Assembly: GCA_005877615.1 (NCBI GenBank)
Contig: VBOD01000115.1
Location: 1 to 38,277 of the forward strand
Direction: 5' to 3'
DNA length: 38,277 nt
Origin: Nitrospirota bacterium
GTDB lineage: Bacteria > Nitrospirota > Nitrospiria > Nitrospirales > NS-4
The notes beneath the pieces were generated by a model. That model saw only the letters and a list, made by a program, of their open reading frames with translations. It was not told where the DNA came from and searched no databases. The position numbers were made by a program, and so were the translations under genes. The stretch's first letter is position 1, and the number at the start of each line of letters is the position of its first letter. This document shows, in pieces, positions 1 through 38,277 of the stretch.

Positions 1-2
1 CG

Positions 3-485
3 GCCGGGCAGACCGAGGACGCCCTCACCGTGTGGGGCTTCGATCTCCCGTACCTCAAAGGCGTGGAGTGCCCCTTCGATCTGAACTCGCCCTGGTACCA
101 GTGGCGGACGGACGTTGGGCTCCCGACGCTGGAGCAGCGCCTACGGGAAGAAGGGTTCCGGGTCGGAGTCATCGCAAGCCTCGCGCCCGCTTTCCCCTCC
201 AGGACGGGGCGGGTCACCTCCGTCCGCATTCTCCATTCGGACGGCGTGCTCTATGTCAGAGGCGATGAGCTGCGCCGCGTGCTAATGCTCGCGAGCACCA
301 AGTTCGACTTCGACATCGTCGGGATGCAGGTCCAGTTCACCGGGCGCGGCAGCGGCCACGGCGTGGGTATGTGCCAGTGGGGCGCCAAGGAGCTGGCCGA
401 AAAGGGCTACAGCGCGGAGACCATCCTGCGCTACTACTATTCCGGCGCCGACATCCGGGACCTCGACAGCCTGCCTCGCCGTTAG
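3..485 (+). CDS. SpoIID/LytB-domain protein, C-terminal part (5' end outside window)
   Basis: The reading frame is already open at the window edge, so the start and N-terminus are missing. The last 161 or so residues carry the SpoIID/LytB signature GRGSGHGVGMCQWGAKELA followed by an ILRYYYSGADI segment. In characterised SpoIID proteins this domain is a lytic transglycosylase acting on peptidoglycan glycan strands stripped of stem peptides. In non-sporulating bacteria the domain is probably used in cell-wall remodelling (inference). The gene ends 7 bases before queA on the same strand, so the two may be cotranscribed. Family assignment is firm from the motif; enzymatic role is by homology only. 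Confidence 0.85.
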   Translation, partial: AGQTEDALTVWGFDLPYLKGVECPFDLNSPWYQWRTDVGLPTLEQRLREEGFRVGVIASLAPAFPSRTGRVTSVRILHSDGVLYVRGDELRRVLMLASTKFDFDIVGMQVQFTGRGSGHGVGMCQWGAKELAEKGYSAETILRYYYSGADIRDLDSLPRR

Positions 486-492
486 TCGCCCG

Positions 493-1518
493 ATGCGGCT
501 GGAGGACTTCGACTATCCCTTCGACGAGTCCCTGATCGCCCAGCATCCAATCGAGCCCCGCGACCGTGCCCGGCTCCTCGTCGTGGATCGGCGTACCGGC
601 GCGTTGGCCCACCATCTCATCGCCGAGCTCCCCACGCTGCTTCGTCCGAACGACCTGCTCGTCCTCAACGACACGCAGGTCATTCCCGCGCGCCTGCCGG
701 GCCTCAAGCGGCCGAGCGGGGGAAAAGTGGAGGTGCTGCTGGTGCGGCAGGGCGAACAAGCGAACCACTGGCATGCCCTCGTACGCGGCCATGTGCGGAC
801 CGGCCAGCAGGTGGAGTTGCCGCACGGCGTCCTCGCGAGCGTGACCACCGCCGGCGAAGGCGGGCACGCCGTCATCACTTTCCCCGGCGGCCTGGACGTT
901 CTTGCCTATGCGGAGAAGGCCGGGCAGGTGCCTCTGCCGCCTTACATCCATCGCACGCCTGTTGAAGACGACCGCGTCCACTACCAGACCGTGTTCGCGC
1001 GCCGTCCCGGCGCGGTGGCCGCGCCGACCGCCGGCCTGCACTTCACGGAGCCGCTGCTGCAAGCTCTCACTGCGCAGGGTGTCAGGGCGGGGTATGTGAC
1101 GCTGCACGTGGGGCCGGGCACCTTCAAGCCGGTCACCTGTGAGGACATCCGCCGGCACGTGATGGACCCGGAATGGTACGAGCTGCCGGCCGCGACGGCC
1201 AAGCTGGTGAACGAGACGAGGGCGGCCGGAGGGCGGATCGTCGCCGTGGGGAGCACGGCGGTGCGGGTGCTGGAGACGACGGCGCAGAACGGGTTGCCGC
1301 TGGAAGCCGGCGCCGGGGAGACGGGCCTGTTCATCTACCCCGGCTTTCGCTTTTCGGTCGTGGACGTGCTGCTCACCAACTTCCACCTGCCGAAGAGCAC
1401 GCTCTTCATGCTAGTCTGCGCGCTGGCCGGACTGGAGCGCCTGCTGGAAGCCTACCGCGTCGCCGCCGCCGAACGGTACCGGTTCTACTCCTATGGCGAC
1501 GCGATGCTGATCCTCTGA
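493..1518 (+). CDS. queA: S-adenosylmethionine:tRNA ribosyltransferase-isomerase QueA
   Basis: This 341-residue protein has the usual QueA length and diagnostic segments: an N-terminal DFDYPFDESLIAQHP, a central TPVEDDRVHYQTVFA, PTAGLHFTEPLL, and TLHVGPGTFKPV. QueA transfers and isomerises the ribosyl part of AdoMet onto preQ1 at tRNA position 34 to give epoxyqueuosine, in the cytoplasm. The ATG at 493 follows the SpoIID-domain stop by 7 bases and begins at the conserved N-terminus. There is no strong Shine-Dalgarno, so it is probably translated by coupling. Its stop codon lies 1 base before the 52-bp direct repeat that bounds the inserted segment. No other queuosine gene is visible in the window. 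Confidence 0.96.
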   Translation: MRLEDFDYPFDESLIAQHPIEPRDRARLLVVDRRTGALAHHLIAELPTLLRPNDLLVLNDTQVIPARLPGLKRPSGGKVEVLLVRQGEQANHWHALVRGHVRTGQQVELPHGVLASVTTAGEGGHAVITFPGGLDVLAYAEKAGQVPLPPYIHRTPVEDDRVHYQTVFARRPGAVAAPTAGLHFTEPLLQALTAQGVRAGYVTLHVGPGTFKPVTCEDIRRHVMDPEWYELPAATAKLVNETRAAGGRIVAVGSTAVRVLETTAQNGLPLEAGAGETGLFIYPGFRFSVVDVLLTNFHLPKSTLFMLVCALAGLERLLEAYRVAAAERYRFYSYGDAMLIL

Positions 1519-1519
1519 C

Positions 1520-1571
1520 CTACTCCTGGATCTGCCTTTTGCGCTTGTTCAGGTAGAAGTTGCGGACGGCG
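1520..1571. repeat. 52-bp direct repeat, left copy (orphan 3' end of mlaA)
   Basis: These 52 bases are identical to 5895-5946, where they are the stop codon and last 17 codons of intact mlaA (minus strand). Here the copy is attached to no mlaA body. It lies between the queA stop codon and the stop codon of the protease-FGE gene. The match ends at both sides with an immediate mismatch (1519 c against 5894 a; 1572 a against 5947 c). The orphan copy is under no visible coding constraint yet has no substitutions, which suggests a recent duplication. Confidence 0.95.
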
Positions 1572-1572
1572 A

Positions 1573-3186
1573 TCACGGGACATCAGTGGCGCACCGAAAG
1601 CCGAGCGTGGGGCCCCAGTAGCTCATCTCGTCCCACCCGCGGTAGCTGGCGCGCAGCTCCAACGGGCTTTGGCTCCAGTCGCCGCCGCGCAGGACCCGGA
1701 ACGATCCCCTGAGCGGACCCTGCGGATCGCGAGGCGGAGCGACTGAGTAATATTCCTCTGCATACCAGTCACTTACCCACTCCCATGCGTTCCCGACGAG
1801 ATCAAATACGCCATAGGGCGACATCGTCGCCGGAAAGCTGCCGATCGCTGCCGGTCGTTGACCGATGGCTCGCGCCGGTTGCTCTTTCACCAGGTTCTTG
1901 ATCAGCTCCACGCTATTGCCCCATGGATAGCGTCGTCCATCGGTCCCCCTGGCCGCTTTTTCCCACTCGGCTTCTGTCGGGAGCCGCCGCCCGCGCCATT
2001 GACAAAAGGTGCGGGCTTGGGCCCAGGTCACATTCGTCACAGGATATTGGGCGCGCTCCGCGTCGTCGAAGATCTGGCGATCCTTGGGTGGAAGACAGGC
2101 CCCACTTTTGACGCATAGTCGGTATTGCGCGTTGGTGACTTCATACTTATCGATCCAATACGAACTGAGACGGGTCCGGTGCATCGGTCGCGAATCTGGC
2201 AGTCCGTCTTCATCGCCCATGAGAAATTCCCCCTCCGGAATCAGCACCATTCCTTCCGGAGGAAGAACACCATTCTGAGCTAGTCGCTGCAACTCCCCTT
2301 GTTGCGCCGCCACGAGCTGCTCATCCACTTTGGCGATCGCGCTTGGGTCTACGTTTCCACTTGGACCCTGGTCCTGGGCGGCCCCGGGCTGGGGCCGCGG
2401 GATCGGGGCGCGCCGTGTTTCAACTTTCGCCTGGCCGGTGCTAGGCTCGGCCGGGCCGGCAGGAGGCGTGGCAGGCTCTTGAAAACGAACGGCATCAATC
2501 CGGACTGTCGTCCGAGCCATCTCGCGCACCATCTTTTCCATGGGTTTTTTCTTGGACGCGTTTCGTCCCTTTCCGATCGCCGCAAAATCAAAATCCGGAA
2601 TGTTGGCCAGAAGCGGTGTCGCGTAACTGATCGGCACCACAAAACCCATCCCTTCCGGTGGAATTCCAGACGGGTGGCTGAATTTGGTCGTCACGATTCC
2701 GATCAACTCGCCCTGACTATTGAAGACCGGCCCTCCGCTGCTGCCCGGATTGAAGGCCGCATCAACCTGGAAGACCCGCTTGACGCCCTTTGTCCGGACT
2801 GCGGCGATCCGCCCATGCGAGACCGCCGCTTCCCGAAGGCCAAACGGGAACCCGACCGTGACGACTTCTTCGTCAAGCTGGACCGCCCCGGCATAGCCTA
2901 TTGGGGATTCGGAGAGCCCTACGGTCTCGATCTTCAGTAAGGTCAAGTCCTGCTCGGGATCCGTGCTAACAACAACTGCCGGAGCACGGAATTCTCCAGC
3001 CGTGACGACGACGATACGGCGGGCGTTGGACACCACATGATGGGCGGTCAGAATGTAGCCGTCCGAATGGACGATCACTCCACTTCCTGCCGGTCTCTCC
3101 GTAGGCCCGTTCGGGCCTTCGGCCGCACCCAGAATACCAGCGCCCAAGAAGATGACCAGTCCACAGCAAAGCCCTAGGCGCCTCAT
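1573..3186 (-). CDS. Exported trypsin-like serine protease fused to a formylglycine-generating-enzyme-type domain
   Basis: The 537-residue protein has a signal peptide (about 1-22), a DegP-like S1C protease domain (about 30-200) and a proline-rich linker (about 235-285). A C-terminal FGE/SUMF1-type domain follows (about 310-537). The catalytic triad is visible as TAHHVV (H50), DPEQDLTLL (D80) and FNPGSSGGPVFN (S150). The FGE part shows MVLIPEGEFLMGD, YEVTNAQY, RLPTEAEWEKAARG, NAWEWVSDWY and RVLRGGDW. No PDZ domain follows the protease. FGE-type folds in bacteria often lack the copper-binding cysteines and serve other roles; no sulfatase is nearby. The start overlaps the DUF3365 stop by ATGA (3183-3186), indicating coupling. 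The stop codon is one base from the direct repeat, so the gene ends exactly at the island border. Confidence 0.9.
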   Translation of the reverse strand: MRRLGLCCGLVIFLGAGILGAAEGPNGPTERPAGSGVIVHSDGYILTAHHVVSNARRIVVVTAGEFRAPAVVVSTDPEQDLTLLKIETVGLSESPIGYAGAVQLDEEVVTVGFPFGLREAAVSHGRIAAVRTKGVKRVFQVDAAFNPGSSGGPVFNSQGELIGIVTTKFSHPSGIPPEGMGFVVPISYATPLLANIPDFDFAAIGKGRNASKKKPMEKMVREMARTTVRIDAVRFQEPATPPAGPAEPSTGQAKVETRRAPIPRPQPGAAQDQGPSGNVDPSAIAKVDEQLVAAQQGELQRLAQNGVLPPEGMVLIPEGEFLMGDEDGLPDSRPMHRTRLSSYWIDKYEVTNAQYRLCVKSGACLPPKDRQIFDDAERAQYPVTNVTWAQARTFCQWRGRRLPTEAEWEKAARGTDGRRYPWGNSVELIKNLVKEQPARAIGQRPAAIGSFPATMSPYGVFDLVGNAWEWVSDWYAEEYYSVAPPRDPQGPLRGSFRVLRGGDWSQSPLELRASYRGWDEMSYWGPTLGFRCATDVP

Positions 3187-3968
3187 CGTTGAATCGGGAT
3201 CACCACACTGATCGCTCCGGCATTTTGCCCCAGACGAAGACCTTCTCGCGGATAGCCGGTTTTGTCAAGTTCCCCTTTGGGTTCCCCATGACAGGTCAGA
3301 CACTGACGGGTCGTGTAGAGCGGAAACATCAGCCGCAATGACTTGCTCTTGGCGGTCACCTGGCTGATTAACTTTTCACGCGGGTAGGAGGGATCGGCAA
3401 ATTCTTGCAGGACTGATTTCTCGAAGTCATCCGGCGCATTGGAGGGGTTTCGCGGGCTCAGCGCGGTCTGCTTGAGCCGGACCCCCGTTGCCTCCCTAAA
3501 GCGGCCCGCCACTCTCGACCCGAATACCGCGGGAATAAATCCTTTGAAGCCGACCCCTTTACGGTTTATCTCGGGCTGGGCCTCAGCCACGACCTTCTTG
3601 CTCACAGCGACAAGGGTCGCCAACATCTCCTTCGCATTTCGTGAGAGCCGGGCGGAATTCAGCTCCTGCAGGTCAATGCCAGATCGGCTGCGAAACATTT
3701 CCATAAGCTGTTGCTCGAACACCTTAGGCGTGAAGCCTTTATTCTCCTTGCTGGGATCGTCGACCAGCTCCTGATTCTCATTGATGACGTAGCGCCCGGA
3801 GTCGAGAAGAATTGCGAGCAAGCGCGCGGTCTGCTCAATTTCAGAGACGCTTTGAAGGGAGGGGTTTGCGCCTGGCGGTTGCTTGGACAAAGACACGGGT
3901 TGGCTTATGGCTGATCCGCTGGTAGCCAACAGCACAGGAAAAACCCACGCAAGAACATTCCGCATCAT
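3183..3968 (-). CDS. DUF3365-type exported haem c protein
   Basis: From the ATG at 3968 the product is 261 residues, with an N-terminal signal peptide (MMRNVLAWVFPVLLATSGSA). The C-terminal third carries QCLTCHGEPKG, one CxxCH haem c motif (C223, C226, H227). The surrounding pattern of KSLRLMFPLYT, CHGEP and a GYPREGLRLGQNAGAISV tail is that of the DUF3365/Tll0287-like haem domain, usually a periplasmic redox or ligand sensor. The frame stays open upstream to 4061, but that extension lacks a signal peptide, so the start at 3968 is preferred. No clear ribosome-binding site is seen. It is upstream of and overlaps the protease-FGE gene by four bases, so the two are probably made together. A sensory or redox role is inference. 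Confidence 0.85.
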   Translation of the reverse strand: MMRNVLAWVFPVLLATSGSAISQPVSLSKQPPGANPSLQSVSEIEQTARLLAILLDSGRYVINENQELVDDPSKENKGFTPKVFEQQLMEMFRSRSGIDLQELNSARLSRNAKEMLATLVAVSKKVVAEAQPEINRKGVGFKGFIPAVFGSRVAGRFREATGVRLKQTALSPRNPSNAPDDFEKSVLQEFADPSYPREKLISQVTAKSKSLRLMFPLYTTRQCLTCHGEPKGELDKTGYPREGLRLGQNAGAISVVIPIQR

Positions 3969-4198
3969 GGTCCACGCAGGGAAACAATCACGCTGCGATG
4001 ATACCCTCTGGTCCCTTCTGACATCAAGGTCAGAACGCGTCCGGAGGCGACACCGGGACACCAGGCTGGGACCCAGTGCCCCGGTATCTCAATTGAGCTA
4101 CTTAGTCAGTCTTGGAACCCTCGAACTCGCTGCACGCCTCACATTTCGCTTCGTGAGCGTGCGAGACCGCATGCCAGGATCCTTGCGATTTTCAGGAC

Positions 4199-4681
4199 TC
4201 ATCCTCCTTCAGATCCTCCCATGTTATCCTGATTTTCGGGAGGATAATCCTTGTGTTCCTCAATCCGGTTAATGGTTAATGAGCCACAGACGATGCGAGT
4301 GGCAGTTGTCACGCAATCCTCTATCGGCGCAGCGGTCTTGAGCTCTTCCACCGGTGAGATCATCTGCCAATGGCTTAAGAGCTCGTCTGCAGCAACGTCA
4401 TTGATGCCGTGAGCGCGGGCGCGCAGCATCTGGAACAGCTTTTCAATTTCGGCCTTTGCGGTGTTCTTATCTCCACGACTCATCGCATCCCGTACGACGC
4501 CTACTTTCTCAACGTAGGGATCAAAATTGGATGCAGGGTAGGTGGCCTTGTAGAAGGTCAGCGAGTTGGCCATCTCGTTGCACCACCCGCACTCAGACGC
4601 GAGGGCGACACCCAGCGTCAAGAGGCACACTGTACAGACGGCGGCCAGCGCAACGAGTACCTTATTCATCTTTCTGCTCAT
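4199..4681 (-). CDS. Small exported protein with a CxxC motif after the signal peptide
   Basis: The ATG at 4681 is set by an excellent Shine-Dalgarno, GGAGGTGA, three bases upstream; a longer open frame to 4726 lacks one. The 160-residue product has a signal peptide (about 1-28), then SECGWCNEMANS with C31 and C34, a mostly helical middle and two more cysteines near 122 and 131. The tail is rich in N, G, E and D. The family is not recognised. The CGWC pair resembles thioredoxin-like active sites but no thioredoxin fold is evident; a helical metal- or redox-linked periplasmic protein is possible. It lies 230 bases upstream of the DUF3365 gene in the same direction. Confidence 0.8.
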   Translation of the reverse strand: MSRKMNKVLVALAAVCTVCLLTLGVALASECGWCNEMANSLTFYKATYPASNFDPYVEKVGVVRDAMSRGDKNTAKAEIEKLFQMLRARAHGINDVAADELLSHWQMISPVEELKTAAPIEDCVTTATRIVCGSLTINRIEEHKDYPPENQDNMGGSEGG

Positions 4682-4874
4682 GTTCACCTCCATTGCTCTT
4701 CTCAAAAAGATCCTTTTACCTGTCATCCCTTTACCGCAAAAATGACTTCAGATCTCTTTAAACGACGGGGGAGGCCGTCCTCTATCCTTAGCCCCTTGGT
4801 TATTCTTTGCCAACATGTGAACCATCATACCTTGGTCCCGGCGGCGGCATCGTCGTTTCTTTGGCGCAAACCTC

Positions 4875-5393
4875 TCAGCGGCTCCGATGGATGTCGATCA
4901 CCACGTTGGCTTCGTCCAGCTCCAACGTGACAGGCACACCTTCCTCAAAAACTGAAAGCTTGCTGCCCGCCAAGGTGTCAACGGTAAAGCTTTCGGTCCC
5001 CTCCGGGGTTGAGAGCTTGATCTCCTTCCAGAATTTATCAGCGTAGCTCAGGGTTCCTTCGATGATGCGGTGACCAGCGGCCGACATGCCCGGCTTATGC
5101 GCGTCTATGAGCAGGTTGCCTTCATCCACGACCAATGTCAGCTCGTCGCCGATCTTGGCGTCGTACACTCCTATCCGCTCGGCTTTCAGAACACTGATCG
5201 TTCTATGCTGGAGTCCATATTGGGGCCGCACAAAAAACATCGAGGGGTAGACCTTGGTCACGATTCCCTTCACCTCCATGTGGGCGATGTGGGGGAAGGG
5301 ACCGGAGCGGTCGGGATGATCGGCGGCGCCTGGGGCCGCCCAAAACAGAATCGCTGCACACACGGGCAGGATGCAGTAGTAGAAACGAGTCAT
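4875..5393 (-). CDS. Exported protein of unknown function, predicted beta-rich
   Basis: This 172-residue protein starts at an ATG with AGGAGGT five bases upstream. It begins with a signal peptide (about 1-24, ending APGAA) and continues with short alternating strands such as EVKGIVTKVYPSMFFVRP, GDELTLVVDEGNLLIDAHK and GVPVTLELDEANVVIDIHR. The last two look like two copies of one motif ending in an I-D-x-H element, suggesting an internal duplication of a small beta domain. No catalytic motif is seen and the family is not recognised. It lies second in the minus-strand gene set of the inserted segment. A hairpin-like sequence with stem GACGG/CCGTC lies downstream near 4768-4783 but lacks a good T-run. 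Confidence 0.8.
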   Translation of the reverse strand: MTRFYYCILPVCAAILFWAAPGAADHPDRSGPFPHIAHMEVKGIVTKVYPSMFFVRPQYGLQHRTISVLKAERIGVYDAKIGDELTLVVDEGNLLIDAHKPGMSAAGHRIIEGTLSYADKFWKEIKLSTPEGTESFTVDTLAGSKLSVFEEGVPVTLELDEANVVIDIHRSR

Positions 5394-5548
5394 GGCTTAC
5401 CTCCTGACTGCGACAGTCTAGCTGCGTCGCTTACTGGCCCGGGATAGCCCCCAGGGACGAAACCGAGATCTGATATTCTTGGATCGGCGTCACCATTAAA
5501 CGGATGCGAGGAGCCGTCCGCGTGAGACTGCGGCTGAACCGGCTCCCC

Positions 5549-5689
5549 TCAGGCTGCTCGTTTGGTCTCCTCTGTGTGCGGCTGGCCAGGTGCAGACTTC
5601 GGCTTACGGCATGAGATTTCAATGCAGACGAACAGGAGCACGATCAGTGCCGCGACTCCGCTCACGATGCCCCAGTATCCCGCCGACAT
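5549..5689 (-). CDS. 46-residue single-pass membrane protein
   Basis: Reading the minus strand from the ATG at 5689 gives a 46-residue protein. It has a short N-terminus (MSAGYWG), one hydrophobic segment (about residues 8-25, IVSGVAALIVLLFVCIEI) and a basic and acidic tail ending ETKRAA. An AAGGA-type ribosome-binding site lies about ten bases upstream. Size and shape match small membrane subunits or stabilising peptides, but no family is recognised. It would be the first gene of the minus-strand set in the inserted segment, so it may be made with the exported proteins downstream. The evidence is the membrane segment, the ribosome-binding site and the position; the gene is short enough that chance remains possible. 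Confidence 0.6.
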   Translation of the reverse strand: MSAGYWGIVSGVAALIVLLFVCIEISCRKPKSAPGQPHTEETKRAA

Positions 5690-5849
5690 GTCTGCCTTTC
5701 CTTCAAGGTCCTAGAAAAAACATTCTCCCCCCTCCGGGGGCGTGCAAGCGGAATACCACCGGCGCCGGAGGCGGAGCTCACTCTAGCCTATTGATCTTTA
5801 GGCGAATTTTTTTCGGCTTCCGCTAAGGCAGCCGGTGGTCTCTGGGTAA

Positions 5850-5898
5850 GTGGTGGTTGAAGGATGATTCCGTCTGGTGGACTTCAGCCAACCACTAC
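5850..5898 (-). other. Imperfect inverted repeat at the right border of the inserted segment
   Basis: GTGGTGGTTG at 5850-5859 pairs with CAACCACTAC at 5889-5898 with one mismatch and a 29-base loop. The right arm overlaps the mlaA stop codon and the first bases of the direct repeat. It could end mlaA transcription, though there is no T-run, or mark a recombination site. Both ideas are inference. Confidence 0.35.
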
Positions 5899-5946
5899 TC
5901 CTGGATCTGCCTTTTGCGCTTGTTCAGGTAGAAGTTGCGGACGGCG
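5895..5946. repeat. 52-bp direct repeat, right copy (native mlaA 3' end)
   Basis: This copy is the final 17 codons and stop of mlaA and is identical base for base to 1520-1571. Because it is continuous with a complete mlaA it is taken as the functional copy; the left copy is the orphan. If the two copies recombined, queA and mlaA would be convergent with one base between their stop codons. Confidence 0.95.
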
Positions 5947-6653
5947 CTGTAGAGGTCGAGCGTCCCTTCCTCCACGCTCTCGAAGGTCTCCAGATTGAGC
6001 GCCCGCTCGTTGAGGATGTCTTCGGTCTTCTTGCCGAAGGACGCGGCCAGCGGAATGACGTAGCTGATCGGGTCCATGGCGATGTCGAACACGTACCCCA
6101 CGCCGTCGCGGAGCGTGAGGGGAGGCAGCAGCGGCAGCACCAGGTAGCGGCTCTGCTTCCAGCCCCACACGCCGAACGTCTGTCCGGTGTCCTCGTCGCT
6201 CTTCTCGATGCCGAACTGATACTTGGCGACGTCGGTCATGCCCGCCCCCCCGAGAATGGTGTTGATGAGGAAGCGCGCCAGCTCCCGGCCGGCGCCGTCC
6301 AATTTGCCCTGGAGCACGCTGTTCACGAACCGCTTGGGGAAGCCGATGTGGTCGAAGAGATTATGGATGATCTGCTTCTCCCCGTCGCCCACAACGACGT
6401 CATAGCCCTTGGCCGCGGGCTTGAGCACATACACGTCCAGATAATCGTGGTTGAACGTGAACATCTTCTCGTTGAACGGCTCCCAGGGATCGTAATCCCC
6501 GCTCGTCTCCTCGTCGGGCTTGGCGATCTGCTTGCCGGTCACGACCACCTCTTCCAGGGCCTGGGCTTCCCGAGAAGCCCCGCCGGTCAGACTGAGTCCC
6601 ACAGTCCCAACGATCAGGATGACGGCCAGCCGCGCTGTTCCGCGTCTTTCCAC
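5895..6653 (-). CDS. mlaA: MlaA/VacJ family outer-membrane lipid asymmetry protein
   Basis: MlaA removes misplaced phospholipids from the outer leaflet of the outer membrane. The hallmark is DYDPWEPFNEKMFTFN at about residues 53-68, followed by FVNSVLQGKLDGAGRELARF, GVWGWKQSRYLVLPLLPP and DPISY. The frame is open to 6827, but the GTG at 6653 follows GAGGAA by six bases and opens a signal peptide, giving 252 residues. The expected lipobox cysteine is absent (the region reads GLSLTGGAS), so this copy may be soluble or held by signal anchor, unlike E. coli MlaA. No mlaBCDEF genes are in the window. The last 17 codons are duplicated at 1520-1571. The C-terminus after about 235 is very basic (NKRKRQ). 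Confidence 0.9.
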   Translation of the reverse strand: MERRGTARLAVILIVGTVGLSLTGGASREAQALEEVVVTGKQIAKPDEETSGDYDPWEPFNEKMFTFNHDYLDVYVLKPAAKGYDVVVGDGEKQIIHNLFDHIGFPKRFVNSVLQGKLDGAGRELARFLINTILGGAGMTDVAKYQFGIEKSDEDTGQTFGVWGWKQSRYLVLPLLPPLTLRDGVGYVFDIAMDPISYVIPLAASFGKKTEDILNERALNLETFESVEEGTLDLYSAVRNFYLNKRKRQIQE

Positions 6654-6741
6654 AGTCACTTCCTCGCACCTCCTCGTGGCGTTTACGGCAGCGGTAGAGT
6701 GCCTAAGCAGCCTTCGATAGTCAAGGTTGGGCCCGGGCCCG

Positions 6742-8154
6742 TCATGCCAGATGCCGCGTCGCCTGCCTGCTGTGGCGGTAGCCGTAGACGAAATACAGAA
6801 CCAGGCCGAACAGCATCCAGCTGACAAATCCCAGCCAGGTGATGGCGGGCAGAAACGACATGATGCCCAGACACGCCAGCATGCCCAGAACCGGGACGAC
6901 CGGCACGAAGGGCGTCCGGAAGGGACGCCTCAGCTCAGGACGAATCCGACGCGAGACGAGCACGGCCAAGCACACGAGCGTGAAGGCGAACAGGGTCCCG
7001 ATGTTGGTGAGCTCCGCGGCGACCCCGATCGGGACGAAGCCCGCCAAGATCGCCACGGTGATACCGGTGACCAGCGTGGCATGGTGCGGCGTGCCGTAGC
7101 GGGGATGGACAGCCGACAACCAGGGCGAGAGCAGCCCATCCCGGGACATGGCGTAGCACACCCGGATCTGCCCCAGAAGCATCACGATCAACACGCTGGT
7201 GATCCCGGCCAACGCGCCGGTCGCCACCAGCGCGCTGCCCCAGCGGTACCCGACCGCGTTCAGGGCCTCGGCCACCGGCGCCTTCACGTGAATCTTCGAG
7301 TACGGCACGATGCCCGTCAGCACCGCGGAAACGGCGACGTAGAGCAGCGTGCAGATGGCCAGAGAGGCGAGGATCGCCATCGGCACGTCGCGCTGCGGGT
7401 TCCGGGCCTCTTCGGCGGTCGTCGAGACCGCGTCGAAGCCGATGTAGGCGAAGAAGATGACGGCGGCGGCGGCGCCGACCCCTGCGAACCCGTTCGGCAT
7501 GAAGGGCGACCAGTTGGCAGGGTCCACCGCAAAGGTGCCCACCGCGATGAAGAACAGGACGACCGCGATCTTGATCGTCACGATCACGCTCGTGACCCTG
7601 GCGCTCTCTTTGATCCCGATCACCAGCAGGCCGGTCAATGCCAGCACGATCAGGGATGCCGGCAAGTTGATGAGACCTCCTTCATACGGAGCGTTGATCA
7701 GCGGCGCCGGCAGGTGAACGCCCATCCGCTCGAGGACGCTGACGAAGTACCCGGACCAGCCGATGGACACGGCCCCGCAGGCGATCCCGTATTCCAGCAC
7801 GAGGGCCCAACCCGTGATCCAGGCGAAGAGCTCGCCGATGGTGGCGTAGGTGTAGGTATAGGCCGAGCCCGCCACCGGAATCATCGAGGCGAACTCCGCA
7901 TAGCACAGCGCGGCCAGCATGCAGGCCGCACCGGACATGATGAACGACAGGGCCAGGGCCGGTCCCGCGCCCGGCCGGTCGGCGTCCCCCACGGCCGCGG
8001 TCCCGACCAACACGAAGATGCCCGTGCCGATGATCGCGCCAATGCCCAGCGCGGTCAGATCGAAGACGCTCAGCGTGCGCTTGAGCTTGTGTGGCTGGCT
8101 CTCGCAGTCGGTGAGGATTTGCTCGATGGACTTGGCGCGGAATGCGCGATGCAC
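6742..8154 (-). CDS. APC-family amino acid permease
   Basis: The 470-residue protein has about 12 membrane segments. The family signature in helix 1 is LGIGAIIGTGIFVLVG (about 36-51). FFAYIGFDAVSTTAEEARNPQRD (about 232-254) is the helix 6 region typical of the cationic amino acid transporter (CAT/YfnA) subgroup. The C-terminal region with SRRIRPELRRPFRTPFVP followed by two final helices also fits. It should import amino acids by proton coupling or exchange; the substrate cannot be read from sequence. It starts 3 bases after the stop of the glutamine amidotransferase-like gene, so the two form an operon and may act together on the uptake and breakdown of gamma-glutamyl or polyamine-related compounds (inference). 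Confidence 0.92.
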   Translation of the reverse strand: MHRAFRAKSIEQILTDCESQPHKLKRTLSVFDLTALGIGAIIGTGIFVLVGTAAVGDADRPGAGPALALSFIMSGAACMLAALCYAEFASMIPVAGSAYTYTYATIGELFAWITGWALVLEYGIACGAVSIGWSGYFVSVLERMGVHLPAPLINAPYEGGLINLPASLIVLALTGLLVIGIKESARVTSVIVTIKIAVVLFFIAVGTFAVDPANWSPFMPNGFAGVGAAAAVIFFAYIGFDAVSTTAEEARNPQRDVPMAILASLAICTLLYVAVSAVLTGIVPYSKIHVKAPVAEALNAVGYRWGSALVATGALAGITSVLIVMLLGQIRVCYAMSRDGLLSPWLSAVHPRYGTPHHATLVTGITVAILAGFVPIGVAAELTNIGTLFAFTLVCLAVLVSRRIRPELRRPFRTPFVPVVPVLGMLACLGIMSFLPAITWLGFVSWMLFGLVLYFVYGYRHSRQATRHLA

Positions 8155-8157
8155 GCG

Positions 8158-8928
8158 TCAGCCCTTCGCCGCGGGACGTCGAACAGCGCGGCGGGAGCCG
8201 CGGGCGGCCGCGACGAGGGCCTCAAAGAGCGCCCGGTGGGCACGGTGGCGCGGGTAGAGATACTCCGGGTGCCACTGCACCCCGATGAAGAACCGCCGGC
8301 CGCGGTCCTCCAGCGCTTCGATCACGCCGTCTGGCGCGACGGCACTGACCGCGAGCGCGCGGGGCACGGTCTTCACCGCCTGGTGGTGCGAGCTGTTCAC
8401 CTGCACGGTGCTCCGCCCGAGCACGTCGTGAAGCCGCGAGCTCGGCTCCACCGTCACAGGATGGAACACCGCGGTCGCCGCTCCCGTCATCCGGTGCGGC
8501 AGCGCGCACGGCACCTGTCGGTCGATGTCCTGCACCAGCGTGCCGCCCAAGGCGACGTTCATGAGCTGCATGCCGCCGCAGATCCCCAGCACCGGCAGGT
8601 CCCGCCGGCGGGCCTCTGTGACCAGGGCGATCTCCGAATCGGTGCGCTCCTGGCTCATGACCTTAAAGGGAAAACGCTTGCGCTCGCCGTACCGGCGGGG
8701 ATCGATGTCGGGTCCGCTGCCGGTCAGCACCAGTCCGTCCAGGCGGTCCAGGATGGCGCTACTGACGGCTTGCTTGGTGATGACGGGAAGGATGACCGGG
8801 ATGCCGCCGGCCGCCTCGACGGCCGTCACGTAGCGGTTCCGGATGAAGATCGTGGCCTCGCTCTCGCTCCCGCCCTTGCCAGCCCCCGGGTTGAAATCCG
8901 GCGCGATCCCGATGACAGGCTTCCGCAT
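8158..8928 (-). CDS. Class I glutamine amidotransferase-like hydrolase (peptidase C26, PuuD-like)
   Basis: The 256-residue protein has the C26 catalytic elements: nucleophile C117 in PVLGICGGMQLMN, and H220 and E222 in GVQWHPEY. The N-terminus RKPVIGIAPDF and the DGLVLTGSGPDIDPRRYG segment are typical of gamma-glutamyl-GABA hydrolase PuuD and its relatives, which cleave gamma-glutamyl amides in the cytoplasm. Other Puu enzymes are absent here, so the exact substrate is uncertain. It is upstream of, and 3 bases from, an amino acid permease, which supports a catabolic role. The start at 8928 lacks a strong ribosome-binding site. Confidence 0.88.
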   Translation of the reverse strand: MRKPVIGIAPDFNPGAGKGGSESEATIFIRNRYVTAVEAAGGIPVILPVITKQAVSSAILDRLDGLVLTGSGPDIDPRRYGERKRFPFKVMSQERTDSEIALVTEARRRDLPVLGICGGMQLMNVALGGTLVQDIDRQVPCALPHRMTGAATAVFHPVTVEPSSRLHDVLGRSTVQVNSSHHQAVKTVPRALAVSAVAPDGVIEALEDRGRRFFIGVQWHPEYLYPRHRAHRALFEALVAAARGSRRAVRRPAAKG

Positions 8929-8955
8929 GGTGTGGGGGATGGGTCGGCCTCCGGT

Positions 8956-9315
8956 CTAGCGCGATTCGGGGGTTTTCGCCGGCGGGACGCCCGTAAAGCG
9001 TAGGTCCTTTTTCCCGCGGAGGTGATCGGGGGTGATCACGTAGTCGCCCTCGATCGTCGTGTACCAGACCGCGTCCGCGGCCCGCATGTCTAATCCTGAG
9101 AGGACGTAGGTGAAGCCACCCACGATCCCGCCCAGGAGCCCCGTCGCGACCTTGATGGCGCCATACGGAAGGGTGCAGAGGAAGCTGGCCACGCCTAAGC
9201 CGAGGTCGGCAGACAGACTGGTTTCGTCCGCTTTCTCCGCCGCTTGGGCCACGGGCGCCAGGCAGACCGCCAGAGCTAAGATCACAACCGCCATCCGCAG
9301 CGAGATGCGCTTCAT
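8956..9315 (-). CDS. Small exported protein of unknown function
   Basis: The ATG at 9315 has AGGAGGA six to seven bases upstream. The 119-residue product has a signal peptide (about 1-25, ending VAQAA). A hydrophobic, glycine-rich central segment follows (about 42-71, including IKVATGLLGGIVGGFTYVLSG). The soluble tail contains WYTTIEGDYVITPDHLRG and ends FTGVPPAKTPESR. The hydrophobic centre suggests membrane association. The tail pattern (W-x-T-T-I-x-G-D-Y-V-x-T-P-x-H-L) recurs in small exported proteins of unknown role in related bacteria as far as I recall. It lies 27 bases upstream of the C26 hydrolase gene in the same direction, so it could lead the same operon. Confidence 0.75.
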   Translation of the reverse strand: MKRISLRMAVVILALAVCLAPVAQAAEKADETSLSADLGLGVASFLCTLPYGAIKVATGLLGGIVGGFTYVLSGLDMRAADAVWYTTIEGDYVITPDHLRGKKDLRFTGVPPAKTPESR

Positions 9316-9401
9316 GTCATTCCTCCTGAGTTGATCGTTCTGAGCATGCCATCATTGTTTAGCTCCTTATATACAATCTCCGCCGGTGTTGCAAGGCGCG
9401 A

Positions 9402-10235
9402 TCACTTGACGCCGAGCGCCAGCACGGCTTCGTTGGGAATCCGGAGCCTGCCGCTCCGCTCGTACTTCGCCAGCGCGCGCAAGACGTCGGCCCTGACGGC
9501 CAGGCAGACGGCCGGCGAGACTGCGGCGAGCGCCCGCCGCAAGGACGGGCCTTGCTTCATCGAGTTCCAGAACTCCTCCGGACTGTTGAAAACCCACTCC
9601 GCCATCACGCGCTCGCTGCGCACATGGCGAAAGCCCGCCTTCCGCAGCGCCCGCTCCATGGCCCCCGCCTTGCCGAAGCGGAACAAATCGGGGGCGCCAG
9701 GAGGCGGGTGGAACGCGTCGTGGCGTTCGAGGGCGCGGCGGACGATCCCCAGCGTGTTGACCTTGCTCTGCGCGCTCCAGACAGCGACGCCGATGCGCCC
9801 GCCCGGGACCAGCACGCGGTGCATATCCGCGAGCGCGCGTTCGGCGGCCGGCATCAGCATGAGCCCAAACCGGCAGACCACCCGGTCGAAGGTCAGATCC
9901 GCGAAGGTGAGGCGCTCGGCGTCCATCTCGTGGAACTGTACGTTCCGCACGCCGAGGGCGCGCGCCCGGGCGCGAGCCCTCCGCAGCATGGTCGGGGAGA
10001 AGTCCACGCCCGCCACCAGGCCGCGCGGCCCCACGCGGCGGGCGATGGTGAGGGCCGGTTCGCCCGGCCCGGTGGCCACGTCCAGCACCCACATGCCCGA
10101 GCGGATCCCGGCCAGCTTGATCAGCCGCCGGCCGAACGGGCGGAACTCCGGCAGGACGACTTCGGTGTAGCGACAGGAGAACTGATTCCACATCTCCCGT
10201 TCGTTCTTCTTGTAGGCATCGACCTTCGAGAACAA
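9402..10235 (-). CDS. Class I SAM-dependent methyltransferase
   Basis: The 277-residue protein has a standard Rossmann methyltransferase core. Motif I is WVLDVATGPGEPAL (about 49-62), the acidic end of strand 2 is VAGVDFSPTML, and later elements are FHEMDAERL and FDRVVCRFGLMLMP. The layout resembles UbiE/Methyltransf_11 enzymes, but the substrate cannot be told. The preferred start is TTG at 10235 because a purine-rich GGGGGGAAAGG lies just upstream; no ATG fits the conserved N-terminus better. It starts 13 bases after the stop of the gene at 10249-10668, so the two are probably cotranscribed. The C-terminal 100 residues contain a helical cap seen in small-molecule methyltransferases. Confidence 0.85.
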   Translation of the reverse strand: MFSKVDAYKKNEREMWNQFSCRYTEVVLPEFRPFGRRLIKLAGIRSGMWVLDVATGPGEPALTIARRVGPRGLVAGVDFSPTMLRRARARARALGVRNVQFHEMDAERLTFADLTFDRVVCRFGLMLMPAAERALADMHRVLVPGGRIGVAVWSAQSKVNTLGIVRRALERHDAFHPPPGAPDLFRFGKAGAMERALRKAGFRHVRSERVMAEWVFNSPEEFWNSMKQGPSLRRALAAVSPAVCLAVRADVLRALAKYERSGRLRIPNEAVLALGVK

Positions 10236-10248
10236 CCTTTCCCCCCGG

Positions 10249-10668
10249 TTACACGTCCAGTTCCGTCAGGATCGCCTGACGGATCGCCTCGGCTCTGGCC
10301 CTTGCCGACTCGTCCAGCTCCGGCTGAAACGCCTCGGCTGGAATCGTCTGGTTCTCCTGGGTGATCCCGGCCCGGATGTCCAGGTCCAATTTGGCCCAGC
10401 AGACCTGTTGTGTGAACAGGTCGCGGGCCCGCAGCTCATACTCGGCGAACATCTCCGGCTCCACCTTCGCGCGGATCATCTCGATGAGCTCACCGAACTG
10501 CCCGCGGTCTCGGATTCGTTCGAGCTGGGCCGCCGCGAGCTCGACTGTCACCTGGACGCCCCCCTTCCAGCTTCGCTTCTTGACGTTGAACACGCACCGC
10601 ACAACGCCGGGGCGGTCCGGCGCTGCTTCCGGCCCGAAGAAGAATGTGATGCGAAACTCGTCGGTCAT
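10249..10668 (-). CDS. Protein of unknown function, 139 residues
   Basis: A small soluble protein starting MTDEFRITFFFG, with a beta-rich first half (VVRCVFNVKKRSWKGGVQVTV) and a helical, charged second half containing several aromatic residues. It has no signal peptide, no membrane segment and no recognised motif. The frame is open to 10728, but upstream ATGs would overlap the start of the divergent M24 peptidase gene, so 10668 is preferred. No Shine-Dalgarno is present. It precedes the methyltransferase gene by 13 bases. The codon choice and amino-acid composition look like those of a real gene. Confidence 0.7.
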   Translation of the reverse strand: MTDEFRITFFFGPEAAPDRPGVVRCVFNVKKRSWKGGVQVTVELAAAQLERIRDRGQFGELIEMIRAKVEPEMFAEYELRARDLFTQQVCWAKLDLDIRAGITQENQTIPAEAFQPELDESARARAEAIRQAILTELDV

Positions 10669-10699
10669 CGCGCCGCAGAGTACTGTATACTCTTTCTCC

Positions 10700-11974
10700 A
10701 TGCAAGCCGCCGACCGTATTGCCGCCATCCAGCAGGCCCTCCGGGAAGCCGAGCTTGACGGCTGGCTGTTCTACGACTTTCGCGGCAGCGACCCCCTGGC
10801 CGCCCGCATCCTGAAGCTCGATCCTGCCCGCCACATGACGCGGCGCTGGTACTACCTGATACCCGCGCAGGGTACTCCGACCAAGATTCTCCACAAGATT
10901 GAACCGCATTCCTTGGACGAGGTTCCCGGCGAGAGCCGGCTTTACCTTTCGTGGCAGGAGCAGCACGAGTGCCTGCGGCAGGCGCTGGCCTCGCTTGGCC
11001 GTCAATCGCGAAAGCCTGTTCGAGTATGGGGGTCGTGGACCTCGGAACCTATTTCAAGAGCCGCACAGGCCCCCGTGAAGATCGCCATGCAATACTCCCC
11101 GATGAATGCGATCCCGTACATCTCTCGCGTGGACGCCGGCACCATCGAGCTCGTCCGGTCGCTCGGCGCAGAGGTCGTGACCTCGGCCGATCTCGTGCAG
11201 CGTTTCGAAGCGGTCTGGACGAAGGACCAGTACGCGTCGCACTGCGAAGCGGCCGCCAAGCTGCGGCAGATCGTGGACGAAGCGTTCGCGCGCGTCCGCG
11301 AGGAAACCGTCCGCGGCGCGCCCTTCACCGAGTGCGACCTGCAGCAAGACATCCTGGCCCGCATCACTGCACGCGGCATGCACACCTACGCGCTGCCCAT
11401 CGCCGCCATCAACGCCCACGCCGCCGACCCGCACTACTCCCCCCCGGAGCACGGCTCTTCGCCGATCCGGCGCGGGGACCTGGTCTTGATCGACCTGTGG
11501 GCGAAGAACACGGCGCCGGGCAGCATGTACGGGGACATCACCTGGACCGGTTATGTGGGCGAGACAGCGCCGGCCCGCCACGCCGAAATCTTCGCCATCG
11601 TCGCGAGCGCGCGTGACGCCGCCATCGCGTTCGTCCAGCGGGAAGTACGCGCGGGCCGCTTCCCCCAAGGCGGGGACGTGGACGACGTGTGCCGCCGCAT
11701 GATCCGGCAGGCGGGGTACGAAGACCGGTTCATCCACCGTACCGGGCACTCGATCGGCGAAGAAGTCCACGGCAACGGCGCCAACATCGACAACCTCGAG
11801 ACCCGGGATGGACGCCGTCTGCTCCCGCACACGTGCTTTTCGATCGAGCCCGGCATCTATCTCCCAGGCGAATTCGGCATCCGGAGCGAGGTGGACGTCT
11901 ATCTCACCGAGACCGATGCACTCGTCACCGGCGTTCCCATCCAAACCGCCATCGTCCCCATCCTCGCCACCTGA
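10700..11974 (+). CDS. M24-family metallopeptidase (Xaa-Pro aminopeptidase type)
   Basis: The 424-residue protein has an N-terminal creatinase-like domain and a C-terminal pita-bread M24 domain. All five metal ligands are visible: D265 (LIDLWAK), D279 (GDITWTG), H350 (RTGHSIG), E383 (SIEPGIY) and E397 (RSEVDVY). The likely job is removing N-terminal residues next to proline from peptides in the cytoplasm; a related dipeptidase role is possible. The stretch around residues 98-125 (RKPVRVWGSWTSEPISR and onward) looks longer than I would expect before the conserved IAMQYSPMNAIPYISRVDAG block. A TATACT element ends 8 bases before the ATG and there is no Shine-Dalgarno, so the mRNA may be nearly leaderless. 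Confidence 0.93.
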   Translation: MQAADRIAAIQQALREAELDGWLFYDFRGSDPLAARILKLDPARHMTRRWYYLIPAQGTPTKILHKIEPHSLDEVPGESRLYLSWQEQHECLRQALASLGRQSRKPVRVWGSWTSEPISRAAQAPVKIAMQYSPMNAIPYISRVDAGTIELVRSLGAEVVTSADLVQRFEAVWTKDQYASHCEAAAKLRQIVDEAFARVREETVRGAPFTECDLQQDILARITARGMHTYALPIAAINAHAADPHYSPPEHGSSPIRRGDLVLIDLWAKNTAPGSMYGDITWTGYVGETAPARHAEIFAIVASARDAAIAFVQREVRAGRFPQGGDVDDVCRRMIRQAGYEDRFIHRTGHSIGEEVHGNGANIDNLETRDGRRLLPHTCFSIEPGIYLPGEFGIRSEVDVYLTETDALVTGVPIQTAIVPILAT

Positions 11975-11998
11975 CCCGCCTTCGCGCCCCACCAATCC

Positions 11999-12028
11999 TT
12001 GACACCAATCAGAACGCGCGGTTAGAGT
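11999..12028 (+). promoter_or_regulatory. Sigma70-type promoter of the tatA-like gene
   Basis: A perfect -35 box TTGACA (11999-12004) and a -10 box TAGAGT (12023-12028) are 18 bases apart. The ATG at 12035 lies where transcription should start, and there is no Shine-Dalgarno, so a leaderless transcript is predicted. Confidence 0.75.
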
Positions 12029-12034
12029 AATCAT

Positions 12035-12883
12035 ATGTTCGGTACGATGGGCGTGACAGAACTGATCCTGATCCTGGCGATCGTCCTGATCGTCTTCGGA
12101 GCGGGCAAGCTGCCGAAGATCGGCGAAGGTATGGGCAAAGCCCTCAAGGGCTTCAAGAAGGAGATGCGCGAGGTCGAACCGCCGCCTCAGGCGCCGGAGC
12201 AGGCGCAGGCGGTTGACGCGCAGGTCGTCTCCGGGGGGCCCCAGCCCGTGCCGCCGCAACAGCCGTCCGGCCAGCCCACCCCGCAACCGGCCGCGACCGC
12301 CGCGCAGGCGGCGCCAGCGGCACCGCCGCCCGTTCCGCCACAGATGGGACCGGCCGCGACGCCAGGGACGACCGCGTACACGGTCGCCCAGCAAGCCTGG
12401 AAACCGGTCACGCCGCCTCCCGTCGCGCCACCGCCGTCTCCGGCCGGAACACCAAGCCCCGGAGCACCGGGCGCGGCTCCGGCGGCGCCGGCACAGCCTT
12501 CCGGCTTCAAAGCCGTCGTGAACAAGCCCGCCGTCGAACGCGTCATGGCCCAGCAAGCCGCGTTAAAAGCCAAGCAGGAGCCAGCACAGCAGTCGGAGGC
12601 GAACCTCTCCACGATGGATCGCCAGGCGTTGGAAGCAGCCGGTATGCAGCCGCCGCCGGCAGCCCCGGCCAGCAAGGTTCCCAACCCAAAAGATCTGGAA
12701 AAGCTTGGCTCAGGCATTGGCGACGCACTGCGCACCTTCCGCGAGGCCGCCAATGACGTGCGTCGCGCCATCGATCCGTCCATGCACACGATCAAGGCGG
12801 AAGTAGAAGCCGCGCAGAAAGAGATCCAGTCCTCGATCGACTCCGTCAAGGAAACCCCCAAGGTCGAAGAACCGCCGAAATAA
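12035..12883 (+). CDS. TatA-like twin-arginine translocation protein with a long C-terminal extension
   Basis: Residues 1-48 are a complete TatA/TatB module: a short N-terminus, one membrane helix (about 8-24, ending VLIVFGAG) and the amphipathic helix LPKIGEGMGKALKGFKKE (26-43). A proline- and alanine-rich region follows (about 49-165). A C-terminal part then carries LEKLGSGIGDALRTFREA (221-238), which copies the amphipathic helix with 8 of 18 residues identical and several conservative changes but has no membrane helix before it. At 282 residues it is about three times a normal TatA. TatC is not in the window. The Rieske protein at 36111-36638 is a likely Tat substrate. The downstream HEAT lipoprotein gene begins directly after the stop. 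Confidence 0.88.
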   Translation: MFGTMGVTELILILAIVLIVFGAGKLPKIGEGMGKALKGFKKEMREVEPPPQAPEQAQAVDAQVVSGGPQPVPPQQPSGQPTPQPAATAAQAAPAAPPPVPPQMGPAATPGTTAYTVAQQAWKPVTPPPVAPPPSPAGTPSPGAPGAAPAAPAQPSGFKAVVNKPAVERVMAQQAALKAKQEPAQQSEANLSTMDRQALEAAGMQPPPAAPASKVPNPKDLEKLGSGIGDALRTFREAANDVRRAIDPSMHTIKAEVEAAQKEIQSSIDSVKETPKVEEPPK

Positions 12884-13672
12884 ATGCCGATCCCCGCGGC
12901 CTTCTGTCTCTTCCGGGCGCTCCTCCTTATCAGTCTGAGCCTCGCCGGCTGCGTGGTGTCCACAGACTATGCCGCCCCCACGCCGGAGGAGGCGCTGCCA
13001 CACCTGCGGGCTGTGTTGAAAGACCCGAACCCGGAGCTTCGGCGCACCGCCGCGCAGTCCCTCGGAAAGATCGCGCGCAAGGAAGCAGTGCCGGCCCTCA
13101 TGGAAGCCCTGTGCGACCCGGATGCCGGCGTGCGCCGTCACGCCGCGTGGGCGCTGGGCATGATCGGCGAAGACGCCGTGGGGCTGGACCGCTCGCCCCT
13201 CTCGTCGCTGCTGTTCGACCCCGACCCTGGCGTGCGCGAAGCGGCGGCGATGGCGCTCGGGCTGACCGGTGATACACAGACTGGAATCGAATTACTGCTT
13301 GAGCGTGTGAGCAAACCCGGCACACCTAGCGACTCGAAACGCCTCGCCGTGGCCGCGCTGGGCGGCATGGAAGCACGCATGGCTGTGCCATTCCTGACCA
13401 AGCTGCTGTCTGACCGGGACGCTCAGATCCGCCGGTGGGCCGTGGCCGCGCTGGGTGAGATCGCCGCCCCGGAGACGGTCGCTCCGCTCAGCAAGGTGCT
13501 GACCAAGGATCCCGATCCGGGCGTGCGCATCGAAGCCGCGTTCCGACTGGGCAAGTTCGGCGGCGAGGCCGCCAGGCCCGCGCTCACCGCGGCGCTCAAG
13601 GACGCCAACGCAGATGTCCGGCGTCTCGCTAACGCGGCGTTAGAGGAGTTGGCGGGAGGCGGCCACGCATGA
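12884..13672 (+). CDS. HEAT-repeat lipoprotein
   Basis: The 262-residue protein has a lipoprotein signal with lipobox LSLAGC (C23). The rest is made of HEAT-like helical repeats of about 31 residues: repeated blocks such as DPNPELRRTAAQSLGKIA, DPDAGVRRHAAWALGMIG, DPDPGVREAAAMALGLTG and DRDAQIRRWAVAALGEIA. The repeats form a solenoid scaffold for protein-protein contacts, probably at the inner face of the outer membrane or the periplasmic face of the inner membrane. The ATG directly follows the tatA-like stop codon, and its own stop overlaps the HAD gene start by ATGA, so all three are one operon. No enzymatic motif is seen. Confidence 0.88.
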   Translation: MPIPAAFCLFRALLLISLSLAGCVVSTDYAAPTPEEALPHLRAVLKDPNPELRRTAAQSLGKIARKEAVPALMEALCDPDAGVRRHAAWALGMIGEDAVGLDRSPLSSLLFDPDPGVREAAAMALGLTGDTQTGIELLLERVSKPGTPSDSKRLAVAALGGMEARMAVPFLTKLLSDRDAQIRRWAVAALGEIAAPETVAPLSKVLTKDPDPGVRIEAAFRLGKFGGEAARPALTAALKDANADVRRLANAALEELAGGGHA

Positions 13673-14220
13673 GAAGACGCGCAAAACCGATTCTGGGCGT
13701 GGACATTGACAACGTGCTGGCCCAATCGGACGCCTGCCTGCGGGCCATGTTCCAGGAGCTGTACGGGATCACCCTGGAAGAGCAGCAGATGACCCGGTAC
13801 GACTACATGACCTACGGAGTCACCGAGGAACAACTCGTCCAAGTGTTTCGAGTCTTCAATGTCAGGAAGTGCCGGACGCTCAAGGTCGTGCCCGGCGCCA
13901 AGGCCGCGCTCGTCCGCTTGGCGCGACGCTACGAGATCTGCCTGGTCACCAGCCGCAACCCGGAGTCCAAGGCTGGCACAGAATACTGGCTCCACGCCAA
14001 GGGTCTGCCCTACGATCAGCTCCACTTCAACGACGACAAGCACACGCTCGGCATCCCCTACCACGCCTTCATCGAGGACCGGCACGAGCATGCCCACCGC
14101 CTCGCCGAGACTGGCACCACCGTCTATTTGCTTACACGCCCTTGGAATGCCGCGCCGCTCGCCCATCCCAACGTCCGCCGCGTCCACTCCTGGGGCGAGA
14201 TTCTGGATCACCTGCTATAA
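13669..14220 (+). CDS. HAD-superfamily 5'-nucleotidase-like phosphatase
   Basis: The 183-residue protein begins with HAD motif I, LGVDIDNVLAQS (D12 and D14). It also shows the threonine motif LVTSRNPES (motif II) and an acidic motif with FIEDRHEHAHRLAE. This layout matches the NT5C/5'-nucleotidase-like HAD subfamily, which dephosphorylates deoxynucleotides or other small phosphates in the cytoplasm; the substrate is not readable. The conserved aspartate after DID is replaced by asparagine (DIDN), but both catalytic aspartates D12 and D14 are kept. The start overlaps the HEAT-lipoprotein stop by four bases, so it is the last gene of the tatA-like operon. Confidence 0.82.
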   Translation: MRRRAKPILGVDIDNVLAQSDACLRAMFQELYGITLEEQQMTRYDYMTYGVTEEQLVQVFRVFNVRKCRTLKVVPGAKAALVRLARRYEICLVTSRNPESKAGTEYWLHAKGLPYDQLHFNDDKHTLGIPYHAFIEDRHEHAHRLAETGTTVYLLTRPWNAAPLAHPNVRRVHSWGEILDHLL

Positions 14221-14307
14221 GACGGGAGTACGGGCTGGTTTACGACTCAATGCGCGCCGCGGACCTAGTGGAGGGGCAGATGTCCGTGGAAGAACAAGGG
14301 AGGGCGG

Positions 14308-15057
14308 TTACTGCCGTCGGAAGTTTGTAACCTCTGTGACCCGGCCTCCAGCGATCGTCACCTCCGCCACCCACTTGTCGCCGTAGTTATACACCCACCG
14401 CTTGGGGCAGGAGATACCGAGCGTGACGCTCAAATCACAACTCAGCGTGTAGGTAGAGGCAGGCTCTCCGGCCAGGCCTCGAACTTCGCTTTCGCTCATC
14501 CCTACAGACAGCAGGCGGAACTGTTCGAATTCGATCGTTCCGCGCGGCCGCTGCTCTGGTGGTGTTGGGCTGGTCGGCTTCGCAGAGTCGGTTTTCGTCG
14601 TCTCTGCCGACTGGGACTTGCTTGGCGGCTCGACGGTCGCCCACGGTGGTCTGGATTGGTTCACCAGCCAAACCTTTCCGGAGACAAACGTCACGTCAGC
14701 CTGCCATTCGAAGTCGCCGTAGTAGTACACCCAGCGCGTGCACTCCACCAGTCTGGGCGGCGAATTACCAGGATCGCACTGGTAGGTGATCTTCTTCACC
14801 GGCTCGCCGGCAAGCCTCAGCACCTCCTCTGGGGTCATGTTCCGGGTGATCGCCAGAACATTTTCGAGGTCAGTGTCACGCCCGCCCTGCGAAGAAAGGC
14901 CCATCCTCTTGCACACACCGTATCCGGACGGATTGTCGGTCAGGACCAGCCGATCCTTATCCACACACTTCCACATCTCAGCCGCATCAGCGAACGGAGG
15001 CGCAGCAAAGATCCAACTCAGGAAGACACCGGCAAAGACAAGAGGGAAGCTTCTCAC
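14308..15057 (-). CDS. Exported protein with two DUF2845/SmpA-like domains
   Basis: The 249-residue protein starts at GTG 15057 with an AAGGTGG ribosome-binding site upstream. It has a signal peptide (about 1-26), a small N-terminal part with C31 and C49, and two copies of one domain at about 74-133 and 187-246. Copy 1 reads MTPEEVLRLAGEP then CTRWVYYYGDFEWQADVTF. Copy 2 reads MSESEVRGLAGEP then CPKRWVYNYGDKWVAEVTI. The copies are joined by a serine- and proline-rich linker. Each resembles the BamE/SmpA-like fold (GM-x-x-EV-x-x-L-x-GEP), with one cysteine pair per copy that could form a disulfide. Function is unknown; an envelope role is inferred from export. Confidence 0.83.
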   Translation of the reverse strand: MRSFPLVFAGVFLSWIFAAPPFADAAEMWKCVDKDRLVLTDNPSGYGVCKRMGLSSQGGRDTDLENVLAITRNMTPEEVLRLAGEPVKKITYQCDPGNSPPRLVECTRWVYYYGDFEWQADVTFVSGKVWLVNQSRPPWATVEPPSKSQSAETTKTDSAKPTSPTPPEQRPRGTIEFEQFRLLSVGMSESEVRGLAGEPASTYTLSCDLSVTLGISCPKRWVYNYGDKWVAEVTIAGGRVTEVTNFRRQ

Positions 15058-15158
15058 GCGACCACCTTCATTCTGGTTCTATTGTAAGCATACCCCATCG
15101 TGGGCGATCCCGCAATTGCGCGAGGCGGGACCTTGTCCCATGTATTACAATGCACAGC

Positions 15159-16232
15159 ATGCGCATCGTCGCACACATTGACATGGACGCGTTCTACGCG
15201 GCTGTGGAGGAGCGGGACACGCCGCGCTTTCGCGGGCTGCCGCTCGCCGTCGGGGCCGATCCGGAAGGCGGCAAGGGGCGCGGCGTCGTGTCCACCGCGA
15301 ACTACAAGGCCCGCGAGTACGGGATCCATTCCGCCATGCCGATCTCCACAGCCTGGCGGCTCTCGGAGGCAGCTAGGCGCCAGGGCAAGCCGCCCGTCGT
15401 GTTCCTGAGCGTGGACATGAAAAAGTACGCCGAGGTCTCGCAGCGCGTGATGGCGATCATCCTCGGATTGGCCCCGGTGGTGGAAGAAGCGGGGATCGAC
15501 GAAGCCTATGCAGATCTCAGCTTTGCCGGTTCGTACGAACAAGCAGCGGAAGTCTGCCTGGCCATCAAAAAAGAGATTCTCTCCCGTGAGCGGCTCACGG
15601 CCTCGGTGGGCATCGGGCCCAACAAGCTGATCGCGAAGATCGCCTCGAACGAGAAGAAGCCGGACGGGCTCACCGTTGTCCGCGAGGAGGAGGCCGAAGC
15701 GTTCCTCGAGCCTTTGCCCGTCCGCAAGATCCCCGGCATCGGCCCCAAGACCGAAGCGGAGCTGGTGAGACTGGGGATCCGGCTCGTGCGGGACCTGAAA
15801 CGCCTCTCGCGGGACGCCTTGCAAGACAGGTTCGGGAAGCGCGGCGCGGAGTTCTACGACATGATCCGCGGGCGGGACGACACCGCGATTCAAGAAAGCT
15901 ACGAGCCAAAGTCCATCGGCGAGGAAGAAACGTTCGAGCAGGACACCCTCGACACGATCTTTATCGGCGATCGCCTCAAGGAGCTGAACCGCAACGTCAT
16001 CCAGCGGCTGGCCGCCGAGGGGTTCACACAGTTTCGCACGGTCGTCGTGAAGGTGCGGTACGCTGACTTCGAAACCCACACGCGGGCCCACACGCTCCCG
16101 CAGCCGGCTGATTCCGTGGCGGCCCTGGAATTCGAAGCGTGGAAGCTCCTGTTGCCGTTCCTGGACCGGCGGGAAAATCCAAAACGGAAGCCCATCCGGC
16201 TCATCGGCGTCCGGATCGAGAAGCTACAGTGA
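15159..16232 (+). CDS. dinB: DNA polymerase IV
   Basis: A Y-family translesion polymerase of 357 residues. Motif I is MRIVAHIDMDAFYAAVEE (D8), the catalytic dyad lies in EEAGIDEAYADLS (D114, E115), and the thumb region contains KIPGIGPKTEAEL. The first serine of the usual SIDE motif is glycine here. The protein ends straight after the little-finger domain (RLIGVRIEKLQ) and lacks the usual C-terminal clamp-binding tail. An ATG three codons upstream (15150) is possible, but the one at 15159 matches the conserved start and lies 8 bases after a TACAAT -10 element, with no Shine-Dalgarno. No LexA-type site was recognised. Confidence 0.94.
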   Translation: MRIVAHIDMDAFYAAVEERDTPRFRGLPLAVGADPEGGKGRGVVSTANYKAREYGIHSAMPISTAWRLSEAARRQGKPPVVFLSVDMKKYAEVSQRVMAIILGLAPVVEEAGIDEAYADLSFAGSYEQAAEVCLAIKKEILSRERLTASVGIGPNKLIAKIASNEKKPDGLTVVREEEAEAFLEPLPVRKIPGIGPKTEAELVRLGIRLVRDLKRLSRDALQDRFGKRGAEFYDMIRGRDDTAIQESYEPKSIGEEETFEQDTLDTIFIGDRLKELNRNVIQRLAAEGFTQFRTVVVKVRYADFETHTRAHTLPQPADSVAALEFEAWKLLLPFLDRRENPKRKPIRLIGVRIEKLQ

Positions 16233-16263
16233 GCTGAGGAACGGCGCTGTGCTACACTAGAAT

Positions 16264-17475
16264 ATGGCGTTGCAGAAAATCGCGCCGCTCGACCTCTCTT
16301 CCTTCGATATCTCAGCAGCGCGTGGCTTCCTGCCACGCCGCGATCCACTGGCGACGCTCCCCCACCGCTGGCCTGCTTTTCTGAATGACCTCGCCCAGGC
16401 GCTCCCGAAGTTGCTGGCCGCCCGACAACTCCGCGCTTACGTCGACGCCCTTGGGGAGAGTTGGAGCACCGGCCTTGGCAAGAGGGAACGAGACGAACTC
16501 CGCTGCGCCGGCCGCATCCTGTCGTTCGCAGGCCATGGGTACGTCTGGGAAGATCCGCACCAGCCGGCCGACCGGATCCCCGCAAGCCTCGCTGTCCCCT
16601 GGCATCACGTCATGAAAAAGCTTGGCCGGCCGCCCGTGCTGTCCTACGCCTCCTATGCGCTGGACAACTGGCGGCGGCTTGACCCAACGAGCCCGATCGA
16701 GCTCGGCAACATCACCTTGCTGCAAAACTTCCTCGGCGGGTTGGACGAAGAGTGGTTCGTGCTGGTTCACGTGGACATCGAGGCCAAAGCCGGGAAAGCG
16801 CTCGCCGGGATCGCCCAGGCGCTCAGAGCGGCACCCGATGACAACCCGGACGAAGTCATGCTGTGCTTACACACCGTCGCCTCGGCCGAAGAGCAGATGC
16901 GTCACACGCTGCTCCGGATGCCGGAACGGTGCGACCCGTACATCTATTACACTCGCGTGCGACCGTACATTCACGGGTGGAAGGACAATCCGGCCCTCCC
17001 GCGCGGCGTCCTGTACGAAGGCGTAGAGGACTTCCGGGGCGCTCCGCAGCACTTCCGCGGCGAGACCGGGGCGCAAAGCTCCATCATCCCGGCCCTGGAC
17101 GCCGCGTTCGGGGTGCCCCACGCCCAAGACCCGCTACGCCAGTACCTCGCGGAGATGCGCGAGTACGTCCCGCCGAAGCACCGCGCGTTCATCGAAGCAG
17201 TGGAGCACTTGAAAGACGCGTCAGGAAGGGCGCTGCTCCACGGATACGTGCGGGACCGCCGGGAGCGCCATCCGAAACTCTGGGAGGCCTTCCGCGACTG
17301 CGTCCGCCTGCTGGCCCGTTTCCGGGAGACGCATTTGGACTACGCCGACCGCTACATCCACCAGCAGCATCAGCGGAGTGCCAGCAATCCGACGGGCGTG
17401 GGAACCGGCGGGACGCCGTTCATGGCGTACCTCAAAAAACACCTCGAAGAGACAGAGCGGTTCTTGCACGAGTAG
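16264..17475 (+). CDS. Indoleamine 2,3-dioxygenase-like haem protein
   Basis: The 403-residue protein has the conserved IDO elements in order. PPVLSYASYALDNWRR lies near 122-137 and GAQSSIIPALDAAFG near 269-283. EYVPPKHRAFIEAVE is followed by FRETHLDYADRYI (H357, the expected proximal haem ligand) and GTGGTPFMAYLKKH near 381-394. IDO inserts dioxygen into the tryptophan indole ring to give N-formylkynurenine; bacterial homologues often act poorly on tryptophan and may have other substrates. No kynurenine-pathway gene is in the window. The ATG comes directly after TAGAAT and 6 bases after an extended -10 (TGCTACACT), with no ribosome-binding site. It is convergent with mtgA, 14 bases apart. 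Confidence 0.9.
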   Translation: MALQKIAPLDLSSFDISAARGFLPRRDPLATLPHRWPAFLNDLAQALPKLLAARQLRAYVDALGESWSTGLGKRERDELRCAGRILSFAGHGYVWEDPHQPADRIPASLAVPWHHVMKKLGRPPVLSYASYALDNWRRLDPTSPIELGNITLLQNFLGGLDEEWFVLVHVDIEAKAGKALAGIAQALRAAPDDNPDEVMLCLHTVASAEEQMRHTLLRMPERCDPYIYYTRVRPYIHGWKDNPALPRGVLYEGVEDFRGAPQHFRGETGAQSSIIPALDAAFGVPHAQDPLRQYLAEMREYVPPKHRAFIEAVEHLKDASGRALLHGYVRDRRERHPKLWEAFRDCVRLLARFRETHLDYADRYIHQQHQRSASNPTGVGTGGTPFMAYLKKHLEETERFLHE

Positions 17476-17489
17476 GGCGGCGAGATCGG

Positions 17490-18194
17490 TCAGTACGCTG
17501 CTGAGGGCCGCTGGTCCCCATTCTCGCGGTGCATCCAGTACAGGATCGCCTCCTGGCGCCTGGCGAGGAAGGGGGTGTACTGGATCGGATCGTTCCGCCG
17601 GGGCGAGGGGAGCAGCGCAGCGAGCAGGGCCGCCTCGTCCTCTGTCAGTTCGGCGGCCGACTTGTCAAAGTGATGGCGCGCCGCCGCCTCGGCGCCGAAG
17701 ACCCCGTCGCCCCATTCCGCGACGTTCAGGTAGAGTTCCAGGATGCGCTTCTTGGGAAGACGCCGCTCGATCTCCCACGCGATTAGTGCCTCGCGGGCTT
17801 TCCGCAGGAGGTTCTTCTCGGAGGAGAGGTAGAGGTTCTTCGCCAGTTGCTGCGTGATCGTGCTCCCGCCCCGGCGCAGCTTGCCCTGCTCCCAGTTGTG
17901 CATCAGTGCCTCCAGGAGGCCTTCCCAATCAAACCCGTGGTGCTGGTAGAACGACGCGTCTTCCGACACGATGACAGCCTTTTGTAGATGGGGCGAGATG
18001 CGCGCCAGCGGCACCCAGGTCCATGACAGCGCGATGGGCCGGCCCTTCTCGGCGGCCTCGGCCTGACGCGCCTCGATCAGCACGGTGGTGTTCGGATTCA
18101 CCGCGGCGAGGTATGCGACGTCCGGCAGCGTGACGAGCCAGGACGACAAGAGGCTAGCGGTGGCCAGAACCGGGACGAGAAGCAGGTAGCGCAT
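17490..18194 (-). CDS. mtgA: Monofunctional peptidoglycan transglycosylase
   Basis: The 234-residue protein has an N-terminal membrane anchor (about 3-20) and one GT51 domain. The catalytic glutamate E78 lies in VIVSEDASFYQHHGFDW. GGSTITQQLAKNLYLS, KAREALIAWEIERRLPKKRILELYLN and WGDGVFGAEAAARHHF complete the family signature. The enzyme polymerises lipid II into glycan strands on the periplasmic side of the inner membrane and has no transpeptidase domain, which distinguishes it from class A PBPs. It lies 33 bases downstream of clpX in the same direction and may be the last gene of the tig-clpP-clpX transcript. Confidence 0.93.
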   Translation of the reverse strand: MRYLLLVPVLATASLLSSWLVTLPDVAYLAAVNPNTTVLIEARQAEAAEKGRPIALSWTWVPLARISPHLQKAVIVSEDASFYQHHGFDWEGLLEALMHNWEQGKLRRGGSTITQQLAKNLYLSSEKNLLRKAREALIAWEIERRLPKKRILELYLNVAEWGDGVFGAEAAARHHFDKSAAELTEDEAALLAALLPSPRRNDPIQYTPFLARRQEAILYWMHRENGDQRPSAAY

Positions 18195-18227
18195 TAGCGG
18201 ATGAGGCGCGTCGGAGGTTAGGCCAAG

Positions 18228-19478
18228 CTAAGCCGACTTGACGCCCTTCTCATGGTCTTTGATCAGCAACGGCGCGGCCTTGCCCTCGATCACGTCCTCC
18301 GTGATCACGCACTCGCGGATCTCGCGCTGGGAGGGGATCTCGTACATCACGTCGAGCATCACCTCTTCAAGGATGGAGCGGAGGCCCCGCGCGCCAGTCT
18401 TCTGTTTGAACGCCTTACGCGCCACCGCGACGATGGCGCTCTCGGTGAACTTCAACTTCACCTTCTCGAAGGCCAGGAGCTTCTCATATTGCTTGAGGAG
18501 CGCGTTCTTGGGCTCCGTGAGGATGCGGATGAGCGACTTCTCGTCGAGCTCCTCCAGCGTGGCGGCGACCGGCAGCCGTCCCACGAACTCAGGGATCAGC
18601 CCATACTTGAGCAGGTCTTCCGGCTGCACCTGCGACAGCAGGTGGCTTGTGCGCCGCTCGTACTTGCCCTTGATCTCGGCGCCGAAGCCGATCACCTTCT
18701 GGTTAAGCCGCTGCTCGACGATGGTCTCCAGCCCGACGAAGGCGCCCCCGCAGACGAATAGGATGTTCGCCGTGTCTACCTGGATGAACTCCTGGTGCGG
18801 GTGCTTGCGCCCGCCCTGGGGCGGGACGTTGGCCACGGTCCCCTCGATGAGCTTGAGCAGAGCCTGCTGCACGCCCTCGCCCGAGACATCCCGCGTGATG
18901 GAGGGACTGTCGCTCTTGCGGCTGATCTTGTCGATCTCGTCGATGTAGACGATGCCGCGCTCCGCCCGCTCCACGTCATAATCGGCGGCCTGCACCAGCT
19001 TGAGGATGATGTTCTCCACGTCCTCGCCGACGTAGCCCGCCTCGGTCAGCGTCGTCGCGTCGGCGATGGTGAACGGCACGTCGAGGATGCGGGCCAGCGT
19101 CTGGGCCAGCAGGGTCTTGCCCGTGCCGGTGGGACCGATGAGGAGGATGTTGCCCTTCTGGAGCTCGACATCGTCCAGCGTGTTGGAGGAAATGCGCTTG
19201 TAGTGATTGTGGACGGCGACCGCTAGCACCTTCTTGGCCCGCTCCTGCCCTATGACGTACTGGTCCAGGGTGCGCATGATCTCTTTGGGCTTGGGCAGCT
19301 TGGAGGAGACGGCTTCCTGTTTCTCCTCAAGATCCTCCGCAATGATGTCGTTGCAGAGGTCCACGCACTCGTCGCAGATGTAGACCGTGGGCCCGGCGAT
19401 CAGCTTTCGGACCTCCTCGCGTCCTTTGCCGCAGAACGAGCACCGCAACTGGGCTTCGGTCTTCTCTTGTTTCGCCAT
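18228..19478 (-). CDS. clpX: ATP-dependent Clp protease ATP-binding subunit ClpX
   Basis: The 416-residue protein has the N-terminal C4 zinc domain (C13, C16, C35, C38), Walker A GPTGTGKT (115-122), pore loop GYVG (149-152), Walker B IVYIDEID (176-183) and the RKH loop [10 protein letters not shown]. ClpX unfolds tagged substrates and feeds them to ClpP in the cytoplasm. Order and direction (tig, clpP, clpX) are the common bacterial arrangement. A 104-base gap separates it from clpP. It has a small GC-rich stem (CCGGC/GCCGG) and an AAGGG-type ribosome-binding site close to the ATG, so clpX may be partly independently controlled. Confidence 0.98.
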
Positions 19479-19582
19479 CGCCCGCCCTTTCTATCGGGGG
19501 TCCGTGCGCTCCTGAGAGGTGCTCCGATGCCCCCGCGCCCCGCGCTCGGCCCGGCGTAGCCGGAGCCTCGCTTTCTTCTTCT

Positions 19583-20251
19583 CTACTTCACTTCGGGGGT
19601 CTTGCCGTCGCCGTCCTTGTCGCCCTTGCTCGGCTTCAAGCTCTTCGGCGGCCGCACGATCACCTCGTCGATGAGGCCGTAGGCTTTCGCCTCCTCCGCA
19701 GACATGAAGTAGTCGCGCTCCGAGTCCCTGTGGACCTTCTCGACCGGCTGGCTGGTGTGCTTCGCCATGATCTCATCGAGCCGCTTGCGGATCTTGATGA
19801 TCTCCTCGGCCTGGATGCCGATGTCGGTGGCCTGGCCCTCGAACCCGCCGCGCGGCTGATGGATCATGATCCGGGAGTTCGGCAGCGCGTAGCGCTTGCC
19901 CTTCGTCCCGGCAGTCAGCAGGAGCGCCCCCATGCTGGCGGCCTGGCCGACGCAGATGGTGGCAATGGCGGGCTTGACGTACTGCATCGTATCGTAGATG
20001 GCCAGCCCGGCCGTCACCAATCCGCCCGGCGTGTTGACGTACACGTTGATGTCCTTCTCGGGGTCCTCGGCTTCGAGAAACAGGAGCTGGGCGATGATGA
20101 CGTTCGAGACCACATCGTCGATCGGCGTGCCGATGAAGATAATACGATCCTTTAAGAGGCGCGAATAGATGTCGTAGGCGCGCTCGCCCCGGTTAGTTTG
20201 CTCGATGACCATCGGGATGAGCATCTGGGAAGTCTCTCTCATATGTTTCAT
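19583..20251 (-). CDS. clpP: ATP-dependent Clp protease proteolytic subunit ClpP
   Basis: The serine protease chamber subunit, 222 residues. The catalytic triad is S106 (GQAASMG), H131 (IMIHQP) and D180 (DSERDYFM), with spacings of 25 and 49 residues as in E. coli ClpP. The conserved [20 protein letters not shown] lies near residues 12-31, so the first nine or ten residues are an extension or propeptide, and internal ATGs at codons 4 and 10 are alternatives. The C-terminal 25 residues are charged and low-complexity ([12 protein letters not shown]), longer than in E. coli. The gene lies 28 bases after tig in the same direction. Confidence 0.98.
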
Positions 20252-20279
20252 TATCTCACACTCTCAGGTTAGGCGTTCA

Positions 20280-21566
20280 TCAGACCTGGATGATGGCCTT
20301 TTCATAGACGAACTGCAAGGCCTTCTCCGCCAGGATGCGGGACTTGAGGTCTTCGACCGCGTCCTCGCCCCCGTCCCTCAGCATCTTCACCACCTCCGCC
20401 ACGTCCACCTGCAGCGCGCGCGCCATCTGCCGGCACTCGTATTCGAGGTCCGCGTCGGTCACCGCGATGCCTTCCTTCTGCGCAATCGCCTCCAGGAGCA
20501 AGCCGAGTTTGACGCGTTGCTGGGCCGTGGGGAGGCTCTCCTCCCGGAACTTCTGGACATTGAACTTCTCGTCCTCCTGAGAGCCCGCCGCCCCGTGCGA
20601 GATCATATGCCGGATCCGGTGCCGCCGCGTGCGCTCGCTCTGGACCATGGCATCCAGCTCACGCTGGACCAGCGACTCCGGAATGTCAAAGTGGTGCAGG
20701 TCCACCAGTCGCTTCATGATCTGGTCCTTGTACGTCTCTTCGATGTCCCGCTTCAAGCTCTGCTCGAGCTGCGTGCGGACCTTCTCGCGTAGCTCCGCCA
20801 GGGTCCTGTAGTCGCCCAGGTCCTTGGCGAACTCATCGTCCAGCTCGGGCAGGACCTTCTGCTTGATTGTCTGCACCGTCCCCCGGACCGCGCCGGTTCC
20901 TTCCTGGCTGACTTCGATCGCCTCGCCCTTCTTCTTGCCGAGGACCGCCTCGTCCAGCGTCAATCCGTAGACCTGGGTCTTGTCGCCAACGCGGACCAGG
21001 TGAGATTCGGGTTTGAATCCGGCCGGCTGGTTGGGCCCCTCAACCTGCTCGATGCGGACCTGCACGTAATCGCCCTCGACGACGCCCCGATCCTCCTTGA
21101 CGACTTCGATCTGGGCATGCTGCTGCCGAAGAACCTGCATCGCCTTGTCGAGCTCCTCCTCTGTGATGGCCCGCTTGTCCTGCTTGAGCGTGATGCCCTT
21201 GTATTCCCGGAGCTCGAAGACGGGTTTGATTTCCACGGTGGTCGTGAAGACCAGTGGGGCGCCGTCCTTGATCTTGATCCGTTCGATCGGCGGCAGGTCC
21301 ACGGCGACCGGGGTGAACCCCGCCTGCTTCATGGCCTTCTGGTAATACTCGGGGACGAGCGAGCGGACGACGTCGTCCTCGACGGTCTTCGCGTAGCGCT
21401 TTTCCAGCAGGGCGAGCGGCGCCTTGCCCGGGCGAAAGCCGGGGATATGCACTTGGCTCCGGAGGTCCGCGTAGACGTCCCGGAACCGCTTGGCGACGTC
21501 CTCCGCCGGCACCTCGATCCGGACGGCCCGTTTCACCGGGCCCAATTCAGTCACTTCAAGTTTCAA
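20280..21566 (-). CDS. tig: Trigger factor
   Basis: The 428-residue ribosome-bound chaperone and prolyl isomerase has the usual three parts. The N-terminal ribosome-binding domain carries the signature PGFRPGKAPLALLEKRY (about 44-60). The FKBP-type domain (about 155-245) includes GDYVQVRIEQVEG and YGLTLDEAVLGKKKGEA. The rest is a long helical C-terminal domain. Translation appears to start at TTG 21566 (reading KLEVTELGPVKR after the start), with GGGAG about ten bases upstream; no ATG is available at the conserved N-terminus. It follows tRNA-Leu by 89 bases in the same direction and heads the clpP-clpX set. Confidence 0.97.
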   Translation of the reverse strand: MKLEVTELGPVKRAVRIEVPAEDVAKRFRDVYADLRSQVHIPGFRPGKAPLALLEKRYAKTVEDDVVRSLVPEYYQKAMKQAGFTPVAVDLPPIERIKIKDGAPLVFTTTVEIKPVFELREYKGITLKQDKRAITEEELDKAMQVLRQQHAQIEVVKEDRGVVEGDYVQVRIEQVEGPNQPAGFKPESHLVRVGDKTQVYGLTLDEAVLGKKKGEAIEVSQEGTGAVRGTVQTIKQKVLPELDDEFAKDLGDYRTLAELREKVRTQLEQSLKRDIEETYKDQIMKRLVDLHHFDIPESLVQRELDAMVQSERTRRHRIRHMISHGAAGSQEDEKFNVQKFREESLPTAQQRVKLGLLLEAIAQKEGIAVTDADLEYECRQMARALQVDVAEVVKMLRDGGEDAVEDLKSRILAEKALQFVYEKAIIQV

Positions 21567-21655
21567 GCTCTATAGCTCCCAGCTATCAGCGTTCAGCTTT
21601 TTATCCTGGGACTAAAGCGGCAAGACTGATTGCTGATGGCTGACGGCTTTCTTTT
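21567..21655. other. Short intergenic region with repeated GCTGA-type words
   Basis: Between tig and tRNA-Leu the sequence contains several related words (AGCTATCAGC, GTTCAGCT, GCTGATGGCTGACGGC) in both orientations. The words can pair weakly with one another. It may be a degenerate intergenic repeat or part of the tig leader. No clear terminator or tig-specific promoter is seen. Confidence 0.35.
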
Positions 21656-21740
21656 TGGTGCGAGAGGGGGGACTCGAACCCCCACGGTTATGCCCACGAG
21701 ATCCTAAGTCTCGCGCGTCTGCCAGTTCCGCCACTCTCGC
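21656..21740 (-). tRNA. tRNA-Leu (anticodon UAG)
   Basis: Read on the minus strand, the acceptor arms GCGAGAG and CTCTCGC pair. The anticodon stem CGAGA/TCTCG encloses the loop CTTAGGA, giving anticodon TAG. A long variable arm, as expected for leucine tRNA, separates it from the T arm (GGTTCGAGTCC). The discriminator base is A and CCA is encoded. Confidence 0.95.
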
Positions 21741-21765
21741 AGGGAATCAGGAGAGACCCACCAGT

Positions 21766-21795
21766 GTTGTACTGTATGATCCCGCTCCCAGTCAA
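21766..21795 (-). promoter_or_regulatory. Promoter of tRNA-Leu, possibly also serving tig
   Basis: On the minus strand TTGACT (21795-21790) and TACAAC (21771-21766) are 18 bases apart and point at the tRNA, 26 bases downstream. Confidence 0.55.
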
Positions 21796-21801
21796 GTTAG
21801 C

Positions 21802-22266
21802 TCAGAGCACGAAGTCCTGTTCGTAGACGCGGTAGGGGGTCATCGTCATCCCTAACCGGGTGTACGCCTCCTGCGCCGCCTCATTCTCCTTCTCTACATA
21901 GAGGCGCAGGCCGCACACGTCACCGCGCGCGCGGGCGTCTTGCAGGACACGCGCGTGGAGGGCGCGGTACACGCCGCGTCCCCGCACTGAAGGCTCGACG
22001 TACACGCTCTGGATCCACCAGAACATGCCGTTTCGCCAATCGCTCCATTCATAGGTGACGAATAATTGGCCGACGATGACCGATTCTGTTTCGGCCACCA
22101 GATAATACCCGCGCTCGCTCGATTCCAGGACCGCACGGGTCCCCTTCCGTAGCCGCTCCATATCGAGATTGCGGCCTTCGGTCTCCTTCGCTATGGCGGC
22201 GTTGAACCGCACCAGCACATCAAGATCGCCTATTGCAGCGTGGCGGACCTTCACCTCAAACATCAA
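21802..22266 (-). CDS. GNAT-family N-acetyltransferase
   Basis: The 154-residue protein has the GNAT core: YYLVAETESVIVGQLFVTYEW on strands 2 to 4, WIQSVYVEPSVRGRGVYRALH with the acetyl-CoA pyrophosphate loop (RGRGVY in place of the usual Q/RxxGxG/A), and a C-terminal LYVEKENEAAQEAYTRLGM motif. It should transfer an acetyl group to an amine of a small molecule or protein; the substrate is unknown. It is the last gene of a three-gene minus-strand operon with the exported protein and the DsbA-like gene, 6 bases after the former. Confidence 0.9.
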   Translation of the reverse strand: MMFEVKVRHAAIGDLDVLVRFNAAIAKETEGRNLDMERLRKGTRAVLESSERGYYLVAETESVIVGQLFVTYEWSDWRNGMFWWIQSVYVEPSVRGRGVYRALHARVLQDARARGDVCGLRLYVEKENEAAQEAYTRLGMTMTPYRVYEQDFVL

Positions 22267-22272
22267 TCACCC

Positions 22273-22845
22273 TTAAGGCTTCTGGCCAGCGGCGCCGGCC
22301 GCCGGAACGACTTTGAAGCGGGCGAGGGTCAGCAGGCTCATGTCGGTGATCGCCTCGTAATGGATCTCGACGCGGTAGTTGCCGAGGGGAAAACCGCCGG
22401 TCGGCTGCTTCATCATCAGGTAGCCCCCCGTATCCTCGTTCTCGAACTGCGCCCGGTCCACGTGGAGGAGGGTCCCGACAGGTTTCCCTTCGGGGTCCTC
22501 CAGGATGAAGCGCCCGACGAGCCGGAAGATATCAAAAGCCGATTGTAGAAACTCGACGACGACGTAGATCGCCGGCGTATCCGGCGTGAACGTATTGGTG
22601 ATCCCGACGGCCTTCACGGCGTGGAGCCCGGCCTTGCTGTCGTCAATCTCGAAGCCGCGCGCGGTCACAATATTGCGGAACAGGCCTCCGCGGAAACTCC
22701 CTTTTCCTTCCCCGACCGGATTGACCAGCGGGACGATGACGGGCGCCGGCTTCGCCTCATTCGCGGGCGACGCCGGCGGCAGCGCCAGTCCGGTCACCGT
22801 CGCGGCCAGGGCGAGCGCCAGACCCGTGCCCGCGCGTACGATCAT
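22273..22845 (-). CDS. Exported protein of unknown function
   Basis: The ATG at 22845 overlaps the DsbA-like stop codon by four bases (ATGA), which fixes the start and gives 190 residues. A signal peptide (about 1-28, ending ASPANEA) precedes a beta-rich body with conserved-looking segments: GFEIDDSKAGLHAVKAVGITNTFTPD (split here by position, about 66-91), IYVVVEFLQSAFDIFRLVGRF, and GNYRVEIHYEAI. The alternating hydrophobic pattern suggests an immunoglobulin-like or beta-sandwich fold. The family is not recognised. Coupling to a thiol oxidoreductase gene suggests that the two act together in the envelope, although the protein has no cysteine of its own to oxidise. Confidence 0.8.
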   Translation of the reverse strand: MIVRAGTGLALALAATVTGLALPPASPANEAKPAPVIVPLVNPVGEGKGSFRGGLFRNIVTARGFEIDDSKAGLHAVKAVGITNTFTPDTPAIYVVVEFLQSAFDIFRLVGRFILEDPEGKPVGTLLHVDRAQFENEDTGGYLMMKQPTGGFPLGNYRVEIHYEAITDMSLLTLARFKVVPAAGAAGQKP

Positions 22846-23900
22846 CGGGGACCTGTCGCTTGGCCCGTGTCTCCCGGATGTGCACCGTGACGGGCGGCCA
22901 CCAGCTCGCGGTCGATGTACTGCCGGAGCGCGTCCAATGATTGGAACCCGGACAGGTAGCGCCCGTTGATGAAGAAGGTCGGGGTCCCGCTGAGCCCCAA
23001 GGCCTGGGCGTCCGCGAGGTCCCTGGTTACGGCGACCTTCGGCCGATTGCTGCTCAGGCAGGCGGCGAAGTCCGCAGTGTTCAACTTCAGACGCTCGGCC
23101 AACTGCACGTAATCCGACGGTTGGAGATCGGGCGCTTTGGCAAAGAGGGCGTCGTGATAAGCCCAGAACTGGCCCTGCTCGTGCGCACAGTGGGCCGCTT
23201 CGGCCGCCGGGCGCGCCTGCGGGTGCGACGCGAGGGGAAAGTTCCGGTAGACGATCCGGATCTGCTCCCGATAGAGGCTGCGCACCTCCTGCAAGACCGG
23301 GAGGCTCTCCTTGCAGACTGGACACTCGAAATCCGCGAACTCGACGATCGTGACCGGCGCCGCCGGCGACCCCCACGTGGGGCCGTCTCCCAAGGGAACG
23401 GTCAGGACGGGAGGCTCAGGGGAACGCAGCGTCACCGTCACCTGGGCCTCGCGGGACAACCGCTCGACCAGTTCCTGGAGCGCTCGCCCCGCGCGTTCGC
23501 GGACCAGGGCGCTCCGCGCCTCTTTGTGGGCCTGCTCCGGGTCCGGCGGCAGCTTGGCTCGGTCCGCCCGCACGCGCGCGGCGATCTCCTCTGGCGTGAT
23601 CGTCGCGATCTGGGCCTGGACCTCCGCCGTGACGTAGGCCGACACCGTCTGCCCGCGTTCGCCCGCCGCCCGCGCGAGCAGCCGCTCGACGATCGTCTGG
23701 TCCAGCTTCCGTCGCGTCAGGCGATACTTCTCCACCTCCAGATCGTAGAGCGGGAGCCGGAGCGCCTGCTCGATCTCCGCCGCCGTGATCGGCGTGCCGC
23801 CCACGGTCGCCACGACCGACGAATCGGCCCGGGCCGGAGAGGGCAGGAGACAGGCCGCCGCCGTCAGGAGTCCCCAGCCGATGATGTGATAAGTCTTCAT
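22842..23900 (-). CDS. DsbA-like thiol-disulfide oxidoreductase with a SurA-like N-terminal region
   Basis: The 352-residue protein starts with a signal peptide (about 1-25). A region of about 26-155 follows, opening VATVGGTPITAAEIEQAL, the start typical of SurA/PpiC chaperone N-domains, and is mostly helical. The C-terminal domain (about 165-340) is a DsbA/thioredoxin-4 type fold with active site FADFECPVCKESL (C193, C196). The likely cis-proline is in GLSGTPTFFINGRYL. It should introduce or rearrange disulfides in the periplasm, perhaps with chaperone activity. The CPVC dipeptide differs from E. coli DsbA (CPHC). No peptidyl-prolyl isomerase core is evident. Confidence 0.88.
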   Translation of the reverse strand: MKTYHIIGWGLLTAAACLLPSPARADSSVVATVGGTPITAAEIEQALRLPLYDLEVEKYRLTRRKLDQTIVERLLARAAGERGQTVSAYVTAEVQAQIATITPEEIAARVRADRAKLPPDPEQAHKEARSALVRERAGRALQELVERLSREAQVTVTLRSPEPPVLTVPLGDGPTWGSPAAPVTIVEFADFECPVCKESLPVLQEVRSLYREQIRIVYRNFPLASHPQARPAAEAAHCAHEQGQFWAYHDALFAKAPDLQPSDYVQLAERLKLNTADFAACLSSNRPKVAVTRDLADAQALGLSGTPTFFINGRYLSGFQSLDALRQYIDRELVAARHGAHPGDTGQATGPR

Positions 23901-24001
23901 GGAAGGCCTCTGGGGATCATACTACTAAGCTTCTTCCCTCACACGCAACTACGGCCTCCATGAATAATCCGGGCTCGCGCCCTGCATGGTAGAATCCAGC
24001 C

Positions 24002-25087
24002 ATGCGCGCGGCTCGTCTGCTCTGGCTGCTCGTCTTCCTGGGCACGCCGTGGACCGGCCTGCCCGCCTGCGGCCTGCAGAGCGACGCGATCGTGGTGATC
24101 GCGCTGCATCCCAAGAATCCCAACATCCTCTACATCGCGACGAACGACTACATCTACAAGTCCCGCGACGAGGGGAGGTCCTGGGAGGCGATCTCGCACA
24201 GTATGTCTCACTCGCGCGTGATCACGATGGCTATTGATCCAGCCTACCCGGCCACCGTCTATGCCGGGACGAAGGGCGACGCGGTCTACAAGAGCTATGA
24301 CGGCGGCCAGCGGTGGGTCTCACAGAGGACGGGCCTGGATGACGTCACTGTCACGTCGGTCGTGAACCAGATCGTGTTCGATCCGCGCGACATTGACACC
24401 CGCCCACCCCCGGCGCGCCAAGACGCGCCCCTTCCCGTGACCCGGCTGTTCGCTGCGACGACGATGGGCGTCTTCGAGTCGGAAGACGGCGGCGAGACGT
24501 GGACGAAGCGCATGAACGGGATGAAGGAAGTGCTGATGGTCGTCACGCTGGCCATTGACCGGGCGCGCCCCGACATCATGTATGCGGGGACGAGCGGCGG
24601 CGTGTACAAATCGTCGGACCGTGCCAGAACTTGGACGAAGGTCCACCAAGGTATGATCTCTTCAGATGTCCTGTCATCGGGCCGCGCCCTGATGGTCAAC
24701 ACCGTCCTCATCGATCCGCAACGGCCGGACACCGTGTACGCCGCGACGCTGAACGGGCTCTACAAGACTGAGGACGGCGCGCGGTCCTGGACGCGCACCG
24801 GGCAGGACCTGCCCGACCAGATGATCAGCGCGCTGGCGCTCGATCCGTCATGGCCGGGCACGCTGTACGTCGCGGGACGCCAAGGGGTCTTCAAGAGCAT
24901 CGACGGGGGACGGACCTGGCAGGGCAAGAACGCGGGGCTGGCAAGCCTCAACGTCCGCTCGCTGGCGCTCAGCCCCGAGGATCCGAAGACCATCTATCTC
25001 GGAACGAACGGCAGCGGGCTCTATCGGAGTCGCGACGGCGGGGAAACCTGGGAGACCTTGCCGCTGACCGCAGCCAAGAGGATGTAA
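24002..25087 (+). CDS. Exported seven-bladed beta-propeller (BNR/Ycf48-like repeats)
   Basis: The 361-residue protein has a signal peptide whose end reads LPAC, a weak lipobox (C23). I count seven BNR-type motifs: IYKSRDEGRSW, VYKSYDGGQRW, VFESEDGGETW, VYKSSDRARTW, LYKTEDGARSW, VFKSIDGGRTW and LYRSRDGGETW, each preceded by a P-x-x-x-Y-A-G-T type strand. This fits a complete propeller of the Ycf48/sortilin-like class, usually an assembly factor or ligand-binding scaffold rather than an enzyme. A TAGAAT element with an upstream TGG (extended -10) ends 6 bases before the ATG and there is no Shine-Dalgarno, so a leaderless mRNA is likely. It is divergent from the DsbA-like operon. Confidence 0.87.
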   Translation: MRAARLLWLLVFLGTPWTGLPACGLQSDAIVVIALHPKNPNILYIATNDYIYKSRDEGRSWEAISHSMSHSRVITMAIDPAYPATVYAGTKGDAVYKSYDGGQRWVSQRTGLDDVTVTSVVNQIVFDPRDIDTRPPPARQDAPLPVTRLFAATTMGVFESEDGGETWTKRMNGMKEVLMVVTLAIDRARPDIMYAGTSGGVYKSSDRARTWTKVHQGMISSDVLSSGRALMVNTVLIDPQRPDTVYAATLNGLYKTEDGARSWTRTGQDLPDQMISALALDPSWPGTLYVAGRQGVFKSIDGGRTWQGKNAGLASLNVRSLALSPEDPKTIYLGTNGSGLYRSRDGGETWETLPLTAAKRM

Positions 25088-25094
25088 GCGCGTG

Positions 25095-27383
25095 TCAGCG
25101 CGACATGATCTTGATCAGGCCATCCGCGACCTTGGGGTCGTAGATGCCTTTGCCGACACCGCGGGCGATTTCGTCCAGGGCGACGTGGCGCTCCCAGGGG
25201 TCCCGGTACGGACGCCAGGAGATCAGCGCGTCGTACGCGTCGGCCACCGCCACGATCCGGGAACCGAGCGGGATGTCCTCGCCCTTGAGCCCGTCCGGAT
25301 AGCCCGTGCCGTTGTAGTTCTCGTGGCTGTGATACACGATCTTGATGAGCTCTTCGTTATCGTAGCCCATCTTCCGCAGGGTTCTGGCCCCTTCCACCGG
25401 GTGCATCTTCACCATGTCCAGCTCCCAGGAACTGAGGCTCCCCATGCGGTTGAGTAGATGATGGGGTACGATCTCCTTGCCGATGTCCGCCAGAAAGCCG
25501 GCGTGGAGGATGTCGAGCTTATCCTTATCTGGCAGGTTGAAATAGGTGGCGAGGGTGTAGGCGAAGATGGCGACCATCTTGGAATGGCCGATGCTGCCGT
25601 CCAAGGCCTCCACGGGCAGGATCACATCGGACGGGATCTGGATGAGATTCTGCACGTACTGGTACTCGTGCGCGAAGCCCTGCGAGACCTTCTTTCGGTC
25701 CTCGAAGGGATCCTTGACGCCGATGACCTCGTAGGCCTCGATGCGCTGCCGCCGGCCTTTGATGTTGAGCTTCTCGCTCGCGCGAAGCTTCAGGCCGGCC
25801 TCGGCGTACGCCAGCTTGAACTTCATCTCCTTCGGATCCAGGTGCAGGGCGCGCTCGAAATACTGCAGGGCCTCGACCGGCTCGTTGAGTTCGAGATGGA
25901 TTTGCCCGATCTGGAAATGGTGCAAGGCGTTGTTCGGTTCCTCCGTGACCTTTTCGTGGAGCGCCTCCAGCTGTCGCTCCTTGTCCGTCTCCAGCACTTC
26001 CTTGGCGGGCAGGTCGCGCTTCTTGCGGGCATCAATGAAGAGGTTGACGGACTCGTACGTGTACCGGTCGATCAGCACCTTGCCCGGCACGCAGGCTTTC
26101 TGCAGCCGCGCGGCGATGTTGACCACGTCCCCGATAGCGGTATACGACTGGCGCTTGCTTCCGACCAGGCCCGTGATGGTGGACCCTGAGCACACCCCGA
26201 TGCGCATCTCCCAGGGATAGTTCATCTTGGCCGTCTTCTCCTGCATCTTGATCGCCGCCAGCACGGACAGGATCCGGTAGGTCTCGATATCCAGCGGCGC
26301 CCCGAACTCGCACATGATGGCGTCGCCCATGTATCGATCGATGTGGCCGCGATAGGTCAGCAGGATGGGCTCCATGTCGCCGATGTAGCGGTTGAGATCG
26401 CGGATCACGACCTCGGGGGGATTCTGCTCGGAGTGGGTGGTGAAGCCGACGAGGTCGGAGAACAGGACGCTGACGTTGCGCTTCTCGTTGCGCAGCCGCC
26501 CCTCGATGATCAATTTGACCACAGAGGAGTCCATGGTGGAGTACAGCGCCTCCTCCACCTTGGCCTTGAGGGACTCGATGGATTGCTTGGACTTCTCCAG
26601 CTCCTCGGTCCGTTCCTTGACCTTGTATTCCAGGTTTTCGGCGTAGTCCTTCAGCGTCGCGTTGGCGCGGTTGAGCTCCTCGGTGCGCTCCCGCACCTTG
26701 ACCTCCAGGTTTTCGCTGTAGTCTTTTAGCGCCACGTGGGCGTGGTTAAGCTCCTCCTGCCGGCGCTGAAGCTCCTGATTCAGGAACGCCAGGTTATCGG
26801 CGCTGGCCTTCAGCGCCACGTTGACCACGTTGAGTTCATCCTGCTGTTTCTGGAGCACCTCGTTCTGCCGCCGTGTGGTTTCAAACTCCCGGGCCAGCTT
26901 CTCATGCAACCCTCCGACGACCGCGCCGGCCAGGACGAGGAAGGACCCCCAGGTTAAGACTTGAAGATACAGCGCGATCTGCGGGTCTGCCGCCAGATTG
27001 CCTTGCGACGTCGAAAACGCTTCGGGCCGCACGTACACGTACAGCAGCATCACCAGGAAGGAGAAGACGGCACCCAGCACGGCCTTCGTTCGGCCCAGGT
27101 AGTAGCCGGCCAGGATGATCGGCAGAAAGTAGAAGTTCAGGAAGGCGATCTTCTGCTCGACGAAGTAGTTGATCAGGACGGTCGCGACGAGCGTGAGCAA
27201 GACAAACGCCTGCTCGAAATTCTTGAGCAGGTAGGCTTTAAGCCCTTCCAGAGAGACATCGCGGAACGCTCTCGGAGCGACGGCATGGGGTCCGCCAGGC
27301 GGGGTGGGCGAAGCAGGCGGTCTCGCAACCTGCGGCTCAGGAGTGCTGGATTTCTGCGGCGTTGTCGAATCGGATGGGGCCAT
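25095..27383 (-). CDS. Membrane class III nucleotide cyclase with TPR and degenerate HD-GYP domain
   Basis: The 762-residue protein has a proline-rich cytoplasmic N-terminus (about 1-40), about four membrane segments (57-158) and a signalling coiled coil (165-285). In the coil an ALKDYSENLEVKVRERTEEL-type unit recurs. A class III cyclase domain follows (about 300-430): D310 in VLFSDLVGF and D354 in RYMGDAIMCEFG are the metal ligands, then SYTAIGDVVNIAARLQ. A TPR-like stretch (about 470-535) leads to an HD-GYP domain (about 590-762). In the latter the HD dyad reads LADIGK (A632, D633) and the HHE motif reads SHE (686-688), so two metal ligands appear lost. It probably makes cAMP and senses a ligand through the degenerate domain (inference). 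Confidence 0.9.
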   Translation of the reverse strand: MAPSDSTTPQKSSTPEPQVARPPASPTPPGGPHAVAPRAFRDVSLEGLKAYLLKNFEQAFVLLTLVATVLINYFVEQKIAFLNFYFLPIILAGYYLGRTKAVLGAVFSFLVMLLYVYVRPEAFSTSQGNLAADPQIALYLQVLTWGSFLVLAGAVVGGLHEKLAREFETTRRQNEVLQKQQDELNVVNVALKASADNLAFLNQELQRRQEELNHAHVALKDYSENLEVKVRERTEELNRANATLKDYAENLEYKVKERTEELEKSKQSIESLKAKVEEALYSTMDSSVVKLIIEGRLRNEKRNVSVLFSDLVGFTTHSEQNPPEVVIRDLNRYIGDMEPILLTYRGHIDRYMGDAIMCEFGAPLDIETYRILSVLAAIKMQEKTAKMNYPWEMRIGVCSGSTITGLVGSKRQSYTAIGDVVNIAARLQKACVPGKVLIDRYTYESVNLFIDARKKRDLPAKEVLETDKERQLEALHEKVTEEPNNALHHFQIGQIHLELNEPVEALQYFERALHLDPKEMKFKLAYAEAGLKLRASEKLNIKGRRQRIEAYEVIGVKDPFEDRKKVSQGFAHEYQYVQNLIQIPSDVILPVEALDGSIGHSKMVAIFAYTLATYFNLPDKDKLDILHAGFLADIGKEIVPHHLLNRMGSLSSWELDMVKMHPVEGARTLRKMGYDNEELIKIVYHSHENYNGTGYPDGLKGEDIPLGSRIVAVADAYDALISWRPYRDPWERHVALDEIARGVGKGIYDPKVADGLIKIMSR

Positions 27384-27565
27384 ACACCTAGTACCCGAGG
27401 CCTCGTTGTTCTTGGGGGAAGGTCACCCTATCCCATAGCTTAGGGCTTGTCAAGGCGAGCCCCTCGTTCCTGGTCAGGGCAAGGCCGACACCCAAGCACG
27501 CGATCTGAGGGTAGCTGAGAGCGATGAGGACGAGCGCCAGCTAGAGGGAAAACATCGAGTCGCCG
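27384..27565. other. Non-coding gap upstream of the cyclase gene
   Basis: These 182 bases separate the XRE gene's stop codon from the cyclase gene's start, both on the minus strand. A TACTAG word lies 4 bases before the cyclase ATG. I see no convincing promoter pair, RNA gene, repeat or conserved ORF. Confidence 0.5.
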
Positions 27566-27898
27566 TCAGGAGGAGCCATGCGCGTGGCTCTCAGCGTGAT
27601 GCTGCGAATACTGTCTTTCTTGCCTATCGAGCCAGGGAAACAGCCTTTTGATCAACTCAACCGCTGCCTTCGGAATCGGTACGTGTCCGTTCTCCCACAT
27701 GCTGACAGTGGTGCGCGATACCCCCACGATCTTGGCGAGAATCGCCTGGGAAAGTTTGAGCCGACGCCGGATGGTCACAAGGAGGGCCGGTTCCATGTAA
27801 CTCTGCCCCTTCGGGCGACCACGACGCCGTGGGCCGACTGGCCCCTCTTCCGTTGGAGAAGACTTGCTCAAGGCGGCTTGTTCGTCTGCGTCGCTCAT
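27566..27898 (-). CDS. XRE-type helix-turn-helix regulator
   Basis: The 110-residue protein has a basic N-terminal patch RRRGRPKGQS (about 25-34, AT-hook-like). An XRE/Cro-type HTH follows at about 38-88: LKLSQAILAKIVGVSRTTVS, WENGHVPIPKAAVELIKRL. The C-terminus is short and charged, too small for a sensor domain. The upstream region has a promoter pointing toward it, an inverted repeat over the -35 box and a strong hairpin between promoter and gene (27922-27974). Expression may thus be autoregulated or attenuated. Only a GGGGG-type weak ribosome-binding site is visible. Confidence 0.85.
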   Translation of the reverse strand: MSDADEQAALSKSSPTEEGPVGPRRRGRPKGQSYMEPALLVTIRRRLKLSQAILAKIVGVSRTTVSMWENGHVPIPKAAVELIKRLFPWLDRQERQYSQHHAESHAHGSS

Positions 27899-27913
27899 GT
27901 GAGATCTGCCCCC

Positions 27914-28026
27914 AAAAGATAAAGGCGCAATCGCATGCTCCTGCTTAGCGCTGGGAGCGAATCGATTGCGCCTTCAACTTACAGGCCTCGAAGCCTGCCC
28001 GCTAAGGCTGACTGAAGAGCAAAATT
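27914..28026 (-). ncRNA. Candidate small RNA or 5' attenuator leader of the XRE gene
   Basis: A good minus-strand promoter (28033-28061) should start transcription near 28026. About 50 bases on begins a strong hairpin followed by TTTATCTTTT (27914-27923 on the complement), a Rho-independent-terminator-like end. The product would be about 113 nt. Inside it, a CAGGC/GCCTG hairpin with a TTCG-containing loop and a second pairing (CTTAGCG with CGCTAAG) add structure. Either this is a free small RNA, or it is the leader of the XRE gene, which begins at 27898, and the hairpin attenuates. No RNA family was recognised. Confidence 0.5.
27922..27974 (-). terminator. Long hairpin with T-rich tail between tRNA-Lys and the XRE gene
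   Basis: AAGGCGCAATCG (27922-27933) and CGATTGCGCCTT (27963-27974) are perfect 12-base inverted repeats with a 29-base loop that itself contains GCTCC/GGAGC arms. On the minus strand the stem is followed by TTTATCTTTT. It would end transcripts from the promoter at 28033-28061 or readthrough from the tRNAs. Confidence 0.7.
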
Positions 28027-28032
28027 TCCTTA

Positions 28033-28061
28033 ATTACACGACCTTGACGGGATTTTGTCAA
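28033..28061 (-). promoter_or_regulatory. Promoter upstream of the hairpin and XRE gene, with inverted repeat over the -35 box
   Basis: On the minus strand TTGACA (28061-28056) and TGTAAT (28038-28033) are separated by the ideal 17 bases. CTTGAC (28042-28047) and GTCAAG (28057-28062) on the plus strand form an inverted repeat that covers the -35 box and most of the spacer. This is a plausible operator for the adjacent XRE regulator. Confidence 0.65.
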
Positions 28062-28078
28062 GAAAATTTAGCATGGGG

Positions 28079-28154
<76 letters not shown>

Positions 28155-28183
28155 ACCAGGAAGGATCGACGAGAAGCCGGGGT

Positions 28184-28259
28184 TGGCGCGCCTGACAGGA
28201 TTTGAACCTGTGGCCCCAAGCTCCGGAGGCTTGTGCTCTATCCACTGAGCTACAGGCGC
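28184..28259 (-). tRNA. tRNA-Arg (anticodon CCG)
   Basis: Minus strand. Acceptor arms GCGCCTG and CAGGCGC pair, the anticodon stem CAAGC/GCTTG encloses CTCCGGA (anticodon CCG), and the T arm contains GGTTCAAATCC. Discriminator G and CCA are encoded. It lies 29 bases upstream of tRNA-Lys, so they are probably processed from one transcript. Confidence 0.96.
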
Positions 28260-28278
28260 ACCGGCCCAGCGAAGAGGC

Positions 28279-28308
28279 ACCTTAGCACACTGCTTCGGGA
28301 TGTGTCTA
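28279..28308 (-). promoter_or_regulatory. Possible promoter of the tRNA-Arg/tRNA-Lys pair
   Basis: On the minus strand TAGACA (28308-28303) and TAAGGT (28284-28279) are 18 bases apart. The -35 box overlaps the stop codon of the upstream gene. The match to consensus is moderate. Confidence 0.4.
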
Positions 28309-28896
28309 GCTGGGCTGCTGGCTTGGTTTGGCGGGTTCGGGTTGGGGCTCGTCGTCGATCGGCGGCAGTTCGAAGATCAGCTCGCCGGTCTCCGGATCGT
28401 AGAAGCCCTGGCCGTCGATCTGGACCATGCCGTCACAGTTCTCCTCGAAGAACTGGAGGATCCAGCTGTTGAAGTCGTAGCCTTCCTCCGTGATGTCGTT
28501 CTTGTCCAGGATGTTCGCAATGTAGAACCGGCAGCCCCGCAACTGGTCCACGACGCGCCAGTTATCGATCTCGCGGTGGGCCTCCACGTAGTTGAGCAGG
28601 CCCTCGGTGTCCTGCTTGAAGATGTCGTCCTGGGCGCTTCCCTTGCGCACACAGGTGACGAGGATCGGTTTGCGGTCCTTCGCGTACCCGACCTCGATCC
28701 CGACCCAGTTCCAGCTGTTCAACAGCTTCTCGTTGACGTCCGCCGTGATGATCGGGGTGGCGCCCCGCGCCTTCAGATAGTCGACCAGCAGGCTCAGCGG
28801 GGGCGGCTCCTTGCGCAGGCAGAAGACGCGCGTGAAAAACTCCTTCGGTTCCTTCTGCTGGGCGCCGGTGATGGTAATGACGGGAATTTCGGCCAT
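28306..28896 (-). CDS. Protein of unknown function, 196 residues
   Basis: A soluble, acidic protein without signal peptide or membrane segment. It opens MAEIPVITITGAQQKEPKEF, continues with a mixed alpha/beta body (DYLKARGATPIITADVNEKLL, NWVGIEVGYAKDRKPILV) and ends in a proline- and glutamine-rich tail (about 178-196). ITITGAQQ is not followed by a P-loop lysine pattern, so nucleotide binding is not claimed. No family is recognised. A promoter TTGAAT-18-TAGACT (28932-28903, minus) places the transcription start on the ATG, and there is no Shine-Dalgarno, so the mRNA should be leaderless. It is divergent from putA. Confidence 0.8.
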   Translation of the reverse strand: MAEIPVITITGAQQKEPKEFFTRVFCLRKEPPPLSLLVDYLKARGATPIITADVNEKLLNSWNWVGIEVGYAKDRKPILVTCVRKGSAQDDIFKQDTEGLLNYVEAHREIDNWRVVDQLRGCRFYIANILDKNDITEEGYDFNSWILQFFEENCDGMVQIDGQGFYDPETGELIFELPPIDDEPQPEPAKPSQQPS

Positions 28897-28902
28897 GTGT
28901 GC

Positions 28903-28932
28903 AGTCTAGCCCAGCATCTCCAGGGAATTCAA
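28903..28932 (-). promoter_or_regulatory. Promoter of the 196-residue protein gene
   Basis: TTGAAT (28932-28927) and TAGACT (28908-28903) on the minus strand are 18 bases apart. The ATG (28896) is 7 bases past the -10 box, the expected transcription start, so a leaderless mRNA is predicted. Confidence 0.65.
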
Positions 28933-28958
28933 GGACGGGGCGGCGCCAAGGCGCGGTG

Positions 28959-28964
28959 TATAAT
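28959..28964 (+). promoter_or_regulatory. -10 element of putA
   Basis: A perfect TATAAT lies 23 bases before the putA ATG at 28988. No matching -35 box was seen; an activator or an upstream TG dinucleotide may compensate. Confidence 0.5.
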
Positions 28965-28987
28965 GGAGATTGAAAGGATCCGAGGCC

Positions 28988-31984
28988 ATGGGCGTCGCCA
29001 CAGAGGCCGACATCCGCCGCCGCGCGGCGCGGCTGTACGAGGCCGCGACCGCGACCATGCCCCGCCTCCTCGACCGCAAATGGTGGACCGGCCGGCTCCT
29101 CGAGTGGGCCGTCCGCGACGAAGCCTTCAAGGTCCAGCTCTTCCGCTTCATCGACGTCCTGCCCACCCTGAAGACCCCGTCCCAGATCAAGCGTCTCGTG
29201 GACGAGTATTTTGGCCAGGACTCCGACCTGCGGGACGCGCCGGGCTGGCGCTCGCTCATGCGCTGGGGCATGCGGGCCCTCTCGTCCGTCGGCTTCGGAG
29301 CCGGCGTGACCGCCGACACGATCTACAACCAGGCGATCCAGATGGCCAACCAGTTCATCGTGGGCGCCGGCATGAAGGAGGCGCTCCCGGCCGTCTCCGA
29401 CCTCTGGAAGCGCGGCATCGCGCACTCGGTGGACCTCCTCGGCGAGGCAACGGTCTGCGAGCCGGAAGCCGAGGCCTATGCCGCCCGCTACCACGAGGCC
29501 ATCACGGCCCTGGCAGAGGCCATGCGCGAATGGCGGCCCTGGCCCCTTCTCGAAGCCGACCATCTGGGCCCGCTGCCACGGGCCCAGGTGTCAATCAAGC
29601 TGTCGGCGCTCGACTCGCAGTTCGATCCGATCGATCCGGAGGGCTGCTACACGGCCGTTGCAGCCCGGTTGCGCCCGCTGCTCAGAGCGGCCATGCAGCA
29701 CGGGGTGGCCGTCACCTTCGACATGGAGCACTACGAGTGGAAAGACCTGACGCTCTGGATCGTCCGACGCCTCCTTTTGGAAGACGAGTTTCGCTCTTAT
29801 CCCCTCGCCAGTCTGGCGCTGCAGGCGTACCTCAAGGACACCGAACGCGACGTCCGCGAGCTGCTCGCCTGGGCCGAGGCCCGCGGGACGCCGATGGGCG
29901 TCCGCCTGGTCAAGGGCGCCTACTGGGACTACGAGACGATCATGCACCGCCAGCGCGGGTGGCCCGTGCCAGTCTTCGCCCGCAAGGACAATACCGACGC
30001 CTGCTACGAACGGCTGATCCCGCTCCTGCTGGAGCACCACGCGGTGATCCGGCCGGCATTTGGCACGCACAACCTGCGCCACGTCGCGATGGTGATGGCC
30101 GAAGCCGAAGGGCGCGGGCTCGCAGCGAAGGTCATGGAGCTCCAGATGCTGTACGGGATGGCCGAGCCGCTGCAGGCTGCCGTCGTGGACGCCGGCTATC
30201 GCCTGCGGGTCTACGCACCGGTCGGCGATTTGATCCCCGGCATGGCCTATCTCGTCCGGCGCCTGTTGGAGAACACCGCCAACGAGTCCATCCTGCGGCG
30301 ACAGTTCCTGGGCAACCAGAGTCTCGACGAGCTGCTGAAGCCGCCAGCCATCGAGAAGACGCCTCCCTCCCTCCCCCTCAAGGAGGTCAGCACGGGTGGG
30401 GGGGGCTCCGAACCCGACTTCACGAACGAGCCCCACACGGATTTCTCCCGCGCCGAGGCCCGCGAGCGCATGCGCGCCGCGCTCGTCACCGTGCGCGCCA
30501 CGCTCGGACGGCGCATTGAGTTGGCCTTCCCCCCGCCCAAGGGCCTCACGAGACCGACTCTGACAGCACGCAACCCGGCCAGGCCCGAAGAGGTGGTCGG
30601 TGTCGTGAGCGCGGCGGTCCCCGAGGACGTGGACGAGGCTGTCGCCCGCGCGGTGGCGGGCGGCCGGTCTTGGGCAGCGACGCCCGCGCCGGACCGGATG
30701 GCGGTCTTGGCGAAGTCCGCCGACCTGCTGCGCCGGCGCCGGTTCGAGATGGCCGCGCTGGAAGTCTTCGAAGTGGGCAAGGGCTGGCGCGATGCCGATG
30801 CCGACGTGGCCGAGGCCATCGATTTCCTCGAATACTACCGCCGACAGATGCGCCGCCTGGCGGAGCCGACCCGTCTCGGGACGCTGCCGGGGGAGCTCAA
30901 CCACCTGGTGTACCGGCCGCGTGGCGTCGTGGCGATCCTCTCCCCGTGGAACTTTCCGCTCGCGATCCCGACCGGCATGGTGGCCGCGGCGCTGGTCACC
31001 GGCAACGCCGTCGTGTTCAAGCCCTCGGAAAGGTCCCCGGTCACCGGGCACGCGCTGGTGGCGGCCTTCCGCGAGGCCGGGCTCCCGGAGGGCGTACTGC
31101 AATTTCTGCCCGGCGAGCCGGAGGCGGGCCGCCGCCTGGTCGCGCACCCCGACGTCCCCGTCATCGCCTTCACCGGCTCCAAGGCCGTCGGCCTCCAGAT
31201 CATTGCCGATGCGGCGCGAGTCGCGTCGGGGCAGCGGGAGGTGAAGAAGGTCATCGCAGAGATGGGAGGCAAGAACGCGATCATCGTGGACGACACCGCC
31301 GATCTGGATGAAGCTGTGGCAGGCGTGATCGCCTCCTTCCTGGGCTACCAGGGGCAGAAGTGTTCCGCCTGCTCGCGCGCGATCGTCCTGGACACCATCC
31401 ACGACGCGTTCGTCGAGCGGCTGGTGGAGGCCGCGCGCAGCGTGCGCATGGGTCCACCCGAAGAGCCGGGCGCGGGGCTCGGCCCCTTGATCGATCAACG
31501 CGCAGTGCAGAAGATGCAAGACTATCTGGTTGTCGCGAAACAGGAGGGGACGCCCGTGCTGCTGCCAGACCTCGCGCGATGGCCGGGGCCGAACTTCGTC
31601 GGACCGACGATCGTCACGAACATCCGCCCGGAGCACCGCCTGGCCCGCGAAGAGATCTTCGGGCCCGTCTTGGCGGTGTTGCGGGCGCGGGACTTCGACG
31701 AGGCCCTGGCCGTCGCCAACGCGACCGAGTACGCGCTCACCGGCGGGCTCTTCTCCCGTAGCCCCCGCAACATCGCGCGGGCCCGGGAGGAGTTCCTGGT
31801 CGGCAACCTGTACATCAACCGGGGGATCACGGGCGCGCTGGTGGGCCGCCAGCCATTCGGCGGAGGCCGCCTCTCCGGCATCGGAGCCAAGGCGGGAGGA
31901 CCGGACTACCTCCTCCAGTTCGTCTCGGGCTCTGTCCTCTCGGAGAACACGCTGAGACGCGGCTTTAGCCCGGAGTTGTCCTGA
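28988..31984 (+). CDS. putA: Bifunctional proline dehydrogenase / L-glutamate gamma-semialdehyde dehydrogenase
   Basis: The 998-residue protein oxidises proline to glutamate in two steps. The FAD-dependent proline dehydrogenase domain (about 95-440) shows VRLVKGAYWD near 303-312, FGTHNLRH near 358 and APVGDLIPGMAYLVRRLLEN. The NAD-dependent aldehyde dehydrogenase domain (about 520-985) shows ILSPWNFPLAIPTG, FTGSKAVG, catalytic E758 in VIAEMGGKN and C792 in GQKCSACSR. There is no N-terminal DNA-binding domain, so it is not a PutA repressor. The ATG at 28988 has AAAGGA nine bases upstream; a TTG at 28970 is an alternative. The linker (about 455-490) contains a C-rich tract and a run of eight G (30398-30405). 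Electrons probably go to the quinone pool. Confidence 0.96.
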   Translation: MGVATEADIRRRAARLYEAATATMPRLLDRKWWTGRLLEWAVRDEAFKVQLFRFIDVLPTLKTPSQIKRLVDEYFGQDSDLRDAPGWRSLMRWGMRALSSVGFGAGVTADTIYNQAIQMANQFIVGAGMKEALPAVSDLWKRGIAHSVDLLGEATVCEPEAEAYAARYHEAITALAEAMREWRPWPLLEADHLGPLPRAQVSIKLSALDSQFDPIDPEGCYTAVAARLRPLLRAAMQHGVAVTFDMEHYEWKDLTLWIVRRLLLEDEFRSYPLASLALQAYLKDTERDVRELLAWAEARGTPMGVRLVKGAYWDYETIMHRQRGWPVPVFARKDNTDACYERLIPLLLEHHAVIRPAFGTHNLRHVAMVMAEAEGRGLAAKVMELQMLYGMAEPLQAAVVDAGYRLRVYAPVGDLIPGMAYLVRRLLENTANESILRRQFLGNQSLDELLKPPAIEKTPPSLPLKEVSTGGGGSEPDFTNEPHTDFSRAEARERMRAALVTVRATLGRRIELAFPPPKGLTRPTLTARNPARPEEVVGVVSAAVPEDVDEAVARAVAGGRSWAATPAPDRMAVLAKSADLLRRRRFEMAALEVFEVGKGWRDADADVAEAIDFLEYYRRQMRRLAEPTRLGTLPGELNHLVYRPRGVVAILSPWNFPLAIPTGMVAAALVTGNAVVFKPSERSPVTGHALVAAFREAGLPEGVLQFLPGEPEAGRRLVAHPDVPVIAFTGSKAVGLQIIADAARVASGQREVKKVIAEMGGKNAIIVDDTADLDEAVAGVIASFLGYQGQKCSACSRAIVLDTIHDAFVERLVEAARSVRMGPPEEPGAGLGPLIDQRAVQKMQDYLVVAKQEGTPVLLPDLARWPGPNFVGPTIVTNIRPEHRLAREEIFGPVLAVLRARDFDEALAVANATEYALTGGLFSRSPRNIARAREEFLVGNLYINRGITGALVGRQPFGGGRLSGIGAKAGGPDYLLQFVSGSVLSENTLRRGFSPELS
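30362..30405. other. C-rich/G-rich low-complexity linker DNA inside putA, including G8
   Basis: The plus strand holds CCTCCCTCCCTCCCCC (30362-30377); its complement has four G-runs that could form a G-quadruplex. It is followed by GGG-T-G8 (30394-30405). The tracts can also pair with one another. They code for the linker PPSLPLKE and TGGGGS between the two PutA enzyme domains. Confidence 0.6.
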
Positions 31985-32004
31985 CCTTTTCCTCAGTTGC
32001 GATC

Positions 32005-32033
32005 TTGCTTCAGTCCAGTCCGCTCGCTATGCT
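32005..32033 (+). promoter_or_regulatory. Promoter of the small lipoprotein gene
   Basis: TTGCTT (32005-32010) and TATGCT (32028-32033) are exactly 17 bases apart. The ATG at 32040 is 7 bases past the -10 box and has no Shine-Dalgarno, so a leaderless mRNA is predicted. Confidence 0.6.
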
Positions 32034-32039
32034 GCCGCC

Positions 32040-32363
32040 ATGAGGTCCATGGCGCTCCTGCTGGCCTGCCTCGTGCTGGCATCCTGCGCGACCGCGCCGG
32101 CCTACGACGAGAGCTGGACCTGGGACTCGCCGGTGTTCGACGAGCAGGCGGTCCTGGGGCAGGCCGGCCTGCTGTCGTCGCAGCAGGACGCTCTTTTCAC
32201 GTCGATCTGGACGCTGGGCGGCGGCGCGCTGCGACGCCGGCAGGAGTATCAGCTGCGGACGCAGCACGAACTGTGGGTGCGCCGGCAGGTGGAACTGAAG
32301 CGGCTGAACGTCGAGGAAGCCCACGCACGGATCCGGGATTACACGCCCTCCAAAGAGCACTGA
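32040..32363 (+). CDS. Small lipoprotein of unknown function
   Basis: The 107-residue protein has a lipoprotein signal with lipobox LVLASC (C16). A tryptophan-rich segment follows (YDESWTWDSPVFDEQ), then a helical, arginine-rich C-terminal half (ALRRRQEYQLRTQHELWVRR, then ELKRLNVEEAHARIRD). It should be anchored to a membrane face in the envelope. The helical half could form a coiled coil. No family is recognised. It stands alone between putA and the AdoMet-decarboxylase-like gene, with its own promoter. Confidence 0.8.
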   Translation: MRSMALLLACLVLASCATAPAYDESWTWDSPVFDEQAVLGQAGLLSSQQDALFTSIWTLGGGALRRRQEYQLRTQHELWVRRQVELKRLNVEEAHARIRDYTPSKEH

Positions 32364-32402
32364 CCGGGAGCGAAAAAATTTCGAGTGGGGCGAAAAAAAA
32401 TA

Positions 32403-32430
32403 TTGCGTGTGGAAAATACTGTGCTATAGT
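32403..32430 (+). promoter_or_regulatory. Promoter of the speD-like gene and its leader ORF
   Basis: TTGCGT (32403-32408) and TATAGT (32425-32430) are 16 bases apart, and the -10 box has an upstream TGC (extended -10). A-rich tracts (32371-32376 and 32393-32400) lie upstream like an UP element. The start would be near 32437, about 70 bases before the speD-like ATG. Confidence 0.75.
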
Positions 32431-32438
32431 GCGACACC

Positions 32439-32510
32439 ATGATGCGAGTTCAGCGTAGCCAGATACCCTCACAACCATCACAGCAACCAGGAGGTGCTCC
32501 GTATCGATGA
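32439..32510 (+). CDS. Possible 23-codon leader ORF overlapping the speD-like start
   Basis: ATG ATG at 32439 lies 2 to 3 bases after the predicted transcription start and opens a frame of 23 codons. Its TGA (32508-32510) overlaps the speD-like ATG (32507-32509) as ATGA. The peptide is rich in Q, P and S and has two or three arginines. The overlap and near-leaderless start suggest a regulatory leader peptide or translational coupling. A chance ORF of this length is quite possible. Confidence 0.4.
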   Translation: MMRVQRSQIPSQPSQQPGGAPYR

Positions 32511-32950
32511 ACGCATTAGACAACGCTGAAGGTGCCGTCTTACCAACGATGGCCCCAACCTCCGCTCCCGTAGAATCACCGGAGGAGTTGATCAGGGAGG
32601 GGAAAGCTTGGGGCCTCTCCACTGCAGTTGATCTTCTCGACTGTAGGCCTGAAGCCATCCGGGACCGAGACCACATCAAGGCCTACGTCATCGCGCTTTG
32701 TAAACTGATCGGGATGAAACGTTTCGGGGAGTGCCAGATCGTCCATTTCGGTAAGGGACGGGTGGCAGGCTACTCGATGCTCCAGCTCATCGAGACGTCC
32801 CTGATCAGCGGGCACTTCGCCAACGACACGAATCGGGCGTACCTCGACATCTTCAGCTGCAAGGGCTACGACCCGGTGGTGGTGGAGGAGTTCTCCCGGA
32901 AGTTCTTCGGAGCGCGCAACAGCGCCGCTGCCGTCACCGTGCGCTACTGA
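32507..32950 (+). CDS. S-adenosylmethionine decarboxylase-like pyruvoyl enzyme
   Basis: The 147-residue protein matches the short bacterial AdoMet decarboxylase (SpeD/SpeH) class. Residues S98, H103 and C118 lie at the same spacing (+5, +20) as the cleavage serine, processing histidine and catalytic cysteine of that family (S63, H68, C83 in the Thermotoga enzyme). The context is LIETSLISGHFAND and AYLDIFSCKGYDP. The residue before the cleavage serine is threonine, not the usual glutamate (ESH becomes TSL). Family members make decarboxylated AdoMet for spermidine; some homologues have become arginine or ornithine decarboxylases, so the substrate is open. AGGAGGT lies ten bases upstream of the ATG. 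No spermidine synthase is nearby. Confidence 0.8.
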   Translation: MNALDNAEGAVLPTMAPTSAPVESPEELIREGKAWGLSTAVDLLDCRPEAIRDRDHIKAYVIALCKLIGMKRFGECQIVHFGKGRVAGYSMLQLIETSLISGHFANDTNRAYLDIFSCKGYDPVVVEEFSRKFFGARNSAAAVTVRY

Positions 32951-32967
32951 GCGCAACTGGCCGGGAC

Positions 32968-32985
32968 CGAGCCGGGGCCGGCTCG
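32968..32985. terminator. GC-rich palindrome between convergent genes
   Basis: CGAGCCGG (32968-32975) and CCGGCTCG (32978-32985) form an 8-base perfect inverted repeat between the convergent speD-like and LOG-family genes. There is no T-run on either strand, so termination activity is uncertain. Confidence 0.4.
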
Positions 32986-32991
32986 AGCCCG

Positions 32992-34023
32992 TCAGGTTGG
33001 CAGCGAATTCACGACATCAATCAGCTGGCGGAGGCCTCCCGCGCTTCGCCAGTTATAGGGCACGACCAGCCGCGGAAGCGACAGGACCTCCGGTTCATCG
33101 GCTTCCTCCGGGAGGGCTGCCCGCTGCTCGATCTTGCCTTCCTGGCACAGGTGGGCAAACCGCACGTTGAGGTCGTCCACTTGCCCGGCTGTCAAAGGAC
33201 GCTGCAGCCGCAGCGCCAGCCGCCCTTTCACGAACCGGCTGGAATGGTAGTTCCGATAGAAGCCCTCGATCTCGGCCACAGCGTCCTCGGCCGAGTGGAC
33301 CACTCGGAAGAGCCCGAGATCCTCCGGGGCGATCAGCCGGGCCGCCAGCATGTTTTCCCGCACGAACTGTTCCCATCGCTGCCAGTAGGTCCCTCCCGGT
33401 AGATCCACCAGCACGATCGGATGCGGGTTGTTCTTGCCCGTCTGCAAGAGTGTGAGGAACTCGAACGTTTCGTCCTGTGTGCCGTACCCGCCGGGGAACA
33501 CCGCGCACGCGTGGGACTCCCGCGCAAAGAACAGCTTGCGGGTGAAGAAATACTTGAAGTGGATGAGCTTGGGGTCGTCCACGATCGCCGGGTTGGGCTC
33601 CTGCTCGAACGGGAGGAGGATGTTCACGCCGAAGCTGTTCTCCCGCCCGGCCCCCTCGTTCGCCGCCCGCATGATCCCCTCTCCCGCCCCCGTGATGACC
33701 ATGAACTCGCGTTCGGCCAGGAGGCGGGAGAAGCGCCGGGCCAGGCCATAAAGGGGGTTCTCCGACGGCATCCGCGCGGATCCGAAGATGGCGACCTTCC
33801 GCCGATGCCGGTACTGTCTGAAGAGCCGGAAGGCATAGCGCATCTCCCGAAGGCTGCGGTGAAGAATCTTGAGGTCCAACATGTCCAGACGCTGCCCCTG
33901 CAGCCGAATGACAGAACCCAGCAGGTCTTTGAGAAGTGCCGCCTGCGGGTCCGTCGCTGGCAACGCCAGCAGCTCCTCGAGCTGTTGGCGCAGACGGTCC
34001 TCAGGAACCGGAGATGTGGCCAT
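32992..34023 (-). CDS. LOG-family (TIGR00730-type) nucleoside-monophosphate phosphoribohydrolase-like protein
   Basis: The 343-residue protein contains the LOG/lysine-decarboxylase-like Rossmann domain at about 75-265: VAIFGSARMP (78-87), VITGAGEGIMRAANEGAG (109-126) and the signature PGGYGTQDETFEF (177-189). Proteins with this signature hydrolyse nucleoside 5'-monophosphates such as cytokinin nucleotides or AMP, despite the old lysine decarboxylase name. The N-terminal 75 residues and C-terminal 75 residues are extensions beyond the minimal LOG fold. A GGAAGGG ribosome-binding site precedes the ATG. It is 24 bases downstream of the lipoprotein gene at 34048-34680. Confidence 0.9.
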   Translation of the reverse strand: MATSPVPEDRLRQQLEELLALPATDPQAALLKDLLGSVIRLQGQRLDMLDLKILHRSLREMRYAFRLFRQYRHRRKVAIFGSARMPSENPLYGLARRFSRLLAEREFMVITGAGEGIMRAANEGAGRENSFGVNILLPFEQEPNPAIVDDPKLIHFKYFFTRKLFFARESHACAVFPGGYGTQDETFEFLTLLQTGKNNPHPIVLVDLPGGTYWQRWEQFVRENMLAARLIAPEDLGLFRVVHSAEDAVAEIEGFYRNYHSSRFVKGRLALRLQRPLTAGQVDDLNVRFAHLCQEGKIEQRAALPEEADEPEVLSLPRLVVPYNWRSAGGLRQLIDVVNSLPT

Positions 34024-34047
34024 CGTCGCTGCCCTTCCTACAGGCCC

Positions 34048-34680
34048 TTACTTCTTCGGCTTGAGCGCCCGGTCCGCCACGACCACGTCGGCCAGGAACC
34101 GCGAGAGGGTCTGGCCCAACGCCTCGCTGTTGAGCTTTTCCAGATCTTTGAGATCGAAGAAGACCACCGTCAGGGTCCCCTCGCCGACCACTGTTGTGCG
34201 GACTATGCTGCCGTCGCCCACGTTGGCGGCCTTGAGCACCAGCCGGTTCTTGGCTGCCAGTTCGGTCCTGGCAAACCGAGTCACGGCCTCGCTCCAGTAC
34301 GACTCGATCTGGCCGGACAACACCACATCGGCCGAGCCGGGGGCGACCGCCTGCCCCGGCTCCAGGCGCGTGACCTGAAAGCCCGCGCGCTTCAGGTACG
34401 CCAGCACGAAGTTCGTGACCTGATCGGCCGCCGACCCGCCGGCCGGCACCAACGTGTCCACTGTCGATTCCACGTAATGCTGGTAGCGTCCGACCTTGGT
34501 CTTGTCGCTCCGCACGTCCTCAAACGGGATCACCGCCACCCGCAACGGAGCGGTCACCTTTTCGGGAGCGGGCGCGGCATCCAGGTTGACCGCGAGCGGA
34601 ATTGTCTGACCGGGGCCCCCGCACCCCCCTACTACAAGCGCCAGCATCGTCGCCACCACCGACCACGCAATGTGTTTCAC
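34048..34680 (-). CDS. Lipoprotein, YajG-like or unknown
   Basis: The 210-residue protein has a lipoprotein signal with lipobox VVGGC (C20). An alpha/beta domain follows with APLRVAVIPFEDVRSDKTKVG (split about 44-64), VVLSGQIESYWSE and a conserved-looking TVVFFDLKDLEKLNSEALG stretch. The pattern of an opening strand, PFEDVR and a later GQIE strand resembles YajG-type lipoproteins that bind or assemble envelope components, but the match is weak. A GGAGG ribosome-binding site lies upstream. It probably forms an operon with the LOG-family gene. Confidence 0.75.
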   Translation of the reverse strand: MKHIAWSVVATMLALVVGGCGGPGQTIPLAVNLDAAPAPEKVTAPLRVAVIPFEDVRSDKTKVGRYQHYVESTVDTLVPAGGSAADQVTNFVLAYLKRAGFQVTRLEPGQAVAPGSADVVLSGQIESYWSEAVTRFARTELAAKNRLVLKAANVGDGSIVRTTVVGEGTLTVVFFDLKDLEKLNSEALGQTLSRFLADVVVADRALKPKK

Positions 34681-34782
34681 TGTCCTGCCTCCTTCCCCTG
34701 AGATTCATGCATGCAAACAGTTCGACCGATGGGTCGAGCTTAGCCGATCAAGAAAGAGCCGCGCAAGCACAGGAATGGAAAC

Positions 34783-36108
34783 TTAGACCCGCTTTTTGAG
34801 GCTCAGCATGTACGCCGTGAGGTCGTTGAGTTCCTGCTCGTTCAGTGGGAACTTGGGCATGATCGATCCTGGTGAGGTGGACTGAGGATCGCGGAAGTGC
34901 TTGATCAGCCAGTCACGGTCGCGCTGGTCCCCGACGTAGGAGAGGTCAGGCCCCACCGCACCACCCTCGCCGTGGATCCGATGGCATCCCATGCACCCGA
35001 ACCGCTCATAGAGGGCCCTCCCCGATACGACTGCGGGATCGGTCCGCTTCATCGCCTGCAGATCGCGCACGGACAGCCCGATCAGGACAAAGACACCGAC
35101 CAGGAACACCGTCCCCACGCCGATCACGAGCGGCCGGGACGCGGGCTCCCGCTCGTGATGAGGGTCCAGGAACGGCAGCGCCAGCAGCAGGGCGATGAAG
35201 GCGCCGGGGAGCACCCACGTGGCGATCGGCCCCAAGACAGGCCCCTCCATGTACTTGAGGAATTGGTAGTAGAACAGAAAGTACCATTCCGGCACGGGGA
35301 TGAAATTATGGTCCGACGGATTCACCTTGTCCGCCAGGGGAAAGGGCACGAGCAGCGCCAGTAGGACGACCACCAGGAAGACGCCGAGCATGACCACCGC
35401 GTCCATGAAGACCTGGCGGGGATAGAACGCTTCGCGGCGCTGGGCCGCACGTTCCTTGCTCCAGGGCCCGGCCGGACCCACGCGCCGCAGGATGAACATG
35501 TGCAGCGCGATCAGCATCATGATGGCGGCCGGCAAAAACAGGATGTGGACCGCGAAGAAGCGCGACAGGGTCAGGGCGCCCAGCGTGTCGCCCCCGCGCA
35601 TGACCTTGACCAGGAAGGTGCCGACGAACGGGACACTGCCGACCATGTTGATCCCCACCTGGGTAGCCCAGTACGCGTTCTGGTCCCAGGGGAGCAGGTA
35701 GCCGGTGAAGGCGAACCCCATCGTGAGCAGGAGCAGCAGGACGCCGACCATCCACATCAGCTCGCGGGGCGGCTTGTACGCGCCGTACAGGAAGACCTGG
35801 AGCATGTGCAGGCCGATGGCCACCACCATCGCGGAGGCGCCCCAGTGATGGAGGCCCCGCACGAACGGGCCGAACAGCACCTGCGTTTCGATGTAGCGGA
35901 TGCTGTCGTACGCGTGGTCGGGCGTCGGCGCGTAGTAGACCGCCAGAAACATCCCCGTGATCGCCTGGAGGAAGAAGAGGAAGAGCGTGGCCGAGCCGAA
36001 GACGTAGATCCAGGAGGCGCCCCCGGGGATCGGCTCGTCGAGCAAAGTCTCCTTGACGGGCTCCAGTTTGAGCCGGCTATCCAGCCAGGCGTAGAGGCGG
36101 GAGAGCAT
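34783..36108 (-). CDS. Cytochrome b with fused C-terminal cytochrome c domain
   Basis: The 441-residue membrane protein combines a cytochrome b (about 1-310) and a cytochrome c domain (about 350-441). Haem b ligands are H87 and H101 (spacing 14) and H188 and H203 (spacing 15, as in cytochrome b6). The quinol site motif PVPEWYFLF is at 272-280. The fused domain carries FGCMGCHRIHG (C372, C375, H376) and a likely axial Met in SIMPKF (M417). It is the quinol-oxidising core of a Rieske/cytochrome b complex in the inner membrane, passing electrons to the periplasmic haem c. It follows the Rieske gene by 2 bases. Confidence 0.95.
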   Translation of the reverse strand: MLSRLYAWLDSRLKLEPVKETLLDEPIPGGASWIYVFGSATLFLFFLQAITGMFLAVYYAPTPDHAYDSIRYIETQVLFGPFVRGLHHWGASAMVVAIGLHMLQVFLYGAYKPPRELMWMVGVLLLLLTMGFAFTGYLLPWDQNAYWATQVGINMVGSVPFVGTFLVKVMRGGDTLGALTLSRFFAVHILFLPAAIMMLIALHMFILRRVGPAGPWSKERAAQRREAFYPRQVFMDAVVMLGVFLVVVLLALLVPFPLADKVNPSDHNFIPVPEWYFLFYYQFLKYMEGPVLGPIATWVLPGAFIALLLALPFLDPHHEREPASRPLVIGVGTVFLVGVFVLIGLSVRDLQAMKRTDPAVVSGRALYERFGCMGCHRIHGEGGAVGPDLSYVGDQRDRDWLIKHFRDPQSTSPGSIMPKFPLNEQELNDLTAYMLSLKKRV

Positions 36109-36110
36109 GG

Positions 36111-36638
36111 CTAGATTTCAATCTGCTGCTTGGTGCCGGACTTAAATTCCTTGTACTGCACCAGCAGATGTCCGTTTTCGATCTTGACCGGTAGGCGGTC
36201 CAGCGACCGGGGCGCCGGCCCCCCGACGACCTTCCCATTAAGGTCGAACACGCTCCCATGGCACGGACATTTGAACTCTTTCTCACCAGCATCCCACCGA
36301 TAGCCGCAGCCGAGATGCGTGCAGATGGGGGAGTAGACCGTGACCTCGTTCGTCGCCAGGCGCAGCGCCCAGATGCCCTTCACGGCCGCCACTTCCATGT
36401 AGCCGTCGGTGATCGTCATGACCAGGTCGCGCTGGGTCGGCTCGCCGACGGGAAGGTCGTCCATCGGGCCGGCGTCCACCCACCTGAGCTCGCGCCGCTT
36501 GAGCGCGGGTGAGGCCACGTAGCCGGCCAACGGCACCGCCAGGCTGATGCCGATCAGGCCGGCCGCCGCGACGATCAGCCACGTCAAGAAGCTCCGCCGC
36601 GAACCGGAAGGTGTGTTGGTGCGCTTATTCTTCATCAT
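36111..36638 (-). CDS. Rieske iron-sulfur protein
   Basis: The 175-residue protein has a twin-arginine signal (GSRRSFLTW, about 12-20) with one membrane helix (about 18-40). The Rieske domain has CTHLGC (C106, H108; C111) and CPCHGS (C124, H127; C126), the full set of cluster ligands and disulfide cysteines, followed by GGPAPRSLDRLPV. It passes electrons from quinol to the c-type haem of the complex with its downstream neighbour, the cytochrome b-c gene. Its start overlaps the end of the zinc-ribbon protein gene by 14 bases, so the three genes form one operon. Confidence 0.96.
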   Translation of the reverse strand: MMKNKRTNTPSGSRRSFLTWLIVAAAGLIGISLAVPLAGYVASPALKRRELRWVDAGPMDDLPVGEPTQRDLVMTITDGYMEVAAVKGIWALRLATNEVTVYSPICTHLGCGYRWDAGEKEFKCPCHGSVFDLNGKVVGGPAPRSLDRLPVKIENGHLLVQYKEFKSGTKQQIEI

Positions 36639-37062
36639 CAGGCGTGGGGCGGCCGACGGGGCCGCCCAGGCGGGCCCGCCGGGCCAATAGCCAGGCGAAG
36701 ACCAGGGTGCCGAACGGGAAGGTCAAGACCGCGCCCACCATCCAGCGGTTAGCCTCGGCGAAGATGGTCGCCGTCTTGTAGATGAGCAGCAACAGGAAGG
36801 CGTCGGCGATGAGCCCGGTGACGAGCAGGCTCATCGAGACGGTGGGCAGGAACTGGTTGCCGCGCGTCGTTGCGAAAGAGACGATCAGCGAGGCGCCAAA
36901 CATCAGGGCGGTGAAGAGGGCCATGGACTGCAAGTTTTCCGCGTACCGCAGCGCGAGGGCGGAGGCCGGCCCGGTGACTCCGCCCGCTGCGATGTTCCAT
37001 CCGCATTCCGGGCAGACTGGATCATCCGAGGCAATGAGACGGCACTTGGGGCATATCCGCAT
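36625..37062 (-). CDS. Zinc-ribbon membrane protein upstream of the Rieske gene
   Basis: From the ATG at 37062 (145 residues) the protein starts with a zinc ribbon, MRICPKC then VCPECGW (C4, C7, C17, C20). A hydrophobic body with about four membrane helices follows (about 44-130), then a basic, proline- and acid-tipped C-terminus. A TATAAT sits 11 bases upstream (37078-37073, minus) and AGGT is 6 bases before the ATG; the ATG at 37074 overlaps the -10 box and is less likely. Its 3' end overlaps the Rieske start, which suggests a role in making or regulating the Rieske/cytochrome b complex. The family is not recognised. Confidence 0.75.
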   Translation of the reverse strand: MRICPKCRLIASDDPVCPECGWNIAAGGVTGPASALALRYAENLQSMALFTALMFGASLIVSFATTRGNQFLPTVSMSLLVTGLIADAFLLLLIYKTATIFAEANRWMVGAVLTFPFGTLVFAWLLARRARLGGPVGRPTPDDEE

Positions 37063-37142
37063 GGCGACCTGCATTATAGCGTACTTCGTTGATCCCACCG
37101 ACCGGAAGGTGTACCCTAAAGGACGCTCAATGAGGTCGCGGC

Positions 37143-38277
<1,135 letters not shown>

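Follow-up and report, generated by a model that had tools for sequence, protein, structure and literature searches.

The segment between queA and mlaA

The window, by which we mean the whole stretch of DNA that was analysed (38,277 nucleotides), is contig 129 of a 1.8-Mb draft genome of a Nitrospirota bacterium (G000; 131 contigs, 90.5% complete). Near one end of the window lies queA (positions 493-1518, + strand; Pfam Queuosine_synth, 6.5e-124), which adjoins mlaA in relatives. Here it is separated by a five-gene cargo from an intact mlaA (5895-6659, - strand; Pfam MlaA, 1e-60; 89% identical in G003). A preliminary description made from the letters alone had reported an exact 52-bp direct repeat at the borders of this segment, and this was confirmed: the copies at 1520-1571 and 5895-5946 are identical at 52 of 52 positions and mismatch directly outside both sides. 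The left copy is, as described, an orphan mlaA 3′ end beside queA that begins one base past the queA TGA; it ends one base before the stop codon of gene A, the first cargo gene, and thus abuts cargo coding sequence. The right copy closes the complete mlaA, and direct repeats of the target-gene 3′ end are therefore present at both borders. The earlier count of 17 codons plus the stop needs correction: this copy holds the mlaA stop codon and 16 codons, with one extra base of the gene. Collapsing the repeats leaves a single base between the two stop codons (queA-TGA-C-CTA-mlaA), as had been calculated. The 38-kb window contains no other repeat pair of this kind, and such pairs are very rare in about 0.87 Mb of sequence from the genus. 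The mlaA-side end of the element carries a terminal inverted repeat, GTGGTTG...CAACCAC (5848-5900, - strand; DNA fold z -2.8), which is kept in the G002 alignment. An attC-like structure at the element end was set aside by eye, as it has no RYYYAAC/GTTRRRY pair.

The segment encodes genes A, B, C, D and E and contains no recombinase open reading frame, in agreement with the preliminary description. Gene A (1573-3186, - strand) encodes an exported trypsin-like protease of 537 amino acids with a C-terminal FGE/SUMF1-fold domain (Pfam Trypsin_2, 5.7e-32; FGE-sulfatase, 1.5e-58), and is 79% identical in G002. The H, D and S residues of the protease part are at their usual places. Active FGEs have paired cysteines, which the C-terminus of gene A, by inspection, appears to lack. 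Gene B (3183-4061, - strand; Pfam PF11845, 6.5e-26) overlaps gene A by 4 bp and is Tll0287-like with a CxxCH haem motif, a putative c-type haem sensor. Homology to gene B in G002 begins at residue 32, and its start is probably the ATG near 3968. Genes C (4199-4726, - strand; 175 amino acids) and D (4875-5393, - strand; 172 amino acids) encode exported proteins with no family match in Pfam or NCBIfam. Gene E (5549-5689, - strand) encodes a single-TM protein of 46 amino acids with homologues in G002 (L066:8631-8813) and G005 (L067:10612-10737). Upstream of D lies a relic of a second C gene with an MVTPIQEY motif (5434-5502, - strand), found by tblastn of the 5431-5622 open reading frame, which matches C-gene ends in relatives; the relic fits the usual C-D-B-A order and suggests an earlier C-D duplication in the operon.

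The claim that the segment is low in GC also held (0.58 versus 0.647 for the rest of the window). GC3 separates the cargo genes (0.62-0.72) from queA, mlaA and the amino-acid permease gene (0.865-0.894), and by this measure the operon appears foreign and horizontally acquired.

The site in relatives and a permuted copy behind rnpB

To place the segment in context, we compared it with three genomes of the same genus and four of the same family; all genus genomes are drafts, and the genus surveys were run on sequence stretches. In G001, G003, G006 and G007, queA and mlaA are convergent neighbours without cargo, their stop codons spaced two bases apart in G001, G006 and G007 and 52 bp apart in G003. 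The G005 site holds a different 0.8-kb filling. The insert-free queA-mlaA junction of the window would read TGACCTACTCC. Because the pre-insertion state is visible in relatives, and deleting the segment with one repeat gives a like junction, the insertion in the window is derived. The proposal of integration at the mlaA 3′ end with restoration of the gene is thus supported by the empty site, together with the foreign GC3 and an independent, permuted copy in G002 that has gene-tail flanks of its own and an mlaA-like joint. Perfect identity of the two repeat copies allows a recent insertion, gene conversion or re-insertion; since either of the latter could keep the repeats identical, the event need not be recent.

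Searching for the cargo at other loci placed the operon behind rnpB in G002 and beside moeB/JAMM-type genes in G005. Close relatives of gene A are patchily distributed, occurring in 55 of 236 Nitrospirales genomes, and none was found in the assemblies of G001, G003, G006 and G007. The commonest gene order among Nitrospirales is C-D-B-A; the window and G005 share the order E-D-C-B-A. Between the window and G002 the cargo proteins are 57-79% identical and QueA is 90% identical. Trees group G000, G002 and G005 together, with a branching inside the group that disagrees between trees. From these sequences, exchange of the cargo within the family is likely, faster cargo evolution being the alternative. 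In G005 and at the further Nitrospirales loci inspected, the 2.5 kb to each side of the operon showed no flanking direct repeats of this anatomy. A wider self-comparison revealed a 203-bp direct repeat (87%) in G039 (L175, 2681-2883 and 6494-6696), both copies of which terminate in a stop codon; in one copy this is the stop of gene A. We also considered and set aside a viral origin, gene D having no relatives in phages or viral contigs, and a plasmid origin, as all gene A matches in plasmids were below 60% identity and none covered 80% of the query.

In G002, which belongs to the same genus, the blocks homologous to the segment are ordered 3356-4391 and then 45-3118, a circular permutation. 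The points at which the islet is opened differ accordingly: the A/E joint at mlaA in the window, the C/D joint at rnpB in G002. The insertion point in G002 is the rnpB 3′ end. A full rnpB lies at L066:12649-13063 (Rfam), an orphan rnpB tail of 149 bp (85% identical) at L066 7847-7995, and a third tail at L066 6976-7029, beyond a PIN/MazE-type gene pair. One operon therefore stands behind two unrelated genes, in each case between that gene's tails, and the permuted order together with the second site behind another gene suggests circular movement of the islet. The stretch between the orphan rnpB tails (L066, contig G002:C130, 6976-7995), with its PIN-domain and MazE-type antitoxin-like genes, looks like tandem accretion. 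A dispersed, REP/BIME-like short repeat family (about 40-180 bp, many copies) occurs at L066 about 5500-5690 and in many contigs of G000-G004.

The A/E joint, which is where recombination of the window's repeats would seal a circle, measures 54 bp in G002; in the window the repeat and one extra base make 53 bp. Over its first 33 bp the G002 joint resembles mlaA 3′ ends, agreeing with that of G007 at 26 positions and with that of the window at 22. When a profile of six mlaA ends was run over 30 loci, the top match fell at this joint (E 0.009; next match, 0.97). We read the joint as a decayed mlaA-like 3′ end, a reading whose weight is that of one 33-bp match at the predicted position. From the position, length and mlaA-end likeness of the joint, it is probable that an ancestor of G002 had the tail of an mlaA gene lodged between A and E, like an excised circle of the window type. 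The joint could alternatively be an attP that resembles mlaA; under either reading, the A/E point in G002 would be a recombination site. The converse relic, an rnpB tail between C and D of the window copy, would be expected if that copy came from the rnpB site, but the alignment was no better than chance, so nothing indicates that the window form is derived from the one at rnpB. rnpB (RF00010) was not found in the assemblies of G000, G001 and G003, perhaps due to contig breaks at a repeat-rich locus.

Recombinases, known systems and duplicated gene tails

A PF00589 profile search of the window's assembly, which is incomplete, returned only two tyrosine recombinases, XerC and XerD by score, one of which adjoins hslV and trmFO. 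The sister genomes G001-G003, also drafts, have one or two each. We found no integrase near the islet and no helper ICE/IME with an integrase at mlaA or rnpB in the genus. Among the listed titles and abstracts, none bore on mlaA or rnpB as an integration site. Since XerC and XerD are the only tyrosine recombinases found in the assembly and no integrase was found near the islet, we infer that recombination is supplied in trans; the candidates are Xer, RecA and, by analogy with what has been reported for the microcin H47 island, a RecA-independent short-repeat route (PMC5426353).

That island of E. coli, 13 kb long with long imperfect direct repeats and no recombinase genes, excises and integrates by host functions, although no tested recombination function was found responsible (PMC3191183, PMC5426353). 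It shares with the islet a small cargo, direct-repeat flanks and the lack of recombinase genes. The islet differs in that its repeats are housekeeping-gene tails and its cargo is permuted at a second gene in a relative; mobility of the microcin H47 island is experimental, whereas the islet is known here from sequence alone. CIMEs (cis-mobilizable elements) have attL/attR without integration or transfer genes (PMC5704250) and are alike in both respects, but we found no related integrase-bearing ICE/IME at mlaA or rnpB in the genus. The Dehalococcoides ssrA islands, which are low in GC, lie behind a single-copy gene, are flanked by copies of its 3′ end and form tandem arrays, use the serine integrase DsiB at a single, fixed site of 20 bp (PMC3146451). 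The islet resembles them in low GC and gene-tail flanks, and some of these islands have no integration module; unlike them, the islet has no integrase and several target genes. Tycheposons/additive islands likewise hold cargo between repeated gene 3′ ends, bounded by a tRNA gene or repeated tRNA-gene 3′ ends (PMC10872708); unlike the islet, both target tRNA genes, and tycheposons carry a XerD-like recombinase in the element.

A survey of 3′-end duplications recovered 3 protein-gene cases in 1111 genus open reading frames versus 0 in 521 control open reading frames. Internal-segment controls gave 0 to 2 matches per offset, and the internal-segment and other-family controls together showed few or no tail-duplication events. 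With counts this small, enrichment in the genus is only suggestive, and because it amounts to 3/1111 versus 0/521, the wider pattern is a lead rather than a result. Besides mlaA, the survey, covering about 0.87 Mb, included the nagZ tail of G002, duplicated over 55 bp (84%) about 1 kb apart with a small gene between, and the rng tail of G003, duplicated over 45 bp (84%) about 0.6 kb apart with two small open reading frames between. Comparing the nagZ and rng downstream regions across relatives, we found that in G003 the native sequence downstream of rng resumes after about 1.2 kb. The nagZ tails (L277, contig G002:C139, 7308-7360 and 8302-8356) end REAAEQASV-stop, with a HEPN-domain gene further out. 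The rng tails lie at L304 (contig G003:C195) 7528-7572 and 8142-8186, along with 17 bp that sister genomes do not have downstream of rng; a third exported open reading frame follows the duplication, and then dprA.

Possible explanations for the islet and its proposed movement

With moderate confidence, we consider the segment to be probably a small genomic islet that lacks an integrase and travels in circular form, each circle bearing a single target-gene 3′ end. Recombination between the one gene tail on a circle of the operon E-D-C-B-A and the resident gene end, here that of mlaA, would insert the islet next to a still intact gene and leave an orphan tail at the far border. Recombination between these repeats could release the islet again, and the recombination function, absent from the islet, would have to be supplied by a helper element or the host. 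The 52-bp repeats would then act as att sites; within this scheme the existence of a free circle, the nature of the enzyme and the date of the move are inferred. The 52/52 border repeats, empty sites, foreign GC3 and patchy cargo speak for it, as do the permutation in G002, its mlaA-like A/E joint and the rnpB tails at its flanks. Against it, there is no integrase nearby and only XerC and XerD among the tyrosine recombinases of the assembly; a single-attP integrase would not account for openings at both A/E and C/D; an attP imported from another species fits poorly with the perfect identity of the window copies; and the case is built on draft genus genomes and a single permuted relative, with the circle itself not observed.

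We judge it unlikely that the segment is a decayed conventional island, whether an IME/ICE remnant or a CIME, whose own tyrosine or serine integrase made attL/attR and was later lost. CIMEs do keep attL/attR after losing their integration genes (PMC5704250), some Dehalococcoides ssrA islands in tandem arrays have no integration module (PMC3146451), and the tandem rnpB tails in G002 have the look of accretion; yet neither copy keeps a recombinase remnant, the operon E-D-C-B-A is otherwise complete, and a different lost integrase would have to be assumed for each of the two unrelated targets and opening points. Still less probable is homology-facilitated illegitimate recombination after uptake, with no circle and no dedicated enzyme, in which the tail of a linear tail-plus-cargo fragment recombines at the gene end and the other end joins inside the resident tail, producing the orphan copy. 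This would account for the variable repeat lengths, for the targets mlaA, rnpB, nagZ and rng and for the missing integrase, and a dprA gene does lie downstream of rng in G003, but alone it yields neither the circular permutation nor the mlaA-tail relic at the G002 A/E joint.

A misassembly, in which the 52-bp repeat led an extrachromosomal or separate copy of the islet to be spliced in error into the queA-mlaA contig, seems very doubtful. In a 131-contig draft a short-k assembler could be misled by a shared 52-mer, but 52 bp would be shorter than the usual final assembly k-mers and reads, and such an error would still presuppose a circle in which an mlaA tail links E to A, for which G002 gives independent support. 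We give hardly any credence to a transposase-type event that duplicated 52 bp of target site: exact duplication would explain the 52/52 identity, but the segment contains no transposase, the repeat lengths vary by site (52 versus 149 bp) and the G002 joint relic would become a coincidence.

Beyond the proposed circular movement of the islet, we raise as a tentative possibility that this lineage has a general, integrase-independent route that adds small circles or fragments behind housekeeping genes and duplicates the 3′ end of each. Across three sister genomes, this route would then account for the cases at mlaA, nagZ and rng and for the pair of orphan tails at rnpB, with one operon present at two of these sites in rotated form. 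Integrase-less islands are usually dismissed as remnants. A rotated operon at two gene tails, together with the relic of an old tail, makes circle movement without an encoded recombinase directly testable, and cargo between duplicated gene 3′ ends offers a simple signature for spotting such islets in draft genomes.

Follow-up and report, generated by a model that had tools for sequence, protein, structure and literature searches.

A dispersed leader RNA family of Nitrospirota and Planctomycetota with mutually exclusive folds and a candidate response-regulator partner

ANTAR proteins account, to our knowledge, for nearly every case of a two-component system acting on RNA. In the BglG/LicT/SacY systems, a protein-stabilised RAT hairpin with internal loops excludes a terminator; c-di-GMP (GEMM) riboswitches are leaders of genes for chemotaxis, motility and second messengers, and many of them contain a terminator; and the sigma28-dependent sRNAs of E. 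coli are represented by MotR, FliX, UhpU and FlgO. In ANTAR systems (EutV, NasR, AmiR), a response regulator or another RNA-binding protein acts on small tandem leader hairpins, the second of which overlaps the terminator stem, and the co-regulated genes are read through; for EutV, antitermination is achieved by the phosphorylated dimer, which stabilises the nascent hairpin (PMC3369931, PMC8934654). GEMM leaders are described in PMC9262584, and the sigma28-dependent E. coli sRNAs combine a FliA-type promoter with a link to motility (PMC10578931). Neither the RNA nor the protein domain considered below turned up in searches of the main texts of open-licence papers.

The window, i.e. the whole 38,277-nt stretch of DNA analysed, contains the following features at the locus under study.

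28079..28154, minus strand: tRNA-Lys(CTT), the upstream neighbour (ARAGORN)
28056..28061, minus strand: -35 box TTGACA (sequence; same in three same-genus species)
28033..28038, minus strand: -10 box TGTAAT, 17-nt spacer from the -35 box (sequence; same in three same-genus species)
27914..28026, minus strand: leader RNA of ~113 nt, from the predicted start to the end of the terminator tail (covariance model match)
27566..27898, minus strand: XRE/HTH_3 gene, 110 aa (Pfam HTH_3, 3e-08)
25095..27383, minus strand: class III nucleotidyl cyclase + TPR + HD-GYP protein, 762 aa (Pfam Guanylate_cyc, 6.8e-22; HD_5, 1.9e-31)

A first-pass annotation had placed here a TTGACA-17-TGTAAT promoter on the minus strand, a 12-bp perfect stem with a T-rich tail, and a small RNA or attenuator between the 3' end of tRNA-Lys (28079) and the XRE gene, a position borne out by the coordinates. 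The promoter (28061-28056 and 28038-28033) is real, with hexamers and spacing identical across three species of the window's genus; it went unlisted in a strict promoter scan because its -10 box lacks an A at position 2. The stem, formed by AAGGCGCAATCG (27974-27963) and CGATTGCGCCTT (27933-27922), is present together with its tail and was missed by a terminator scan because its loop is long. The leader 5' end (28026) is deduced from the promoter position. In the window genome, the best match to FliA was at the level of other sigma factors; the lack of FliA, ascribed to the window's genus as a whole, is consistent with the sigma70-type promoter conserved there. Fold prediction, proposed at the outset as a check, gave -56.1 kcal/mol for the 131-nt window RNA (z -3.5), far stabler than shuffles, none of which was equally good. 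The TTCG-type hairpin noted earlier (GCAGGC-UUCG-AGGCCUGU) is likewise real. The CTTAGCG/CGCTAAG pairing fared less well: it exists in the window copy alone, is not kept in relatives and therefore lies outside the conserved structure, so that a conserved pseudoknot of this kind was ruled out. A CsrA-type GGA loop was also rejected, the GGA not being conserved among relatives.

A covariance search in relatives, likewise among the checks proposed, uncovered a dispersed RNA family in two phyla, Nitrospirota and Planctomycetota (Ca. Scalindua and one further genome, G591). A DNA search of 98 relatives, largely draft genomes like the others compared, matched 10 genomes besides that of the window, and the three genus mates each had several copies. 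Alignment of 17 copies yielded a consensus with compensatory changes, and the covariance model built from it was used to search genomes; the window leader scored 102 bits (E 4.7e-33). Strong copies occur across the Nitrospirales and also in f33, a distant family of Nitrospirota, where two genomes have them. After inspection, 33 of 396 sampled Nitrospirota genomes were counted as carriers; matches weaker than ~1e-6 (other Nitrospirota classes, Brocadiales) were not counted, being mostly ordinary terminators on inspection. Ca. Scalindua harbours many copies, in places in tandem and 250-660 nt apart, as at L183:7910-8265 (~250 nt) and L190:11505-12278 (~660 nt, with a short regulator gene between). 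When 84,980 species were scanned with 17-mers, no contigs other than those of Nitrospirae and Scalindua had the element in complete form; a phage-borne element was rejected, with 0 exact-pattern matches among viral contigs. When the window was searched against Rfam, three tRNAs alone exceeded the gathering score and the best sub-threshold matches were plain hairpins, so that a known Rfam family or riboswitch identity was rejected for the leader. The window leader is one member of an uncatalogued, dispersed, structure-conserved leader RNA family.

The same element is found without a nearby tRNA in dozens of loci in two phyla. This bears on the simplest account of the locus, a plain intrinsic terminator of the tRNA-Lys transcript followed by an unrelated promoter. 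Although the element lies just downstream of tRNA-Lys and points in the same direction, a terminator would not be expected to keep a hairpin ahead of it through compensatory change, as this element does; the account is extremely improbable and, as a full explanation, is refuted by the comparative data.

The conserved structure comprises two mutually exclusive folds, made up in the window of the following parts.

28004..28008, minus strand: P1a 5' arm GCCUU, pairing with AAGGC at 27970-27974 (seen in nascent folds)
28001..28003, minus strand: P1b 5' arm AGC, pairing with GUU at 27976-27978
27999..28000, minus strand: conserved internal-loop GG, facing AA at 27979-27980 (alignments A5, A7)
27981..27998, minus strand: P2 hairpin GCAGG-loop-CCUGU, loop ending in G; five pairs, all changed on both sides
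27975, minus strand: conserved bulged G (alignment A7)
27963..27974, minus strand: switch segment AAGGCGCAAUCG, i.e. the terminator 5' arm and, with its first 5-6 nt, the antiterminator 3' arm (alignments, folds)
27922..27933, minus strand: terminator 3' arm CGAUUGCGCCUU (fold and alignment)
27914..27921, minus strand: U-rich terminator tail (sequence)

In the family as a whole, the antiterminator consists of CGCCUU/AAGGCG, a bulged G, AGC/GUU, a 2x2 GG/AA loop, GCAGG/CCUGC and a loop of 5-6 nt ending in G. It formed in 33 of 48 truncated RNAs folded as nascent transcripts; at full length, all 48 formed the terminator (AAGGCGCAAUC/GAUUGCGCCUU-U(n)), which takes up AAGGCG. Among 47 aligned sequences, 89.5% of antiterminator cells were paired, compared with 30-43% in slid controls, and double-change cells numbered 31 against a shuffle mean of 6.2, a count that none of 500 shuffles reached. 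The stem-arm compensatory change set as a test beforehand is thus present in the relatives' alignments. P1b shows it as an exchange of AU for GC in 8 sequences (AU:29, GC:8). Variation in P1a is almost confined to the 5' arm (C to U opposite G), with a single double change, because its 3' arm AAGGCG is also bound to pair in the terminator. P1 had 85.6% of its cells paired in the same sequences; taken alone, it showed no excess over shuffles in the number of covarying pairs or in pair types and is statistically weaker because AAGGCG serves two partners. In one copy (L133:10617-10751), an extra perfect hairpin, TGGGGACAG...CTGTCCCCA, lies inside the terminator loop and is possibly a mobile repeat. 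A trp-type leader-peptide attenuator was rejected, since inspection by eye revealed no ATG between the promoter and P1 of the window leader (alternative start codons being possible).

Gene calls around the RNA took the longest ORF in each case, and the gene starts are accordingly approximate. The nearest homology-supported downstream gene lies on the same strand in 49 of 50 loci and on the opposite strand in one, a bias partly inherited from co-directional chemotaxis clusters; in the loci with a divergent upstream gene, it is co-directional in six of six. The products comprise chemoreceptors (MCP), HD-GYP proteins, CheA, histidine kinases and response regulators, in Scalindua CheY-like regulators and chemoreceptors (sequence judged by eye), and in family f33 ExbB, FeoB and FeoA, with a DtxR-type repressor gene alongside. 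In Nitrospira-type loci, the leader is preceded by FliA-type promoters (TCAAG-N15-CCGATA), which begin at a fixed place, between -64 and -52, in 27 of 48 loci (background, 0.31 per kb); most of these loci have no second FliA-type promoter ahead of the downstream gene.

Of the two functions offered at first for the window RNA, attenuator or leader is well supported, because the exclusive folds are conserved, the genes are co-directional and the XRE gene ATG lies 15 nt beyond the terminator tail; the arrangement found is that of an attenuator, in which terminator and antiterminator exclude each other and the gene that follows points the same way. A free small RNA is less likely. It would be a promoter-terminator unit, sigma28-driven in Nitrospira, that pairs with mRNAs in trans and whose position ahead of signalling genes is incidental. 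Its own promoter and strong terminator, the conserved UUAG and AAGUUGA stretches and the several copies per genome would suit such a role. However, conserved alternative pairing would be pointless in a finished small RNA, the downstream gene keeps its direction even where the upstream gene is divergent and in most loci lacks a second FliA-type promoter, and the gap from tail to ATG in the window is only 15 nt; we regard this possibility as quite improbable. The family resembles the sigma28-dependent sRNAs of E. coli in its FliA-type promoter and motility link, but those are UTR-derived and trans-acting, whereas it forms a leader with an antiterminator. If the leader acts by attenuation, the terminated ~113-nt transcript should accumulate as its off-state product.

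In Nitrospira, the gene immediately upstream of the RNA encodes a response regulator with a C-terminal domain of ~50 residues, for which neither Pfam nor NCBIfam returned a family match. Its motif is C-x4-CP...VLxxTKxxFxSK, with C-x4-CP, VL, TK, F, SK and R invariant, and AlphaFold gave a low-confidence helical model (pLDDT 59.5). A profile of the domain detected it in 47 of 396 Nitrospirota genomes, namely in 28 of the 33 RNA-positive and 19 of the 363 others (p=1.9e-25, a value that overstates the evidence because related genomes are treated as independent). By coordinate comparison, domain and RNA lie within ~0.5 kb of each other in ~25 genomes.

Family f33 and the planctomycetes provide more independent support for the proposed link. 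Only two of 20 f33 genomes carry the RNA; both encode a standalone domain protein of ~95-100 residues 45-50 nt upstream of it (L109:10390-10674, minus strand; L143:5681-5983, plus strand), and the profile search listed no domain in the remaining f33 genomes. These small proteins contain extra cysteines and a histidine (CxxCxxxxCPH) besides a TKxxFKSK motif and are possibly metal-sensing. Three Scalindua genomes have the domain; each is RNA-positive and encodes it on an RNA-bearing contig. In planctomycete G591, the gene for the domain response regulator and the RNA diverge, an orientation unlike that in Nitrospira.

In the draft genome of the window itself, which is 90.5% complete, the search for the domain gave no match better than E 0.09. 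It likewise failed to detect the domain in four Brocadiales genomes that are strongly RNA-positive (G418, G466, G472, G474) and in four RNA-positive Nitrospira-family genomes (G312, G326, G368, G375). The idea that the neighbouring response regulator is irrelevant, raised by its absence from the window genome, was dropped in view of the domain in three genus mates and its standalone form in f33: the genus mates (G001-G003) all encode it, G002 and G003 on the same contig as an RNA copy, the order in G003 being RNA - 245 aa - kinase - regulator. Conversely, 19 domain-bearing genomes lack a counted RNA; in some a degenerate RNA adjoins the gene, in Nitrospira genus g8 none. At L248, L249 and L250 of this genus, the domain regulator is kept and the adjoining leader RNA is unrecognisable; the targets of the g8 regulators may lie elsewhere or have diverged.

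RNA-positive genomes without a detectable domain protein would fit a riboswitch in which P1-P2 forms a small aptamer and a second messenger or metal directly sets the choice between terminator and antiterminator. Such a switch would also accord with the conserved unpaired nucleotides (GG/AA, bulged G, loop G), the terminator platform in the leader and the cyclase, HD-GYP and feo genes downstream. Yet the conserved unpaired positions are very few for an aptamer, the targets (chemotaxis and iron) are too mixed for one obvious ligand, and the RNA is tightly linked to a single protein domain, its standalone form included, so that we consider a riboswitch unlikely. From GEMM leaders in particular, the family differs in its structure, in its lack of an Rfam match and in its tie to a specific protein domain.

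The unnamed domain is probably the switch of the leader RNA, and the RNA resembles that of ANTAR systems: P1 shares AAGGCG with the terminator, and a further hairpin, P0, abuts P1 in 33 of 58 copies (shuffle mean 10, maximum 18), which points to a tandem-hairpin target. P0 has a pentaloop ending in G in 21 of 58 copies (shuffle mean 0.9, maximum 5); in the window copy, it is weak or absent, with at best 3 bp. ANTAR hairpins, however, carry hexaloops with A1 and G4 in both, and in the leader RNA P0 loops are mostly NNNNG pentaloops and P2 loops have 5-6 nt ending in G (UUCGAG in the window). The second hairpin differs further in its 2x2 GG/AA loop and bulged G, and the family sits in other phyla, before other target genes. 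No ANTAR domain (PF03861) was detected by Pfam in the associated response regulators or standalone proteins (for L216, among matches up to E 10), the regulators matching Response_reg only, plus weak sub-threshold noise. Membership of the ANTAR family was rejected on account of the absent domain and the different loops. With BglG, LicT and SacY, the leader family has in common a hairpin that contains internal loops, competes with a terminator and is proposed to be stabilised by protein; its targets are not sugar genes, the loop arrangement differs, and no BglG, CAT-RBD or PRD protein was found among the proteins scanned.

The system is best read, from sequence comparison, as two-component antitermination that would work in an ANTAR-like manner with another domain and another RNA. 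We judge it fairly probable that the RNA is a transcription-attenuation leader switched by the response regulator with the unnamed domain, or by the small standalone protein in iron loci. In the window, polymerase starting from the TTGACA/TGTAAT promoter would make the P1-P2 hairpin first, sequestering AAGGCG. If P1-P2 were not stabilised, AAGGCGCAAUCG would pair with the later CGAUUGCGCCUU and transcription would stop ahead of the XRE and cyclase/HD-GYP genes. The stabiliser would most likely be a dimeric response regulator, replaced at iron loci by the small standalone protein, whose putatively helical C-terminal domain, once the protein is phosphorylated or has sensed metal, would bind the hairpin and thereby permit read-through. 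The sequences themselves show the two folds, the covariation in P2 and P1b, the gene order, the promoter types and the co-occurrence with the domain; from these we infer direct binding of the RNA by the domain, control by phosphorylation, and read-through rather than a function as free sRNA. In the window's case, kinase and regulator may act in trans, or may have been lost or missed in assembly.

A wider proposal, which we hold only tentatively, is that the domain is an antiterminator of a kind so far undescribed, binding an RNA family of its own and used as a response-regulator output for signalling genes and, in a standalone metal-responsive form, for ferrous-iron uptake. Its output would then gate chemotaxis, two-component and second-messenger genes, in Nitrospira on top of sigma28, and the CxxCxxxxCPH protein would be a metal-responsive antiterminator of ferrous-iron uptake. 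A second, unrelated domain-RNA pair would mean that two-component control of RNA arose more than once. Between sigma28 and the expression of chemoreceptors there would then be a further, post-initiation layer, both in Nitrospira, with its major nitrifiers, and in anammox planctomycetes. Experimenters are offered a defined candidate protein-RNA pair.

The cyclase/HD-GYP gene is likely the second gene controlled by the window leader. The XRE gene behind the leader is kept in G002 and partly damaged in G001 and G003 (loci L127 and L130), where the HTH core has been lost in-frame and the C-terminus is changed, respectively, and the RNA is intact; this suggests that the real target of the leader in the window's genus is the HD-GYP/cyclase gene. 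The window protein it encodes (25095-27383) unites cyclase, TPR and HD-GYP regions, an unusual combination of second-messenger activities.
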